This document shows positions 1 through 64,000 of a stretch of 64,000 nucleotides of DNA, one piece after another; position 1 is the first letter of the stretch; each line of letters begins with the position of its first letter. The stretch is taken from positions 2,418,001-2,482,000 of the forward strand of contig NZ_JAZHSD010000001.1 of assembly GCF_036924745.1 (NCBI RefSeq), given 5' to 3'. The position numbers and the translations under genes are program-made. The notes under the pieces are model-generated. The model was not told the origin of the DNA. It saw nothing but the letters and a program-made list of their open reading frames with translations, and did not search any database. Source of the DNA: Bradyrhizobium sp. AZCC 1693 (GTDB lineage Bacteria; Pseudomonadota; Alphaproteobacteria; Rhizobiales; Xanthobacteraceae).

Positions 1-566
1 TGATGCCGACCATCACGCTGCAGGGAAGCGCCAGCCGCAGCAAGCAGTCAGACCCCACGCTCGGCACCTTTGGGACCGACCAGGCCTCGGTGACCACCCA
101 GCTTACCCAGCCAATCTATGACGGCGGCATGGCCGCCTCCCAGACCCGGCAGGCCAAGGAAATCGCAGCCCAAAGCCGGCAGGTGCTGGACCAGGTCCGC
201 AACCAGGCCCGCACCGCCGCGGTCGGCGCCTGGGTCGCCAATGAAGGCGCCAAGATCGCGGTCACTGCATCCGAAGCCGAAGTCCGCGCCGCCACCGTCG
301 CCCTGCAGGGCGTGCAACGGGAGGCCGCCGGCGGCCAGCGCACCACCGTCGACGTCCTGAACGCGCAGCAGGACCTGATCTTGGCCAAAGCTCGCCTGAT
401 CGGCGCGCAACGCGACCGCGTGATCGCCTCCTACACCCTGCTCAGCGCGATCGGCCGGCTCGACGTCAAAAACCTCGGCCTCAATACGCCCGACTATCTG
501 CCGGAAGTGCACTACCACCAGGTGCGCGACGCCTGGCACGGCCTGCGGACGCCATCGGGGCAGTAG
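1..566 (+). CDS. TolC-family outer membrane efflux protein, C-terminal part (5' end outside window)
   Basis: The frame is already open at the window edge, so only about 187 C-terminal residues are seen. TolC/OEP proteins form the trimeric outer-membrane channel of type I secretion and RND/ABC efflux systems. The fragment shows the long amphipathic helices of the family and its second-repeat signature, GGQRTTVDVLNAQQDL followed by AQRDRVIASYTLLSAIGRL, which is typical of TolC C-termini. The partner pump lies outside the window; the heavy-metal RND pump 8 kb downstream is too distant to be assigned to it. Confidence 0.85.
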   Translation, partial: MPTITLQGSASRSKQSDPTLGTFGTDQASVTTQLTQPIYDGGMAASQTRQAKEIAAQSRQVLDQVRNQARTAAVGAWVANEGAKIAVTASEAEVRAATVALQGVQREAAGGQRTTVDVLNAQQDLILAKARLIGAQRDRVIASYTLLSAIGRLDVKNLGLNTPDYLPEVHYHQVRDAWHGLRTPSGQ

Positions 567-683
567 GTTGTATTTTCTCCCGGTGTTAACCGGACGCTGA
601 TCATGTCCGGTATTTTCAGTCGCCAGTATCCCCCATTGCTCTAAAACTCGGCCCGTTTCCTTCCCCGTTTTGATCGATCGTTT

Positions 684-1667
684 TTGCGAGGCCTCGTGGT
701 TTCAAACATTCTGCGCTGGTCGGCTAACGGCTTGTTGGTCCTGTTCCTGTCCGTCATCCTTGTGATCACCTCATTTCGCCTCGCGGCGTCGATACGCGAA
801 ACCGGAGCGCGCGCCCAACTGGCGCCACGGACCGGCCACCTGGTGCCGACGCGTTCAGGCGGCGTGTTCGTGCAGGAGAAGGGTCCGGCGAATGGCATTC
901 CCGTGGTGCTGTTTCACGGCACGGCGGCGTGGAGCGAGCTATGGCGGCATACCAGCGACGCGCTGGCGGCGGCCGGGTTTCATGTGATCGCCCTCGATCT
1001 CCCGCCGTTTGGATTCTCGGACCGTCCCGGCAGTTACACCCGGCAGGACCAGGCCACGCGGATCAACGATGTGCTTGAGACGCTGGAAGCTGCGCCCGCC
1101 ATCATCATCGGTCACTCCTTCGGCGCCGGTGCCGCGACCGAACTCGTGATGCGATATCCGGATCGGGCGCGCGCACTGGTGCTGGTCGATGCGGCGCTCG
1201 GATTGACGGCTGCGCCGTCGGCCGCGCCCTGGGTGATCCAGCCGCAATGGATTCGCGAAATCCTGGTGTCGCTGACCATCACCAATCCGGTGGCGACGGA
1301 AACGCTGCTGAAATCGCTGATCGCGAAGAAGGAGCGCGCGCTGCCGGAATACGTCGCGATCCTGCAACGGCCGCTGATGCAGCGCGACAGCACGAGCGAT
1401 ATCGCCGACTGGCTGTATTATTTCCTCGGCACCGACACCGATGCCGCGAGCGCGGACCGCAACGCCTATGCGAAGCTGGAAGTCCCCGTCGCGATCCTGT
1501 GGGGCGACAAGGATACGATCACCCCGGTTGAGCAAGCCCTTGATCTCAGAACGCTGCTGCCGCCGGAGACGGGCCTGACGCTGCTGCCCGGGCTCGGCCA
1601 CATTCCGCAGATCGAGGATCCCGGCATGTTCAACGATGCCCTGCTCAAGACACTTGGAAAACTCTAG
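684..1667 (+). CDS. alpha/beta hydrolase, membrane-anchored
   Basis: A 327-residue alpha/beta-fold hydrolase of unknown substrate. Residues ~14-31 form a hydrophobic N-terminal anchor. FHGTAAW (77-83) is the oxyanion-hole region, GHSFG (143-147) the nucleophile elbow with Ser145, and WGDKD with Asp277 and GLGHIP with His306 complete the triad. The start used is TTG; an in-frame GTG 12 bases downstream is equally plausible and neither has a strong Shine-Dalgarno. The stop codon lies inside a dispersed repeat that begins at the 3' end of the gene. The residue assignment is read from the sequence; the substrate cannot be inferred. Confidence 0.85.
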   Translation: MRGLVVSNILRWSANGLLVLFLSVILVITSFRLAASIRETGARAQLAPRTGHLVPTRSGGVFVQEKGPANGIPVVLFHGTAAWSELWRHTSDALAAAGFHVIALDLPPFGFSDRPGSYTRQDQATRINDVLETLEAAPAIIIGHSFGAGAATELVMRYPDRARALVLVDAALGLTAAPSAAPWVIQPQWIREILVSLTITNPVATETLLKSLIAKKERALPEYVAILQRPLMQRDSTSDIADWLYYFLGTDTDAASADRNAYAKLEVPVAILWGDKDTITPVEQALDLRTLLPPETGLTLLPGLGHIPQIEDPGMFNDALLKTLGKL

Positions 1668-1766
1668 AGCTTCGTTCCGATGGAATCGGAACGAGACTCT
1701 AGATTTTTGATTTGACGCGTTTTCTTGACGCGAAGCGGTCCCCACTTCGCTGGAAAACGCTTTAGA
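1664..1766. repeat. dispersed ~100-bp palindromic repeat, copy A
   Basis: The core 1673-1765 matches 41476-41568 at 88 of 93 positions in the same orientation. It contains a perfect 9-bp inverted repeat (CGTTCCGAT / ATCGGAACG) and a second stem, GCGTTTTC / GAAAACGC, enclosing GCGAAG / CTTCGC. Both ends resemble CTCTAG. The left end provides the TAG stop of the upstream hydrolase. I recall similar elements as abundant intergenic repeats in Bradyrhizobium; that is memory, not a search. Confidence 0.85.
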
Positions 1767-1812
1767 CTGGGCAGAGATTCGACAAGTCTTACAGATCGCC
1801 GCCGGAGACATC

Positions 1813-2235
1813 ATGGACATCATCAGATTGTGCGCCTGGGGCTATGCCGCCCTGCTCGGCTTCGTGATCCTTACCGGCTACATCCCGGCCTTCATCGACG
1901 CCAATGACATGATCTTCGGCCTGTTCCGGCGCACCTGGTACGCCGACGGGCTGCATCTCGTCTCGGCGCTGTGGGCGGCTGCGGCGGCGGCGACTTCGCG
2001 CCGCGCCTCGGAATTGTTCTTTCAATTGTTCGGCGTGTTCTACTTTGCCGACGGCGTGCTCGGCCTGCTCACCGGCAGCGGCTATCTCGACTTCGGCATC
2101 CTGATCAACGGCGTCCTCAACCTGCCGCTCTTGACGCGGTTTTTCGCCAATGCCCCGCATCTCGGCCTTGGCGGCGTGGCGATCCTGATCGGTTATGGGC
2201 TGGCGCCGCGGACGCGGTCCACCGTTCATGCTTAA
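1813..2235 (+). CDS. small integral membrane protein of unknown function
   Basis: A 140-residue protein with about four hydrophobic segments (roughly residues 7-26, 46-60, 70-88 and 95-130). No family was recognised. It begins three bases after GCCGGAGACATC and its stop overlaps the ATG of the next gene, so the three genes 1813-3662 look translationally coupled. The membrane location is inferred from hydrophobicity only. Confidence 0.7.
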   Translation: MDIIRLCAWGYAALLGFVILTGYIPAFIDANDMIFGLFRRTWYADGLHLVSALWAAAAAATSRRASELFFQLFGVFYFADGVLGLLTGSGYLDFGILINGVLNLPLLTRFFANAPHLGLGGVAILIGYGLAPRTRSTVHA

Positions 2236-3328
2236 ATGGTTGCGGCGCATCCTGGCTGTTGTCGCGATCCTGATCGCGCTGTCGGTGCTTGTGCCGCTGG
2301 CCTATATCGAGGGGACGTGTCGCCCCTCTTCCGGTGTTAGTGCGGCCAGTGCACCGGCCGTGACCCTGCCCGCGATCGACGAGCCGGGCTACCGGCGCAA
2401 ACTGAACAACACCTTCTTCACCTTCCCCGAATGGTACATCGTCTATTCGTTCGAGGATTTCGGCCGCTTCCTCGATCGCTCCAGCGAAAGCCGTTTCAAC
2501 TATCTCGGTCATATCTTCGGGTTCTGGCAGAGCTTCTGCACCATCAACCGCGCGGTGCCCGCCACCGGCGAGTCGCTCACGGAGGTCAAGACCATGATCT
2601 ACGTGATCGGCATCAGCTACTCCGCCGAATACGCCATCAAGGGACTTTATGAGAACACGGTTGGGCGCGTGTTCGAATGGATCAGGGGCGAGAAGCGCAC
2701 GCCGCAGGACGAGTTCGGCCGCACCGTGCTGCAGGACTATGCCGCCTTCCTCTACACCATCCCCTGGTACAAATATCCGTTCCGCGACAAGCTCGACGGC
2801 CTGATGGCGATCTCGGCGCCGACGCCGAGCAGCTTGCGCAGCTGGGAGCGCGACTTCGCGCTCGGCGCGGAATATTTCGTCAAGATCGGCTACGCCGCGC
2901 TGATCCAGAAGGCGCTCGACGCCGGTGGCGACGACGAGCCGCGCGACATCATGTTCGTGGTCGCTGCGCTGCCGCCGCAGGTGCTGGCGAAGGAGCCGCG
3001 CATCAAGCCGATCCGTGCGCTCAACGCGCAATGGCAGCTCGTGCAGACACCGCGCTACAAGGCGCTGACCGAAATCCTGCAGGGCCTGCTGGATCAGGGT
3101 TTTGGCCTTGCGGAAATCGCCGGTAATCACGACATCCTCGTTACCGTGATTGCCCCTGACGCCGCCAAGCTCGACATCAAGGGCACGACGGAGCTGTTTT
3201 CACTGGAGCTGGATGCCCGGCCCGGGTTTCGCAGGGCCGGCCTGAAAGCCAGGATCGACCGCCTCGTCGACATCAACCTCGAGCTCAAGGCCAGGGGTGC
3301 GAGCATTGAGCACTTCTATGACTACTGA
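2228..3328 (+). CDS. conserved hypothetical protein, N-terminally anchored
   Basis: A 366-residue protein with one N-terminal membrane segment (residues ~7-25), then a mainly soluble, probably periplasmic region rich in aromatic residues (FFTFPEWYIVYSFEDFGRFL). No catalytic motif is recognisable. The ATG at 2228 is chosen because it overlaps the upstream stop (spacing typical of coupled genes) and puts a basic LKWLRR sequence directly before the membrane segment; the frame is open a little further upstream. The 3' end overlaps the next gene by 11 bases. Confidence 0.72.
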   Translation: MLKWLRRILAVVAILIALSVLVPLAYIEGTCRPSSGVSAASAPAVTLPAIDEPGYRRKLNNTFFTFPEWYIVYSFEDFGRFLDRSSESRFNYLGHIFGFWQSFCTINRAVPATGESLTEVKTMIYVIGISYSAEYAIKGLYENTVGRVFEWIRGEKRTPQDEFGRTVLQDYAAFLYTIPWYKYPFRDKLDGLMAISAPTPSSLRSWERDFALGAEYFVKIGYAALIQKALDAGGDDEPRDIMFVVAALPPQVLAKEPRIKPIRALNAQWQLVQTPRYKALTEILQGLLDQGFGLAEIAGNHDILVTVIAPDAAKLDIKGTTELFSLELDARPGFRRAGLKARIDRLVDINLELKARGASIEHFYDY

Positions 3329-3662
3329 CGGGCGTCAGCAGAACCGGACGTTGCCGCTGGGCCGGATTGCCGGCGCAATCGCCCTCGTCGTCGTCGGTTG
3401 GCTTGCGGTCGTCGTTGCGTTGACCTTTGGGTCGGCCCCCGGCAAATCGATGGCAATTATTGGTCCGCCATCACAGGCGCTGGCAGCGATCGCCAGGGCT
3501 AACGGCCGCATCCTCGCCTCGAACGACTACGTCACCATCGCACGTTCCGACGATGCCGGTTTCGTCGCGCGTCTTTATGCAGCGGGCGCGTTCTTGGTGC
3601 TGGATGCCGAACAGGCCGGTGGCTGCAGCGGCCTGCCGCCGAAGCGCACCGCGCAGCTTTGA
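3318..3662 (+). CDS. small membrane-anchored hypothetical protein
   Basis: A 114-residue protein with one strong membrane helix (about residues 16-36) followed by a soluble tail containing GPPSQALAAIARANGRILAS. The ATG at 3318 lies inside the end of the preceding gene, so it is probably the last member of the 1813-3662 operon. No family was recognised. It converges on the FAD oxidase gene with only four bases between the stops. Confidence 0.65.
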   Translation: MTTDGRQQNRTLPLGRIAGAIALVVVGWLAVVVALTFGSAPGKSMAIIGPPSQALAAIARANGRILASNDYVTIARSDDAGFVARLYAAGAFLVLDAEQAGGCSGLPPKRTAQL

Positions 3663-3666
3663 AGCG

Positions 3667-5265
3667 CTACGACGCGTACTTCTGGTAGAACGTATTCGTG
3701 AACAATTCCGCCGGATCATACTTCCGCTTCGCCGCGAAGAAATCATTGATCTGTGGATACGAGCGCTGCAGCTGATCCTTCGAATAATAGAGCTGGTAAG
3801 GCAGGAAGAACCGGCCCTTGTGCGCGATGGTGAGGTCGATCAGTTCCTCCGTCGCCTTCTTCATCCGCCGGTTGCCCTCGTCATCGGTGGTCTGGTTGAT
3901 GTAGAGCACCAGTGAGAACGCCGGCTCCGGCGAATAGGTCAGGAAATTGTTCTCCTGATGCACGACGCGCACGGAGGCATTCAACAGATTGGTCTTGTTG
4001 TCGGTCAGCACCTTGCGCATGCCGTCGACGAACGAGACGAACTGGCTGCGCGGGATGAAATATTCGTGCAGGATGTCGGTGTCGTTGGGCAGCGAGTTGC
4101 GCAAATAGGGCACCGAATCGTGCATCGGATCGTTGCGGTTGACGAGACAGGCCTCCGCCGACCCGATCGCCTGCGCGCGCGTCACCGTGCAACTTTCCAT
4201 CCGGTGCTCGATGTGCTTTTCCGACAGCCATTTCATTTCCTGCAATAGCGGTCCCTGCTTGGACAGGTTGATGGTGAGCCGCCGCAATTTGGTGCCTGAG
4301 ACCTCGCCGAGCGGCTCGCGTTTGAAATCGGTGCCGTCGACCTTGGTGTAGGTGTAGAGCAGCAATTCCTTCAGGAACGAGCTCGGCGCGGTCGAGAGGT
4401 GACCGTACATCAGGCCGATATTGCCGTCCTTCTCGATTTCCTTGGCGAACAGCGCCGGGAATTCCTTGTAATCCATCATGCGGCGCCCGGTCTGGTAGAC
4501 CAGATTGTCGGCAATATCGAGCTCGGCTTCGACGATGACGCCGAACAGGCCGTAGCCGCCGACCACGAGATTGAACAGATCCTTGTTCTGCGTCGCCGAT
4601 ACCGTCTGCAACGAACCATCAGCCAGCATCACCTTCATCGACTTGATCGACTTCGCCAGCGCGCCGGCCTGATGGTCCATGCCATGGGCATTGACCGAGA
4701 TCGAGCCGCCGACGCTGAAAATATCGGTCGACTGCATGGCGCGGACCGCAAAGCGCGGGTGCAGCACGTTCTGGATGTCGTGCCAGGTCGCGCCCGGCTG
4801 CACCGTGATCGATCGCGAGCCCTCATTCAGCACGATCTTGTTGAAGCCGCGCATGTCGAGCACGATGCCGCCCTTGCGGAAGGCGTGCCCGCCCATGCTG
4901 TGGCGCACGCCGGCGGTCGTCACCGAAAGCTTGTTGTCGCGCGCAAAGGCCAGCGTCTTCGCGACATCCTCGATGCTGCGCACCTCGACCACGCCGTAGA
5001 TTTCGGTCTTGTTGAGGCAGCTCGCATCATTGATGCTGCCGCCAAGCTGCGACCATTTCACATCCTTGAGCGGCGCAATCGTCTTGATCCGCTCCAGATC
5101 GATTTTCGCCTGCTCGCCGCCGCCGACCGCCGGCCCGCAATCCTTTTCCCCGGAGGGATCGGCCGCCAGCGCCTGAAGCTTGCGATAGCTGTAAACGCCC
5201 AGCAACACGACGACCACGGCGGCAACGGACACGCCGGTTTTGAATTTTTGTGAAAATTTTCGCAT
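3667..5265 (-). CDS. FAD-binding oxidase of the VAO/PCMH type, membrane-anchored
   Basis: A 532-residue flavoprotein. Residues ~10-27 are a membrane or signal anchor, so the catalytic domain probably faces the periplasm. The FAD-binding PCMH-type region includes HSMGGHAF (~122-129), the stretch GATWHDIQNVL, DIFSVGGSISVNAHG and GGYGLFGVI. These are hallmarks of FAD-linked oxidases such as sugar-lactone oxidases. The C-terminal NTFYQKY stretch is like the substrate/cap end of aldonolactone oxidases. The substrate is unknown. The gene is monocistronic and convergent with the upstream hypotheticals. Confidence 0.85.
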   Translation of the reverse strand: MRKFSQKFKTGVSVAAVVVVLLGVYSYRKLQALAADPSGEKDCGPAVGGGEQAKIDLERIKTIAPLKDVKWSQLGGSINDASCLNKTEIYGVVEVRSIEDVAKTLAFARDNKLSVTTAGVRHSMGGHAFRKGGIVLDMRGFNKIVLNEGSRSITVQPGATWHDIQNVLHPRFAVRAMQSTDIFSVGGSISVNAHGMDHQAGALAKSIKSMKVMLADGSLQTVSATQNKDLFNLVVGGYGLFGVIVEAELDIADNLVYQTGRRMMDYKEFPALFAKEIEKDGNIGLMYGHLSTAPSSFLKELLLYTYTKVDGTDFKREPLGEVSGTKLRRLTINLSKQGPLLQEMKWLSEKHIEHRMESCTVTRAQAIGSAEACLVNRNDPMHDSVPYLRNSLPNDTDILHEYFIPRSQFVSFVDGMRKVLTDNKTNLLNASVRVVHQENNFLTYSPEPAFSLVLYINQTTDDEGNRRMKKATEELIDLTIAHKGRFFLPYQLYYSKDQLQRSYPQINDFFAAKRKYDPAELFTNTFYQKYAS

Positions 5266-5540
5266 GAACTGATTCCAGAGGATTGCGAGATATTCCGGGC
5301 GGGCGGATGATTAGTCAAATTTGGGTGGCTTCCGGTTCGATAGACCGGGCTGCGTTACTGAACCGACAAGGCGATGCAGCCAGACGCCGGACGCCCTTCC
5401 CGCGCCTCACTTCTCCCGATAATCTCCCCGCCGCACCACGGGCGAAATAACGCCCGGCGCCGAGGAGGAATGCGGAAGTCGACGGGCACCACGCCCTGCC
5501 GGACATCAACAATCAACAACATTATCCAGGGAGAACACCA

Positions 5541-6506
5541 ATGCTGACGCGACGCAGTATGATGCTTGCCTCCATCGCCGCCGGAGTGATCATGAACAAC
5601 AGAACCGCCTCCGCCAAAGCGGCGCAGCCGGCGACGCCGGTGAATTTCGACGTGCCCGCCGGCGCCTGCGACTGCCACACCCATATCCATCCGGACCCTG
5701 AGAAATTCCCGTTCTTCTCCGGCCGCGTCTATACGCCCGAACTGGCCTCGCCGGAGGAAATGACCGCCCTGCACAAGGCGCTGCACATGGAGCGCGTCGT
5801 GATCGTCACGCCCTCGATTTACGGCACCGACAACTCGGCCACGCTGTTCGGCATGGCGGCGCGGGGACCGACCGCGCGCGGGGTCGCGGTGATCGACGAC
5901 AAGACGTCGGAGAGCGATCTCGACCTGATGGGCAAGGCCGGCATTCGCGGCGTTCGCCTCAATCTCGCGACCGGCGGCGTCAATGATCCGAGCGTCGCCC
6001 GGCCACGCTTCACGGCCGCCGTCGAGCGCATGAAAGGGCGCGGCTGGCACGTGCAGCTTTACACCAACCCGGCGATGATTACCGCGATCAAGGATCTGGT
6101 CATGGCCTCGCCGGTGCCGGTCGTATTCGATCATTTCGGCGGCGCACAGGCAGCCCAGGGCATCGAGCAGCCGGGCTTTGCCGATCTCGTGGGCTTGGTG
6201 AAATCAGGCAAGGCCTATGTGAAGATCTCGGGCGCTTACCGCGCCTCGAAACTGGCCCCTGATTATGCCGACTGCATACCGCTTGCCCAAACGCTGATCG
6301 CGGCCAATGCCGACCGCATCGTCTGGGGCACCGACTGGCCGCACCCGGATTCCGTCACCCCTCCGGGCAAGAAGATCAGCGATGTAACGCCGCTGCTCCA
6401 GATCGACGACGGGCGGCTCTTGAACCAGCTTCCGGTGTGGGCGCCGGACGCGGCGATCCGCAAGAAGATCCTGGTCGACAATCCGGCGCAGCTTTACGGG
6501 TTCTGA
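5541..6506 (+). CDS. exported amidohydrolase (TIM-barrel, amidohydrolase-2 family)
   Basis: A 321-residue metal-dependent hydrolase related to 2-pyrone-4,6-dicarboxylate and other lactone hydrolases. The N-terminus TRRSMMLASIAAGV followed by an Ala-rich stretch looks like a twin-arginine signal. The metal ligands are visible as CDCHTHIHPD (~50-59), VVFDHFGG (~194-201) and WGTDWPHPD (~256-264). AGGGAGAAC lies just before the ATG. The 3' end overlaps the convergent MetF-like gene by 13 bases. The actual substrate cannot be told from sequence. Confidence 0.87.
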   Translation: MLTRRSMMLASIAAGVIMNNRTASAKAAQPATPVNFDVPAGACDCHTHIHPDPEKFPFFSGRVYTPELASPEEMTALHKALHMERVVIVTPSIYGTDNSATLFGMAARGPTARGVAVIDDKTSESDLDLMGKAGIRGVRLNLATGGVNDPSVARPRFTAAVERMKGRGWHVQLYTNPAMITAIKDLVMASPVPVVFDHFGGAQAAQGIEQPGFADLVGLVKSGKAYVKISGAYRASKLAPDYADCIPLAQTLIAANADRIVWGTDWPHPDSVTPPGKKISDVTPLLQIDDGRLLNQLPVWAPDAAIRKKILVDNPAQLYGF

Positions 6507-7402
6507 AGCCCGGCGCTCGACATCGCGGCCCGCTCAAGTCCTGGCGGGTCGCGGTCGCAAGTCCGCAGCCAGTCGCCGGCCTTGCGCAGGCCGCCGAACG
6601 GGAACAGATGAAATCCCGCGATCGAATCCGTTGCCGCCGCGGGCGCGCAACGCAATCCCCTGACGACGTCGTCCGGCCCTGTATCCATCAGCAGGCGGCC
6701 GAACCGGCCGATCTGGGCCCGCAGCGCGCGCATCGAATTGCCGACGCCGCAGCGGAGTGCGAATTTTGTCAATGTCGCCGGCGTCGCAGGCCCGGCAAGG
6801 CCGACGATGACAGGCAGATCGATACCGGCTCGATCGAGTTCAGCGATCCATTGCAGGATCGGGGTGCTCTCGAAGCAGAATTGCGTGACGACATCGACCC
6901 GCGTTCCGGTCCGCCGTCCCCAGTCGCGCCACGCCTTGAGCCCGTTCAGCGCGTCGCGCAACTCGAGAAATGGATGACCTTCGGGATGACCGGCGACACT
7001 CACACAGGCAATGCCGTGCACCTCGATCAATCCGCTGGCGCAGACATCGCGCGTCGATTTGAACGGGCCTCTGGCCGCCGCAACATCGCCCGCGACCAGC
7101 AGGATGCGCGTGACATCGGCTTCGCCCCGCGCGCGCGCCAGAAAATCATCCAGCGCTTCCCGCGAGGCCATTTCGCGCGCCGCGATGTGCGGCACCGGGT
7201 TGAAGCCTGCCCGGCGCAGCGCCGCGGCGGTCTCGACATTGTGGCGGTAATGGTCGCCGGGCAAGAACGTGATGGTAACATCCGTACCTTCAGCGAAATG
7301 GTCACGCAGTTCCGCGATCTGATGCCCGCGCGAGGAGATTTCGACTGAGGCCGACGACAGCAGCGCGGGTAGCCTGGAAGATGACGGATCGGAGACGGTC
7401 AC
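6494..7402 (-). CDS. methylenetetrahydrofolate reductase-like (MetF family) protein
   Basis: A 302-residue TIM-barrel flavoprotein of the MetF superfamily, which reduces methylene-THF to methyl-THF or acts in related demethylation routes. Family features are VEISSRG near the N-terminus, VTITFLPGDHYRHN, HIAAREM (~78-84), LLVAGD and a QFCFES stretch (~171-176) matching the conserved QFxF of MetF. The start is GTG. The sequence is divergent from housekeeping MetF, so a specialised role in C1 transfer is likely. The adjacent gene encodes a SAM-methyltransferase-like protein on the same strand, 15 bases upstream. Confidence 0.8.
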   Translation of the reverse strand: MTVSDPSSSRLPALLSSASVEISSRGHQIAELRDHFAEGTDVTITFLPGDHYRHNVETAAALRRAGFNPVPHIAAREMASREALDDFLARARGEADVTRILLVAGDVAAARGPFKSTRDVCASGLIEVHGIACVSVAGHPEGHPFLELRDALNGLKAWRDWGRRTGTRVDVVTQFCFESTPILQWIAELDRAGIDLPVIVGLAGPATPATLTKFALRCGVGNSMRALRAQIGRFGRLLMDTGPDDVVRGLRCAPAAATDSIAGFHLFPFGGLRKAGDWLRTCDRDPPGLERAAMSSAGLQNP

Positions 7403-7417
7403 GGGCGCCTCCCAAAA

Positions 7418-8548
7418 TCATGCCGGCGCGCGGCGGCGCGAGATCACATAGGTTTCATCGTTGAACCACAGGCCGCCGTGCTTCTTCAGCACGCGGTCGG
7501 TGGCTTCGAGGTAGCGGCCGTCGCGGACCACTTCCGACAGCCTGTTGTCCTCGATCTGCGCCACGTAGATCGCAGCGTTCCAGGCCGCGAACAGCGTCGA
7601 CGTACCAATCGGCCCGCTGACCTCGTCCGGCAGCGTGTGCATGTGATAGCGGAAGATCGAGCGCGCGTCGGAGGAGGCATTGAAATTATAGTGTCGGGCC
7701 GCCGCGCCAAGCTCGTGCTTGACCTGGCGCAGGATGGCGTAGCGGTCGGTCTTGAAGGGATCATCGCCCGGCCAGACCTGATCGATGATCTCGATGCCGG
7801 GATCCCGGCCGTGCGAATGGATGCCGATCAGCCGCCCGCCCGGCCGCAGCGACTTGACCAGCGGCGTCACCACTTTCGAAGCCTTGAACTCAACGCTCGC
7901 CCGCGCCCGGTAGGGCTGGGAAGCGATGACGAGATCGTAGTCCGCCATCACGCGGCCGGGCCGCGGCATGATCGGATCGAGCAGGAACGAATGATCCTCG
8001 CGCCGCAGCGTCAGGATCACCGGGCGCTGGTACACCGGATTGCCGGTGGTCGGACTGATCCCCGCGCGCCAGTTCTCGGCGAGGAAGCCCTCGAGCTCGC
8101 CGATCTGTTCGGCGAAACCGTGCGCGGTGTTGCCGGTCAGCGTGACATCTTTCCAGATCAGGCCTTGCGCTGACGTCACCGAGCGCGGCGTCAGCCATGG
8201 CGCTTCGGCGTAGTAGAGGTTGGTCACGACCAGCACGGTGGCGGGATGCTCGAACAGGCGGTCCGCCATCTTCTCCAGCATCAGGCGGACGTCTTCGTAG
8301 CTGATCTCTTTCGCCACGACATAGAGCGGCATGGTGGGGAAGCGCGCATGCACCGCCCGCATCACCCGCGACAGCACGGTGCCGTCGCCGACGCCGGCAT
8401 CGAAGATGCGAAGCGCCGGCGGCGCCGGCTGCAGATTGCCGAGCTCGAGCGAGATGCGATTCCCGACCTCGCTCTTCTCGCCACAAGTCGAGACGAACAG
8501 CAGGTACTTTTGCCGGTTATCGAAGAATCGGAAGCCCGGCGGCGCCAC
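7418..8548 (-). CDS. SAM-dependent methyltransferase-like protein
   Basis: A 376-residue protein with a SAM-binding motif I, IFDAGVGDGTVL (~48-59), followed by a Rossmann-like region with VLVVTNLYYAE and later MADYDLVIASQPYRA. This supports a class I methyltransferase fold; the substrate is unknown. The GTG start lies within the 3' end of the small gene upstream (32-base overlap), so the two are probably co-translated. The MetF-like gene follows within 15 bases, giving a three-gene unit. Confidence 0.75.
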   Translation of the reverse strand: MAPPGFRFFDNRQKYLLFVSTCGEKSEVGNRISLELGNLQPAPPALRIFDAGVGDGTVLSRVMRAVHARFPTMPLYVVAKEISYEDVRLMLEKMADRLFEHPATVLVVTNLYYAEAPWLTPRSVTSAQGLIWKDVTLTGNTAHGFAEQIGELEGFLAENWRAGISPTTGNPVYQRPVILTLRREDHSFLLDPIMPRPGRVMADYDLVIASQPYRARASVEFKASKVVTPLVKSLRPGGRLIGIHSHGRDPGIEIIDQVWPGDDPFKTDRYAILRQVKHELGAAARHYNFNASSDARSIFRYHMHTLPDEVSGPIGTSTLFAAWNAAIYVAQIEDNRLSEVVRDGRYLEATDRVLKKHGGLWFNDETYVISRRRAPA

Positions 8549-8864
8549 GGCCGGGCCGGCAAGCAGCCGCGCCGTTCAGCGGTTTGGCGACCGGTGACGG
8601 CTGGCCTGCCGCGGCGGTCGAAGCGGGCTGGTGCTCGGCGAGATAGGCACGGACCTTGTCGAGCGTGCCGGTCGTGATCCTGGCGCCGTCGCGCAACCGC
8701 GACACCAGCTTGCCGTCGTTGACCACCAGCCGCCCGAAGGTTGATTCAGCGGTTTGTGTCTGACGGCAATAGTCGCGGATTTCGCCGAGAATCTGCTCGG
8801 CGGTCGGCGGCGATTTCGCCGGCTGCACGTGGCCGTTCTGTCCCTGGCTTTCCTCGATCCGCAT
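8517..8864 (-). CDS. small helix-turn-helix-like protein
   Basis: A 115-residue protein. Residues ~40-75 (STFGRLVVNDGKLVSRLRDG and the following helix) resemble the short HTH seen in small alphaproteobacterial regulators that end in a KVRAYLAEH-like helix. The start is taken at the ATG preceded by GGGAGAACACC; an upstream ATG would add 19 residues. It overlaps the methyltransferase-like gene and may regulate or accompany it. The C-terminal third is Pro/Ala-rich. Confidence 0.68.
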   Translation of the reverse strand: MRIEESQGQNGHVQPAKSPPTAEQILGEIRDYCRQTQTAESTFGRLVVNDGKLVSRLRDGARITTGTLDKVRAYLAEHQPASTAAAGQPSPVAKPLNGAAACRPGRGAAGLPILR

Positions 8865-8961
8865 GGTGTTCTCCCGCGCTGCCCGCATCAAGGGACGGCC
8901 ACGGGATTGCGTCAACCACAAAGCGAGTGGGCAGGAAACATGGGCATGTGCCCACAGCGAA

Positions 8962-11900
8962 TTAGCGCGCCCGGCGCGAGAATACCGAGATCAGCACCGG
9001 CAGCGTCACCAGGATCACGATCGGCGCCAGCATCATGCCGGTGACGACGACGATCGCCAGCGGCTTTTGCACCTGCGAACCGATCCCCTCCGACACCGCC
9101 GCCGGCAGCAGTCCGACGCCCGCCACCACGCAGGTCATCAGCACCGGCCGCAATTGCAGTTCGCCGGTACGGATCACCGCGCGCATCCGCTCATAGCCTT
9201 CGTCGATGAGCTGGTTGTACTGCGACAGGATGATGATGCCGTCCATGACAGCAATGCCGAACAGTGCAATGAAGCCGATCGCGGCCGACACGCTGAACGG
9301 GATGCCTGTGATCAACAGACCGAGCACGCCGCCGAAGATCGCCATCGGTATCACGCTCATGGCGAGCAGCGTGTCGACCATCGAACCGAAATTGAAGAAC
9401 AGCAGCACGCCGATCAGTGCGAGGCTGATCGGCACCACGATCGACAGCCGCTTGATGGCGTCCTGCAGATTGCCGAACTCGCCGACCCATTCGACCCGCG
9501 ATCCCGGCGGCAGCTGGACCTGCTCGGCGACCTTGTCCTGCGCTTCCTGGATCGCGCTGCCGAGGTCGCGGTTGCGCACCGAGAACTTGATCGGCAGATA
9601 GCGCTCCTGCTGCTCGCGGTAGATATAAGCGGCGCCCGAGATCAGGTTGATCGAGGCAACCTCGCTGAGCGGAATCTGCGTGATCACGCCGCCCTGCCCC
9701 GCCACGCCGATCCGCAAATTGTGGATCGCCTCCGCACTCTTGCGGTATTCGGGGGCGAGGCGAACAATGATCGGGAAATGCCGGTCGCTGCCGGGTTCAT
9801 AGAGATCGCCGGCGCTGTCGCCGCCGACGGCTACCTTGATGGTGGCGTTGATATCGCCGGGTGACAGGCCATAGCGCGCCGCACGCGCCCGGTCGATGTC
9901 GATCTGGATGGTCGGCTGGCCCAGCGAGGTGAACACCGCGAGGTCGGTGACGCCCTGCACGGTGCCGAGCACGGATTTGATCTTGTTGGCCGTATCGGTC
10001 AGCGCCTGCAGATCGTTGCCGTAGAGCTTGATCGAGTTCTCGCCCTTGACGCCGGAGACGGCCTCCGAGACGTTATCCTGCAGATATTGCGAGAAGTTGA
10101 ATTCGACGCCCGGGAATTTGTCCTGCAACTGCCCCAGCAATTGCGCGGTCAGTTCGTCCTTGTCGCGGGTGCCGGGCCATTCGCTGTTGGGCTTCAGGGG
10201 CGCGAAGAACTCCGCGTTGAAGAGGCCGGCGGCGTCGGTGCCGTCGTCGGGGCGTCCGTGCTGCGACACCACCGATTCCACTTCGGGGCGCGCACGGATC
10301 ATCCTGCGCATCTCGTTGACGTAGGCGTTGCCCTCCTGCAGCGAGATGGTCGGCGGCAACGTGGCGCGGATCCACAGATTGCCTTCTTCCAGCTTGGGCA
10401 GGAATTCCAGCCCCAGCAATCGCGCGAACGCGATCGTCATCAGGACGAGCACAGCAGCACCGGTGAGCACGATTCTGCGGTTCGCAATCGCCCAGTTCAG
10501 CACCGGCACATACAGCCGGTCGAGCTGTTTCACGATCCAGGTTTCGGCTTCATCCAGATGCGAGGGCAGGATGATCGCGCTCAGCGCCGGCGTCACCGTA
10601 AAGGTCGCGATCAGCCCGCCCGCCAGAGCGTAAGCATAAGTCCGCGCCATCGGCCCGAAGATATTGCCCTCGACGCCGCTCAGCGTGAACAGCGGCAGGA
10701 AGGCGGCGATGATGATGGCGGCGGCAAAGAAGATCGAGCGCGACACGTCGGCGGACGCCGACATGATCGCGTGGCTCTTCATCCCCATCGTGGTCTCGAA
10801 GGAGATGTGGCTCTGCTCGGCAGCGGAGAGCGCGGTGGTCTGCGTCAGCCGCCGGAAGATCGCCTCCACCATGATCACCGTGGCGTCGACGATCAGGCCG
10901 AAATCGATCGCGCCGACCGACAGCAGATTGGCGGATTCGCCCCGCAGCACCAGGATGATGACGGCAAAGAACAGCGCGAACGGAATCGTCGCGCCGACGA
11001 TCAGCGCGCTGCGGAGGTCGCCGAGGAATAGCCACTGCAACAGCACGATCAGGATGATCCCGACCACCATGTTGTGCAGCACCGTATGCGTGGTGATGTC
11101 GATCAGGTCCTTGCGGTCGTAGATCCGCTCGATCTTCACGCCGGGCGGCAGGATCGAGGAATGATTGATCTCGTGAACCAGCTTTTCGACGCGGGCGATG
11201 GTCGGCGAACTCTGCTCGCCGCGCCGCATCAGCACAATGCCCTGCACGATATCGTCGTCCTGGTCGAGGCCGGCGATGCCGAGCCGCGGCTTTTCGCCGA
11301 TCGTGACTTGCGCGATGTCGCGGACCAGCACCGGATTGCCGCCCGACTGCGACACCATGGTGTTGTTGAGGTCGTCGATCGAGCGGATCAGGCCGACGCC
11401 GCGCACCACGGCGGATTGCGCGCCGATATTGACGGTGTTGCCGCCGACATTGATGTTGGCGTTGCCGATGGCCTGCAGCACCTGCGGCAGCGTCAGCCCG
11501 TTGGCGACCAGCTTGTTGAAATCGACCTGCAGCTCGTAGGTCTTGGTCTTGCCGCCCCAGCCGGTGACGTCGACGACGCCGGGCACCGCGCGGAAACGGC
11601 GCTGCAACACCCAGTCCTGCAGCGTCTTGAGATCGAGCACGCTGTAATTCGGTGGGCCTTTCAGGCGGTAACGAAAAATCTCGCCGGTCGGACTGAGCGG
11701 CGAGATGGTCGGCTGCGCACTGCCCGGCAACGGCGCAAGCTGCGACAGCCGGTTCAACACCTGCTGCAGCGCCTCTTCATAGGTGTAATCGAACGAGAAC
11801 TGCAGTTTGACGTCGGACAATCCGTACAGCGAGATGGTGCGGATGGTGCGCAGGTTCTTGATGCCGGCGACCTGGGTCTCGATCGGGATCGTGATGTAGC

Positions 11901-12084
11901 GCTCGATCTCTTCCGACGACAGACCCGGGCTCTGCGTCACGATGTCGACCATCGGCGGGGTCGGATCGGGATAGGCCTCGATGTTGAGCTGCTTGAACGC
12001 GATCAGGCCGCCGACCAGCACGGCGACGAACATGGCGACCATCAAATAGCGGCGGCTGACTGCTAGGGCGACCAGGCGATCCAT
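8962..12084 (-). CDS. CusA/CzcA-family heavy-metal efflux RND transporter
   Basis: A 1040-residue inner-membrane RND pump, full family length. The N-terminus LVALAVSRRYLMVAMFVAVL and PDPTPPMVDIVTQSPGLS match HME-RND proteins. The proton-relay helix DFGLIVDATVIMVE in the first membrane domain keeps both Asp residues. Twelve membrane segments in two blocks and two large periplasmic loops are evident. The adaptor gene lies 27 bases upstream on the same strand. No outer-membrane factor is adjacent. The exact metal cannot be assigned. Confidence 0.93.
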   Translation of the reverse strand: MDRLVALAVSRRYLMVAMFVAVLVGGLIAFKQLNIEAYPDPTPPMVDIVTQSPGLSSEEIERYITIPIETQVAGIKNLRTIRTISLYGLSDVKLQFSFDYTYEEALQQVLNRLSQLAPLPGSAQPTISPLSPTGEIFRYRLKGPPNYSVLDLKTLQDWVLQRRFRAVPGVVDVTGWGGKTKTYELQVDFNKLVANGLTLPQVLQAIGNANINVGGNTVNIGAQSAVVRGVGLIRSIDDLNNTMVSQSGGNPVLVRDIAQVTIGEKPRLGIAGLDQDDDIVQGIVLMRRGEQSSPTIARVEKLVHEINHSSILPPGVKIERIYDRKDLIDITTHTVLHNMVVGIILIVLLQWLFLGDLRSALIVGATIPFALFFAVIILVLRGESANLLSVGAIDFGLIVDATVIMVEAIFRRLTQTTALSAAEQSHISFETTMGMKSHAIMSASADVSRSIFFAAAIIIAAFLPLFTLSGVEGNIFGPMARTYAYALAGGLIATFTVTPALSAIILPSHLDEAETWIVKQLDRLYVPVLNWAIANRRIVLTGAAVLVLMTIAFARLLGLEFLPKLEEGNLWIRATLPPTISLQEGNAYVNEMRRMIRARPEVESVVSQHGRPDDGTDAAGLFNAEFFAPLKPNSEWPGTRDKDELTAQLLGQLQDKFPGVEFNFSQYLQDNVSEAVSGVKGENSIKLYGNDLQALTDTANKIKSVLGTVQGVTDLAVFTSLGQPTIQIDIDRARAARYGLSPGDINATIKVAVGGDSAGDLYEPGSDRHFPIIVRLAPEYRKSAEAIHNLRIGVAGQGGVITQIPLSEVASINLISGAAYIYREQQERYLPIKFSVRNRDLGSAIQEAQDKVAEQVQLPPGSRVEWVGEFGNLQDAIKRLSIVVPISLALIGVLLFFNFGSMVDTLLAMSVIPMAIFGGVLGLLITGIPFSVSAAIGFIALFGIAVMDGIIILSQYNQLIDEGYERMRAVIRTGELQLRPVLMTCVVAGVGLLPAAVSEGIGSQVQKPLAIVVVTGMMLAPIVILVTLPVLISVFSRRAR

Positions 12085-12111
12085 TCAGACCGGAGCTTTC
12101 AATGAGGGGGA

Positions 12112-13356
12112 TCAGCTGCCGGACGCGGCGCGGTCGATGAACAGCGCACCCTTGGTGACGATCTGCTCGCCGGGTTTCAGATTGCCGACCACCTCGACGA
12201 GATCGCCATTGGTGAGGCCAGGCTTGATCTGACGCAATTCGATTGTCTTGTCCGGATGCGCGACCCAGATCCGCACCTGATCGCCTTCATAGATCAATGC
12301 CTGCTTCGGCACGCCGACCGCCGGACGGTCGCCCGCCGAATAGATCGTGACGTTGGCGAACATCTCCGGCTTCAGCGTGCCGTTCTTGTTGTCGATGGTG
12401 GCGCGGACCAGCAGCCGCCGCGTCGCAGGATCGATTGCGGTAGCGACGTAATTGATCCGCGCCGAAAGCGAACGGCCCGGCAGCGCCAGCACATTGAAGG
12501 TCACGTCCTGTCCGATCGCGACGTTCGCGCAATCGCTTTCGCGGACGAAGGCCGTCATCCAGACGGTGGAGAGATCGCCGATCACATAGACGGGGTCGCT
12601 GGCGCCGGCGTTGACGTACTGACCGGGGCCGATCTTGCGCTGGACCACGGTGCCCGCGATCGGCGCGAAGATGGTGGTCTCCGGATTGATGCGGCCCTTC
12701 TCCTGGAAGGTCGCGATGTCGTCGTCGGTGAGACCGAGAATTCGCAATTTGTTGCGCGCCGCCTGCATCGCCGTTTCCGACGAGCGCATGTCGTTCTGCG
12801 CCTGGATCAGCGTCGCCTGGCTTTGCTGATAATCCTTCAGCGGGACGGCCTTGCCTTCGAACAGGTCCTTGGCGCGCGTTCCCTGCAACTGTGCAAGTTC
12901 GAGCGCGGACTTCGCCTTGTTCATGGCGGTCATCGCCGCGATGAAATCGTTTTGCGCCTGAACGTTGTCGGCAGCCTCGATCACGAACAGCGGCTGGCCC
13001 TTGACGACGCTGTCGCCCGGCTTGGCCAAAAGCTTGGTGACGCGTCCCGCATAGGGCGAGAACACCGGCGTGGAGCGGTCTTCGTCGATCGCGATCTTGC
13101 CTTCGGTGACGTGCTCTGCGCGGAAGCCGCGTTCGGTAACGGGCTGGATGGTCAGGCTCGCCCATTCGGCCGGGCTCGGCGTGTAGCGCTGCAATCCCTT
13201 GCGGGACTGGCTCGAGACTTCCGAATGGCCGGCCTTGGTGCCGCCGATTTTCGTGAAGCCGTAGAAGCCCACGCCTGCGAGCGCCACGAACGCCAGGGCC
13301 ATAGCCCAGCGCTTCCGACTAAGCGGCTGCCATTGCCTTATAAATTCTTTCAGCAT
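12112..13356 (-). CDS. RND efflux periplasmic adaptor (CusB/CzcB, HlyD-type)
   Basis: A 414-residue membrane-fusion protein that links the RND pump to an outer-membrane channel. It has an N-terminal anchor (~residues 18-35), a biotinyl-lipoyl half motif GRVTKLLAKPGDSVVKGQPL, a helical hairpin (~130-200), the second lipoyl half FAPIAGTVVQRKIGPGQYV, and a beta-barrel domain. ATG at 13356 is preferred because it places LKEFIRQW directly before the anchor; an in-frame start lies 33 bases upstream. It is first in the operon with the pump. Confidence 0.9.
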   Translation of the reverse strand: MLKEFIRQWQPLSRKRWAMALAFVALAGVGFYGFTKIGGTKAGHSEVSSQSRKGLQRYTPSPAEWASLTIQPVTERGFRAEHVTEGKIAIDEDRSTPVFSPYAGRVTKLLAKPGDSVVKGQPLFVIEAADNVQAQNDFIAAMTAMNKAKSALELAQLQGTRAKDLFEGKAVPLKDYQQSQATLIQAQNDMRSSETAMQAARNKLRILGLTDDDIATFQEKGRINPETTIFAPIAGTVVQRKIGPGQYVNAGASDPVYVIGDLSTVWMTAFVRESDCANVAIGQDVTFNVLALPGRSLSARINYVATAIDPATRRLLVRATIDNKNGTLKPEMFANVTIYSAGDRPAVGVPKQALIYEGDQVRIWVAHPDKTIELRQIKPGLTNGDLVEVVGNLKPGEQIVTKGALFIDRAASGS

Positions 13357-13498
13357 GCGGCCTGGATACTCAGCGACGATTTGCCTCACCTAGGCGCTAA
13401 TAGTGCCGAATTGGCATTTTACACAACCTAAAAAACGAAAATAGCTTTGCGGGTGAGGTTAAAGTTTGGAGAAGTAGGGCCGATGCCCCGTGGCTGCC

Positions 13499-14893
13499 TC
13501 ATTCGCGTGCCGGCCATTGCGGCGGATGGCTGCCGAGCGGCATCGCCGGACGGGCCCAAAATGCCGGGGTTTTTGACAGAATCGCGGAGTGCCTGACCGA
13601 TCGCAGCGCGCCAAAGCCTGAGTCCATGTCCTCGACGAGGGGCGTCACCGCCTCCCCCGTAAAATCACGGGTATTGAGGCCGTCGGCGACCCGGCCGAGA
13701 TTCCACAGCCAGCGTCCGGTCTGCGCCAGCGACACCTGGACGTGCCAGCTTCCGCCTTCACGCGCCTGGCGCGCTTTGGCCATCATGGCGCCGAACGCCA
13801 TGAAGTAGCCGGTGGCGTGGTCGAGCATCTGTGCGGGCAATTCCTTCGGTCCATCGACGCCGGCGGCCTGCCCCTCGGCGTGATTGAATCCGGTCGCCGT
13901 CTGCACCAGCGAGTCGAAACCGCGCCGCTCCGCCCACGGCCCGGCATAGCCATACGCCGACAACGTGACATAGATGATGCCGGGCTTGATGCGCGCGGCG
14001 TCCTTCGGCGAGAAGCCGAGACTGGCAATCGCGCGCGGCCGATAGCTTTGCGAAAAGATATCCGCTTCCGCCAGCAGATCGCGCAAGGTCGCCCGGCCCT
14101 GCTCGTTCTTGAGTTCGATAAAACTCGTCAGCTTGCCGCGACCGGTGTCGATGGTGAGCCACGGGATGGCCGGCAGGTCGGGCCCCGAGATCAGCAACAC
14201 ATCGGCGCCATGCGCGGCGAGCGTCCGGCCCGCCACCGGACCCGCGATCACCCGCGACAGATCGAGCACGCGAAGCCCCACGAGCGGACGATCGCCTTTG
14301 GGCCTCGGCTTCGGCGCGGCCTCGCCGATCTTTGCGATCGAGATCAGTGGCAATCCGGCAAGCGCCTTGGCGTGCGGCGTCGCCAACCATTCGTCATGCG
14401 AGCGCATGAAGGCGACGACGGCGCCACCGGCATAGGCCGCGGTCTCGAACGCCTCGCCGTCCCATTGCATCAGTGCGGCCTGAACCGCGTTACGCTCCGG
14501 CCTGCAGTTCAGCACCTTGCAGACGGCATCGCGGTGATGGGGAAAATTGGTGTGCAGGCGCACGAAGCCATCGCGCGTTTTGTAGACGCCAGCGATCGCG
14601 TCCCAGGCCGGCGGCGGCGGCTTGCCGTCGACGCGCAGATAACGTTCGCTCCGGCATTCGACCATGGCATGGCGCATATCGACCGCGACCTCCTGCGCTT
14701 GCCCGCTGCGCATCTTCCATATCTCGGCCGCCGCCAGTCCGGTCGCAGCGACGCTGACCTGTGCCGCCGCGGCGACACGAAATGAGGACGGCAATTGCGG
14801 CTCATCGCCGGTCAGCGTGAGCGCGTCGAGCGCGGAAGCTTCGCCGCCAATGGAGGTCCAGATATCGGAAAGGATTTCGCGGGGGCTTTGCAT
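13499..14893 (-). CDS. CaiB/BaiF-type CoA-transferase family protein with extra N-terminal half-domain
   Basis: A 464-residue class III CoA-transferase-like protein. Residues ~205-440 contain the family N-terminal signature GLRVLDLSRVIAGPVAGRTL, a DTGRGKLT stretch, YVTLSAYGYAGPWAERRGFD and a second-domain segment. They are preceded by ~200 residues in which AAAEIWKMRSGQAQEVAVDM resembles the second half of the same family. The order is therefore unusual compared with a normal ~400-residue enzyme. The catalytic Asp is uncertain. Acyl-CoA transferase or racemase activity is inferred only from family. Confidence 0.82.
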   Translation of the reverse strand: MQSPREILSDIWTSIGGEASALDALTLTGDEPQLPSSFRVAAAAQVSVAATGLAAAEIWKMRSGQAQEVAVDMRHAMVECRSERYLRVDGKPPPPAWDAIAGVYKTRDGFVRLHTNFPHHRDAVCKVLNCRPERNAVQAALMQWDGEAFETAAYAGGAVVAFMRSHDEWLATPHAKALAGLPLISIAKIGEAAPKPRPKGDRPLVGLRVLDLSRVIAGPVAGRTLAAHGADVLLISGPDLPAIPWLTIDTGRGKLTSFIELKNEQGRATLRDLLAEADIFSQSYRPRAIASLGFSPKDAARIKPGIIYVTLSAYGYAGPWAERRGFDSLVQTATGFNHAEGQAAGVDGPKELPAQMLDHATGYFMAFGAMMAKARQAREGGSWHVQVSLAQTGRWLWNLGRVADGLNTRDFTGEAVTPLVEDMDSGFGALRSVRHSAILSKTPAFWARPAMPLGSHPPQWPARE

Positions 14894-15026
14894 CGGCGTT
14901 TCTCTTCCCTAACGTTCTTTTTCAACATCCCACGCAAGCTTAGCCCGGATGGAGCGCGAGCGAAATCCGGGGAGAATTTGCCAATGGGATCGCTCTACTA
15001 CGTCCTTGACCGCAGAAGGAGTTGCA

Positions 15027-15314
15027 ATGGCTGCCATCGATCCCCTGACGGCGGGAGCCGTTCTGCTTGCGACTGCGGCCACGGATGCAGTCTACGTCAT
15101 GTTCACCTCGGCGGTGGTCGCGCGCAAGCGCGTGCCGGCGGCGACCTGGAGCAGCGTCTGGTATTTGCTCTCGTCCTACGCCGTCATCAGCTACACCGAG
15201 AATTGGGTTTACGTTGCCTTCGCAGCGCTCGGTTCGTGGGTGGGCGCCTATGCAACGATCACCTTCCTGCATCGCCCGCCTGGAGGACCGCCGGTTGGGG
15301 CCGCGCCGGAGTAG
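15027..15314 (+). CDS. small conserved membrane protein
   Basis: A 95-residue protein with three hydrophobic stretches (~residues 8-25, 40-58 and 62-80): MAAIDPLTAGAVLLATAATD, then TWSSVWYLLSSYAVISYTEN. The ATG at 15027 has AAGGAG eight bases upstream. No function was recognised. It is transcribed divergently from the CoA-transferase-like gene. Confidence 0.75.
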   Translation: MAAIDPLTAGAVLLATAATDAVYVMFTSAVVARKRVPAATWSSVWYLLSSYAVISYTENWVYVAFAALGSWVGAYATITFLHRPPGGPPVGAAPE

Positions 15315-16317
15315 ACCCTTGGTCGTCTTTGCGGGCTTCATCTCGCAAACAGTTCTCTGTCGTCGCCCGGCGATGACAACTGAATATGAGGTGGCATTCT
15401 CGCGACGCATTGCGTCCGAGCTTTGCTGTCAACTTTCCTGCCATCCAAACAGGGCGCAGGGAAGACCGGGTGCTTGCTGCACCCGCGGTCTCGCGTGCGA
15501 TTTGCGCAAACAAAACTGCACACGAGCATACAGGGCAGCGGGAGCATTCCGGCCTTCCCTGCGCAATGGCTTTACGGTTTACTTCGTGCTCTTCCCGGAG
15601 AACGGCTTTCTTGCCTCCGTCGCCCCCGAGAAGCTTTCGCTTCTCTTGGACTTAACGCCAGCACCGCGGCGCCCGAACCACACGACTTCGCCGTACGCTT
15701 CCGGCGCGCAACGTCTATCGCGCCCTCAGCGTCCATCGCATCTCACAGCGCGTTCGTGACGATCGCGAGCGCCCCTCATCCGCCGTGAGACGGGCGGAGT
15801 TATGCGGCTGATTTGGCCTGCGACGAAAGCGGAATATTTTTGCGCGGAGGGCTGGACACTTTTTGACTGATTTGCCCGTCGGGTTGATTTGTCGCGGGCC
15901 TCTGCATGAACTCACACTTGCGCGCGAAGCAAATCAGCCCGAGGCCGGATCGGGTTAGTTTGGCGCACCCGCCACCTTCACGTCGTCATGCGAGCCAACG
16001 GGTCGCAATGACGGAAGGAGGGGCGCTCTCGCCTACCCAATCACTGCATCCCGGGTTTGGTGCGATCGCGCCGAGCGCGCGTGCGGTGACGAGATCGCAT
16101 CCCTCTTCGCCAGGAAGAGGTTCATGGTCGCATGATGGTTCTTACCCATCGTCAATGGATCGGTCGGCGATTTGATCGAGAAGGCGGCAGGGAGGCTGTC
16201 GCGCGGTTTGCTAGATGAGTTGAGACTAGGGATTCTGTTCTTTGGACGGCAGTAAAAAGCTCTGTTTTTGCTAAACAATGCAAGGTAGCATCGACCTCGC
16301 CTCTAACGGAGAGTCTC
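15315..16317. repeat. ~1 kb without a credible gene; degenerate dispersed-repeat DNA
   Basis: Open frames here lack coding character and overlap one another. From about 15395 to 15900 the text (TGCACCCGCGGTCTCGCG, GGAGCATTCCGGCCTTCCC, CGTTCGTGACGATCGCGA) resembles, from memory, a long intergenic repeat family common in Bradyrhizobium. Around 15990-16015 GTCATGCGAGCCAACGGGTC resembles a second short repeat. From 16040 to 16300 I see nothing assignable except the promoter region of the next gene. Confidence 0.5.
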
Positions 16318-18315
16318 ATGGGTCTACGTATCTCTGTTGCGATACTGCTTTCCCTGACCTGCTCCCAAGGCTGGGCCCAATCCAACGCGATCCGCGTTGT
16401 CTCAAGCTTCTCGGAAAAGTCATCGCTTGCAAGTACCGTGAGGGAATTTCAAACGCGAACGACGGAGCGCCTTGGGAAAGAGTGGAAGATTGAAATTCTT
16501 CCACCCTCCGTTAATGTCCTTGATACCGTCCGCACCGGTGGTGCCGACCTTGCTGTATTGTCGACTTCCGCGCTGGCTTCGCGGAAGTCGCTGTTAAGCA
16601 TCGATGATAACGACACCAGCTTTGCAATATTCGATCTTCCATTTTTCTTTAAGGACCTGCAGGAAGCGCAAGAGGTACAAAAATCAGCAGTCGGCGATAC
16701 GGTACTTGCTTCTGTTGGAAAGCTTGGCCTTGTTGGATTGGGGTATTGGAATGGAGGGATGAGCCAGCTGTTTGGCAAACCCGTCCAAAGTGTGGATCGT
16801 CTGAAGGGCCTGAAGTTTAGAACAACGATCTCGCCAGAAGGCCGGGCAGCGGTCGCTGCGCTGGGAGCTTCCCCATCTACTTTTGCGGCCGGGGAGATAG
16901 GGATGGCACTGCAAGCCGGCGCCATCGACGCTATCGAAACCGCGCCGCACTATGTGACGGACGGCGTCATCAACCTGCAAGGCGGCTCAATTTCCGAGAT
17001 TAACTTCCGACCGCTGGTAGCAGTTGTAGTAGCGAGGCGGGAATTCTGGCGAACTCTGTCACTTCAGAATCAAACGATCCTGCTTGACGAAGTTTCCCGC
17101 TCAGCTGAAAGCGCGACAAATCAGGCCATACAGCGGGACCGGTCAGCCCTCGACCAACTTAATGTCTCTGCTGTCTACTCGCATACGGACATTTCACCAA
17201 TGGAGCTGGCTAATTTTCGCCAGTCAGCCTCGAAGACTTGGGGAACCACCACTTCGTCGCGGGTTGATGGGGTTCTCTTCGTTTCGAAGCAAATAGTGGC
17301 TCGAACTCCACCGACCACTCCCTCCATAGCCCCGTCAACCATGACGGTCAGCACGCCGGTCTTTTTCGCGACCGATCGCAAGGATGAGGGCGCCACCGAC
17401 CCGAACGTCCGCTTCGCCGGGCAGCGTGGAACCTTGTCATTCGGACGTGCCGAAGTCACCGTTGGCATCAATCGGCCGGTCGCTAGCGATCCCGACCCCG
17501 CTACGAAGCTCGACCAGATATCGCTCCTGTCCCGCGCAGATTTTATAGCGAAGCTTAACGATAGGTTGACCGGCAGCAGCCGCAAAGAAGTTCTGATTTA
17601 CGTTCACGGTTTCAAGAATTCGTTCGCGGACGCCGCAAAGAACGCAGCGTTGCTTGCATCCGATATCAAGTTGGACGGCGCGGTGACGATTTTCAGTTGG
17701 CCTTCCGCGGCCATCGCCTCCGAGTATTGGGGAGACGAAGACGAGGTTCTAGCAAGCCGAGCAGCCTTTCTTGATTTCCTCCAGGCTGTTCGAAGTGCGG
17801 CAGGCGCTGGCCGTATCAATATTGTTGCGCACAGCATGGGCAGCCGTCTTATTGCCGAAGCAATGGAATGGGCTCTGGGGCGTCCCGGCTTTAAACAACC
17901 CCTCTTGCAACATCTCGTCCTGGCGGCACCGGATATCTATGTTGCGAGGTTTGAACAAGCCGCACCAAGTTTAGTGGCATTTGCAAAGCGCGTAACATTG
18001 TACGCCTCCGACAATGACCAAGCCCTGTGGTGCTCCAACCAGATCGTCCACAGCAAGCGGCGTGCAGGCCAAGGAGGCAAGGAAGTCGTGGTAGTCAGCG
18101 GTGTTGATACGCTCGATGCAACGCCCGCCGACGTGCGACCATGGTGGCAATGGCGCCCCTGCGGCTCTGGTCATTCTTATCTGACACGCAACAGTTCAGT
18201 CCTCGCCGACCTACACAATCTAATGACCTTCGATGCAGCGCCACGTGAACGGTTTCGTTTGCAGGCGCGACAGAAAGGCACCCTCAGCTACTGGATATTT
18301 CAGGCTGCGCAGTGA
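16318..18315 (+). CDS. TRAP-type (DctP) solute-binding domain fused to DUF900 alpha/beta hydrolase
   Basis: A 665-residue two-domain protein. Residues 1-20 are a Sec signal peptide ending GWA. Residues ~24-310 are a DctP-like solute-binding domain: FAIFDLPFFFKD (102-113), LGYWNGGMSQLF (141-152), LKGLKFRT (162-169) and a helix with AGEIGMALQAGAIDAIE. A Thr/Pro linker (~328-345) leads to a DUF900 hydrolase starting at VFFATDRK (348-355), with VHGFKN (429-434), nucleophile Ser506 in AHSMGS, Asp565 and His619 in GHS. No TRAP permease is near. Base use is visibly less GC-rich than neighbours, suggesting transfer. The domain boundaries are seen directly; function is inferred to be periplasmic ligand binding coupled to ester or amide hydrolysis. 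Confidence 0.85.
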   Translation: MGLRISVAILLSLTCSQGWAQSNAIRVVSSFSEKSSLASTVREFQTRTTERLGKEWKIEILPPSVNVLDTVRTGGADLAVLSTSALASRKSLLSIDDNDTSFAIFDLPFFFKDLQEAQEVQKSAVGDTVLASVGKLGLVGLGYWNGGMSQLFGKPVQSVDRLKGLKFRTTISPEGRAAVAALGASPSTFAAGEIGMALQAGAIDAIETAPHYVTDGVINLQGGSISEINFRPLVAVVVARREFWRTLSLQNQTILLDEVSRSAESATNQAIQRDRSALDQLNVSAVYSHTDISPMELANFRQSASKTWGTTTSSRVDGVLFVSKQIVARTPPTTPSIAPSTMTVSTPVFFATDRKDEGATDPNVRFAGQRGTLSFGRAEVTVGINRPVASDPDPATKLDQISLLSRADFIAKLNDRLTGSSRKEVLIYVHGFKNSFADAAKNAALLASDIKLDGAVTIFSWPSAAIASEYWGDEDEVLASRAAFLDFLQAVRSAAGAGRINIVAHSMGSRLIAEAMEWALGRPGFKQPLLQHLVLAAPDIYVARFEQAAPSLVAFAKRVTLYASDNDQALWCSNQIVHSKRRAGQGGKEVVVVSGVDTLDATPADVRPWWQWRPCGSGHSYLTRNSSVLADLHNLMTFDAAPRERFRLQARQKGTLSYWIFQAAQ

Positions 18316-18654
18316 AGTCGGTCACGTATCGGGTTAGAGCGGGTCTTGGTCATCATACACTCACGCCATCGCGAAACTTTAGATCCGTTAGCAACTGGCC
18401 GGAGTTCACCACAGAAGCACCTGACGTCGATCCGATCCGCCCGCACGTTCAGGGGCGCGAGATCGATCTGTTACGCGAAATCTGGTCACATCATCAGAAA
18501 AATTTTCTCGCGACTCGATGACGTCGCCACGCGACCAACTGCCTGCTCGACACAAAAAGACGCAGAGCTTGCCGGCCCGGCTTCGGCGATTTGAGCCTTC
18601 TTCGGAGTTAACCTGGCCGCTACAATGCGGCGGAATCACATAAGGAAAAACAAG
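18316..18654. other. intergenic, no gene seen
   Basis: Only short frames without coding character. TAAGGA, the Shine-Dalgarno for the SDR gene, lies at 18641-18646. Nothing else was recognised. Confidence 0.5.
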
Positions 18655-19425
18655 ATGGACTTGGGTTTGAAGGGCAGAAACGCCGTGGTGCTCGGCGGCA
18701 CGCGCGGCATCGGGCGGGCGATTGCGGACACGCTGGCGGGCGAAGGCGCAGGCGTCGCAGTGTGCGCCCGCAACGCGGATCAGGTCGCCGGCACCGTTAC
18801 GGAGCTGAAGGCGATGGGTGTGAAGGCGACCGGGGCATCCGTGGATATCACCGACGCCGCCGCGTTGAAGTCGTGGATCGCGGATGTTGCGCGGCAGCTG
18901 GGCAGCGTCGACATGCTGTTCTCCAATGCCGGGGCCATGGCGCAAGGCGGCGATCCCGCGTCGTGGGAGCAGAATTTTCGGCTCGACGTGCTCGGCGCCG
19001 TCAACGCGTTCGAGGCCGCGCGGCCGTTGCTCGAGGCCAGTGGCGAGAAGACCGGCGACGCGGCCTTCGTCATCATTTCATCGGTTTCGGCGGCGCAGGC
19101 CGATACCGCCAGCTCCTACGGCCCAATCAAGGCGGCGCTGATCCACATGGCCAAGGGACTGTCGCGGCAATACGCTGCCAGGAAAATCCGCGTCAACGTG
19201 GTGTCGCCGGGCACCGTCTATTTCAAGGGCGGCATCTGGAACATGGTCGAGCAGAACATGCCGAAGCGCTACCAGGACGCGCTGGCGCGCAACCCGACCG
19301 GCCGCATGGCAACGCCGCAGGAAATCGCCAACGCGGCGGTGTTCCTGGCGAGCCCGGCCTCCTCCTTCACGACGGGTTCGAACCTCGTCGTCGACGGCGC
19401 GATCTCGAACCGGGTGAATTTCTAG
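18655..19425 (+). CDS. SDR-family oxidoreductase
   Basis: A 256-residue classical short-chain dehydrogenase/reductase. NAD(P) binding is seen as GGTRGIG (14-20) and NAG (91-93). The catalytic Ser143, Tyr155 and Lys159 (SYGPIK) are in place, and the C-terminus has GSNLVVDGA. The start at 18655 follows TAAGGA; an in-frame upstream ATG would add ten unlikely residues. The substrate is unknown. It stands alone and is followed by a palindromic repeat that may end transcription. Confidence 0.9.
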   Translation: MDLGLKGRNAVVLGGTRGIGRAIADTLAGEGAGVAVCARNADQVAGTVTELKAMGVKATGASVDITDAAALKSWIADVARQLGSVDMLFSNAGAMAQGGDPASWEQNFRLDVLGAVNAFEAARPLLEASGEKTGDAAFVIISSVSAAQADTASSYGPIKAALIHMAKGLSRQYAARKIRVNVVSPGTVYFKGGIWNMVEQNMPKRYQDALARNPTGRMATPQEIANAAVFLASPASSFTTGSNLVVDGAISNRVNF

Positions 19426-19436
19426 ACGATGGGTTG

Positions 19437-19526
19437 ATCGGGTGGGCAAAGGCGCATCGCGCCGTGCCCACCATCCATCCGCAGCGGCAGCAGAATGGTG
19501 GGCACGCTTGCGCTTTGCCCACCCTA
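19437..19526. repeat. palindromic intergenic repeat / likely bidirectional terminator
   Basis: The outer arms GGTGGGCAAAGGCG and CGCTTTGCCCACC pair across a centre in which GTGCCCACCAT pairs with ATGGTGGGCAC. It lies between the convergent SDR and GlcG genes. I recall similar GTGGGCAAAG elements throughout Bradyrhizobium/Rhodopseudomonas intergenic DNA. Confidence 0.7.
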
Positions 19527-19547
19527 CGATTCCGAAATGACGGACGC

Positions 19548-20081
19548 CTACTTCACCGTATCCGCGCCGGCCTTGCACGCGACGGCATCCTGATCGCCGG
19601 TGGCACCACTGCAACCGACCGCGCCGATGATCTTGCCGCCCTCGACAAGCGGGATCCCGCCGGGAGATGCGGTCGGCGAAGGCGACTCCAGCGTGGCGAT
19701 ATAGGCGCCGGCGGGGGTCTGCATCGCGTTGTTGAAGATCTGCGTCGGGCGCCGATAGCGCGCCGCAGTCCGTGCCTTGTTCTGTGAGATCGTCACCGAC
19801 GCCTGCTGCGTGCTGTCCATCTTGTAGAAATAGACGAGATCGCCGTGCGTATCGACGACGGAAATGGCGAGCTTCCAGTTGCGGGGAGATTTCGTGGCCT
19901 CGGCAACGATCGCCTTCACCACGTCAGCGGCGCGATCGGCCGTGATCGAATTTCCGTACGGGACATCGAACGGCATCTGGTCCGGCACCGCCGCCGGGGC
20001 CGCCGGCTGCTGGGCCTGAGCCTCGCCGCAGGTGGTCACGACCGCGCAAGCCGCAAGAATCGCCAAGGTCTTGTGACGCAT
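19548..20081 (-). CDS. exported GlcG/HbpS-family heme-binding-like protein
   Basis: A 177-residue protein with a Sec signal peptide (residues 1-23, ending AQA). The remainder is the GlcG/HbpS fold: KLAISVVDTHGDLVYFYKMD, the QNKARTAARYRRPT stretch, and the Gly-rich end GGIPLVEGGKIIGAVGCSGA typical of the family. Members bind heme, cobalamin or small ligands in the periplasm; the ligand is unknown here. GGAGGAAG precedes the ATG. Confidence 0.88.
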   Translation of the reverse strand: MRHKTLAILAACAVVTTCGEAQAQQPAAPAAVPDQMPFDVPYGNSITADRAADVVKAIVAEATKSPRNWKLAISVVDTHGDLVYFYKMDSTQQASVTISQNKARTAARYRRPTQIFNNAMQTPAGAYIATLESPSPTASPGGIPLVEGGKIIGAVGCSGATGDQDAVACKAGADTVK

Positions 20082-20372
20082 GTCTTCCTCCCAAGGATAT
20101 TGATTATGAGGGTATTGATTATGTTGCGGCCGGGCCCGTCCCCCTACGCTGCCCGGCTGGCATCGACAGTAGGCGTTTTCAGGGCCGGTTGAAACTCAAT
20201 TTGGGCGTGCGTATCGCGCGCTTCGCGCTTTGCTGCGGCCGCGAAGACAATTGCGACGTCCCGAACGCCCGACGGCGCAAGCAGAGTTGCGAGAACTCGG
20301 CTTACAACTCGCGAACCAAACCGGTAAATTTGAAACGATAAACTAAGGAAACTTTACGAAGTTACCTTCATT

Positions 20373-20699
20373 ATGACGGCCTGTTTCGAAGACTCAGACG
20401 ACTGGGTCCAACGACGGATGGGCAGGATGATTGTCGACGAACAAAGAACAAAAGTGCAGCGCGAACCGCGGCGCGAGCTGCGCAAACGGCCGACATGGCT
20501 GACGATCGACAACGGGACGACGAAGATTGAATGCTTCGTGCTGGACGTCTCGCCGGGCGGCGCCAAGATCGCGACCGATACTGCGCTTGATGTCAGAGAC
20601 AGCTTTGAATTGGCGCTGGTGCCTGAACATACGACGCGCCAGTCGTGCGAAGTGGTCTGGCGCCGGGGCAAGACCTACGGCGTGAAATTCCTGTCCTGA
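20373..20699 (+). CDS. PilZ-domain protein (putative c-di-GMP receptor)
   Basis: A 108-residue protein. The PilZ signature is present: the Arg-rich REPRRELRKRP (~30-40) and DVSPGGAKI (~61-69), matching the RxxxR and (D/N)xSxxG halves that bind cyclic di-GMP. A beta-barrel and a C-terminal VVWRRGKTYGVKFL strand follow. In-frame ATGs at 20418 and 20427 are possible starts. It is a stand-alone gene with no motility or cellulose partner nearby. Confidence 0.85.
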   Translation: MTACFEDSDDWVQRRMGRMIVDEQRTKVQREPRRELRKRPTWLTIDNGTTKIECFVLDVSPGGAKIATDTALDVRDSFELALVPEHTTRQSCEVVWRRGKTYGVKFLS

Positions 20700-20951
20700 G
20701 AGCGACGCCTTCGCCGCGTCCCGAAGGATGCAGCCGCCACCGTGGCCTCTCGGTTCGCCCGGCGATGCGAAGCATCGTCCGGAGAGGGCGCTTGCGCGCC
20801 CCCTCACCATGAGGGGAAATAGATTTTCCTCGGCCGGGCGCCCGCCCGCCGTCCCCACCCACTCCCGCTGACATACTCTTGTCGTGATTGGCCTTGGCGT
20901 ATGACTGTATTATTACAGTTAAGTGTCAGTTCGATTACGGCGGAGCGACGA

Positions 20952-21860
20952 ATGAGCTTGGAATGGCAGGCGCGGTCAGGTTCCCTGGCCTGGTCTAATC
21001 CCGTGTCCTGGTGGTGGGCCCTGCTGACGCTGGTGAGCGGCGTCAATATAGCCGTCTGGTTCGTGCTGTATCGCGAGCTTCCCCTCCAGCCGACTGGCGC
21101 GGCCGGCATCGGGGCCATGCTGCTGTTCTGTGCGGCCTATGTTTTCGGCTGCGCCTTCAGGTCGTTTCTGCCGCGCGCCGATGTTCAGCGGATCTGCCTG
21201 TTCGACACCTGGCTGTCGAGCGTCGTTGTCGGTCGGACGGTGGCGACCGTGGCCGAGATCTGTTTTGTCGCGCAATGGGCGATTCTCCTGCACCAGCTCG
21301 GCACGATGACCGGGGCGGAAACGACCGTGAATGCCGCGTGGGTGATCGTCCCGCTGATCCTGATCGCGGAATGCCTGTCATGGTATGCGGTGCTGACCAG
21401 GAATTATCTCGGTAACGCCATTGAAAATTCGCTATGGGCAGTTGCCTTCTTCATCGTCGGTGTCGGTCTTTGCCGCCTGCTGCCGGAATTCCATGGCGTG
21501 GTTCGCGTGGTGCTGGCCATAACCATCGCAGGCATTGCAGGCTTTCTGGCGTTTCTGATGACGATCGACGTCCCGATGTACCTGAACCGCTGGCGGACCG
21601 GCGATGCCGATGGCGACAAGCGCCTGACGCCCCGCGAGGGCCTGCGCGACGTCAGCACGCGCTGGGTGGTGACGCACGACCTTGCCGAATGGAAGGACGA
21701 GATTGCCTGGATGTCGCTTTATTTCAGCCTGGCGGTATGGTCCAGCCTCGCGCTGTGCGTCTTCTACTCGCTCGAAAATCATCTGCCGCAGTACCGTACC
21801 GAAGCTGCGATCGTGAGCGGAACGTCGACCACGGCGGCAGCGGCGGGCAGCCCCCGGTAG
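20952..21860 (+). CDS. multi-spanning membrane protein with an EF-hand-like loop
   Basis: A 302-residue integral membrane protein with about seven hydrophobic segments (roughly 20-40, 48-66, 85-115, 128-148, 160-178, 184-206 and 252-272). A soluble loop between the last two contains DADGDKRLTPRE (218-229). This matches the calcium-binding EF-hand loop: acidic ligands at positions 1, 3, 5 and 12 and the conserved Gly at position 4 is retained rather than at 6. No family was recognised. The ATG at 20952 follows GGAGCG; the frame is open 51 bases further upstream. Confidence 0.7.
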   Translation: MSLEWQARSGSLAWSNPVSWWWALLTLVSGVNIAVWFVLYRELPLQPTGAAGIGAMLLFCAAYVFGCAFRSFLPRADVQRICLFDTWLSSVVVGRTVATVAEICFVAQWAILLHQLGTMTGAETTVNAAWVIVPLILIAECLSWYAVLTRNYLGNAIENSLWAVAFFIVGVGLCRLLPEFHGVVRVVLAITIAGIAGFLAFLMTIDVPMYLNRWRTGDADGDKRLTPREGLRDVSTRWVVTHDLAEWKDEIAWMSLYFSLAVWSSLALCVFYSLENHLPQYRTEAAIVSGTSTTAAAAGSPR

Positions 21861-22192
21861 CACAACAGCCGCGCTGAAACTTTACGCCGCATTGCCGCGT
21901 TACACGCATGTATCGCAGGTGCGGCGTTTTTTGTTTCAAGGGCAGGCTTTGGACCGGTTTCAGATAGGCACCCATTTTCTGGCGCTGGCCGCGGCCTTCG
22001 CGCTGGTCGCGCTGGCAGGCTGCGGCTTCGTGCAGGCCAGCGAAAACCTGCGGGTGCATTCCCCTGCTCGCTGAAGCCTGGTGAAGCGAGCAATCTGTCG
22101 CAGCCGGTATTTGCGACTCCTGTGATCTGCGGACTTGCGGTGAGCCGAAATCAGGAATCATCTTGTCGGATCGGGATCGAAAGGAGAAGGTT
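21861..22192. other. intergenic with one doubtful small lipoprotein-like frame
   Basis: No clear gene. The frame 21892-22074 (60 codons) contains a hydrophobic run and a lipobox-like ALAGC, but its N-terminus is long and non-signal-like and there is no Shine-Dalgarno, so it is not called as a CDS. AAGGAGAAGG before 22193 is the ribosome site of the next gene. Confidence 0.4.
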
Positions 22193-22408
22193 ATGCAGCC
22201 ATCGACAGACGATCTGCTGATACGTCAAATCAGTGCCCTGGTATCAGCGACCGCTGACGCAGCGTCCACCAGCAGGGAACACGTTCCATTCATGGAAGCC
22301 AGGCTCTACGAAACCCTGGCTGCCTATTGCGCCGAAAAGCAGCGGCTCACAGCGGCATTTGCCGGAAGTGGAGCCGGAAAGACGCGCACGGAATTGGTCT
22401 ACTGGTAG
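22193..22408 (+). CDS. small hypothetical protein
   Basis: A 71-residue soluble, mostly helical protein (QPSTDDLLIRQISALVSATA near the N-terminus). No family was recognised. The ATG at 22193 is supported by AAAGGAG eight bases upstream; an earlier TTG in frame is less likely. Confidence 0.6.
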   Translation: MQPSTDDLLIRQISALVSATADAASTSREHVPFMEARLYETLAAYCAEKQRLTAAFAGSGAGKTRTELVYW

Positions 22409-22471
22409 ATCGGAACCAGCGGATCATTATGACAAGCCACAAGGCACTCAAAGGGAATACTTTTTAGATTC

Positions 22472-23476
22472 TCACGCCGTGCGAATGCGAGTTGGTCCGT
22501 TACCTCCGACCAGGTCCGATCGGGCAGACGATCGCCTGAACTGGCCTGGCGGAATACCGAACTCGCGCTTGAACGCCCGATTGAACGCCGCTTCCGAGTC
22601 GTAGCCTACCTCGGAGGCCACCTGGATTACTGCCTCCCGCGTGGTTTGCAGCCTCCTGGCGGCGAGTTGCAATCGCCAGCGCGCAAGGTAGGTCAGCGGC
22701 GGCTCGCCGAGAAACCGGGAGAACCTCTCGGCAAGGACCGAGCGCGAAACGCCGGTTTCGGCGGCAAGCAGCTCCACGGTCCAATGATGACAGGGTTTCC
22801 GATGCAGCAGCGCCAATGCGCCGCCGACGACCGGATCCCGCGCACCTGCAAGCCAGCCGGTCTGTTCCGGCGGCAACGCCTGCATATAGCGGCGAAGGGT
22901 TTCGATGAAGAGCGCCTCCGCCATCTTGGAAAGCAGGACCGCCTGTCCCGGCAGCGCGGATCCCGCCTGGGAGACAAGATGGCGAACCGAGCTCTCCAGC
23001 CATTCGCCGGCCGGGTCGCCCCGCAGGTTGATCTTGATCATCAGCGGCAGGCCGGCAAGGAAGAGCCGGTCGGCATGACGTTCGCAGCCGAAATAACCGC
23101 AGACGAACCTTGTCACCTCGCCTCCGCCGCCCAATCGCATCGTGGTGAGATGGCCGACCAGGAACTCGCCGAGCGAAGCGCCGCTGTCGAGGTAGGTCGA
23201 TGGCGAGCCGTTCGAAACAGTATGGGCATCGCCGTGGGGGATGATCAGTATATCGCCCGCAGCGACGGCGATGTCGTCTTCGCCCGGGAAGTGCACGATC
23301 GCCTTGCCGTCCGTGACCAGGTGATAGCTGACCAGGCGCTCGGTTCCGGGAGCAAGGACATGGGCGACGTTTTGCAGGTGAGGCACCCGGAACCCCCAGG
23401 GGGCTGTGCACTCTGCGTGGTAGAAGATGGCGCCCGTCATATGCACCGACGCGAGAGCTTCCGATAGGGCATCCAT
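22472..23476 (-). CDS. AraC-family transcriptional regulator with cupin sensor
   Basis: A 334-residue regulator. The N-terminal cupin-like sensor region contains HFPGEDDIAVAAGDILIIPH (~56-75). The C-terminal ~100 residues form two AraC HTH motifs: WTVELLAAETGVSRSVLAER and VIQVASEVGYDSEAAFNRAF, then KREFGIPPGQFR. ATG at 23476 is preferred because the upstream extension is not conserved in character. It is divergent from the flavoprotein gene at 23643, the obvious candidate target. Confidence 0.88.
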   Translation of the reverse strand: MDALSEALASVHMTGAIFYHAECTAPWGFRVPHLQNVAHVLAPGTERLVSYHLVTDGKAIVHFPGEDDIAVAAGDILIIPHGDAHTVSNGSPSTYLDSGASLGEFLVGHLTTMRLGGGGEVTRFVCGYFGCERHADRLFLAGLPLMIKINLRGDPAGEWLESSVRHLVSQAGSALPGQAVLLSKMAEALFIETLRRYMQALPPEQTGWLAGARDPVVGGALALLHRKPCHHWTVELLAAETGVSRSVLAERFSRFLGEPPLTYLARWRLQLAARRLQTTREAVIQVASEVGYDSEAAFNRAFKREFGIPPGQFRRSSARSDLVGGNGPTRIRTA

Positions 23477-23642
23477 TTGCCTGGCTCCCGAACGTGGACC
23501 CCATGGGCTGCAAAGAACCACGGAGTTTCGGCAAAGTTGGGGCTTCGGTTTCTCGCTAAACTCGACTGCATGATCTCGGCCGCCCGATCAGTCAGTCTGG
23601 CTGCCATGAACCGGCACGGAAAAACTTTGCAAGGAGATTTCG

Positions 23643-24875
23643 ATGGGCAAGGAATTCGACGTGATCGTCGTGGGCGCGCGCTGCGCCGGTTCGCCGACCG
23701 CCATGTTGCTGGCGCGCAGGGGCTACCGGGTGCTGGCGGTCGACCGTGCGTCATTCCCGAGCGACACCGTGTCGACGCATCTTGTGCATCCTCCCGCCGT
23801 GAATGCGCTGGCGCGATGGGGGCTGCTCGACCGGCTGGTCGCGACCGGATGCCCGCCGATCCATACCTACTCCTTCGACTTCGGCGCATTCACCATTGCC
23901 GGCGCCCCCGGCACCGACAAGGATCCCGTTGCCTACTGCCCGCGGCGGACCATCCTCGACAAGCTGCTGGTCGACGCCGCGGCCGAATCCGGCACGGAGA
24001 TTCGTCAGGGTTTTGTCGTCGAGGAAATCATGCTCGAGGGAGAGCGCGTGGTCGGCATCAAAGGTAGGTCGAAGCACGGCGGCACTGTTACGGAATATGC
24101 CGACGTGATCGTCGGCGCCGACGGCCGGCACTCCATGCTGAGCGAGGCGGTTCACCCCGAGCCCTACCGCGAGAAGCCGCCCTTGCTGGCGGGTTACTAC
24201 AGCTACTGGCGAGGGCTGCCGACCGACGGCCGCTTTGAAACCTATGTCCGCGACAAGCGCGCATTTGCGGCAATGCCGACCCATGACGATCTGACGCTCG
24301 TCATTGCCGGATGGCCTTACGCGGAGTTTGCGGAAAACAAGAGGGATATCGAGGGCAATTACCTGAAAGCCATCGAACAGGCGCCGGACCTTGCCGGGCG
24401 GCTGCGTGGCGCAACACGCGAAGCACCGTTCGCCGGCGCGGCGGTGCCGAACTATTTCCGCAAGCCTTACGGCCCAGGCTGGGCTCTCGTGGGAGACGCA
24501 GGCTATAACAGGGATTTCATAACGGCACAGGGAATTCTCGATGCCTTCCGGGACGCCGAACTCTGCGCCACGGCAATCGACCAGTCATTGTCGGGCGTGC
24601 GGCCCTTCGAGGACGCCATGGGCGAGTACCAGCGCACCCGCGACGCGGCGGCCGGGGCGATGTACGACTTTACTTGCGAACTCGCAACGCTCGAGCCGCC
24701 GCCACCTGAGCTGCAACGAATCCTGGAGGCGGTTCACAGCAACCAGGCCGCCATGGACGGCTTTGCACGTCTAAATGCCGGGACGATATCGCCGACGGAA
24801 TTTTTTGCACCTGACAATGTCGAAGCGATCTTTGCCGCGGCAGACGCGAGAACTCAAAGGGCGAACTCATCGTGA
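23643..24875 (+). CDS. FAD-dependent oxidoreductase (p-hydroxybenzoate hydroxylase / geranylgeranyl reductase superfamily)
   Basis: A 410-residue flavoprotein. The dinucleotide fold DVIVVGARCAGSPTAMLLAR lies at residues 6-25, VIVGADGRHS carries the DG motif, and WALVGDAGYNRDFITAQG is the second FAD motif in which GD contacts the ribityl chain. This layout is typical of class A flavin monooxygenases and related reductases; the substrate is unknown. AAGGAG lies just before the ATG. It is transcribed divergently from an AraC regulator 166 bases away. Confidence 0.88.
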   Translation: MGKEFDVIVVGARCAGSPTAMLLARRGYRVLAVDRASFPSDTVSTHLVHPPAVNALARWGLLDRLVATGCPPIHTYSFDFGAFTIAGAPGTDKDPVAYCPRRTILDKLLVDAAAESGTEIRQGFVVEEIMLEGERVVGIKGRSKHGGTVTEYADVIVGADGRHSMLSEAVHPEPYREKPPLLAGYYSYWRGLPTDGRFETYVRDKRAFAAMPTHDDLTLVIAGWPYAEFAENKRDIEGNYLKAIEQAPDLAGRLRGATREAPFAGAAVPNYFRKPYGPGWALVGDAGYNRDFITAQGILDAFRDAELCATAIDQSLSGVRPFEDAMGEYQRTRDAAAGAMYDFTCELATLEPPPPELQRILEAVHSNQAAMDGFARLNAGTISPTEFFAPDNVEAIFAAADARTQRANSS

Positions 24876-24894
24876 CTGCCGCAGATAGATCGGC

Positions 24895-27800
24895 TCAGTG
24901 AAAATCACGTGACGGCGGCAGGATGCGGACGTTGCGCGGGTGGCGGATTTTTTGCGCGGGACTATCGGCGTGGTCGCGGCGGTCGTCGTTGAGCGGTTCG
25001 ACCAGCGCGGGGCCAGCCGGGACCGGATGCCTGCGGCCCGGCGCGTCATTGGCGAGGCCGATCAGGTCGTGGGAGCGGTCGAACATCCGCTGCGCCACCA
25101 GATGCGTGACGTGTTCCGGGCTGCTCTGGATATAGCCTTCGACCAGGATGAGGCGCGCGCCCATCACCTCTTTCCGGTACTGCTCCATCACCTTGGGCCA
25201 CACCACGATATTGGCGATGCCGGTTTCGTCCTCCAGCGTCATGAAGACGACGCCCTTGGCGCTGCCCGGACGCTGGCGCACCAGCACCACGCCGGCGCAA
25301 CTGATACGGCGCCTGTCGTTCTTGTGGTTGACGTCCTTGCAGGCGACGACGCGCTCCTTCGTGAACCTCTCGCGCAAGAATTCCATCGGATGGCCCTTCA
25401 GCGACAACCGGACCGTCTGGTAATCGGCGACCACCTGCTCCGGCAGCGGCATCAGGGGCAGCGGCCTTGCGTTCTCGTCGGGCTGCTCGCGGGCGACCGC
25501 GGCCTGAAACAGCGGCAGCGGCACATCATCGGGCAGCCGCCGCACCGCCCACAGCGCGGCGCGGCGGTCGAGCCCGAGGGAGCGGAAGGCATCGGCGTCC
25601 GCCAAGAGGATCAGCGCGCGCTTCGGCAGTGCGGTGTCGCGGGCGAATTCTTCCAGCGAAGTGAAGGGACGGCGCGCGCGCGCGGCGACGATGCGGTCGG
25701 CCCAGTCTGTTTCCTGCACGTTGTCATTCCGGGGCGCTGCGATAGCAGCGAACCCGGAATCTCGAGGTTCCGGGTTCACGCTTCGCGTGCCCCGGAACGA
25801 CGAGAAACCCCGGAAGGACATCTGAACTCTCTTCAACCGCTCCTCGTCCTCATCAACCCAACTAAACCCGTCGATCTGGCGAAAACCAAGCCGCACCGCG
25901 CAATACTTCCCACTCCCCTGCTCCAGCGTGTTCTGTGCAAAGCTGTAGGAGACGTCGATCTCGCGCACCTCGACGCCGTTGGTGCGGGCGTCGCCGACGA
26001 TCTGCGCCGGCGCGTAAAAGCCCATCGGCTGCGAATTGAGCAGGCCGCAGCAGAAGGCGTCCGGGTGGTAATGCTTCAGCCATGAGGAGATATAGACGAG
26101 CTGGGCGAAGCTTGCGGCGTGGCTTTCCGGAAAACCGTAGGAGCCAAAGCCCTTGATCTGGTCAAAACAGCCTTTGGCGAATTCGGGATCGTAGCCGCGC
26201 GCGACCATGTTGCCGATCAGCTTGGTTTCGTACGTGCCGATGGTGCCGAGGTTGCGGAAGGTCGCCATCGACCGGCGCAGGCCGTTGGCCTCTTCGGAGG
26301 TGAACCTGGCGGCCTCGATCGCGATCCGCATTGCCTGCTCCTGGAACAAGGGCACGCCGAGGGTCTTGTGCAGCACGCGATACAATTCGTCCGCCGGGCC
26401 TTGGTCGGGCGACGGCGACGGATAGCTCACCTTTTCCTGGCCGTTCCGCCGCCGCAAATAGGGATGCACCATGTCCCCCTGGATCGGACCGGGGCGCACG
26501 ATCGCCACTTCAATGACGAGGTCGTAGAAGGTGCGCGGTTTTAAGCGCGGCAGCATGTTCATCTGCGCGCGGCTCTCGACCTGGAACACGCCGAGCGATT
26601 CCCCGCGGCACAGCATGTCGTAGACCTTTTCGTCGTCCTGCTCGACGGTGGCGAGCTCCCAGCGCTCGCCCTTGTGATCGGCGATGAGATCAAAGCATTT
26701 GCGGATGCAGGTCAGCATGCCCAGCGCCAGCACGTCGACCTTCATCATATGAAGCGCGTCGACGTCGTCCTTGTCCCATTCGATGAAGGTGCGGTCGTCC
26801 ATCGCGGCATTGCCGATCGGCACATAGGTGTCGAGCCGGTCCTGGGTCAGCACATAGCCACCGACATGCTGCGACAGATGGCGCGGGAATTCGATCAGTT
26901 CGGTGGCGAGTTCGACCGCGAGCTCGACCATCGCATTCTGTGGATCGAGCCCGGCCTGCCGGACCTGCATCTCATTGAGGCCCTTGCCCCAGCTTCCCCA
27001 CACCGTGTCGGCGAGCGCCGCGGTGACATCCTCGGTCAGCCCCAGCGCCTTGCCGACGTCGCGGATCGCACTGCGCGGACGATAGTGGATGACGGTGGCA
27101 ATGATCGCGGCGCGGTGGCGGCCGTAGCGGCGATAGACATATTGCATCACCTCCTCGCGCCGCGAATGTTCGAAATCGACGTCGATGTCGGGCGGCTCCA
27201 GCCGCTCCTTGGAGATGAAGCGCTCGAACAAAAGATCGACCTTGGTCGGGTCGACCGAGGTGATGCCGAGCACGTAGCAGACGGCGGAGTTGGCCGCCGA
27301 GCCCCGACCCTGGCACAGGATGTTCTGGCTGCGGGCGTAATGGACGATGTCGTGCACGGTCAGGAAATAATGCGCGTATTTGAGCTCGGCGATCAGCGCG
27401 AGTTCTTTCCGCAAGGTGGCGCGCAAGGTATCGCTGATCTCGCCGCCGAAATATTTGTCGACACCGGCCCAGGTCAGGTCTTCGAGATGCTCTTGCGCGG
27501 TCTTGCCCGGCGGCACCGGCTCGTCCGGATACTGGTATTTGAGCTGGTCGAGCGAAAATGAAATGCGATTGGCAAAGCGCATGGTCTCCGCGATGGCTTG
27601 GGGAATATCGCGAAACAGCCGCGCCATTTCATGAGACGGCTTGAGATAGCGTTCCGCATTGGCCTCCAGCCGCTTCCCGATCGCGTCGATCGTCGTCTTC
27701 TCGCGAATGCAGGTCAGCACATCCTGCAGCGGTCGGCGGGCGGGATGATGGTACAGCACCTCGTTGGTCGCCAGCAGCGGCACTTTAGCGGCCAGCGCCA

Positions 27801-28359
27801 GCCGATGCAGCCGCGCCAGCCGGCGCTTGTCGTCGCCGCGGTAGAGCAGGCTTGCGGCAAGCCAGACGCCATCGGTGCGGCTGGTCTTCAGTCGCTGCAG
27901 AATTTCTTGCGCATTCGCCGCGTCGAAACGATGCGGCAGCGTCAGCACCAGAAGCTGGCCTTCGGAAAATTCCAGCAGGTCATCGAACCTCAGATGGCAT
28001 TCGCCCTTTTCGATCCGCGTGATGTCGTCGCCGCGCTTGCCGCGGGTAAGCAACTGGCACAGCCGGCCATAGGCGGCGCGGTCGCGCGGATAGACCAGGA
28101 TGTCAGGGGTGCCGTCGATAAAGACGAGGCGCGCGCCGATCAGGAGCTTTGGCTTGTGCTTGACCTCAGGGTTTTCGAGTTCCTTGTACGCGCGCACCAC
28201 GCCGGCCAGCGTGTTGTGGTCGGCGATGCCGATGGCGGGAATGCCGAGTTCGCTTGCCTGATGCACATAGGCGCGCGGATCCGAGCCGCCGCGCAGGAAC
28301 GAGAAATTGGTGGTGATGCCGATCTCGGCATAACCGGAAATGTTGGCAAGGCCTTTCAT
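24895..28359 (-). CDS. dnaE2: error-prone DNA polymerase III alpha subunit (DnaE2)
   Basis: A 1154-residue C-family polymerase of the ImuC/DnaE2 branch that performs SOS translesion synthesis with ImuA and ImuB. The PHP domain begins GYAEIGITTNFSFLRGGSDP, then palm motifs with PDIDVDFEH (catalytic acidic residues) and GRGSAANSAVCY, and a C-terminal OB-fold region VVLVRQRPGSAKGVVFMTLE. ATG at 28359 overlaps the imuB stop as ATGA. Residues ~853-879 are encoded by a 79-bp palindromic repeat that interrupts an otherwise normal sequence without breaking the frame, explaining part of the extra length. Confidence 0.96.
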   Translation of the reverse strand: MKGLANISGYAEIGITTNFSFLRGGSDPRAYVHQASELGIPAIGIADHNTLAGVVRAYKELENPEVKHKPKLLIGARLVFIDGTPDILVYPRDRAAYGRLCQLLTRGKRGDDITRIEKGECHLRFDDLLEFSEGQLLVLTLPHRFDAANAQEILQRLKTSRTDGVWLAASLLYRGDDKRRLARLHRLALAAKVPLLATNEVLYHHPARRPLQDVLTCIREKTTIDAIGKRLEANAERYLKPSHEMARLFRDIPQAIAETMRFANRISFSLDQLKYQYPDEPVPPGKTAQEHLEDLTWAGVDKYFGGEISDTLRATLRKELALIAELKYAHYFLTVHDIVHYARSQNILCQGRGSAANSAVCYVLGITSVDPTKVDLLFERFISKERLEPPDIDVDFEHSRREEVMQYVYRRYGRHRAAIIATVIHYRPRSAIRDVGKALGLTEDVTAALADTVWGSWGKGLNEMQVRQAGLDPQNAMVELAVELATELIEFPRHLSQHVGGYVLTQDRLDTYVPIGNAAMDDRTFIEWDKDDVDALHMMKVDVLALGMLTCIRKCFDLIADHKGERWELATVEQDDEKVYDMLCRGESLGVFQVESRAQMNMLPRLKPRTFYDLVIEVAIVRPGPIQGDMVHPYLRRRNGQEKVSYPSPSPDQGPADELYRVLHKTLGVPLFQEQAMRIAIEAARFTSEEANGLRRSMATFRNLGTIGTYETKLIGNMVARGYDPEFAKGCFDQIKGFGSYGFPESHAASFAQLVYISSWLKHYHPDAFCCGLLNSQPMGFYAPAQIVGDARTNGVEVREIDVSYSFAQNTLEQGSGKYCAVRLGFRQIDGFSWVDEDEERLKRVQMSFRGFSSFRGTRSVNPEPRDSGFAAIAAPRNDNVQETDWADRIVAARARRPFTSLEEFARDTALPKRALILLADADAFRSLGLDRRAALWAVRRLPDDVPLPLFQAAVAREQPDENARPLPLMPLPEQVVADYQTVRLSLKGHPMEFLRERFTKERVVACKDVNHKNDRRRISCAGVVLVRQRPGSAKGVVFMTLEDETGIANIVVWPKVMEQYRKEVMGARLILVEGYIQSSPEHVTHLVAQRMFDRSHDLIGLANDAPGRRHPVPAGPALVEPLNDDRRDHADSPAQKIRHPRNVRILPPSRDFH
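25723..25801. repeat. 79-bp palindromic repeat inserted in frame within dnaE2
   Basis: The terminal arms GTCATTCCGGGGC and GCCCCGGAACGAC are inverted repeats with two mismatches, and the centre AACCCGGAA / TTCCGGGTT is a perfect 9-bp stem. I recall this CATTCCGGGGC element as a very common intergenic repeat in Bradyrhizobium and relatives. Here it lies wholly inside dnaE2. Confidence 0.85.
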
Positions 28360-29948
28360 GCGAACAGCCCGTGCACGAACCATCTGACCGGCGCGGGTTC
28401 GCCCTCCGCGTCGGCCAGCTCGCTTTCATAGAGCCCGTCGCGAAAGATCCAGAAGCGAAGCCCCGCTTCATCCTCGATGCGGAAATAATCTCGCGTCGGG
28501 CCATCGCCGCCTTGCTTCCACCATTCCATGGCGATGCGTTCGGGCCCCTCCACCCGCACCACCGCGTGCGTCACGCGCCGCCAGGTGAACTGATGCGGCG
28601 GGCCGTCGGGCACGGTCGCGAACGGCACCTTGATGGGCTCCGGCCTGTCGAACAGCCTCAACGGCCGCAGCGGCGGCTCGCTCTCGATACGCTCCGGCCA
28701 TGCCGCCTGCGCGGCGGCCGCCAGATGATGCTGTGCGGCTACGGCCATCACCGCGCGCTCGGGGATGTGGGTATCCTGCGGCAGGTGCACGACGACGCGT
28801 TTTCCGCCGATGCGCGCGGCGATGCGGTCGATCAGCGCGGACAGTTCGTCATTGTCGTGGACATTGGCGTCGAGGTCGCGCTGCTGCTGCACCACGATTT
28901 CGGTGCGGCTGGCGGACAGCCTGATGAGATCGAAGCCGAAGCCGGGATCGAGGGGATCGTTCAGCGCATCGAGCCGCTCGCGAAACAGGCGGTCGATCAC
29001 CTCTGGCTTCGTCACTGGACGGCCGGTATCGACCGAGATGGTGCGCACCGCGCCGTCGGTGCGAAAAAAACTTGCGTCCAGCCGCCGGGCGCCCTTGCCC
29101 TGTCTGTCCATCGCCGTGACCAGCATGGCGGCGAGCGCGGACAGGTTCATCGCGATCACGGTGTCGGTGGCGACCGGTTCGGGAAAGCGCTTTTCGACGA
29201 TGTAATCCGGCAGCGGCTTTCGGGGACTGATCGGGGCATCGCCCTCGCCCAGCGCCTGCTCCAAGAGCGTGGTGAAACCCGAGCCGAACCGCGCCGTGAT
29301 TTCGTGGCGTCCGCGCGAGGCGACGTCGCCGATGATCTTTAACCCCGCGCGGCGCAGGCCGACGGTGATGGCGTCACCGGCGCCGAGCGCGGACACCGGC
29401 AGCGGGCTGACGGCTTCCGCCTCCTCGCCATCGGCAACGATCTTTCCGGAAGTCTGGCGCGTCAGCGTGCGGGCGCAGATCGAGGTCGAGGCGATTGCGG
29501 CGCTGACCGCAAAGCCGCGACGGCTCAGCGCGCCGCTGACGGCCTGCAACAGCGCGCGCTCGCCGCCGAACAGGTGGGCGCAGCCGGTGATGTCGAGATA
29601 GAGCCCATGCGGCGGATCGAGCGCCACCAGCGGCGTGAAGCGGTCGCACCAGTCGGCGATGTATTCAAGCGTCTTGCGATCGGCGACTTCGTCGGCGTCG
29701 AACACCGTCAGTTCGGGGCAGATCGCGCGGGCATTGGCGAGCGGCAGGCCGATCGAGAGGCCGGCGTGTACAGCCAACTCATCAAGCGCATAAATCAGAA
29801 TGGCGTTGTGCTGCTTGGCGACGACGACGCTGGGGGTTTTATCCAGCTCTTCGTTGTCGTTCCCTACCTTGCGCTTGATGCGGTCGATGGGCAGGCGTGG
29901 CAGCCACAGGCTGAGGATACGCCGACGGTTCTCTGAAGAGGCACTCAT
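28356..29948 (-). CDS. imuB: Y-family polymerase-like protein ImuB
   Basis: A 530-residue Y-family polymerase homologue, thought to be catalytically inactive and to link DnaE2 to the beta clamp. Conserved starts are RRRILSLWLPRLPIDRI (from residue 8), then LANARAICPELTVFDAD, GLYLDITGCAHLFGGE and GAGDAITVGLRRAGLKIIGD (helix-hairpin-helix region). The ATG at 29948 is chosen because the conserved N-terminus begins just after it. The 5' end lies inside imuA (110-base overlap) and the stop overlaps dnaE2 as ATGA. Confidence 0.94.
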   Translation of the reverse strand: MSASSENRRRILSLWLPRLPIDRIKRKVGNDNEELDKTPSVVVAKQHNAILIYALDELAVHAGLSIGLPLANARAICPELTVFDADEVADRKTLEYIADWCDRFTPLVALDPPHGLYLDITGCAHLFGGERALLQAVSGALSRRGFAVSAAIASTSICARTLTRQTSGKIVADGEEAEAVSPLPVSALGAGDAITVGLRRAGLKIIGDVASRGRHEITARFGSGFTTLLEQALGEGDAPISPRKPLPDYIVEKRFPEPVATDTVIAMNLSALAAMLVTAMDRQGKGARRLDASFFRTDGAVRTISVDTGRPVTKPEVIDRLFRERLDALNDPLDPGFGFDLIRLSASRTEIVVQQQRDLDANVHDNDELSALIDRIAARIGGKRVVVHLPQDTHIPERAVMAVAAQHHLAAAAQAAWPERIESEPPLRPLRLFDRPEPIKVPFATVPDGPPHQFTWRRVTHAVVRVEGPERIAMEWWKQGGDGPTRDYFRIEDEAGLRFWIFRDGLYESELADAEGEPAPVRWFVHGLFA

Positions 29949-30633
29949 CACAATTCCATTCCATGATCCAGCGGCCGACCGGGCCATGACGGTTACGAAC
30001 CAGTTGCGCGTCGAAGACGGGCGCGCCCCAGGCGGTCCACGGGGCTGACGGCGGCGAATGCGCCGCGCGCACGATCCATCTGGTCTCCGCGGTCGAGGGT
30101 CGCGGCTCCGCCGCCATCCGCAGCAGCAATGCGGTGACGCCGGAGGCTGCCGCGGCCAATGTAAGTTTGCGGCTGGCGACGAGATCGAGCTGACGCGCCT
30201 GCCCCCAGACTTCCAGCACGACGGCGCCGAGCGCATCGCAGGCCAGCGCGTCGGCGGCGGTCCGCAACGCGGCGTCGGTATCGGGCGCGCGCACGGTCAC
30301 GAGCAGCCGCGGATCGAGACCCAGCTCGCAAAGCCCGCTCAGCGACAGTGCACCCGATTCAATTTCCGAAAAGTCCTGCCGCACCCAGACCAGCGGCCGG
30401 CGCGGCGATACCCTTCCCGCCAGCCCCGTGATGAATCCCGTGGCCGCCGCGCTCTGATGGCCCTCGGCGAACACTTCATGCACCGCGGCGAGCGCAAGAC
30501 CGCCCTGCAGCACAGCATCCGCTACCGCATGGCCGAGCGCGATCTTGTTGAGATCATGCGCATCGCCATGCGTCTCGATCCGCTCGATGCGTCCGCGCAA
30601 ATTCGCAAGCGTGCTTGTGCGTGCGGTGCTCAT
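29839..30633 (-). CDS. imuA: ImuA (RecA-like SOS mutasome protein)
   Basis: A 264-residue RecA-like protein of the ImuA/SulA-like family, which supports ImuB and DnaE2 in damage-induced mutagenesis. Family stretches include ALAAVHEVFAEGHQSAAATG, RRPLVWVRQDF, GLDPRLLVTVRA and CDALGAVVLEVWG, with LDLVASRKLTLAAAASGVTA further on. The last ~36 residues run over the start of imuB in another frame and look unconserved, so the protein may have lost an earlier stop. A LexA box lies 66 bases upstream of the ATG. Confidence 0.9.
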   Translation of the reverse strand: MSTARTSTLANLRGRIERIETHGDAHDLNKIALGHAVADAVLQGGLALAAVHEVFAEGHQSAAATGFITGLAGRVSPRRPLVWVRQDFSEIESGALSLSGLCELGLDPRLLVTVRAPDTDAALRTAADALACDALGAVVLEVWGQARQLDLVASRKLTLAAAASGVTALLLRMAAEPRPSTAETRWIVRAAHSPPSAPWTAWGAPVFDAQLVRNRHGPVGRWIMEWNCDECLFREPSAYPQPVAATPAHRPHQAQGRERQRRAG

Positions 30634-30698
30634 GCGCCGCTCCCTTAGAAATTTTGGCCTTACCGCTTTTTCCTAATGAACCCGCGGCCAGCCCATTT

Positions 30699-30713
30699 GT
30701 TCATGATATGTTC
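30699..30713. promoter_or_regulatory. LexA/SOS operator GTTC-N7-GTTC
   Basis: GTTCATGATATGTTC is an exact match to the alphaproteobacterial LexA box (direct GTTC repeat with seven-base spacing). It lies in an AT-rich 162-base divergent intergenic region, 65 bases from imuA and 82 bases from the DUF4130-UdgX gene, so it can control both. Confidence 0.88.
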
Positions 30714-30795
30714 TAATATAAAGCTAACCGGCCCGGCAGAGTCAATCGAGATCGACACTTGGCCGATTCATTAGTGGAATCAAAGGGATTCAGCG

Positions 30796-32280
30796 ATGGA
30801 TGTGCAACGTAAGCTGGAAATCCTGGCGGATGCCAACCCCGCACGAATGCACCACATCACCCTCGACAGCGAAACCGATTTCGACGGCTGGCGTAAAGCC
30901 GCCCGCGCGCTGGCGCTGAACGATGTGAAACCCTCCGACGTGAGCTGGCGCGTCGCTGATGATGCGCCCGAACTGTTCGCGCCGACGGCGCCGCTGGAGC
31001 CGCCACACGGCACCTTCAACGTACCTGCCAAATTCGTTGAACTGGCAGGGGTCGCGATCCTGCACAGCAACCCCGAGCGGTTCGCCCTGCTCTATCGGCT
31101 GCTATGGCGGCTGCGAAGTCATCACGATCTGCTCGACATTGCGACTGATCCTGACGTGGCCGAGATCGCCGCGATGGCAAAGGCCGTGCACCGCGACGAG
31201 CACAAGATGCATGCCTTTGTCCGCTTCCGCGAAGTCGGCCGCGAGCAGAAGTCGCATTTCGTGGCCTGGTTCGAACCGGAGCATCACATCGTCAAACTGG
31301 CCGCCCCCTTCTTCGCGCGCCGTTTTGCCGATATGCCCTGGTCGATCCTGACGCCCGATGTCTGCGCGCATTGGGACGGCCATGCCGTCTCGATCACGCC
31401 GGGGGTCGCCAAAAGCGAAGCACCGACCGTGGATCGGCTGGAGGAAATCTGGCGCAGTTACTGCGCCAGCATTTTCAATCCCGCCCGGCTGAAAGTGCAG
31501 GCCATGCAGAAGGAGATGCCCCGGAAATACTGGAGGAACCTGCCGGAGGCCTCGTTGATTAAGTCCCTGATCGAAGGTGCGGAACGTTCAACCAGCGCGA
31601 TGATCGAAAATGGCGTCACCGAACCGCACAAGGCGCAGAAACGGCCGGAGCCGCCCATGGTCCGTAAAAAAGGTCAGGACGACATCGAAACCCTGCGCGA
31701 GGAAGCCGCCGATTGCCGCGCCTGTCATCTCTACAAGCATGCGACCCAGACCGTGTTCGGCGAAGGCCGGCAAACGGCGCGGATCATGCTGGTCGGCGAG
31801 CAGCCCGGCGACAAGGAAGACCTCGCCGGCAAACCGTTCGTCGGACCCGCAGGGCAAATGCTCGATCGCGCGCTGGAAGAAGCCGGGATCGACCGCCGCA
31901 CAGTCTACGTCACCAATGCGGTCAAGCATTTCAAGTTCGTGCCGCGCGGAAAAATCCGCCTGCACCAGAAGCCGAACACGCCGGAGATCAGGGCGTGTCG
32001 GCAGTGGTACGAACGTGAACTGGCCGCGATCAAGCCCGACCTGGTGGTGGCGATGGGCGCCACCGCAGCGCAGAGCGTGTTCGGAAAAATTACCCCGATC
32101 AACAAGAACCGCGGCCGCCCGATCGATCTCGATGACGGCACCAGGGCGCTGGTGACGGTGCACCCATCCTATCTGTTGCGATTGCCCGATGCCGACGCCA
32201 AGGCACGCGAATACCAGCGCTTCGTCCAGGATCTCAAAATCGCCGCCGGCGTGCTGCGAAAATCAGCACATGCGGCCTGA
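30796..32280 (+). CDS. DUF4130-UdgX fusion (covalent uracil-DNA glycosylase)
   Basis: A 494-residue fusion. Residues ~1-275 are the DUF4130 DNA-metabolism domain (LLYRLLWRLRSHHDLLDIAT, WFEPEHHIVKLAAPFF, RKYWRNLPEASLI). Residues ~295-490 are UdgX: C307 and C310 of the Fe-S site, GEQPGDKEDLAGKPFVGPAG (334-353), the UdgX-specific insertion GKIRLH (385-390), C401 and HPSYLLR (456-462). In characterised UdgX the loop His, here His390, becomes covalently joined to the abasic sugar after uracil removal. It is divergent from imuA-imuB-dnaE2 across a LexA box. Confidence 0.93.
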   Translation: MDVQRKLEILADANPARMHHITLDSETDFDGWRKAARALALNDVKPSDVSWRVADDAPELFAPTAPLEPPHGTFNVPAKFVELAGVAILHSNPERFALLYRLLWRLRSHHDLLDIATDPDVAEIAAMAKAVHRDEHKMHAFVRFREVGREQKSHFVAWFEPEHHIVKLAAPFFARRFADMPWSILTPDVCAHWDGHAVSITPGVAKSEAPTVDRLEEIWRSYCASIFNPARLKVQAMQKEMPRKYWRNLPEASLIKSLIEGAERSTSAMIENGVTEPHKAQKRPEPPMVRKKGQDDIETLREEAADCRACHLYKHATQTVFGEGRQTARIMLVGEQPGDKEDLAGKPFVGPAGQMLDRALEEAGIDRRTVYVTNAVKHFKFVPRGKIRLHQKPNTPEIRACRQWYERELAAIKPDLVVAMGATAAQSVFGKITPINKNRGRPIDLDDGTRALVTVHPSYLLRLPDADAKAREYQRFVQDLKIAAGVLRKSAHAA

Positions 32281-32628
32281 ATTCCGCCAATCCGGCAGCC
32301 GCAATTTCTGGTGAAATACAACGGGAAAATTGACAATCCCATCTGCAACCATTAATTGATGGAAGACACAATCGCATTCTCAAGGGAATGTGGGACGTCT
32401 GGTCACGCCATGACGCTCCCATACGGTCGACGCGCTGCGCGGGTCCCCTTCAGCCCCGGCACCGTGCAGCGCGCGACCCACCTCTTCCGGCGCGAACCGA
32501 GCACAATGCCAACATCTCAAGTCGCGGCTGAGCGGCAAATAAAGAAGGCCCGTATTGGAGATACGGGCCTTCCTTGATGTGACCTCGCACTTCATGTGCG
32601 ATCGAAGTTCATGAACGTGCGATGCGAG
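32281..32628. other. intergenic region between convergent genes
   Basis: No gene seen. It contains a strong terminator hairpin at 32545-32571; the rest (including CAACGGGAAAATTGACAATC near 32320) has no recognisable feature. Confidence 0.5.
32545..32571 (-). terminator. intrinsic terminator downstream of the first M20 gene
   Basis: A perfect 11-bp stem AAGGCCCGTAT / ATACGGGCCTT with a five-base loop. On the minus strand it is followed by CTTTATTT, so it most likely ends the amidohydrolase transcript. Confidence 0.8.
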
Positions 32629-33801
32629 TTACGCCGCCGCCAGCTTGTTCTCGACCAGCTTGATCCAGTACGAGGTGCCGTACACGATCGCCTCGTCGTT
32701 GAAATCATAGGCGGGGTGATGGAGCCCTGCGCTGTCGCCGTTGCCGCAGAAGATGAAGGCGCCCGGCCGCGCTTCCAGCATGTAGGAAAAATCTTCCGCA
32801 CCCATCAACGGCGGCATCTCATGGACGTTCTGGGCGCCGGCCACTTCCCTGGCCACCTCTGTGGCGAAGTCGGTCGGCTCGGCATGGTTTTTGGTGACGG
32901 GATAGCCGCGCTCGTAAACCAGATCGATTTTGGCGCCGGTCATCTTGGCCACGCCCTCACACACCTCGCGGACGCGCCGTTCGACCGTTTCGCGCACTTC
33001 CGGCGTCAGCGTCCGCACCGTGCCGCGGAGTTCGGCGGTCTGCGGGATCACGTTGCGGGCGTTGCCGGCGTGGAACTCGCAGATCGAGATCACCGCCGAG
33101 TCCAGCGGATCGAGGGTCCTTGAGACGATCGACTGCAGGGCGGTGATAAGCTCAGAGCCGACGAGCACGGAATCGATGCACTTGTTCGGGCGCGCGGCGT
33201 GACCGCCGAGCCCTTCGATCTTGATGTCGATCGAGTCGGTCGCAGCCATGACAGGACCGGACCGGATGGCAAAGGAGCCGACCGGAATCCCTGGGCCATT
33301 ATGCATGCCGTAGACCTGCTCGATGCCGAACCGGTCCATCAGCCCGTCCTCGATCATGGCGGCGGCGCCCGCGCCGCCCTCCTCGGCCGGCTGGAAAATC
33401 ACGACCGCGTCGCCGGCGAAATTCCGGGTCTCGGCGAGGTACCGCGCTGCACCCAAAAGCATCGCGGTGTGACCGTCATGGCCGCAGGCGTGCATCAGGC
33501 CCGGCGTCTTGGAAGCATGGGGAAGGTTGGTCGCTTCCTCGATCGGCAGCGCGTCCATGTCGGCGCGAAGCCCGATCACCTTGATCTCGCCATTGCCGGG
33601 CTGCTTGCCCTTGATGACGCCGACGACGCCGGTGCGGCCGAGGCCCGTCGTCACCTCGTCGCAGCCGAATTCGCGCAGGCGGTCTGCCACGAATGCTGCG
33701 GTGCGGTGGACCTCGTACAGCAATTCGGGATTTTCATGGATATCGCGGCGCCAGGCCTGAATATCGGGTTGCAGATCGGCGACGCGGTTGACGATGGGCA
33801 T
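32629..33801 (-). CDS. M20-family amidohydrolase / aminoacylase (copy 1)
   Basis: A 390-residue zinc amidohydrolase related to hippurate hydrolases and N-acyl-amino-acid hydrolases. Metal-binding features are HACGHDGHTAML (~104-115), QPAEEGGAGA with the catalytic Glu (~136-145), MHNGPG, and the C-terminal PLMGAEDFSYM and HHPAYDFND. It is a close paralogue of the gene directly upstream (33959-35131), and flanking DNA is duplicated too. The physiological substrate is unknown. Confidence 0.93.
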   Translation of the reverse strand: MPIVNRVADLQPDIQAWRRDIHENPELLYEVHRTAAFVADRLREFGCDEVTTGLGRTGVVGVIKGKQPGNGEIKVIGLRADMDALPIEEATNLPHASKTPGLMHACGHDGHTAMLLGAARYLAETRNFAGDAVVIFQPAEEGGAGAAAMIEDGLMDRFGIEQVYGMHNGPGIPVGSFAIRSGPVMAATDSIDIKIEGLGGHAARPNKCIDSVLVGSELITALQSIVSRTLDPLDSAVISICEFHAGNARNVIPQTAELRGTVRTLTPEVRETVERRVREVCEGVAKMTGAKIDLVYERGYPVTKNHAEPTDFATEVAREVAGAQNVHEMPPLMGAEDFSYMLEARPGAFIFCGNGDSAGLHHPAYDFNDEAIVYGTSYWIKLVENKLAAA

Positions 33802-33958
33802 GGGAATTCTCTGGCCTCAAAGGTTGGAACGCTCGTGCTTCCTTAGCATGCAAGCGGCGGTCCACCCAACACTATGCCGCAGAGCCCCATTCCACCCGGG
33901 GGCTTGGCCGACCAGCGCTGGAAAAGCCCGGCGCAGCCTTAGCCCGCCCCTTGGCGGG

Positions 33959-35131
33959 TCACGCGGCCAGCGTGTTCTCGACCAGCTTGATCCAGTAGGA
34001 GGTGCCGAACACGATCGCCTCGTCGTTGAAATTGTACGCGGGGTGATGCAGCCCTGCGCTGTCGCCGTTGCCGCAGAAGATCAGCGCACCCGGCCGCTGC
34101 TCCAGCATGAAGGCAAAATCCTCGCCGGCCATCAGCGGCGGCATCACATGCACATTGGCATCGCCGGCGATGTCTCTGGCTGCCCGCGTCGCGACATCCG
34201 TCTGCAGGGCATGATTGACCGTTACCGGATAGCCGCGATCGTAGGTCAGATCGATCCTGGCGCCGGTGACCTGCGCCACGCCGGCGACGACCTCGCGGAC
34301 CCGCCTTTCCACCATTTTCCGCACTTCACTGTCCAGTGTACGGACGGTGCCCGCCAGTTTCGCGGTTTGCGGGATCACATTGCGGGCGTGGCCGGCGTGA
34401 AATTCGCACATCGAAATGACAGCCGATTCCAGCGGATCGACGCTGCGCGACACGATCGACTGCAGCGCCGTGATCAACTGCGCGCCGACCAGGACGGAAT
34501 CGATGCTTTTGTGCGGCTGTGCGGCGTGGCCGCCGCGCCCCTCGATCTTGATGACGACGGCATCGCCGCCGGCCATGATCGGACCGGGCCGGAGCGCGAA
34601 CGCGCCGACCGGAATGCCCGGACCGTTATGCATGCCGTAGACCTGCTCGATACCGAAACGGTCCATCAGCCCGTCCTTGATCATTGCGACGGCGCCCGCG
34701 CCGCCCTCTTCGGCCGGCTGGAAGATCACGACCGCATCGCCTGCGAAATTGCGGGTCTCGGCGAGATAGCGCGCCGCACCCAGCAGCATGGCGGTGTGGC
34801 CGTCATGACCGCAGGCGTGCATCAGGCCCTTCGTCCTGGATGCGTAGGGCAGATTGGTCGCCTCGTCGATCGGCAGCGCGTCCATATCCGCCCGCAGCCC
34901 GATGACCTTCACGTCACCGTTGCCGGCGGGCCTGTTGCCCTTGATGACGCCGACGACGCCGGTGCGGCCGACACCGGTAATAACCTCGTCGCAGCCGAAT
35001 TCCCGCAACCGGTCCGCCACCAATGCCGCAGTGCGGTGCACGTCGTAGAGCAGTTCCGGGTGTTCATGAATATCCCGACGCCAGGCCTGGATGTCGGGTT
35101 GAAACTCGGCGACGCGGTTGACGATGGGCAT
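33959..35131 (-). CDS. M20-family amidohydrolase / aminoacylase (copy 2)
   Basis: A 390-residue paralogue of copy 1 with the same length and start MPIVNRVAEFQPDIQAWRRD and the same metal-site motifs HACGHDGHTAML, QPAEEGGAGA, PLMAGEDFAFM and HHPAYNFND. The ATG at 35131 is chosen by alignment with copy 1, although the frame is open 63 bases further. Differences are scattered through the protein, so the duplication is not recent. The sequence around GTAGCATGCAAG upstream matches that upstream of copy 1. Confidence 0.93.
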   Translation of the reverse strand: MPIVNRVAEFQPDIQAWRRDIHEHPELLYDVHRTAALVADRLREFGCDEVITGVGRTGVVGVIKGNRPAGNGDVKVIGLRADMDALPIDEATNLPYASRTKGLMHACGHDGHTAMLLGAARYLAETRNFAGDAVVIFQPAEEGGAGAVAMIKDGLMDRFGIEQVYGMHNGPGIPVGAFALRPGPIMAGGDAVVIKIEGRGGHAAQPHKSIDSVLVGAQLITALQSIVSRSVDPLESAVISMCEFHAGHARNVIPQTAKLAGTVRTLDSEVRKMVERRVREVVAGVAQVTGARIDLTYDRGYPVTVNHALQTDVATRAARDIAGDANVHVMPPLMAGEDFAFMLEQRPGALIFCGNGDSAGLHHPAYNFNDEAIVFGTSYWIKLVENTLAA

Positions 35132-35228
35132 GGAGATAACAGGCTTTCCGGGGTTGAACGCTTCTGCCCCTGTAGCATGCAAGGGACGGTCCAACCACGC
35201 ACCCTGCCGGCAGACCTCCCGTCCGAGT

Positions 35229-35353
35229 CGTCATGGCCGGGCTTGTCCAGGCTTGTCCCGGCCATCCACGTCTGACTAATAGGACAGAAAAGACGTGGAT
35301 GCCCGGAACATCTGGCGCGAAGACGCGCTTCGCGCTTTTGTCCGGGCATGACG
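35229..35353. repeat. palindromic intergenic repeat (GGCCGGGCTTGTC type)
   Basis: The left half GTCATGGCCGGGCTTGTC...CCGGCCATCCACGTCT pairs with the right half AGACGTGGATGCCCGG...GTCCGGGCATGAC. Within the left arm GGCTTGTCC is duplicated. I recall this as a frequent repeat in Bradyrhizobium. It separates the divergent M20 and GMC genes. Confidence 0.75.
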
Positions 35354-35377
35354 GCGTCGGTGGGTGGAAACTGAAAG

Positions 35378-36997
35378 ATGCCGAAACGGCTTGAAGGTGA
35401 TTTCGATTATATCGTGGTTGGCGCGGGAACAGCCGGCTGCATCATGGCCAACCGGCTGTCGGCGGATCCGAAAAACCGCGTGCTGATCCTCGAGGCCGGC
35501 GGCAACGACAACTGGATCTGGTTTCATATCCCGGTCGGCTATCTCTTTGCGATCGGCAATCCCCGTTCGGACTGGATGTTTCGGACCGAGCCGGAGCCCG
35601 GGCTCAATGGCCGGTCGCTCGCCTATCCCCGCGGCAAGGTGATCGGCGGCTCCTCCGCTATCAACGCCATGATCTCGATGCGGGGACAGGCCGCCGATTA
35701 CGACCACTGGCGTCAGCTCGGCCTGACCGGCTGGGGCTATTACGATGTGCGGCCGCTGTTCAAGCGGCTGGAGGATCATTTCCTGGGCGAGAGCGAACAT
35801 CACGGCACCGGCGGTGGCTGGCGCATCGAAGCGCCGCGATTGTCCTGGGAGGTTCTCGACGCGGTCGGCGACGCCGCCGAGGAAATGGGCATCAGGCGCA
35901 TTGCGGATTTCAACACCGGCGACAATGAGGGCACGAGCTATTTCCACGTCAACCAGAAGCGCGGCCGGCGCTGGTCTTCGGCGCGCGGCTTTCTCAAGCC
36001 GGTGCTGAACCGCGGCAATCTGCGGCTGGAAAAGAACGTGCTGGTCGACCGCCTGATCGTCGAGAATGGCCGCGCGGTGGGCGTGCGCTTCATCCAGGGC
36101 AATGAAGTGGTCGAGGCGCGCACCAAGGGCGAAGTTGTTTTGTGTGCGGGATCAATTGGATCGACGCAGGTGCTGCACCGATCCGGCATCGGGCCGGCCG
36201 ACTGGCTGTCGCCGCTCGGCATCGATGTCGTGCTCGACAAGCAAGGCGTCGGCCGCAACCTGCAGGACCATCTGCAGCAGCGCGCGATCTACAAGGTTTT
36301 TGGCGTCCGCACGCTGAACGAGACCTATTACAATCTGATCCGGCGCGGCCTGATGGGACTCGACTACGCCTTCCGCCGCCGCGGCCCGCTGACCATGGCG
36401 CCGTCGCAGCTCGGCATCTTCACCCGCTCCGACCCGCGTCGCGAGCGCGCCAACATCCAGTTCCACGTGCAGCCGCTGTCGCTCGACAAGTTCGGCGATC
36501 CCCTGCATCGTTTTCCCGCGATTACCGTCAGCGCCTGCAATCTGCAGCCGACCTCGCGCGGCACGGTACGCATCCGCTCGGCGAAGCCGGACGAGGCGCC
36601 ATCGATCGCGCCGAACTATCTCTCGACCGACGACGACCGCCAGGTCGCCGCCGACGCCATCCGCACCACGCGGCGGCTGATGAAACAGAAGCGGCTCGAA
36701 CGATATCGGCCGCAGGAGTATCTGCCCGGCCCGAGCGTCGGCGACGACGACGCATCGCTGGCGAAAGCCGCCGGCGATATCGGCACCACGATCTTCCATC
36801 CGGTGGGGACAGCGAAGATGGGCACGGCGAGCGATCCGATGGCCGTCGTCGACGAGCGGCTGCAGTTCCACGGCATCGCGGGCTTGCGCGTTGCAGATGC
36901 GTCGGTGATGCCGACGATTACGTCGGGCAACACCAATACGCCGACGGCGATGATCGCGGAGAAAGGCGCCGCGATGATCCTGGAGGATGCGCGATAG
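35378..36997 (+). CDS. GMC-family FAD oxidoreductase (choline dehydrogenase-like)
   Basis: A 539-residue glucose-methanol-choline oxidoreductase. The FAD fold DYIVVGAGTAGCIMANRLS lies at residues 9-27, YPRGKVIGGSSAINAMIS is GMC signature 1, CAGSIGSTQVLHRSGIG is signature 2, and the C-terminal catalytic region has HPVGTAKMG and then TSGNTNTPTAMIAEK (His and Asn). The substrate is an alcohol of unknown identity. ATG at 35378 has only a weak ribosome site (GGTGGAAAC). Confidence 0.93.
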   Translation: MPKRLEGDFDYIVVGAGTAGCIMANRLSADPKNRVLILEAGGNDNWIWFHIPVGYLFAIGNPRSDWMFRTEPEPGLNGRSLAYPRGKVIGGSSAINAMISMRGQAADYDHWRQLGLTGWGYYDVRPLFKRLEDHFLGESEHHGTGGGWRIEAPRLSWEVLDAVGDAAEEMGIRRIADFNTGDNEGTSYFHVNQKRGRRWSSARGFLKPVLNRGNLRLEKNVLVDRLIVENGRAVGVRFIQGNEVVEARTKGEVVLCAGSIGSTQVLHRSGIGPADWLSPLGIDVVLDKQGVGRNLQDHLQQRAIYKVFGVRTLNETYYNLIRRGLMGLDYAFRRRGPLTMAPSQLGIFTRSDPRRERANIQFHVQPLSLDKFGDPLHRFPAITVSACNLQPTSRGTVRIRSAKPDEAPSIAPNYLSTDDDRQVAADAIRTTRRLMKQKRLERYRPQEYLPGPSVGDDDASLAKAAGDIGTTIFHPVGTAKMGTASDPMAVVDERLQFHGIAGLRVADASVMPTITSGNTNTPTAMIAEKGAAMILEDAR

Positions 36998-37026
36998 CGC
37001 CCTGCGTTAGCGGATTTACCTCTGGG

Positions 37027-37779
37027 CTATCCGACGCCAATTTTCGCGTGCACGCGCGCTGAAAGCGCAAGATCATCGTTGGTGGCGTACAATTCCAGGA
37101 AAGGAATGGTTGTCTTGACGACAATTCGATCCCGCCACTGATCGATCAGTTCGGCCAGTTCCCTCGTTTCCAGCGGATCGAGTTCATTGCGCATATGATA
37201 ATATCCGACGAGGTAGAGTTTCGTCGGCGACACGCCGATGCTCTTTTGCACCAAAGCAAATGCATCCTCGCCCCTGATCTTTTGCGGGTAGACCGGAAAA
37301 TAGATACGACCGGTATTCCTGGTGCCCTGAAAGGGCCCTTTCAGGCAAACGGATATCGAACCAATTTGGTCCAACAGACCTTGAACCGCCTCCGCACAGC
37401 GAACGAGGTCGGCCTCCGAAATGCCGCTAGCGAGCGTTGCGTGCAACCTTGATCGGCGCAATTCGCAAAGCTCCCACGCAATCTTTGGCGCGAAGCCTGA
37501 TGACTTCATGGTCCGCTCAAGCGCCTGAACCTGGTCGGATCCGAGAAAGGCACCCGCGGAAATTGGCATCACCAGCGCATAGCGCGTCTTCTCGTAGGTA
37601 CCGTTTCGATAATCGCGACCGTCGATCTCGCTGATGACGGCAGGATGACCGGCATTGACGAGCGGGAGGTGCGCGAGCCGGTATCCCTCGTCGAAGACGA
37701 CGCCTTCGCCGGGCTGGAATGTCCTTCTCGCTGACCGATAGGCCATCATCGAGTCGTCGCAGTAAGTTATGGCTGGCAT
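37027..37779 (-). CDS. hypothetical protein, DUF1045/2H-like possibility
   Basis: A 250-residue soluble protein. RLHATLASG (~110-118) is a single HxT-type motif like one half of 2H phosphoesterases, and GRIYFPVYPQ and LYLVGYYHMR are strand-like segments, but the second HxT is not clear. I therefore do not assign a function. It is monocistronic, convergent with the GMC gene and divergent from the LLM monooxygenase. Confidence 0.65.
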   Translation of the reverse strand: MPAITYCDDSMMAYRSARRTFQPGEGVVFDEGYRLAHLPLVNAGHPAVISEIDGRDYRNGTYEKTRYALVMPISAGAFLGSDQVQALERTMKSSGFAPKIAWELCELRRSRLHATLASGISEADLVRCAEAVQGLLDQIGSISVCLKGPFQGTRNTGRIYFPVYPQKIRGEDAFALVQKSIGVSPTKLYLVGYYHMRNELDPLETRELAELIDQWRDRIVVKTTIPFLELYATNDDLALSARVHAKIGVG

Positions 37780-38025
37780 GCGTCCCTGCTCCGCGGTCTG
37801 CCGTACATGCCGGCAGCGCTTTATGTCTCACGATTCAAGACTTGTCTTGCGACAAGTGAGACGCGCGCCCGCCGTCGCTCGTGGGGCCGCGGGGATTTTG
37901 CGCCCGAACGCCGGCCGTTTCCGGGAGAATTGAGCCCGATCCCTGCTGGCACACCGCTTGCTCCATGCCCGGAACCGCGCATCAAGACGCGTCCGCAGGC
38001 AGTAGAAACCATCGAGGAGAACGCC

Positions 38026-39126
38026 ATGGAGATTGGATATTTCACGATGCCTTCGCATCCGCCGGAGTGTGGATTGAAGGAGGGGCAGGACTGGGACCTC
38101 CTGGTCCTGCGCTGGCTCGACGAACTCGGCTATCAGGAGGCCTGGATCGGCGAACATCATACCGCGCCCTGGGAGCCCCACCCCGCGCCGGACCTGTTGA
38201 TCGCGCAGGCCCTGCTGCAGACCAAGAACATCCGCATCGGTCCCGGCGGATTCCTGCTGCCCTATCATCATCCGGCCGAGCTCGCCAACCGCGTCGCGAT
38301 GCTCGATCACCTTTCCGAGGGACGGCTGAATTTCGGCGTCGCCGCCAGCGGTCTGCCGAGCGACTGGGCGATGTTCAATGTCGACGGCATGAGCGGCCAG
38401 AACCGCGACATGACGCGGGAGGCGCTGGAGATCATCCTGAAGCTCTGGAGCGATCCCGCGCCCTTCACCTACAAGGGCAAGTTCTGGACGGTGACAAAGC
38501 CGGACACGATGTTCGATTTCCTCAAACCTCACATCAAGCCGGTGCAGGCCCCGCATCCGCCGATCGGCGTCGCCGGGCTTTCCAAGAACTCCGATACGCT
38601 GAAGCTGGCCGGCGAGCGCGGCTTCATCCCGATGAGCCTCAACCTCAATCCGGCCTATGTCGGCAGCCATTGGGACTCGGTGGAAGCGGGTGCGGCGAAA
38701 GCCGGTCGCAAGGCGAACCGGCAGGACTGGCGGCTGGTGCGCGAGGTGTTCGTCGCCGATACCGACGAGGAAGCCTGGAAGCTCTCAGCGGGCGACATGA
38801 TGGGCCGGATGATGGGCGAATATTTCCTGCCGCTGCTCGGGCATTTCGGCTTCAAGGATTATTTGAAGCACGCGCCCGAGGTGCCTGACAGCGACGTGAC
38901 GGTCGACTATTGCGCGCGGCGCAACTGGATCGTCGGCTCGCCGTCCACCGTCGCCGAAAAGATCGAGACCATCTATCAGGAAGTCGGCGGTTTCGGCGTG
39001 CTGCTGGTGTTCGGCTTCGACTACAAGCACAAGCCCGAGGCGTGGCGCCATTCGCTCGAACTGTTGCGGCATGAAGTGATGCCGCGGCTGAAACATCTCG
39101 GCGCCGACCGCATCAAGGCGGCGTGA
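38026..39126 (+). CDS. LLM-class flavin-dependent monooxygenase
   Basis: A 366-residue luciferase-like (bacterial luciferase-fold) oxidoreductase that uses reduced flavin supplied by a partner. Typical elements are WIGEHHTAPWEP (~43-54), RIGPGGFLLPYHHPAELANR, LDHLSEGRLNFGVAASGLPS and PIGVAGLSKNSDTLKLAGER, with a C-terminal IVGSPSTVAEKI. ATG at 38026 has GAGGAG eight bases upstream; the frame is open for 219 bases before it without family resemblance. The next gene encodes a flavin reductase, the expected partner. Confidence 0.92.
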   Translation: MEIGYFTMPSHPPECGLKEGQDWDLLVLRWLDELGYQEAWIGEHHTAPWEPHPAPDLLIAQALLQTKNIRIGPGGFLLPYHHPAELANRVAMLDHLSEGRLNFGVAASGLPSDWAMFNVDGMSGQNRDMTREALEIILKLWSDPAPFTYKGKFWTVTKPDTMFDFLKPHIKPVQAPHPPIGVAGLSKNSDTLKLAGERGFIPMSLNLNPAYVGSHWDSVEAGAAKAGRKANRQDWRLVREVFVADTDEEAWKLSAGDMMGRMMGEYFLPLLGHFGFKDYLKHAPEVPDSDVTVDYCARRNWIVGSPSTVAEKIETIYQEVGGFGVLLVFGFDYKHKPEAWRHSLELLRHEVMPRLKHLGADRIKAA

Positions 39127-39214
39127 CAATGAAAGCAACGGATGCGGGACGATCGTTCCGCATCCGCTGGTCCGCGTTTGACCACAACCACCCGCATTAT
39201 TCCGGAATCGAGGC

Positions 39215-39770
39215 ATGAGCATCGACGCGCCAAGTTTCAAGCAGGCCATGCGCGAATGCGCCGGCGCCGTTGCGCTGGTGACGGTAGGCACGGCGCCAGG
39301 GCAGGCGCACCGGCCTGACGGTGACGTCGGCCTGCTCGCTTTCCGACGAGCCGCCATCGCTGATTGCCTGCGTCAACCGCAATGCGAGCGCGCATGCGCG
39401 CATCTGCGCGGAGCGCGCCTTCGCCGTCAACTTCCTGCAGGAGGAGCACGCGATGCTGGCGCTGACCTTCAGCGGACAGAAGGGCATCAACGGCGACGAT
39501 CGCTTCGCCTTCGGGCGCTGGACCACCGGCGTCACCGGCACGCCGATCCTGGAGGATGCCGTCGCGGCCTTCGACTGCGTGCTGACGCAGGAATTCGAAA
39601 CAACAACCCATTCGATCTTCATAGGCGAAGTACGAAAGGTGTCGGTGTCGGCGCAGACTACGCCCCTGCTCTATCTCCGCGGAAGTTTTCACGGCACGCG
39701 CGAAATACGCGATGCACTCTCGCTCGGCGACGTCGATGCCAGACGGCTGAGCTGGAGCGATTTTTCCTGA
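39215..39770 (+). pseudogene. flavin reductase (FMN_red/DIM6-NTAB type), frameshifted
   Basis: The N-terminal frame begins MSIDAPSFKQAMRECAGAVA and ends in family sense at GTAPG; the rest continues one frame over as RRTGLTVTSACSLSDEPPS through NRNASAHARIC, FAVNFLQEEH and YLRGSFHGTREI. The shift is a one-base excess at the GGG of 39298-39300, where PGRRTG would need only GG. Restored, the product is 184 residues, normal for flavin reductases that feed two-component monooxygenases such as the LLM enzyme upstream. A sequencing error in a G run is as likely as a real mutation. Confidence 0.85.
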
Positions 39771-40127
39771 CGCCTGTCCGCATCGCAACGACCTGCGTCG
39801 TGTACTCACAGACCGGTGGCGTAACGCACCGAAGTTGATGTTGGCTATCCTCCTAAACCGCCGCGGTTGCTGCGCAGCAGCGAAATGGCGTGATGGGCTA
39901 CAAGGCGACAACATTCAGACGGCCTAACCAGGTTCTCTCTTTCCCTAGAAGCAAGAAGCAGACATAACGGTTCCCACAGCCCGCGTCTCCGAGAGTCGAT
40001 GCCGACCTACAGTCCGGCCAGGATCCATCTCAACGCAGGACGTTCGGAAGTCTGCCGCGTCATGCCCGTCAAATGTCAAATCGATACACCTGGGGCAATT
40101 GATCTTGGGTTCATACCGAGCGATGGT
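39771..40127. other. intergenic, no gene seen
   Basis: The sequence becomes less GC-rich here. The frame of the next gene is open back to 39999 with upstream ATG codons at 39999 and 40062, so some of this may be coding. Confidence 0.4.
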
Positions 40128-41294
40128 ATGGACATGGAGATGCGCTATCCGATCTGGAAGGATCCTTCTTGGCTTCCCTATTGTTTGGCCATCCTGATAT
40201 TTTTTTGTTCGCGGGTGGTGGTCGCACTCGGACTTGTGTTCTCTCAAAAATACTTGCCCTCCGGGCCCGATGTCTGGTCTGCGGGACCGCTCTGGTACCA
40301 CCAATTGCTGCAATGGGATTCGGAATGGTATTTCAAGATCGTCACAGATGGCTATCAGTATAACGGCGATCCGAGTGTTCAACAGAACATCGTATTTTAC
40401 CCGCTGTATCCGATGCTCGCACGGGGCCTGGCGACGATTAGCGGTCTCACGCCTGCGGATGCATTGCTGTTGGTATCGAACGTCGCGGGATTGCTCGCGA
40501 TCGTCGCCCTTTTCAAGCTGGTTCGCGAGGAATTTGGCGATCAACAGGCTCTCGCCACAACCGCGCTGCTCAGCTTCTTTCCCGCTTCGGTCTTGCTATC
40601 GGCCGGGTATACCGAGCCCTTGGCACTGCTGCTAATCGTCTCGTTCTTTCTTGCTTTGAAACGAAAATACTACTTGTCGGCAGCACTGCTTGCAGGCTTG
40701 GCAGTCTCTACTCGATCGACGGGCGTTGTCCTGTTGCCTGTCCTTCTTTGGGAGATGTGGGCCAATCGCTATCAGACCAAGTTCCTCCTTGCCCTCCTGC
40801 CATGCGTCCTTCTTGCGACGTCGGGCTTCTGGCTATTCATGATCTACCTCTGGAGCGCTTTCGGGACTCCATTTGCTTTTGCGGATGGGCAGGCGGCTTT
40901 CCATCAAGGAACGACGCTAGCGACAAGATTGATTGCGGCACTAAAGCTTGAGCCGTTCACACGAATGATGCTCAATGATTGGAATCCTTGGGGACAAGCG
41001 AGCTGGTTTACATTATTGTTCATTATCCTGATTGTCCTGGGCTGGTCTCGACTGCGCTCAAGCTGGACACTGTTCGCCATGGCTGTCCTGTTGCTGCCAT
41101 ATCTGACACTCAGCGGTGGGCCGGCAGGCTTCGTCTCAATGAGTCGATTTAATCTCGTTTCATTTCCCCTGTTTGTGACGTTGGCTGGTTTAGGATTGCG
41201 AGCAAAGTGGTTTTTGGCAGGAGCGATAGGACTCTTCGGCGCATCCTTGTTCATGAACACCGCCTTGTTTGCTCGTAGAATTTGGATTGGTTGA
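40128..41294 (+). CDS. PIG-V-like GT-C mannosyltransferase-family membrane protein
   Basis: About 388 residues with around ten membrane segments. WDSEWYFKIVTDGYQ near the first external loop is the Asp-containing signature of PIG-V/GT-C glycosyltransferases, which use lipid-linked sugars, followed by FYPLYPMLARGL and STRSTGVVLLPVLLWE. The start is uncertain: 40128, 40134 and 40140 are adjacent ATGs and the frame is open to 39999. Base use is lower in GC than neighbours, suggesting acquisition. There is no partner glycosylation gene nearby. Confidence 0.78.
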   Translation: MDMEMRYPIWKDPSWLPYCLAILIFFCSRVVVALGLVFSQKYLPSGPDVWSAGPLWYHQLLQWDSEWYFKIVTDGYQYNGDPSVQQNIVFYPLYPMLARGLATISGLTPADALLLVSNVAGLLAIVALFKLVREEFGDQQALATTALLSFFPASVLLSAGYTEPLALLLIVSFFLALKRKYYLSAALLAGLAVSTRSTGVVLLPVLLWEMWANRYQTKFLLALLPCVLLATSGFWLFMIYLWSAFGTPFAFADGQAAFHQGTTLATRLIAALKLEPFTRMMLNDWNPWGQASWFTLLFIILIVLGWSRLRSSWTLFAMAVLLLPYLTLSGGPAGFVSMSRFNLVSFPLFVTLAGLGLRAKWFLAGAIGLFGASLFMNTALFARRIWIG

Positions 41295-41462
41295 TCGCTA
41301 CAAATACTCGCGATGACATGCTGAGCAGCGACCCAGTTTCACACTGCGTGTCTGCCATAGATTTTTCAGATCGAATGTTCGCTTCGGGTCGCTTTCGACC
41401 GCATCTGCGGGCTTTGCCTGCCATTAATGTCCGCCATTGCTCCGAGAGCAACCGGTGGCGCC
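41295..41462. other. intergenic between the glycosyltransferase and repeat B
   Basis: No gene or clear structure seen; nothing beyond a short AT-richer stretch. Confidence 0.4.
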
Positions 41463-41569
41463 CTAGAGCCTTTTCCGTTCCGATGGAATCGGAACGGGGC
41501 TCTAGATTTTTGATTTGACGCGTTTTCTTGACGCGAACCGGTCTCCACTTCGCTGGAAAACGCTCTAGT
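41463..41569. repeat. dispersed ~100-bp palindromic repeat, copy B
   Basis: The core 41476-41568 differs from copy A (1673-1765) at only five of 93 positions. Its right end CTCTAG provides the stop codon of the minus-strand regulator gene. The same two stem-loops are present. Confidence 0.88.
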
Positions 41570-43436
41570 GCGGGTTTGTATCGATCTTCAGCAGCTTGAT
41601 CTTGCGGTAGAGCGTGGCGCGGCTGACATGCAGCGCCCGCGCGGCATCAGTGACGCGCCCGCCATGGCTGCGCAGCGCTTCGGTGATTTCGGCCCGTTCA
41701 GCCGCGGCGGAATCCGTCTCGGCCGCGCGGCCGCCGAACGGCGGCAGATCGAGATCGGCATCCGTGATGACGCCATCCTCGGCCGTGCAGCCGGCGAGCC
41801 GCAGCGCGTGGCGGAGCTGCCGCATGTTTCCCGGGAACGGATAGGCCAGCAGCATCGACCAGGCCGCGGGCGCAAGCCGGCAATCCGGCGCCTCCTCGCG
41901 TGCGATCAGCGCGATCAGATCGGCCCTGTCGGCGCGCTCCCGCAAGGCGGGCAGCCTGATTTCCAGGCCCCGCAGCCGGTAGTAAAGATCTGCGCGAAAG
42001 CTGCCGGCCTCCGCCATGCGGCCGAGATCGCGATGGGTCGCGCTGATGAGGCGGATGTCGACGGCCACCGGCTTCAGCGCCCCGAGCGGCCAGACCTCGC
42101 GATTTTCGAGCACGCGCAACAGGCGCGTTTGCAGCGCGATCGGCATGTCGCCGATCTCGTCGAGGAACAGCGTTCCGCCGTCCGCCTGGACGATCAGACC
42201 TTTCGATCCGTCGCGCCGCGCGCCGGTGAAGGCGCCGGTCTCATAGCCGAACAATTCGGCATCGATCAGGCTCTCCGGCATCGCCGCGCAATTGAGGGCT
42301 ACATAGTTTTGCCGCGCGCGGCTGCTCGCGGCATGGATGGCGCGCGCGAATACGTCCTTGCCGACACCGGTCTCGCCGCGCAGCAGGATCGGCAGGTTGT
42401 GATCGCCGATGCTCTTCAGGCGGTTCACGCCCCTGATCAGCACCGGATCGCTGCCGGCGAGCTGGTTCAGGCGATCAAAGCGGCCTGCCGGAACTTCGCG
42501 GCGCTGCACCGGTGGAAGCCGCGCCGGTTTGGCGCGAAGCGGCGGCGCCACGTGCCCCTGCCCCAACGAACTGCCGTCGGCGCGATGAAGGTCGACGCGG
42601 CCATCCGCCATGCCTGCGGCTTGATTGTCGAACCTGACGACATCGGACAATGCGATACCGGACTCGAGCAGGCTGTCGGTCAGTGCCAGCATCGATCGTG
42701 CAGAGCGGCAGGCGCCGACGAGCCTGCGGTCGTCGTCATAGGCAATCAGGCCGCTGCCGCCTTCGCCCGGCACCGTTGCAATCCAGGCGTTGCGAAAACG
42801 CCGGCGGAAGATCGACCGCTCGATCCGGCGCGTGGCTTCCATGGTGACCGCCAGCGCGAGCTGGTGCGCGGCGCGGCTGAGGTCGTCGCGGCAGGACGTG
42901 ATGTTGACCGCGCCGGCGAGACGGCCGCCATGGTCGAACAGCGGCGCCACGGCGCAGCTGAAAATGCCCCATTGCTCGCGAAAATGCTCATCGCGATGCA
43001 CCAGGATCGGCTTCTGCTCGGCGAGCGCGGTGCCGAGCCCGTTGGTCCCCTCGAACGATTCCGAAAAATTCGACCCCGTATAGACCTTCCATTGCAGGAA
43101 CATCCGGTCATCGGTCCCGCCCGGAAGGCGGCTGATCAACATGGTCGCGTTGGGGTCGGCCAGGTTGACGCAATATCCGGCGTCGCGCAGGACCCGCGCG
43201 ATATCCTCCAGTTCGGGAACCGCGGCCCGGATCAACTCCTCCATCGGTTCGGCGACGTGCCTTACTTCGGCTTCGGTAAAGGTCTGCGGCGGCCCGCGGC
43301 GGGCGGGATCGAGCTTGTGGTCGATCAGGCAGCGCCGCCATGAATTCGCGATCCGCGAACCGTTATCGATGTCGGCCACCTGATCGGCGACGGACAAAAC
43401 GCGGGCGACATGGTTCGAAGCCGAAAGGCTGGCCAT
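41565..43436 (-). CDS. sigma-54-dependent activator, AcoR/Fis type with GAF-like sensor
   Basis: About 623 residues. The N-terminal sensor (~30-260) includes the AcoR-like SWRRCLIDHKLDP and EGTNGLGTALAEQKPI. The AAA+ domain has Walker A GETGVGKD, GAFTGA intact for sigma-54 contact, Walker B LFLDEIGD and DLYYRLRGLEIRLP. A Fis-type HTH ends the protein (DAARALHVSRATLYRKIKLL). ATG at 43436 is preferred for its GGAG eight bases upstream; ATG 43487 is an alternative. Its target operon is not evident: no adjacent acetoin or diol genes. The stop codon is contributed by repeat B. Confidence 0.92.
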   Translation of the reverse strand: MASLSASNHVARVLSVADQVADIDNGSRIANSWRRCLIDHKLDPARRGPPQTFTEAEVRHVAEPMEELIRAAVPELEDIARVLRDAGYCVNLADPNATMLISRLPGGTDDRMFLQWKVYTGSNFSESFEGTNGLGTALAEQKPILVHRDEHFREQWGIFSCAVAPLFDHGGRLAGAVNITSCRDDLSRAAHQLALAVTMEATRRIERSIFRRRFRNAWIATVPGEGGSGLIAYDDDRRLVGACRSARSMLALTDSLLESGIALSDVVRFDNQAAGMADGRVDLHRADGSSLGQGHVAPPLRAKPARLPPVQRREVPAGRFDRLNQLAGSDPVLIRGVNRLKSIGDHNLPILLRGETGVGKDVFARAIHAASSRARQNYVALNCAAMPESLIDAELFGYETGAFTGARRDGSKGLIVQADGGTLFLDEIGDMPIALQTRLLRVLENREVWPLGALKPVAVDIRLISATHRDLGRMAEAGSFRADLYYRLRGLEIRLPALRERADRADLIALIAREEAPDCRLAPAAWSMLLAYPFPGNMRQLRHALRLAGCTAEDGVITDADLDLPPFGGRAAETDSAAAERAEITEALRSHGGRVTDAARALHVSRATLYRKIKLLKIDTNPH

Positions 43437-43593
43437 GCGGACGTCTCCACCCCTGTAGCGCTGTGCAAAGTCTGGCACCGCAGGCATGGAAGTCAATCGT
43501 CAAGCGGGACGCCGACGGCCTTGACCGGCCCGCATCGCGTGATCCTGCCTGGAGGCACGGAACCGACCAGCATCGGCAGGCAAGCCGCTTGCG

Positions 43594-43866
43594 CTACTGC
43601 GCCCTGCGATAATGCCTTGGCGCGACCGACCTCTGCCGCAGCCGCGGCTCGGGTGCGGGCATAGCTTGGCCGTAATAGGCATTGGAATTGTAATAGGCAC
43701 TCGATTGATCGAACGATCGGTACGCCGGCCTTCCGCCGAGTACGTCGGCATTGGGGTGAAAGAAGGAGTAGGCGCCGGGCTCCTGGATCGCGGGCTGTGC
43801 GAACACGGGCGTTGCGATCGCCGTCATCAGAAGTGCGGCGGCGAGTGTTGGGATGGACCTGGTCAT
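43594..43866 (-). CDS. small secreted hypothetical protein
   Basis: A 90-residue protein with a clear Sec signal (residues 1-23, VFAQP cleavage) and a mature part rich in Tyr, Pro and Arg (SAYYNSNAYYGQAMPAPEPR). AAGGATCT precedes the ATG. No family was recognised. Confidence 0.7.
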   Translation of the reverse strand: MTRSIPTLAAALLMTAIATPVFAQPAIQEPGAYSFFHPNADVLGGRPAYRSFDQSSAYYNSNAYYGQAMPAPEPRLRQRSVAPRHYRRAQ

Positions 43867-44178
43867 CGGTGAGATCCTTTTTGTTAGTCACTCCGTCCAA
43901 TTGGGTATCGCAGCGCAAAAGCGGATAGCTGTACGATGGTTTCACCGCGATGTGAAAAGCCGTGCTCAAAAGTCGCGACGGCGTGAGTGCGAAGTCTATT
44001 TTCGCCAGCAAATGCGCGGAATATTCGCCTACAAATGAAACGATGGACGCGACGCTTTCGCTATTGCGTGGCCGTGCTGCAGGGCGGATCAGCGAAGCGT
44101 AATCCGCCAACAAGCACGATGGTGAGACTTGCGGCGGATTAGGCTTCGCTAACTAATCCGCCTTACGACGGCGCGCGA
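43867..44178. other. intergenic with paired GGCGGAT palindromes
   Basis: No gene. Two neighbouring hairpin-type repeats are present at 44083-44109 (GGCGGAT...ATCCGCC) and 44132-44162, each with a TTCGCT/AGCGAA centre; such GGCGGATTA elements recur in Bradyrhizobium intergenic DNA by my recollection. They lie downstream of hpnO and could end its transcript. Confidence 0.6.
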
Positions 44179-45570
44179 TTACGCCGACTTGCGCACCGCG
44201 TTGTCGACCAGCGTCTTGCCGAGCGACCAGATCGCACCGGGGACCTTGTGGCTGGCGGCGATGACGTCGTCGAACGACTTTTCGATCCAGCTGCAGTCTT
44301 CTTCCGTGATCACGAGCGGCGGCAGCAGCTTGATGGTGTGGCTGCCGTGGCCGGAGACCTGCGTCAGGATCTTGTGATCCTTGAACAGCGGCACGGTGAT
44401 GAGCTGGCAGAACAGGCCCTTGTTGGCGGTCTCCAAGAGATTCCAGGAAGCCTTCAGCCGCAGCGATTTCGGCGGACCGAACTCGATGCCGATCATCAAT
44501 CCTTTGCCGCGCACTTCCTTCAGCAATTCATAGCCGGGCACCATGCGGGTCAGCGCGAGGCGAAGTTCGGCGCCGCGCTTGGCGGCCTGCTCGACCAGCT
44601 TTTCGTTTTTGATCACGTCGAGGGTTGCGATACCGGCGGCCATCGCCAGATCGTTCTTCGCAAAGGTCGAACCGTGCACGACCGCGCGGTCCATCTGGTT
44701 GAAGATCTTGTCGAAGATGTGCTTGCGCGTCAAAAGCGCGCCGACCGGCACGTGACCGCCCGACAGCGCCTTCGCCAGCAGCACCATGTCGGGCTCGACG
44801 TTCCAGTGCTCGACCGCCAGGAATTTTCCGGTGCGGCCGACGCCGGTCTGGATTTCGTCGGCGATGAAGATGGTGCCGTATTTCTTGCACAGCGCGGCGG
44901 CGCCCGGCAGGAATTCGTCCGTGGGCAGGTTGACGCCCTTGCCCTGGATCGGCTCGACGATGAAGGCCGCGACCTGACGCGACGACAGTGACTGCTCGAG
45001 TGCGGCAAGATCGTTGAAGGGAATCTGCGTGCATCCCGGCAGCAGCGGCTCGAATCCGCTGCGGAAATTCGCATCATCCATCAGCGACAGCGCGCCGTAG
45101 GACAGGCCGTGGAAGGAATGCGAGCAGGAGACGATGCCCGGGCGGCCAGTCGCGCCGCGCGCGAACTTGATCGCGGCCTCGACGGTCTCGGCGCCGGAAT
45201 TGGCAAAGAATACCTTGTCCAGATATGGCACATGCTCGAGCAGGCGTTCCGCCAGCACGCCGGCGAGCGTGGACACATCAAGTTGAACCAGATTGGGAAA
45301 ATCGCTGTCGAGCACGCCTTTCAGCGCCTCACGCAACGCCGGATGATTGCGGCCAATCGCAAAAACGCCAAATCCGCTCAGTAGATCGAGATAGCGGGCC
45401 CCGTCCCGATCGAACAGGTATTGACCTTGACCCTTCTGAAAACCCACATCGTAGCCGATGGTCTTCAGCACCCGGACGAGCTGTTCATTCAGGTGTCGCG
45501 CATGCAGGGAACTGCGTTGCGCCTGCCGCTCTACAAACAGCTCCGAAACATCTAGATATGAATCTGGCAT
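44179..45570 (-). CDS. hpnO: hopanoid aminotransferase HpnO
   Basis: A 463-residue class-III PLP aminotransferase. PLP features are SGAETVEAAIKFARGATGR, EPIQGKGVNLP, IADEIQTGVGRTGKF (PLP Asp) and the Lys region LLAKALSGGHVPVGA. In hopanoid producers HpnO converts ribosylhopane-derived aldehyde to aminobacteriohopanetriol. The assignment rests on the location beside hpnN and the hpn operon plus the N-terminus SLHARHLNEQLVRVLKTIG; ornithine or acetylornithine transaminases share the fold. Divergent from the DUF2147 gene. Confidence 0.87.
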   Translation of the reverse strand: MPDSYLDVSELFVERQAQRSSLHARHLNEQLVRVLKTIGYDVGFQKGQGQYLFDRDGARYLDLLSGFGVFAIGRNHPALREALKGVLDSDFPNLVQLDVSTLAGVLAERLLEHVPYLDKVFFANSGAETVEAAIKFARGATGRPGIVSCSHSFHGLSYGALSLMDDANFRSGFEPLLPGCTQIPFNDLAALEQSLSSRQVAAFIVEPIQGKGVNLPTDEFLPGAAALCKKYGTIFIADEIQTGVGRTGKFLAVEHWNVEPDMVLLAKALSGGHVPVGALLTRKHIFDKIFNQMDRAVVHGSTFAKNDLAMAAGIATLDVIKNEKLVEQAAKRGAELRLALTRMVPGYELLKEVRGKGLMIGIEFGPPKSLRLKASWNLLETANKGLFCQLITVPLFKDHKILTQVSGHGSHTIKLLPPLVITEEDCSWIEKSFDDVIAASHKVPGAIWSLGKTLVDNAVRKSA

Positions 45571-45608
45571 TGGCTACATACGTCGGTTGATGGCCGTTTC
45601 GTCAACTG

Positions 45609-45630
45609 AAAACGCTCAATGCGGCGTTTT
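45609..45630. promoter_or_regulatory. inverted repeat in the hpnO / DUF2147 divergent region
   Basis: AAAACGC and GCGTTTT face each other over an eight-base spacer, between the two divergent start codons. It could be an operator; no factor is identified. Confidence 0.4.
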
Positions 45631-45673
45631 GACCCCCGCCTTTGGATCATCTACTTAAACATAGGTTTGGACC

Positions 45674-46348
45674 ATGTTGCACTGCCCAAGAACCATCGCG
45701 CGTACAATAGTTTATTCGGGAATCATTTTAGCCACAGGTGTTAACTTGGCGCTGGCCGCCGACCCCACCGGTGACTGGAAAGTGGCCGATGGTGTCGCCA
45801 ACATCCGCGTCGCCCAATGTAACGGCAACATGTGGGGGGTCGTCGCCTGGGAAAAGACGCCGGGCGGCAAGGACAAGAACAATCCGGATACCGCAAAGCA
45901 GAGCCGGCCGACCCTGGGCATGCCGATCCTGATCGACATGAAGAAGAAGCCCGGCGTCGATGCGTGGGAGGGTGAAGTCTATAACGCCAAGGACGGACAA
46001 AACTACAGTTCGACCATCAAGCCGGTTGGGACCGACCAGCTCGAGATTCAAGGCTGCGTACTCGGCTTTCTGTGCGGTGGGGAAACCTGGACCCGTGTCG
46101 GTCCGCCGATCCCCTCAAGCCCCACCAACAGCATGGCCAAGGGCGCGCCAAAGGGTCCAGCCGGTGCGCCGCCCAAGACCGCAGCTCCGGCGCCTGCGCC
46201 GGCGGCGCCGAAGACCACGGGTGCGGTCAATCCTGCTCCCGCGCCGAAGGCCGCGCCCGGTCAGAAGCAGGCGGCGGCCGCGCCCGGCCAACCCGCCGAT
46301 ATCGGCGATATCTGCCTACTTCCCGACATCGCGCGGTTTGCCCATTAG
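45674..46348 (+). CDS. exported DUF2147-domain protein
   Basis: A 224-residue protein. A Sec signal (~1-29, ALAAD) is followed by the DUF2147 domain: DPTGDWKVADGVANIRVAQC, WGVVAWEK, GMPILIDMK, GEVYNAKDGQNYSSTIK, LEIQGCVLGFLCGGETWTRV. After ~residue 145 comes a disordered Pro/Ala-rich tail (TAAPAPAPAAPKTTGA). Function is unknown. The 3' end overlaps hpnN tail to tail by 33 bases, so transcripts are partly antisense. Confidence 0.87.
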   Translation: MLHCPRTIARTIVYSGIILATGVNLALAADPTGDWKVADGVANIRVAQCNGNMWGVVAWEKTPGGKDKNNPDTAKQSRPTLGMPILIDMKKKPGVDAWEGEVYNAKDGQNYSSTIKPVGTDQLEIQGCVLGFLCGGETWTRVGPPIPSSPTNSMAKGAPKGPAGAPPKTAAPAPAPAAPKTTGAVNPAPAPKAAPGQKQAAAAPGQPADIGDICLLPDIARFAH

Positions 46349-48904
46349 CGCCGGCTGGAACAGCAGCACCGCGGCCAGCGTGATGATGAACGACAGCGCC
46401 AGCAGTTTTCCCATGCTGGCGGTGCCGGGATGACTGGATAGCCACAGGCTTCCGAAGGCGGTCGCGGTCGTCAGCGCGGAGAAAAAGATCGCGCGCGTCA
46501 GGCTCGACTGCAGCAGGTTGGTTCTGCCCTCGCGCCAGGCCGTGACATAGTAGATCTTGAAGGCGACGCCGACGCCGAGCAGCAGCGGCAATGCGACGAT
46601 GTTGGCGAAGTTGAGCGGCAGCTCGATCAGCACGCAGAGTTCCAGCGTCACCGCGCCGGCCACCAGCAGCGGCACCATCGTCATCAGCACGTCGGAGATC
46701 CGCCGCAGCGTCAGATAGAGCAACAGGCTGATCACCAGCAGCGCCCAGATGCCGGCATGGATGAACGCCTTCACGATGGTGTCGCCGGATTTGAGGATCG
46801 ACACCGGCCCGCCGATCGCATTCGGCTCGGCCGCCAAAACCGCATCGGCAAATCGGCGCAAATTGTCGTTGTCGTTGGGATCGCCCTTCGGCAGCGCCTC
46901 GACGCGAATCAACCCATCCTTGGATTTCCAGCTGTTCAACAGTTCCGGCGGCAGCGTCTTCAGCGTGACGGGGCCTGCCTGCATCGTGTTCCTGAGCTGA
47001 TCGAATACGATCTTGAGCGGGACAACGAAAATGTTCTGCGCCTTGTCGCGCGTCGCCTGGTTGCTGCCGGCAAGGTTCGACAGCGCATCCGCCAACCTTC
47101 GCGAGGCAACCGCGCCCGGCCCCTTGCCTTCGCCGGCGGTCCTGCGCAGGCTGTCGACCGAACTCTTCAGCGCCTCCACATTCTCTTCATCGGTGGGCGC
47201 GGCATCGACAGAGTCGGGATTGAGCGCGGGTCCGACCACCCTCGCCGCCTTCGCGATCAGCTGCAGCTTCGCCGGCTGATCCTCAGGGACAAAACTGTCG
47301 ATCGACATCACGCGCAGGACTTCCGGCAACTTTTCCAGCCGCGCCTCGATCTTCTTCGCTTCCGCTTCCGAAGTGGTCAGCACGTTGATGGCGTTGGCGC
47401 CGGTGTTGGGGTCCTTGCGCAGGTCGAGGAAGGTCGCGATCGATTCAGCCTTCGGATTGCGCAGGTTGATCGGGTTGAAGTCGAACTTCATGAAATAGAG
47501 CAGCGGCAGGCCTGCCACGACGAGGAGCAGCGTGCCGACGACGATGATGACGCGATGCCTTTCGAGGAATTCGTCCACGGGCGCCAGGAAGGCGTAACCG
47601 ACCGGCTCGCTTTCACCGGGCGGGTGAAGCAGCTTCAGCATGGCAGGCAGGGCCGTGATGCTGGTGATGAACGCGATCAGCATGCCGGCGCCGGCAATCT
47701 TGCCGAGTTCGGAAATGCCCTTGTAGTCGGTCGGCAGGAAGCACAGGAAGCCGGCGGCGGTCGCCATCGCGGCGAGTGAAAGCGGCACCGCGCAACGTCG
47801 GGCCGCGCTCTCCAGCGCCAGCGCCATATCCTCGTTCTTGAAACGCTCGGAACGGTAGCGGACGCTGAACTGAATGCCGAAATCGACGCCGAGGCCGACG
47901 AACAGCACGGCAAAGGCGATCGACAGCAGGTTCAGCGATCCCACCATCATCAGGCCGACGGCCGTCGTGGTGGACAGGCCGATGAACAGGTTTACGAACA
48001 CCGCGAAGATGATCTTCGAGGAATGCAGCGCCATCCAGAGAATGACGAGGACAATGAGCACCGTGACGACGCCATTGACGATCGCGCCGTCCTGCACGGT
48101 CGAATATTCTTCATTCGCGATCGGAACCGGGCCGGTCAGACGCACACGCGCGCTGTACTGACCCGCAAAATTGAGATCGGTGGCGGCTTGCCGGATTGCG
48201 TCGGTCGCATCCTTGCCGGGTTCGAGCGCGTTATAATCGAGCTTCGGCTTGAACTCGATGAAGGCGCGGCGGTCCGCATCGGTCAAAGGCTTGTCGTTGA
48301 CGAGTTCGCGCCAGGAGAACGTTGCCGTCCCCTTGTTGAGGATTTCCTCGACCGTCTGGCTGATCAGGTTGAAGGGCCGCTCGGTATTGTCGAGCTTGAC
48401 CTGCCCGCGCTTGACGCCGGCAAGCCCGGTTTCCAGCGCGCCGGTCAGGCCGCGGATCGAGGGATCGCCGGCCATGATCTCGATCAGGGGGGCGGCAGCT
48501 TCAAGCTGGCCGGCGACCTTGCCGACTTCTTCCACCGGCAGAAACAACAGCCCGTTTTTTTCGAAGAACTCGCCGGAACCCAGCGGCTGCACCGATTCGA
48601 AATGGTTGGTGTCGCCGGAGAGTTTTGTGGCCAGCGCCTTGCTCGCGGCGCTGGCGAGCTCGGGAGTCGGCGCCTCGACGACGGCGAGAATCAGTTTTTC
48701 GCGGTCGAACGCATGCTCGAATTGATTGTCGCGCTTGCGCCAGTCGAGGTCGGGCGAAATCAGCGTATTGATGTCGGTGTTGATGGCGAAATGCCGGGCG
48801 GCATAGTAGCTCCCTCCGACCGCCAGCAGCAGGGCGACGATGACGACGAGAGTGGCAAACCGCGTACAGGTTCTGACAATGGAGACAACAATACTGGTCA
48901 GCAC
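46316..48904 (-). CDS. hpnN: hopanoid transporter HpnN (RND/MMPL family)
   Basis: An 862-residue RND-superfamily protein, full length for HpnN, which exports hopanoids from the inner to the outer membrane. It has one N-terminal helix, a periplasmic domain beginning HFAINTDINTLISPDLDWRK, a block of membrane segments with IVNGVVTVLIVLVILWMALH and LFVGLGVDFGIQFSVRYR (proton-relay-like), then a second periplasmic domain and helices. The start is GTG. It is divergent from ispH-hpnH. Confidence 0.93.
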   Translation of the reverse strand: MLTSIVVSIVRTCTRFATLVVIVALLLAVGGSYYAARHFAINTDINTLISPDLDWRKRDNQFEHAFDREKLILAVVEAPTPELASAASKALATKLSGDTNHFESVQPLGSGEFFEKNGLLFLPVEEVGKVAGQLEAAAPLIEIMAGDPSIRGLTGALETGLAGVKRGQVKLDNTERPFNLISQTVEEILNKGTATFSWRELVNDKPLTDADRRAFIEFKPKLDYNALEPGKDATDAIRQAATDLNFAGQYSARVRLTGPVPIANEEYSTVQDGAIVNGVVTVLIVLVILWMALHSSKIIFAVFVNLFIGLSTTTAVGLMMVGSLNLLSIAFAVLFVGLGVDFGIQFSVRYRSERFKNEDMALALESAARRCAVPLSLAAMATAAGFLCFLPTDYKGISELGKIAGAGMLIAFITSITALPAMLKLLHPPGESEPVGYAFLAPVDEFLERHRVIIVVGTLLLVVAGLPLLYFMKFDFNPINLRNPKAESIATFLDLRKDPNTGANAINVLTTSEAEAKKIEARLEKLPEVLRVMSIDSFVPEDQPAKLQLIAKAARVVGPALNPDSVDAAPTDEENVEALKSSVDSLRRTAGEGKGPGAVASRRLADALSNLAGSNQATRDKAQNIFVVPLKIVFDQLRNTMQAGPVTLKTLPPELLNSWKSKDGLIRVEALPKGDPNDNDNLRRFADAVLAAEPNAIGGPVSILKSGDTIVKAFIHAGIWALLVISLLLYLTLRRISDVLMTMVPLLVAGAVTLELCVLIELPLNFANIVALPLLLGVGVAFKIYYVTAWREGRTNLLQSSLTRAIFFSALTTATAFGSLWLSSHPGTASMGKLLALSFIITLAAVLLFQPALMGKPRDVGK

Positions 48905-49132
48905 TTCGTTTCTTTCTGAATCTCAAGGAGAGCTGGGCGAAAACGCCCGCTGTCTAGCGGAGTTCCCGAAGCCGATCTAATGTTGTTTTGGTTACTTCCC
49001 CGAGGGTTCAAGCGGAGCCGCCAAAACAGACCGGAACAGGCATGCGGGGGCCGGTATAGCCCGTCCGAATGGGCGATAAAGTGACGAACCGGTGAGGAGC
49101 AACGCTTCACAGGAAGCGGGTATTGGTATTTT

Positions 49133-49152
49133 GTTACCAATTCCTTGGTAAC
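49133..49152. promoter_or_regulatory. perfect 8+4+8 palindrome, candidate operator
   Basis: GTTACCAA-TTCC-TTGGTAAC is exactly symmetric and sits between divergent hpnN and ispH. It could be bound by a dimeric regulator; no cognate factor is in the window. Confidence 0.5.
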
Positions 49153-49229
49153 CATTGCGCGATCGACCTTTTCTATCTGCACGATTTTTGACACATAGTC
49201 CTGCGCTTCCATCTACTTGGGTGGGGATT

Positions 49230-49303
49230 ACCTACGGGTTCCGGTCATGGTGCGGATATTGCAGAATCCGGATGTGACCGGCTGCACGGAGACCTACGGG
49301 TGA
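49230..49303 (+). promoter_or_regulatory. structured ispH leader with possible 18-codon uORF
   Basis: ACCTACGGGT occurs twice (49230-49239 and 49292-49301) flanking nested inverted repeats CCGGTCA/TGACCGG and CGGAT/ATCCG. An ATG at 49247 opens an 18-residue frame (MVRILQNPDVTGCTETYG) ending at TGA 49303, 45 bases before ispH. It may be an attenuator or leader peptide. Confidence 0.4.
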
Positions 49304-49348
49304 ATTTGCGAGTTCAGTACCTGGTGCAACTATCGTAATGGACATCCC

Positions 49349-50275
49349 ATGGAAGTATATCTAGCGCAGCCCCGCGGATTTTGTGCGGGCGTCGTGCGTG
49401 CCATCGAAATCGTTGAGCGCGCGCTCGAGAAATACGGTCCGCCGGTCTATGTCCGGCATGAGATCGTGCACAACAAGTACGTGGTCGAAAGCCTTAAGGC
49501 CAAGGGCGCGATCTTCGTCGAGGACCTGTCAGAGGTTCCGCCGCTGGCGGTAACCGTGTTCAGCGCCCACGGCGTGGCCCGCAGCGTCGAGGAAGAGGCC
49601 GCCGCCCGCGGCCTGCCCGTCCTCAATGCCACCTGCCCGCTGGTCACCAAGGTCCACAATCAGGGTAAGCGGTATATGTCCAAGGGCCGTACCCTGGTAC
49701 TGATCGGGCATGCCGGCCATCCCGAGGTCGAGGGCACGATGGGCCAGGTTCCGGGACCGGTTCTGCTGGTCCAGAACGTCGAGGACGTGGCCGCCCTGCC
49801 CCTCCCCGTCGACGCCCCGGTGGCCTATATCACCCAGACCACCCTCAGCGTGGACGACACAAAGGACATAATTGCCGCCCTTCAGGCCAAATTTACAGAT
49901 ATTCAAGGCCCCGACATCCGGGATATCTGCTATGCGACACAGAACCGCCAATCTGCGGTAAGGGACCTAAGTAAGCTGGTGGACGTCATTTTGGTGGTGG
50001 GGGCCGCCAATAGTTCCAACTCAAACAGGCTTCGCGAAATCGGCACCGAGGTCGGGGTCGCGAGTTATCTCATTGCCGACGGGAGCGAGTTGAACCCCGA
50101 TTGGCTGAAGGATGCGAAAGCCGTCGGCATTACGGCGGGCGCCTCGGCGCCCGAAGTTTTGGTCGACGACGTGATCGAGGCTTTGAGGCGTATCGGACCC
50201 GTCAAGGTGTCGGTACTTCCCGGCCGGGAAGAAAATATCGAGTTCCGTCTTCCAGCCGAACTGACTGCGGGTTGA
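49349..50275 (+). CDS. ispH: 4-hydroxy-3-methylbut-2-enyl diphosphate reductase IspH
   Basis: A 308-residue Fe-S enzyme that makes IPP and DMAPP in the last step of the MEP pathway, feeding hopanoid synthesis. The three cluster cysteines are Cys12 (RGFCAG), Cys96 (NATCPL) and Cys194 (DICYAT); substrate-binding His41, His74 and His124 ([10 protein letters not shown]) and the ANSSNSNRL loop are intact. The gene is next to hpnH, a common arrangement in hopanoid-making alphaproteobacteria. Confidence 0.97.
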
Positions 50276-50294
50276 TCCACTTCAAGAGTTCCAG

Positions 50295-50315
50295 GTCTGG
50301 GCTCCAGGCCCAGAC
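50295..50315 (+). promoter_or_regulatory. hairpin between ispH and hpnH
   Basis: GTCTGGGC / GCCCAGAC is a perfect 8-bp stem with a five-base loop, 26 bases before the hpnH ATG and without a U-tract. It may modulate processing or translation rather than terminate transcription. Confidence 0.45.
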
Positions 50316-50341
50316 TCAAGTCCAGAAAGAAAATCTCTCAA

Positions 50342-51502
50342 ATGGCAATACCGTTCTTCAAGGAAATGCGTATCGGCGGCTATCTGATCAAGCAGAAGTT
50401 GCTTGGCCGGAAGCGCTATCCGCTCGTGCTGATGCTTGAGCCGTTGTTCCGCTGCAACCTCGCCTGCGTTGGCTGCGGCAAGATCGACTATCCCGACGCG
50501 ATCCTCAATCGCCGCATGTCGGCGCAGGAATGCTGGGATGCGGCCGATGAATGCGGCGCGCCGATGGTGGCGATCCCCGGCGGCGAGCCGCTGATCCACA
50601 AGGAGATCGGCGAGATCGTGCGCGGCCTCGTGGCGCGCAAGAAATTCGTCTCGCTCTGCACCAACGCGCTGCTGCTGGAGAAGAAGCTCGACCTGTTCGA
50701 GCCCTCACCCTATCTGTTCTTCTCGGTGCATCTCGACGGCCTCAAGGACCATCACGACAAGGCAGTGTCGCAGAAGGGCGTGTTCGACCGCGCGGTTTCC
50801 GCGATCAAGGCCGCGAAGGCGCGCGGCTTTACCGTCAACGTCAACGCCACGATCTTCGACGGCCATCCGGCGGAAGAGATCGCAAAATTCCTCGACTTCA
50901 CCACCGAGCTCGGTGTCGGCGTCTCGATGTCGCCGGGCTACGCCTATGAGCGCGCGCCGGACCAGGAACACTTCCTCAACCGCACCAAGACCAAGAAGCT
51001 GTTCCGCGACGTGTTCGCGCTCGGCAAGGGCAAGAAGTGGAATTTCATGCATTCCGGCCTGTTCCTCGACTTCCTGGCCGGCAACCAGTCTTACGAATGC
51101 ACGCCGTGGGGCATGCCGGCGCGCAACATCTTCGGCTGGCAGAAGCCGTGCTACCTGCTCGGCGAAGGCTACACCAAGACCTTCAAGGAATTGATGGAGA
51201 CCACGGACTGGGAAACCTACGGCACCGGCAAGTATGAAAAGTGCGCCGACTGCATGGCGCATTGCGGCTACGAGCCGACGGCCGCCAACGCCGCGCTGGT
51301 CAATCCGCTGAAGGCGATGTGGGTCGCGCTGCGCGGTGTCCGGACCACCGGTCCGATGGCGCCGGAGATCGATCTCTCCCAGCAGCGCCCGGCGCAGTAC
51401 ATCTTCTCCGAACAGGTTCAGAAGAAGCTCTCGGAAATCCGCCGCGACGAGGCGGCTGCCGCCGCCGCGAAGCAGCAGGAAAAAGCCTCCACCGCCGCCT
51501 GA
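50342..51502 (+). CDS. hpnH: adenosylhopane synthase HpnH (radical SAM)
   Basis: A 386-residue radical SAM enzyme that attaches the 5'-deoxyadenosyl group to hopene to make adenosylhopane, the first side-chain step. The cluster motif is C38-x3-C42-x2-C45 (RCNLACVGC), followed by AIPGGEPLIH and FSVHLDGLKDHHD. The C-terminal region has CxDCMAHCGYEPTA. An Ala/Lys tail ends the protein. It is transcribed with ispH and closes with a strong terminator. Confidence 0.96.
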   Translation: MAIPFFKEMRIGGYLIKQKLLGRKRYPLVLMLEPLFRCNLACVGCGKIDYPDAILNRRMSAQECWDAADECGAPMVAIPGGEPLIHKEIGEIVRGLVARKKFVSLCTNALLLEKKLDLFEPSPYLFFSVHLDGLKDHHDKAVSQKGVFDRAVSAIKAAKARGFTVNVNATIFDGHPAEEIAKFLDFTTELGVGVSMSPGYAYERAPDQEHFLNRTKTKKLFRDVFALGKGKKWNFMHSGLFLDFLAGNQSYECTPWGMPARNIFGWQKPCYLLGEGYTKTFKELMETTDWETYGTGKYEKCADCMAHCGYEPTAANAALVNPLKAMWVALRGVRTTGPMAPEIDLSQQRPAQYIFSEQVQKKLSEIRRDEAAAAAAKQQEKASTAA

Positions 51503-51523
51503 GCGGGATAAGCGAAAAGATCA

Positions 51524-51560
51524 GGGCCTCGGTTCTTGCGTGAACCGAGGCCCTTTTTTT
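51524..51560 (+). terminator. intrinsic terminator after ispH-hpnH
   Basis: A perfect 12-bp stem GGGCCTCGGTTC / GAACCGAGGCCC with a six-base loop and a run of seven T residues, starting 21 bases after the hpnH stop. Confidence 0.95.
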
Positions 51561-51603
51561 GTTTGACGCCTTCGAAAATTCAAAAGCCGGATACGTGCGC
51601 GGA

Positions 51604-52347
51604 TCAGATCTCCGCGGCAGCGAGGCTCTCGCCGTGCAGGAAGCCGCGGCAGCCGCGCAGGGAGCGCAACGCGCGGTTGAAATCGATTCCCGTCGAGACC
51701 AGCGCGCGCAGCGAGGTGGGATTGCGCGCAACCCCGCGCAGCACCTTGCGGAGGTCGATGTCGCCATTCGGCTTGATGGCGCTCTTGGCCAGCGCCGGAA
51801 GCGCCCGGCTCGCAGGATCGGAGATGACCCGTAATGCGGCGAACGGCAAGCCAGCCTTGGCCGCATAGGCCGCAGCAATATGGCTTTCCATATCAACCGC
51901 TGCCGCGCCCGTCTCCGAATGCAGCGCGGCCTTGCAGGCGGCCGCCGCAATCACCTGTTCAACGCCGGCCAAGCCACCGCGGACCACGCGCCGGCGACGA
52001 AGTGCCGCACGGGCGATCAACTCCTCATTCAACGCCAGACCAGCCAGAAAACGGGTGTCGCCGGCCATAACCTCGGTCGCTACCACCACGTCGCCGGACT
52101 TCAGCGACGGATCCAGCCCGCCGGCGACGCCGAACGAAATGACACCCCTGAAAGTAGTGGAATCCAGCGTTGCCAGCAATGCGCGCAATTGCTGCGGGTC
52201 ACTGGAACTGCAGATGACGATCATGCCGGGGCCGGCCGCAATGCGGGCCTCCTGCACCAATCCTGTTACGATCAAAACCGGCCGCGGATCATTCGAGTTG
52301 CGATCAACCGAATTGTCCACGATCGCGGCGGCCCCCGCCCCAGTCAC
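51604..52347 (-). CDS. hpnG: hopanoid phosphorylase HpnG
   Basis: A 247-residue nucleoside-phosphorylase-family protein that removes adenine from adenosylhopane to give phosphoribosylhopane. Phosphorylase features are GVISFGVAGGLDPSLKSGDV, VVATEVMAGDTRF and AAAVDMESHIAAAYA with the substrate-contact MES motif, then LRVISDPASR. GTG at 52347 overlaps the shc stop as ATGTGA, so it is coupled to shc. The frame is open further upstream inside shc, which is not meaningful. Confidence 0.9.
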   Translation of the reverse strand: MTGAGAAAIVDNSVDRNSNDPRPVLIVTGLVQEARIAAGPGMIVICSSSDPQQLRALLATLDSTTFRGVISFGVAGGLDPSLKSGDVVVATEVMAGDTRFLAGLALNEELIARAALRRRRVVRGGLAGVEQVIAAAACKAALHSETGAAAVDMESHIAAAYAAKAGLPFAALRVISDPASRALPALAKSAIKPNGDIDLRKVLRGVARNPTSLRALVSTGIDFNRALRSLRGCRGFLHGESLAAAEI

Positions 52348-54343
52348 ATCCCGACCCCTACCACCCTGCTGTTGGTGCTCTTCAAATTCCGATACCGCGC
52401 CAGCGCCCAGAGCGGAAAGAACTTCGAGTAGCCATGATAACGCAAATAAAACACCCTCGGAAAGCCCGTAGCCGTGTAGCGCGCCTCGTCCCAGAGCCCT
52501 TTCTCCGTCTGTGTGGCTTTTAGGTACTCCACACCCCGCACGATTGCCGGGCTCTCGACCTCGCCGGCCGCCATCAGTCCAAGCAAGGCCCATGCCGTTT
52601 GCGAGGAGGTCGACGGGGCGTCCTCGAATCCCTTGTAGTCCAGCCGATAACTGACGGCATCCTCGCCCCAGCCGCCATCCCTGTTCTGGATCGAGACCAG
52701 CCAGTCCACAGCCTTGCGCATCATCGGGTCATGGTGGTCGACGCCTGCGGCGTTGAGCGCACACAGCACCGACCAGGTTCCGTAGATGTAGTTGAGACCC
52801 CAGCGGCCGTACCATGACCCTTCCGCGAGCTGGGTGCGGCGCAAATAGGCGATCCCGTCCGCAACCGCCTTGCTGGTTTGTGCGGTCTCGCCAAGTTGCG
52901 CCAGCATCGAGATGCAGCGCGCGGTGACGTCCTCGGTCGGCGGGTCGAGCAGCGCGCCGTGGTCGGAGAACGGGATGTTGTTGAGGTAATATTCGAGGTT
53001 GTTGACATCGAAGGCGGCCCAGCCGCCATCGCGGCTCTGCAGGCCCTCGATCCACTCGCGGCGCCGCGCGCAATGGCGGTGTCGTATTCCTTGCTGCCGG
53101 ACGCTCGCCGCGCGCGGTCCATCGCCATCACGACCACAGCGGTGTCGTCGAGATCGGGATAATAGTCGTTGTTGTACTGGAACGCCCAGCCGCCCGGACG
53201 CACATCAGGCGCCTTCGCCGCCCAGTCGCCCTTGAGATCGAGCACCTGCCTCGGCTTCAGCCAATCCAGGCCCTGCTCCATCTTCTTGATCGTGTCTTCG
53301 CCGCCGGCTTCCGCCAGCGCGTGGCAGGTCAGCGCGGTGTCCCACACCGGAGAGACACAGGGCTGGCAATAGGCCTCGTGCTCGCCGATCACGAGCAGCT
53401 TCTCGATGCCCTTGCGGGTAACCGCACGCGGCGGAAAATCCGGCCCCTTGCCGAGCGCGTCATACATCATGACGATGTTGGCCATCGGCGGATAGATCGC
53501 GCCCATGCCGTCTTCGCCGTTGAGCCTCTCTTCGGTGAAAGCGAGCGCCGCATCGATCGCGCGCTGCCGCAGCTTTTTCGGAAACAGCGGCTCAATGACC
53601 CGCAGGATCCTGTCGAGCGTGCTGAACAGCGTGAACCAGCCCCAGCTCTGGTGCGGCGCCTTCGGCGTCATTCCGACCGACTTGGGATCCTGCAGGAACA
53701 ACTCGTCGACGCCGACGCCCTTGGGATTCTTCGCCAAAGGCTTCAACGCCGCCATCACCATCAGCGGCACAATCGTGGTGCGCGCCCAGTAGGAAATCTT
53801 GTTGATATGGAACGGCGACCACATCGGCAGCAGCATTATCTCGACCGGCAACACCGGCACCGCGCGCCAGCTCAACACGCCGTAGAAGGCCAGCAGAAAG
53901 CGCGTGAAGACGTTGACGCGGGCCGCGCCGCCGTGGCTGTGGATCGCTTCGCGCGCACGCACCATGTGCGGCGCATCGATGGAATCGCCGATCATCTTCA
54001 GCGCGAAATAGGATTTGACGCTCGCGCTCATGTCGAACGGGCCGTCCTGCACCAGCGGCCAGCCGCCGTGATTGCCTTGGGTGCGGCGCAGATAGTTCGC
54101 GATCTTGGCTTCGAGCGCGCTGTCGACGGGCTCGGCGAGATAGTGGCGCAGCAGGATGTACTCGGCCGGGATCGTGCTGTCGGCTTCCAGCTCGAACACA
54201 AAGTGTCCATCCGATTGCCGATAGCCGAGCAGCGCCTCGGTCGCTGACGAGATGCTCTTCTCCAGCGCGACGGGGTCGACTGTCGCGACGGGGTCGACTG
54301 TCGCGATGGGGTCGCCTGCAATAGTTTTGTCTACGGAAAGCAT
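52344..54343 (-). pseudogene. shc: squalene-hopene cyclase, interrupted by a one-base frameshift
   Basis: Cyclises squalene to hopene/hopanol at the cytoplasmic membrane (also hpnF). The first frame (54343 to ~53070) has HGHFVF-like start region, QGNHGGWPLVQ and the catalytic DLDDTA (397-402). Near 53056-53072 the frame shifts: DTAIARG should run into RREWIEGLQSRDGGWAAFDV, which lies one frame over and continues through QNRDGGWGEDA and YHGYSKFFPLWALARY to the true C-terminus. One base restored gives 666 residues, normal length. The N-terminus contains a repeated ATVDPV. Whether this is an error or a real lesion is unresolved. Confidence 0.92.
54268..54321. repeat. 18-bp tandem repeat in the 5' end of shc
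   Basis: GCGACGGGGTCGACTGTC occurs twice exactly (54268-54303) and a third time partly, encoding ATVDPV-type hexapeptides near residues 10-26 of Shc, before the conserved domain. Confidence 0.85.
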
Positions 54344-54408
54344 ATCGCCAGCATCCCTCTATTCACGCGCGGGCTCTGTGAAGCCGGTCACGCAACTCCT
54401 GTCAGGCC

Positions 54409-55662
54409 TCAAGGCCTCGCCAGAACCAGATCGGCGGCGCGGTCACCCGACCGCACCGATCCTTCGATGGTTGCCGGCAATCCCGTATCAGTCCAGTCGC
54501 CGGCGAGAAACAGGTTATTGAATGATGTCACCGCCCCCGGGCGTAGCGCGTTCTGCTCCGGCGTAGCCTCGAACGTCGCGCGACGCTCGCGCACGATCTG
54601 CCATGGCGGCAACGGCAGGTCGCCCTGCAGGCCGGCGGCCTTGCAGACATCCCGCCAGATCGCCAGCGCGAGTTCTTCGCGCGGCATGTCGACAAGCCGG
54701 TCGCCATTGCTGATGGTGACCGACAGCCGCTGCGGGAATGCGAACAACCATTCCACGAGGCCACCGACCACGCCGAGGATCGGCGCGGCATCGCGGGGCG
54801 GATCGAAGCGAAAATGCGCATTGACGATGGCGCGGAATTTCGACGGCGTCTTCAGGCCCGGCAACAGACCCGCGGCCGGGCGCGGCGGCACCGCCAGCAC
54901 CACGACGTCGTCGGGGCCGAGCGCAATCGCGTCGCTGCCGAATTTCAGTTCGCCGACGGCGTTGCCTGTCGTCGCGAATTCGCGCAGCTCATGGCCGAGT
55001 TGGACCGAGGCGCCCTTGTCCTGCAACAGCTTGATCGCCGGGTCGACCAGTACCGCGCTCAAGCCGTCGCGCGCGATCAGCGGCCGGCAGGCCTGGCCGC
55101 CCGCCAGCAACGTTTCCCGCACGATCGCGCCGGCCAACCCCGCGGAGCCCTCGGGCGGATCGACATTGAGCGCGGCCAGCAGCAGCGGCTGCACCAGCCG
55201 CTGGTACAGCGTACCTTTGCAGGGGATCGTATCGCCGACCAGCTTTCCGGTGCCTGCCCAGACCAGCGGCGCCAATGCGAGATAATCGAGCAGCTTGGTA
55301 TCGGGGACACGGCGCGCCTCGTCGAACACCCATAGCGGCAATTTGCCGTCGCCGAGATCGAGCTGCCAGCGCTGGCCGGTCATGATGTCGACGAAGGGAA
55401 ACTGCGCAGCCTTCGGCCCGACCAGCCCCGCCTCGGTGCCGATCGATCTGGCATAGGCCAGCGCATGCCGGTTGCCGGACAACAGCAAATGGTTGCCGTT
55501 GTCGATGGTGAGATTGGTGGCCGCGTCGAAATAGGACCGGCAACGGCCGCCGATCTGCTGCGTGGCCTCGTGGACATGCACCCGGTAATTGGCGTTGGCC
55601 AGCCGCACGGCGGCCGAAAGGCCGGAAATGCCAGCGCCGATAATATGAGCGTTTTTCTGCAT
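54409..55662 (-). CDS. hpnE: hydroxysqualene dehydroxylase HpnE
   Basis: A 417-residue FAD-dependent amine-oxidase-like enzyme that reduces hydroxysqualene to squalene. The FAD-binding fold is HIIGAGISGLSAAVRLANAN (residues 6-25), followed by EATQQIGGRCRSYFD, and the C-terminal FAD contact LFLAGDWTDTGLPATIEGSV. ATG at 55662 overlaps the hpnD stop as TGATG, so translation is coupled. Confidence 0.94.
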   Translation of the reverse strand: MQKNAHIIGAGISGLSAAVRLANANYRVHVHEATQQIGGRCRSYFDAATNLTIDNGNHLLLSGNRHALAYARSIGTEAGLVGPKAAQFPFVDIMTGQRWQLDLGDGKLPLWVFDEARRVPDTKLLDYLALAPLVWAGTGKLVGDTIPCKGTLYQRLVQPLLLAALNVDPPEGSAGLAGAIVRETLLAGGQACRPLIARDGLSAVLVDPAIKLLQDKGASVQLGHELREFATTGNAVGELKFGSDAIALGPDDVVVLAVPPRPAAGLLPGLKTPSKFRAIVNAHFRFDPPRDAAPILGVVGGLVEWLFAFPQRLSVTISNGDRLVDMPREELALAIWRDVCKAAGLQGDLPLPPWQIVRERRATFEATPEQNALRPGAVTSFNNLFLAGDWTDTGLPATIEGSVRSGDRAADLVLARP

Positions 55663-56501
55663 CAGATGATCGCGTAACGGAGAAGGATGGCGATCTTCGC
55701 CCATTTGTGGACGCGGACCGGCTCGCGCGGGGCGGCAAAGCCCCGGGCCAGCAACAGGTCCAGGATCGCGCGGTAATATTTCGACATGATCCGCGGCGCG
55801 CGCACCACGCGGCGCGAATTGCGTTTCATGATCTCATCGGCCTTTTCGAAATGCTTTTTCGCCCGCTCGGCCAGCGGCAGGCAAACCTTGGGAAGTGCGC
55901 GATCGGCAGTCACCTTCTGCGGATTGTCGCTGGTGATGCCGGCGAGCAGCAGGCCTTCGCGCGGCAGATAGAGCCGGCCGAGGCCGGCGTCTTCGTCGAT
56001 GTCGCGCAGGATGTTGGTCAATTGGAGCGCGCGGCCGAGATGGTGGGCGAGCAGGATGCCGTCTTCCTCGGGCATGCCGAACACCCTGACCGACAGCCGC
56101 CCGACGGCGCTGGCGACGCGATCGCAATAGAGATCGAGGGTCGCAAGATCCGGCGCACGAATGTCCTGTGGCACGTCCATCTCCATGCCGTCGACCACAG
56201 CGAGAAAATCCTCGCGCTTGAGGCCGAAGGTTTTCACCGAGGCGGCGTAATCTTGCAGGCGCGGCGGCGGATGACCGTGATATAGCGCATCGATGTCGTC
56301 GCGCCATTGTTGCAGCGCAGCCAGCCGCTCGGGCCGCGGCCCGTCGGAATCGGCGATGTCGTCGACCTGCCGGCAGAAGCTGTAGATCTGGAACATTGCC
56401 TCGCGCTGGTTGCGCGGCAGGATACGCATCGCGGCATAGAACGAGCTGCCGGACGCGGTGGAGCCGTAATCTGCGTTGGCCGCCGCCGTCTGCATCGTCA
56501 T
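55662..56501 (-). CDS. hpnD: presqualene diphosphate synthase HpnD
   Basis: A 279-residue trans-isoprenyl diphosphate synthase (squalene/phytoene synthase family) that joins two farnesyl diphosphates to presqualene diphosphate. Both Asp-rich motifs are clear: QVDDIADSD (~45-53) and NILRDIDEDAGLGRLYLP (~162-179). The start overlaps the hpnC stop (ATGA). Confidence 0.95.
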   Translation of the reverse strand: MTMQTAAANADYGSTASGSSFYAAMRILPRNQREAMFQIYSFCRQVDDIADSDGPRPERLAALQQWRDDIDALYHGHPPPRLQDYAASVKTFGLKREDFLAVVDGMEMDVPQDIRAPDLATLDLYCDRVASAVGRLSVRVFGMPEEDGILLAHHLGRALQLTNILRDIDEDAGLGRLYLPREGLLLAGITSDNPQKVTADRALPKVCLPLAERAKKHFEKADEIMKRNSRRVVRAPRIMSKYYRAILDLLLARGFAAPREPVRVHKWAKIAILLRYAII

Positions 56502-57376
56502 GCGCCGGCCGCCGGTTTTGTCTGGGGACGGCGTCCGGCGGCACGCCTGATCATTTCGCTGATCATGCCTCCGATGCTCTGCACGAGCAATTCGGGCTTG
56601 CTCAGGTGCACCCGCTCGCTCAGGGGATCGCGCACCTTCAGCATGCCGACGATCTTGTCGGCAAAGGCCTGGATCACGGCAATCTCGAGCCCGAGCCGGA
56701 AATCCTTCACCTCGGCGCTCAGCGACTTGCTTTCATTGAGCAGGGTTTCGGTGCGCACCGCGAGCGCCTGCAGGCCTTGCAGCAGCGCCGGCTGCGACTT
56801 CGCCTCGCCGAGCATCTCGACGGTGGCGCCGCTGGCGGCCAGCGCATCGCGCGGCAGGTAGACGCGGTTGAGATTTTTGTAGTCCTTGGCGCAATCCTGC
56901 AAATGGTTGTTGATCTGCAGTCCCGCGCACAGCGCGTCTGACGCGGCCCAGGTCGAAGTGCTCTCGCCATGGACGTCGAGCATGAAGCGGCCGACCGGCA
57001 TGGCCGAATAGCGGCAATAATGAATGACGTCGTCCCAGTTCTCGTAGCGCAGCTTGGTGACGTCCATCCGGAACGCGACCAGCACGTCGAGCGCGTGGCG
57101 CGGCGCCATGGCGCGCTCGGCAAAAGCGCGGCGCAGGCTGACCGCCTCCGGTTGCGTGTCGCCCTTGCCCAGCAATTCGGCCTCGAGCAGGTCGAGATAA
57201 CGCAGCTTCTCGTCCGCGCCGAGTGTCGTGTGGTCGGCGATATCGTCGGCCGTCCTGACGAAATTATAGAACGAGAGGATCAGCGCCCGGTGACGCGGAT
57301 GAATGATCCACGACGCGACTGGAAAATTCTCGTCGCGGTGGGTCTTTCCGGATCGCAGATCGCTCGCGGTGGTCAT
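56498..57376 (-). CDS. hpnC: hydroxysqualene synthase HpnC
   Basis: A 292-residue squalene/phytoene-synthase-family enzyme that converts presqualene diphosphate to hydroxysqualene. Conserved segments are FPVASWIIHPRHR, FYNFVRTADDIADHT and LQINNHLQDCAKDYKNLNRV, in which the second Asp-rich motif is degenerate, as expected for HpnC. ATG at 57376 is used; the preceding TTG in frame is less likely. It is the first gene of hpnC-D-E-shc-G. Confidence 0.94.
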   Translation of the reverse strand: MTTASDLRSGKTHRDENFPVASWIIHPRHRALILSFYNFVRTADDIADHTTLGADEKLRYLDLLEAELLGKGDTQPEAVSLRRAFAERAMAPRHALDVLVAFRMDVTKLRYENWDDVIHYCRYSAMPVGRFMLDVHGESTSTWAASDALCAGLQINNHLQDCAKDYKNLNRVYLPRDALAASGATVEMLGEAKSQPALLQGLQALAVRTETLLNESKSLSAEVKDFRLGLEIAVIQAFADKIVGMLKVRDPLSERVHLSKPELLVQSIGGMISEMIRRAAGRRPQTKPAAGA

Positions 57377-57407
57377 CAAGAACTGGCTACATCAATCGGG
57401 ATTGGCC

Positions 57408-57492
57408 GCATGCGCCGATGCTTCAGCGCATGCGAGGAGATCGCGAGCCCCATATAGGGGAATACGTCGCCAAAACCAATGCTATATGGGCT
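57408..57492 (-). promoter_or_regulatory. hpnC upstream region with two inverted repeats
   Basis: GCATGCGC / GCGCATGC (57408-57433, perfect 8-bp arms, ten-base loop) lies 32 bases before hpnC, and AGCCCCATATAG / CTATATGGGCT (57446-57492) just beyond. They could be leader hairpins or operators for the hopanoid operon. Confidence 0.4.
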
Positions 57493-57569
57493 GATTAGCC
57501 CCGCCCGTGACGCGCGTCATAGAGCTGAAAATGGCTATTCCGCGAGGGTTAACGGACGCTGGCCGCGCC

Positions 57570-57806
57570 TTATTGACCGTTGCTCTTGAGGACCTGATCG
57601 CAGGCGGTGCTGATCTTGGAACGATGTTCCTTCAGACACGCCAGGATAGTGAAATCGCCCTGGTCGATCACGGGACGGCAGAACTTCTGCACGTCGCGGG
57701 TGCAGGCCTTCTGTTCCTCCGGCGTTCCGCTGCGTTGCTGCTGGGCGAAGGCTCCGGACGAAGCCGAGACCGACAACAGGGTGAGTGCGAGGAGAAATTT
57801 ACGCAT
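57570..57806 (-). CDS. small periplasmic cysteine-rich-repeat protein
   Basis: A 78-residue protein with a Sec signal (1-21, AFAQQ). The mature part has one cysteine-rich (GLG1-like) repeat: CTRDVQKFCRPV then CLKEHRSKISTAC. Such single-repeat proteins are common in Bradyrhizobium; function unknown. AAGGAATACG precedes the ATG. Confidence 0.8.
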   Translation of the reverse strand: MRKFLLALTLLSVSASSGAFAQQQRSGTPEEQKACTRDVQKFCRPVIDQGDFTILACLKEHRSKISTACDQVLKSNGQ

Positions 57807-58222
57807 CGTATTCCTTCATTTCGGCAGCAAGAAATCCTGTTCCTCAATCTGCGCCGGAACAGATTTGTTTGGATGGCAGGCGCGCCGCGTAACGCAGCAA
57901 CGAACGAATGACAAGCATGGTAAATGCGGACAAATTTACGGCGACCTTTTCGGCGACCCAAGCACCTTTAATAACCGACTGATACTTAACGTGTATTTCT
58001 GCCACACTTTGCCGACAATTGGTTGTTGCAGACGATGCGATGCAAAGCTAGATGCTGCGCCGACGGAGTCGGTTTGAATGCTTCCATTCCACTCGGCCGA
58101 CTGTGCACTTTTTCGTGCCGAGATCGCCGGAAACCGCACTCTGTCATTTGAACCTAAGATACTGCGGGAATACTAAATCTTCGATGCGGCGAGACGTATC
58201 TTGCAAGAGAAGCGTCTATTTT
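57807..58222. other. divergent intergenic, promoters only inferred
   Basis: A 416-base, comparatively AT-rich stretch between two divergent exported small proteins. No gene or defined element is recognised. Confidence 0.4.
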
Positions 58223-58741
58223 ATGGGAAAACTCACGATGAAACTGCTTGGTTCCAGCTTGCTCGGTCAGGCTCTCGCAGCGGCCGGCGTCGGCGCCGCG
58301 CTCTTGTTATCGGCCACCGCCGGCCACGCCCAGGCGGGAGGCCCGTTCGCCGGCTTTGACGGAAACTGGAGCGGCACCGGCACAGTCGCGCTCTCCAACG
58401 GCACCACCGAGAACATCCGCTGCAAGGCCGACTACAAGGTCAACGCCAACGGGCTCGGCCTGAAGCAAAATCTGCACTGCGCCAGCGACAGCTACAAGTT
58501 CGACCTGTCGAGCGACGTCACCAGCCAGGGCGAACGCATCTCCGGCAACTGGAGCGAAAAGAGCCGGAATATCTTCGGCAATCTGCAGGGTACCGCGGGC
58601 GGCGGCCAGATCGAGGTGTTCGTCGAGGCTTCTGGATTCGCCGCGAACCTGAATTTGAAGACTAACGGCAACAAGCAGAGCGTACAGATCGACTCCAAGG
58701 GCGAAATCCGCGGCGTCAAGATCACGATGACGAAGAGCTGA
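58223..58741 (+). CDS. exported hypothetical protein (Bradyrhizobium type)
   Basis: A 172-residue protein with a long signal peptide (~1-37, ending GHAQA). The mature domain begins GGPFAGFDGNWSGTGTVALS and is beta-rich with repeated Gly/Asn/Ser and SGNWSEKSRN, suggesting a lipocalin-like or beta-barrel fold, which is speculative. ATG at 58223 is preferred; a second ATG is 15 bases on. A terminator follows. Confidence 0.72.
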   Translation: MGKLTMKLLGSSLLGQALAAAGVGAALLLSATAGHAQAGGPFAGFDGNWSGTGTVALSNGTTENIRCKADYKVNANGLGLKQNLHCASDSYKFDLSSDVTSQGERISGNWSEKSRNIFGNLQGTAGGGQIEVFVEASGFAANLNLKTNGNKQSVQIDSKGEIRGVKITMTKS

Positions 58742-58767
58742 GGCTGCCCCTTTGAAACAGTGTGAAT

Positions 58768-58791
58768 GGCAGCGCCCCGGCGCTGCCTTTT
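58768..58791 (+). terminator. intrinsic terminator after the exported hypothetical protein
   Basis: GGCAGCGCC / GGCGCTGCC with a CC turn, followed by TTTTC and ATTTT. Confidence 0.88.
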
Positions 58792-58799
58792 CATTTTGA

Positions 58800-59858
58800 T
58801 CAGCCGAATTTCCAGCGCCAGCAGGGGTCGCCGCGGTCACGGCGTTGCGTCACTTCGACGCGCATGAAGCGATCATGCGCAAGTGCTGCCCCCACCCACA
58901 ATTCGTTCCAGGCATCGAACACTTGAGGCGACAGCGCCTCGCGTTCCGCCATCAGGCGCCACGACGTCTGGCGCACGGTCGCGGCTGAGCCTTCCAGCTG
59001 CAACTCCGCGTCGTCGTCCTGCCCGCGGGCCAGCCGGGCGAAGGCGTTGGCGAAACCGGCCGCGCCCGCTTCCACGCCGCCCAACAGCCGGGCAACCTTA
59101 TCGAAGGTGTGCATCCCGACGAGCCGCGCCGCGGCGCCGGCGAGATGGCCGCCCTCCTCCGGGCCGAGCACGGCGATCGTTTCCGGCACGATCGAGGTGA
59201 CGTACTCCATCGCATAATTGCGAAGCACCTTCTGCAGCCGCTCCTCCGGCCATGTGTTCGCGGGAAGGCGCGGCGCGAGATCAGCCTGGAACGGCGGACA
59301 GCGCTCGCCGGGCGAAAACTGCAGCCGCTCCTCGGGCGCGAGATCGTGAGCCCACTCCTTGTAGTAACCTTCCAGCCCCGGCTGGCCGTCGACGGTCTGT
59401 CCCGTACAGACGAAGCCGAGCCTGGGATTGCCGAGCACGACGCCGTTATTGGCGTGCCATCCGCGCAGCATCGCCCGCGAGACTTCGGAAGGGATGCCGC
59501 AGATCGCAGTGCCGGACCAGATCCAGCGCGGCGGCGGATAGCGCACCCAGGCCTTGGTGTCGCTCTCGTAGACATACTCGACCTTCACGCCGCCGACCTG
59601 GTTCGACAGATAATGATATTTCGCGCACGCCACCGCATGCGGAAGCTGGTCGAGGCCGAGCTTCTTCAATCCGGGAAGGAAGCGCGCCAGTTGCTGCCGC
59701 CGAAAGGTGCGGAACACCACCTCGGCCGCGCGCGGCGCGCCCGCCCGCGACGCAAGCATCAGGATCAGCCCGGTGAGATAGGAATGATAGATGTGCTCGA
59801 CCGCACGGTAGGCGGCCGCGTCGGCCGCAGGGCGAACAGCTAATCCTGCAGACGTCAT
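58800..59858 (-). CDS. conserved hypothetical protein, possible partner of the RND/MMPL exporter
   Basis: A 352-residue soluble protein. Two Cys-containing segments (AVACAKYHYLSNQVGG, WSGTAICGIPSE, and RLGFVCTGQ) and FSPGERCPPFQADLA suggest a structured enzyme or ligand-binding fold, but I recognise no family. It lies 57 bases downstream of the MMPL exporter on the same strand, so they are probably co-transcribed. No signal peptide. Confidence 0.7.
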   Translation of the reverse strand: MTSAGLAVRPAADAAAYRAVEHIYHSYLTGLILMLASRAGAPRAAEVVFRTFRRQQLARFLPGLKKLGLDQLPHAVACAKYHYLSNQVGGVKVEYVYESDTKAWVRYPPPRWIWSGTAICGIPSEVSRAMLRGWHANNGVVLGNPRLGFVCTGQTVDGQPGLEGYYKEWAHDLAPEERLQFSPGERCPPFQADLAPRLPANTWPEERLQKVLRNYAMEYVTSIVPETIAVLGPEEGGHLAGAAARLVGMHTFDKVARLLGGVEAGAAGFANAFARLARGQDDDAELQLEGSAATVRQTSWRLMAEREALSPQVFDAWNELWVGAALAHDRFMRVEVTQRRDRGDPCWRWKFG

Positions 59859-59915
59859 TCCTCGGCCCCTCTCGGCTGCCGTTGGCCGGCAGCCCTTGTT
59901 TTCAGTAGCGGTTTG

Positions 59916-62291
59916 TTACTCCGCCGGCTTGGCGTGACTGACGCCGCGGATCTTTTCCGACAGATTGATCAGGAACATCGAGGTCGGCCGCAGGATGAAA
60001 AGATCTGCCACCAGCGCTGCGATCATCGAGAACGCGCTAAGCCAGCCGAACAGCCGCAGCGACGGCAGGTCGGAGAACACGGTGACGACGAGGCCGCAGG
60101 CCAGCACCACCGTGGTCAGGATCAGCGCCGGGCCGACCAGCACGGTGGCGCGCTCGACCGCCAGCGCCGAGCCGACGCCGGGCTTGCTCTCCAGCCGCAG
60201 CCGGTTGAGGAAGTGGATGGTGGCGCTCAAGCCGAGACCGAACGACACCGTCAGCGCGACCACGCTGGCGAATTGCAGCCCCTCGCCCAATATCCACAGC
60301 ACCGTGCCCGATGCCACGACAGGGAAAATGCCGGGCAGGATACAGGAGAACATCACCACGACCGATCGGAACGCCAATCCGATGAAGATCGCAACTATGA
60401 GGAATTCAATCGTCAGGCCGTGGTTGAGCTTGTCGATCATGTTGGCGCTGTTGCGCGCCGCGATCGCCGACAGGCCGGTGACCGCGATTTCGAAGCCGGG
60501 ATGCTCGGCCCTCACCTTGTCGAGCGCCTTGTCGAGCTTGTCGACGACGGGAAGGATTTCGCTGGCATCGAGGTCGGGAACACGCCCCGAAACCACCACC
60601 GCATCCTGATCGGCCGAGATGAAGCGACGGACCAGATGTTCGGGGATAACGCTGACATATTGCTTCAGCGTTTCGACGTCGCTGCTGCCGGCTTTCTCGG
60701 CGAGCCAGCGGCGCAGGGTTTCGAGCGACCAGACGTTGCCGACGCCGGCCGATTTCTCGACCATGGCGTGAACTTCGGCGATCGTCTTCAACGTATCCGG
60801 CGCATAGAGCGAGGCGCCCTTGGGGAATTCGATCAGCACGTCGATCGGATTGGCGCCGGTGAGCTTGGCGTCGAGGCGGCTCGACGCCGCCACCGCCTGC
60901 CGCTTGTCCGGCACCTGATCGGCGAGCCGATAGCGCGGCTCCAGCGTGGCGTAGATGAAGCCGAGGCCGCCGACGAGCAGCAACGCGAGCAGGCTAAACA
61001 GCCCGGGGCGGCCAACCATGCGCACCGCGATCCAGTAGCAGAAGTTGCGCAGCGCCTGCACGCCCGCATCCGCGCTCTGGAACTTGACGGCAAAAATCTT
61101 CTCGTTGCGGACGAACAGTACGCCGAACACCGGTACCAGCGAGAGCACCGCGATCAGCGCGATGATGGTCGCGGCAAGTCCAGCCTCGCCGAACTTTCGG
61201 ATCAGTTCGGAATCGGAGAATTGCAGGGCGATGAACGAGATGCCGGCGGTGCCGTGGGTCAGCACGCAGGCCGGGCCCACCACCAGCACGGCATTGGTGA
61301 AGGCGGTGAGCTTGTCCTGGCCCGCGATCAGGCGGTCACGCGCCGCGAACGTCAACTGCATCGAGTCGGAGAAGCTTATCACCATGATGAGCGGCGTCAT
61401 CACGTTCAGGAACATGTTGAGATTGAAACCGGCCCAGCCGAGGCCGCCGAGCGCGAGCAGGATCGCGATGATCGGCGGAAAGGCCGCAACCACCATGAAC
61501 GATATCTTGCGAAAGAAGATGATCGCGATGATGCAGCCGGCCAGAATGCCAAGGATGTTGTAGGTCAGCCCGTCGCGCTTGACCGCGTTGCGGATCTCGA
61601 GCTGCATGACGGGAACGCCGGAGAGCTGGGCGTTGAGACCGCTGCCCGACAAATCTTCGGCCATGATCTTGCGCATTTCGCCGACCACCTTGCCGAGATC
61701 GTTTGAGGAAACCACCTTCGGTTCCAGCGACAGCACGATCAGCGCCAGCGTGCCGTCCTCCGACAACAGCTTGCCGCGAATGATCTCGTTGGTTTTGACG
61801 GTCTCGACGAACTTGTCGTAGGCGGCGCCTTGCGGCAGCTCGGGCGGGAACAGCGCGGCCGGCAGCTTGCCGGGCTCCGGCGCCTGGCGCGCCGAAAACA
61901 GCGAGACCAGACCACGCACGCCCTCGACCAGTTGCAGGTCGGTGACCATGTCGCGGATCTTTTCGAGGTTCTCGCGGGCCATGAGCGTCTTGCCCTCGAC
62001 CACGACGAGTACGTCGAATTCGGTCGCCGGGAAGCGCTTGGTCACGGCCTCGTATTGCTTGTAGTCCTTGGAATCGGAACGGAACAGCTGGCTCAGCGAG
62101 TCGTCGATCTTGATCCGCTCGATGCCGAACAGCGCAGCCACAATCAGCGCGGCGAGAACGATCATCGACAGGATCGGCGCCTTGACCGCAATGAGCCCCA
62201 TTCGCTCGAGTCCGAAGGCGATGCTCTTGCCCGGCGGCGGCTCCTCGATGGCTGCGACGTGGACGCGACTTTCGGAGTTCTTGTCGAGCAT
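59916..62291 (-). CDS. RND/MMPL-family exporter, second HpnN-like pump
   Basis: About 791 residues. The N-terminal helix (VKAPILSMIVLAALIVAALF) leads to a periplasmic domain starting IKIDDSLSQLFRSDSKDYKQ, membrane helices with LTYNILGILAGCIIAIIFF, and a second half beginning RPGLFSLLALLLVGGLGFIY, ending with VVALTVSFGLGLSATIHFLN. The architecture matches HpnN, but residues differ widely, so the cargo is unassigned; a lipid is plausible. ATG at 62291 is chosen over a GTG 18 bases upstream. Confidence 0.9.
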   Translation of the reverse strand: MLDKNSESRVHVAAIEEPPPGKSIAFGLERMGLIAVKAPILSMIVLAALIVAALFGIERIKIDDSLSQLFRSDSKDYKQYEAVTKRFPATEFDVLVVVEGKTLMARENLEKIRDMVTDLQLVEGVRGLVSLFSARQAPEPGKLPAALFPPELPQGAAYDKFVETVKTNEIIRGKLLSEDGTLALIVLSLEPKVVSSNDLGKVVGEMRKIMAEDLSGSGLNAQLSGVPVMQLEIRNAVKRDGLTYNILGILAGCIIAIIFFRKISFMVVAAFPPIIAILLALGGLGWAGFNLNMFLNVMTPLIMVISFSDSMQLTFAARDRLIAGQDKLTAFTNAVLVVGPACVLTHGTAGISFIALQFSDSELIRKFGEAGLAATIIALIAVLSLVPVFGVLFVRNEKIFAVKFQSADAGVQALRNFCYWIAVRMVGRPGLFSLLALLLVGGLGFIYATLEPRYRLADQVPDKRQAVAASSRLDAKLTGANPIDVLIEFPKGASLYAPDTLKTIAEVHAMVEKSAGVGNVWSLETLRRWLAEKAGSSDVETLKQYVSVIPEHLVRRFISADQDAVVVSGRVPDLDASEILPVVDKLDKALDKVRAEHPGFEIAVTGLSAIAARNSANMIDKLNHGLTIEFLIVAIFIGLAFRSVVVMFSCILPGIFPVVASGTVLWILGEGLQFASVVALTVSFGLGLSATIHFLNRLRLESKPGVGSALAVERATVLVGPALILTTVVLACGLVVTVFSDLPSLRLFGWLSAFSMIAALVADLFILRPTSMFLINLSEKIRGVSHAKPAE

Positions 62292-62669
62292 ACCCTGTCC
62301 AGTTCTCACGTCGGCCTGTTGTGCAGCTTGGTTTTATGCAGTTTGGTGGCGCGAATGCGGCTTTGCCAGCCCCATCCGATCGGCGCTAGCCATTGAAATC
62401 ACGCGGTAAATTAATCGGCGCCGTTTTACAGGGCCGAACCCCATCCGGCAAGCGCGCGCGGCGGGGCAAATCGACACGAAGGTGACGAAAATGCGCGTTA
62501 AGTCTCTGATTTGCCACACCTGCCGGAGCCCCCGCTGGCGGTTAACGCCAACGTCGGTCGCGATGGCCCGGCGCGGCCACCTCCGGTCAATTTTTCGGGA
62601 TGCGGCGCACACAAGAAAACCGCACCGGAAGTGACGCACCGCTCGGCCGCGTGTCGATCCGTTTCGGAC
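62292..62669. other. intergenic, nothing defined seen
   Basis: A 378-base gap between the MMPL gene and the end of eutC. No coding frame or repeat is convincing; it should contain the MMPL promoter. Confidence 0.4.
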
Positions 62670-63443
62670 TCAATCGATCGGCCTGGCAGCGATCAGCGCG
62701 GTTCCGCTTTCGTCCTTCAGCGCTACGCCGGTGACCTGGCGCGCGATGCCTTCGCGCACCAGCCACGCGATCTTGAAGGCGGCTTCATCGTAGCTCAGCC
62801 CCGCACCGTGGATGTTGGACACGCAATTGCGCTTCTCATCGGTGAGGCCGATGCGCGGCGCAAAGGTGAGATAGGCGCCAAGGCTGTCGGGCGCCGACAG
62901 GCCGGGCCGTTCGCCGATCAGCATCACCAGCATCCGCGCGCCGAGCACGGCGCCGATCTCGTCGCCCAGCGCCACCCGCGCGCCCGATGCGACCACGACA
63001 TGCCCCAACGAGATTCCCGCCTCCGTCAGGCGCGGGGCCAGATGGCGAACCAGTTCGACGGCGTGGACATTGACGGCCGCCGGCGACAGCCCGTCGCCGA
63101 TCACGACCACAATCTCGCTCGCGCTGCCGCTTTGCCTTTCCAGCGCGCGCCGCGAATCCGTATCCAGCATGCGTCCGAGATCGGGACGGCGCAGATAGTC
63201 GCGCCGGTTCTGCGCCTGGCTGGAAACCTCGCTAACCTGCAGGCCGAGGCCGGCCAATCCGGCAACCAGATGCGGCGCATCGAAAGCTGTGTGAACGGCA
63301 TCGCGCGCACGCGCGTGGTCGAGCATGAAGGCAAGCAGTGCGTCGGTCGGCAGGCTCGCGCCGGAGCGGCCGAGCCCGACACGCGCCGGCGTCAGCTCCC
63401 GCAAGGCCTCAAGCGAGCGGGACGGCGGCGCCGGCGTTTTCAT
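62670..63443 (-). CDS. eutC: ethanolamine ammonia-lyase small subunit EutC
   Basis: A 257-residue light chain of the adenosylcobalamin enzyme that splits ethanolamine into acetaldehyde and ammonia. Family segments are [67 protein letters not shown] and [18 protein letters not shown], then [20 protein letters not shown] at 63443 is five bases after the stop of the upstream gene; the longer open frame is a shadow. The large subunit eutB, normally directly upstream, is absent here. Confidence 0.93.
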
Positions 63444-63448
63444 GGGCT

Positions 63449-64000
63449 TTACTCGGCAGGGACCGAGGCCTCGCGCAGCCGGATCGAATAATTCGATGCG
63501 TTCTGCCGGCCGCTGGTTGCGGCGCGCGCAAATTCGATCAGGTGATGCGCAATCGTCGCCGAGCCGATCAGCCCCTCGATATCGCCGCGACGAAGCCGTC
63601 CCAGCGCGAACTTCCAGAACACTTTTCGGTAGTCGCCGAGCACGCCGACCTGCCAGAAGATATTCCGAAGCATGATCAGGGCGCGCTTGATGTTGGCCCA
63701 GCTCTTCTGCTCGGGCGCCACCGGCACCTTGATCCGCTGCGCGTAGGTGTAGTCGCATTGATACTGGTAGCGCGCGTACAGCTTCTCCGGCTGGTAGGCG
63801 ATTTCCATGCACCGCTTCCAGGAATTGATGACCTGGTCGTAGGGCATCAGGAATTCAACGTTGGAGTCGCGGCTGTCGTCGTCGTTGACCAGCCGGCCCT
63901 CGCGCTCCAACCGGTCCCAAAGCGGCGTCTTCGGCAGCGCCTGCAGCAGGTTGATCGTCAGCAGCGGAATCTGCGATTCATCGACGAACTTGAGTAGCGC
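63449..64000 (-). CDS. hpnP: cobalamin-binding radical SAM protein, HpnP-like (N-terminus outside window)
   Basis: Only the C-terminal ~183 residues are visible. [52 protein letters not shown] and [20 protein letters not shown] are typical of the DUF4070 end of B12-binding radical SAM methylases such as HpnP, which adds the C-2 methyl of 2-methylhopanoids. The radical SAM CxxxCxxC is beyond the window, so HpnP over a paralogue rests on hopanoid context. It is not EutB: none of that subunit's motifs fit. Confidence 0.75.

Follow-up and report, generated by a model that had tools for sequence, protein, structure and literature searches.

Within the 64,000-nucleotide stretch of Bradyrhizobium sp. 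AZCC 1693 DNA analysed here (the window) lies a gene that, judged from its sequence and a structure model, encodes one intact protein: a signal peptide, a TRAP-type solute-binding domain of the DctP family, a Thr/Pro linker and a serine hydrolase of the DUF900 family (Table 1). We lean towards reading the product as a periplasmic, lipase-like DUF900 hydrolase whose former transport domain would capture a ligand or gate the enzyme. TRAP binding proteins are known as carboxylate-tied parts of transport systems; in this protein that clamp is attached to an enzyme, and the carboxylate arginine is missing from many members of the fusion family. The fused binding domain offers a handle on both halves: the molecule that it binds may show what the enzyme cuts or senses.

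The 665-codon open reading frame contains no internal stop and is located in a single-contig 7.6-Mb genome. Pfam recognises both halves of the protein, DctP at residues 32-308 (PF03480; E 1.6e-37, 129.8 bits against a curated cut-off of 23.4) and DUF900 at residues 409-585 (PF05990; E 1.8e-36, 126.2 bits against 20.5). The predicted structure of the whole protein has a mean pLDDT of 85.9 and a pTM of 0.84, with block pLDDT values of 54-90 in the linker around residues 330-345. Export is predicted: a home-made signal rule detects a signal-like start in the window protein and places the cleavage elsewhere than AWA/QS. This rule is lax: it gave a positive call for 119 of the 141 other DUF900 proteins and for 23 of the 28 fusions (fragment P0016 included), passing over P0005, P0010, P0013, P0014 and P0019. 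The architecture put forward in the preliminary description, from signal peptide to hydrolase, is therefore borne out by reading frame, Pfam, fold and model, and in the structure model the two halves fold as DctP and as an alpha/beta hydrolase.

Table 1. Features of the fusion gene and its surroundings, in window coordinates.
Feature	Position	Strand	Evidence
DctP-DUF900 fusion gene, 665 aa, predicted to be exported	16318..18315	+	ORF, Pfam, other copies
Predicted Sec signal peptide, residues 1-20 (AWA then QS)	16318..16377	+	By eye; model helix 2-16; home-made rule
DctP domain (TRAP solute-binding, PF03480), residues 32-308	16411..17241	+	Pfam; Foldseek
Thr/Pro/Ser-rich interdomain linker, ~residues 330-345	17305..17352	+	Composition, model
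Hydrolase half, residues 346-662 (Pfam DUF900 match 409-585)	17353..18303	+	Pfam, fold
Putative nucleophile Ser506 in AHSMG, after strand 499-505	17833..17835	+	28/28 fusions, 141/141 other DUF900 proteins
Putative catalytic acid Asp567, after strand 556-563	18016..18018	+	28/28 fusions, 141/141 others
Putative catalytic His619	18172..18174	+	27/28 fusions, 136/141 others (5 gaps)
Cys572, fusion-specific, five residues past the acid	18031..18033	+	26/28 fusions, 0/141 others
Cys615, fusion-specific, four residues ahead of the catalytic His	18160..18162	+	27/28 fusions, 0/141 others (138 gapped there)
Arg168, at the place of the ligand-carboxylate Arg of TRAP binding proteins	16819..16821	+	Alignments; available text of PMC4646407 for role
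Stretch without syntenic counterpart in five relatives, apart from the repeat (G161) or a piece of it (G238)	15315..18584	.	Synteny comparison
Dispersed repeat, ~0.5 kb, also at the gene-free site of G161	15368..15947	.	Genome comparison

The same combination of domains recurs in other bacteria. A protein search, with scoring limited to the 7,995 candidates that had the most words in common, returned 110 proteins: the window protein (P0001), 22 fusion relatives that are 32-86% identical to it (P0002-P0023) and 87 DUF900 proteins without DctP. Both Pfam domains were found in 21 of the 22 relatives, the exception, P0016, being cut short at its N-terminus and retaining DUF900 and the end of the DctP part. 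At the level of genomes, the genus search (265 genomes) found the fusion in two, the window genome (G000) and G144, with 28 other matching genomes containing the hydrolase part only; besides G000, the order search (397 genomes) added G550 and G420 and the class search (385 genomes) G773 and G732, and a phylum search of 398 genomes at E 1e-90 yielded no fusion beyond G000. These searches scored one to four candidates per genome under strict E limits, and very divergent fusions like that of G420 could escape the genus, class and phylum searches. DctP and DUF900 are both Pfam-confirmed in all five of the other genomes, and the fusions of G550 and G773 are the sole matches in their respective families (12 and 23 genomes). 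Given so few matches across the genomes searched, the fusion family is rare and sporadic. Among plasmid records, 734 of 72,556 matched, none covering 80% of the query.

The domain-architecture search thus finds the fusion in 21 further proteins of the database and in five further genomes, which bears directly on whether the window gene might be two genes joined by an assembly or annotation artefact. There is next to no chance of this: the frame is open in a single-contig genome and the independent copies with the same layout refute it, nor were separate close genes for the two halves found in relatives, the outcome that the preliminary description had named as a possible refutation. Recent fusion of two local genes is likewise unsupported, the nearest clear stand-alone DctP protein (P0112) being 31% identical over 84%. 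The last ~45 residues of a further protein, P0111 (381 aa, 39% identical), resemble neither domain by eye; it may represent a fusion whose frame is broken. In a tree of 91 hydrolase halves, comprising the 28 fusions and 63 of 138 other DUF900 halves, 26 of the 28 fusions group together (SH-aLRT 94); those of G420 and G732 form long branches outside this group, with unsure placement. Constraining all 28 together was not rejected (p-AU 0.71) and gave a slightly better likelihood. A single origin of the fusion is therefore plausible, not proven.

The hydrolase half has an alpha/beta-hydrolase fold in the model and a Ser-Asp-His triad in sequence. Of the triad originally proposed, Ser506 and His619 stand; the acid, however, is to be sought at Asp567, since position 565 varies among the fusions whereas Asp567 is conserved. 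His430 is present in 27 of the 28 fusions, these counts and those of Table 1 being based on a 19-fusion profile and on a set of 141 other DUF900 proteins that contains near-copies, with a few genus proteins represented repeatedly. The one departure from the pattern is the G420 protein, with Pro at 430 and Tyr aligned at 619; its His lies one place before the aligned Tyr, and the second difference may be an effect of alignment. Along the sequence, Cys572 and Cys615 flank the putative acid and histidine of the triad. As a pair they are present in 26 of the 28 fusions and in none of the 141 other DUF900 proteins, the exceptions being the two most divergent members, G420 and G732, which lack Cys572. 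The Cys572 count is the cleaner of the two figures because 138 of the 141 comparison proteins are gapped at the place of Cys615. A disulphide between the two, if formed, would staple the loops bearing the catalytic acid and histidine.

What this hydrolase acts on is not readable from its neighbours in structure, lipases and the PHB depolymerase PhaZ7, whose top matches are tied at 9-18% identity. The PhaZ7-type PHA depolymerase model NF050060 scores 13.0 bits against a cut-off of 450, and a sequence search for solved structures near the hydrolase half found none, the best match (E 0.11) being an antibody chain. DUF900 alpha/beta hydrolases (PF05990) are described as having no known function in the available text of PMC11878206. 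Among the longer DUF900 proteins of the order, of which 10 of 11 were scanned, five carry TPR (L041, L044, L049, L051 and L054) and one IalB (L047) over cut-off, the remaining four having, outside the hydrolase, no further domain above the cut-off. In agreement with the preliminary description, according to which such hydrolases stand alone or with other partners, the DUF900 hydrolase would therefore seem to be a module that takes different N-terminal partners, DctP among them. The sole other DUF900 match in the window genome (L002 979-2172, C1:337770) has an N-terminus that looks lipoprotein- or Tat-like by eye.

The DctP half has the fold of a TRAP binding protein. Its Foldseek matches, among the best 50 listed, are TRAP binding proteins with TM (target) scores of 0.76-0.86 (9dsy: E 1.7e-22, TM 0.83), which disposes of the other possible refutation, a DctP segment without a solute-binding fold. 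Of the NCBIfam models, NF037995 scores 90.7 bits against a cut-off of 50 and TIGR00787 90.3 against 175. Arg168 aligns with the Arg of the GLKFR motif of TRAP binding proteins, which, judged from sequence, we equate with the ligand arginine (Arg147 in SiaP). According to the available text of PMC4646407, this arginine confers carboxylate specificity on TRAP binding proteins and is present in 5943 of 6142 members of the Pfam family and absent from 199 (3%), and a binding protein without it, Csal_0678, binds ethanolamine.

Among the fusions the ligand arginine is far from constant. It is found in 14 of the 26 that have a residue at this place, among them the window protein and the five proteins closest to it (P0002-P0006); the other 12 have Gly (five), Ser (three), Thr, Ile, Leu or Tyr (one each). 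As a control, all 20 stand-alone DctP proteins of the same genome contain it (a 21st match is the window gene itself). Mapped onto the hydrolase tree, on which gain and loss are not separable, the arginine state changes eight times, at least five changes being forced by supported branches. The observed states cluster on the tree no better than randomly shuffled ones do (mean 8.9 changes; 183 of 500 shuffles were as low), which may reflect rapid switching or noise in the alignment. In the LPFFF and YWNGG motifs, residues are invariant across 19 aligned fusions. Compared pairwise in these 19, the DctP half is less alike than the hydrolase half in 167 of 171 pairs (means 35% vs 45%). The hydrolase appears to be the steady part of the family and the binding pocket the variable part, which fits a clamp that selects or senses a molecule.

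The composition of the gene and its site point to acquisition, as had been proposed. With a GC content of 0.558 and a GC3 of 0.584 it lies below all eight neighbouring ORFs (0.62-0.67 and 0.74-0.88, respectively), in line with the lower GC noted earlier; elsewhere the GC3 of the fusion is low in G773 (0.42), G732 (0.48) and G144 (0.60) and not in G550 (0.84) and G420 (0.77). The five relatives compared at this site (G062, G161, G072, G238 and G008) retain both flanks, the block on the left up to 15312-15314 and, from 18585-18651 onwards, the SDR gene, without the fusion gene. What separates the flanks is ~200 bp of DNA in G072 and in G008, one copy of the dispersed repeat in G161, and other stretches in G062 (~2 kb) and in G238 (~1.7 kb, with a piece of the repeat), and tblastn of the fusion protein against these five site stretches found nothing. 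The gene was therefore gained here or lost in all five relatives, gain being the simpler account. We infer that it is a sporadic low-GC3 insertion and that the family has spread horizontally between bacteria.

The flanks had been called repeat-rich, and this holds for one ~0.5-kb element upstream of the gene, present whole or in part at 13 further places in the same genome (among the matches listed) and at many in relatives; beyond it, the region 14800-18700 contains few small repeats, namely an 18-nt direct repeat in two copies and two pairs of imperfect inverted repeats. The interval between the CoA-transferase III and SDR genes holds different stretches in the relatives, like a small insertion hot spot. 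No tRNA was found in the window, and a promoter scan of 15900-18700 gave no sigma-70-type match.

Gene neighbourhoods offer few pointers to function. The six window neighbours that were Pfam-scanned (HlyD-type, CoA-transferase III, SDR, HbpS-like, one unmatched and AraC-type with cupin) suggest no shared pathway. The preliminary description had noted the absence of a DctQM permease, and for DctM, the component that the search covered, this stands: no DctM gene lies within 200 kb of the fusion. Because the nearest is ~209 kb away, leaving the gene without an adjacent permease partner, we do not class its product as a subunit of a TRAP transporter. DctM matches appear as two neighbouring pieces at G000:C1:2862753-2864108, 4856173-4857855 and 5803715-5805169; these splits may be insertions relative to the model rather than breaks. 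As for the five other copies, whose neighbours were in part Pfam-scanned and otherwise read by eye in ORF lists, no conserved operon partner was seen by eye except for TRAP loci in two. In G420 the fusion gene adjoins a gene for a 2120-aa protein (L064 1176-7538) with no Pfam match over cut-off, and the genes further along are, presumably, IS66-type transposition genes, as read by eye. A role in anti-phage defence was also considered and set aside, as PADLOC models matched the fusion protein with 0 families at E up to 0.1.

Those two TRAP loci speak for a rival explanation that we regard as unlikely, in which the DctP half docks on a DctQM permease encoded elsewhere, the hydrolase trims esters and the freed acid is imported. 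In G144 a DctP gene lies ~270 bp downstream of the fusion gene and is followed by DctM, all in the same orientation (the DctQ start in this locus was read by eye), and in G550 it is ~1.8 kb from a divergent DctP-DctQ-DctM set, with a GntR-type regulator between. A TRAP locus therefore lies beside the fusion in two of six host genomes (two of five without the window genome), for which, with 18-53 other DctP genes per genome, the probability of at least two by chance is ~0.007, a rough and post hoc estimate. The Arg168 retained by the window copy would also suit import of an acid. Set against this are the DctM-free surroundings of the window gene, the lack of any recognised TRAP gene beside the fusion in G773, G732 and G420 (ORF starts by eye) and the G144 locus itself, where the neighbouring DctP has Arg and the fusion Leu (in G550 both have Arg).

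It is equally improbable, in our estimate, that the DctP half is a scaffold or protein-binding module, like the TPR of other DUF900 proteins, that binds no small molecule. The lower conservation of this half, the absence of the ligand arginine from nearly half of the fusions with several changes on the tree, and the TPR N-termini of half of the long DUF900 proteins scanned are what such a module would lead one to expect. The arginine is nonetheless kept in the window protein and its nearest relatives, residues of both motifs are invariant in the aligned fusions, and Arg-less binding proteins can take other ligands, as Csal_0678 does with ethanolamine according to the text available (PMC4646407).

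The reading that we prefer, a hydrolase served by its former transport domain, draws on the triad kept while the ligand arginine varies, the better conserved hydrolase half, the fusion-specific cysteine pair, the DctM-free locus and the other N-terminal modules of DUF900 proteins. Counting against it are the adjacent TRAP loci, which would fit a transport link, the unclustered arginine state and the deviations of G420 and G732 at Cys572 (of G420 also at 430 and 619), together with their unsure place in the tree. In mechanistic terms, a TRAP-type solute-binding domain is joined by a flexible linker to the N-terminal side of a lipase/esterase-like alpha/beta hydrolase; its clamshell would no longer serve a permease and would bind a small molecule, and closing would present that molecule to the hydrolase or switch the hydrolase on. 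Arg168 would imply a carboxylated ligand for the window copy, and in sister proteins without the arginine the ligand class would have changed with catalysis kept. The earlier proposal that the DctP cleft captures what the hydrolase cuts belongs to this reading as a conjecture; the absence of the arginine from 12 of 26 fusions counts against its simple form, carboxylate capture. A more specific version, possible if doubtful, would have the TRAP domain sense the ligand or present the substrate within a periplasmic hydrolase that is gated by ligand; in this small, horizontally spread family the ligand class would have switched several times as the carboxylate arginine was repeatedly lost, with no change in the catalytic set.

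Both halves belong to known families, and their combination is present in sequence databases without a paper that we could find among the open-licence articles searched, whether on PF03480 with PF05990 or on a DctP-domain or TRAP-hydrolase fusion. The available text of a review of TRAP and TTT systems mentions fused DctQM and orphan binding proteins and no fused enzyme (PMC5812351). With DctP-type TRAP binding proteins (PF03480; SiaP and the P. aeruginosa proteins PA5167 and PA0884) the window protein shares family and fold over residues 32-308 as well as the ligand arginine; it differs in being fused to an enzyme with no DctM nearby, and its family in lacking the arginine in 12 of 26 members compared with 3% (199/6142) of the Pfam family (PMC4646407, available text). 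With DUF900 hydrolases (PF05990) the fusions have triad, fold and family score in common; they differ in carrying DctP instead of TPR, IalB or short N-termini, in their specific cysteines and in standing apart, 26 of 28, in the tree. Lipases and PhaZ7 are neighbours of the hydrolase half in structure, at low identity. The N-terminal domain of the lytic transglycosylase MltF has the fold of a solute-binding protein. MltF is, as far as the available text of PMC10746161 goes, a periplasmic enzyme with an N-terminal regulatory domain that is switched on by muropeptides, and it is thus a case of a ligand-engaged N-terminal domain controlling a C-terminal hydrolytic domain, the arrangement that we propose for the fusion; being a different enzyme, it offers an analogy and not kinship.
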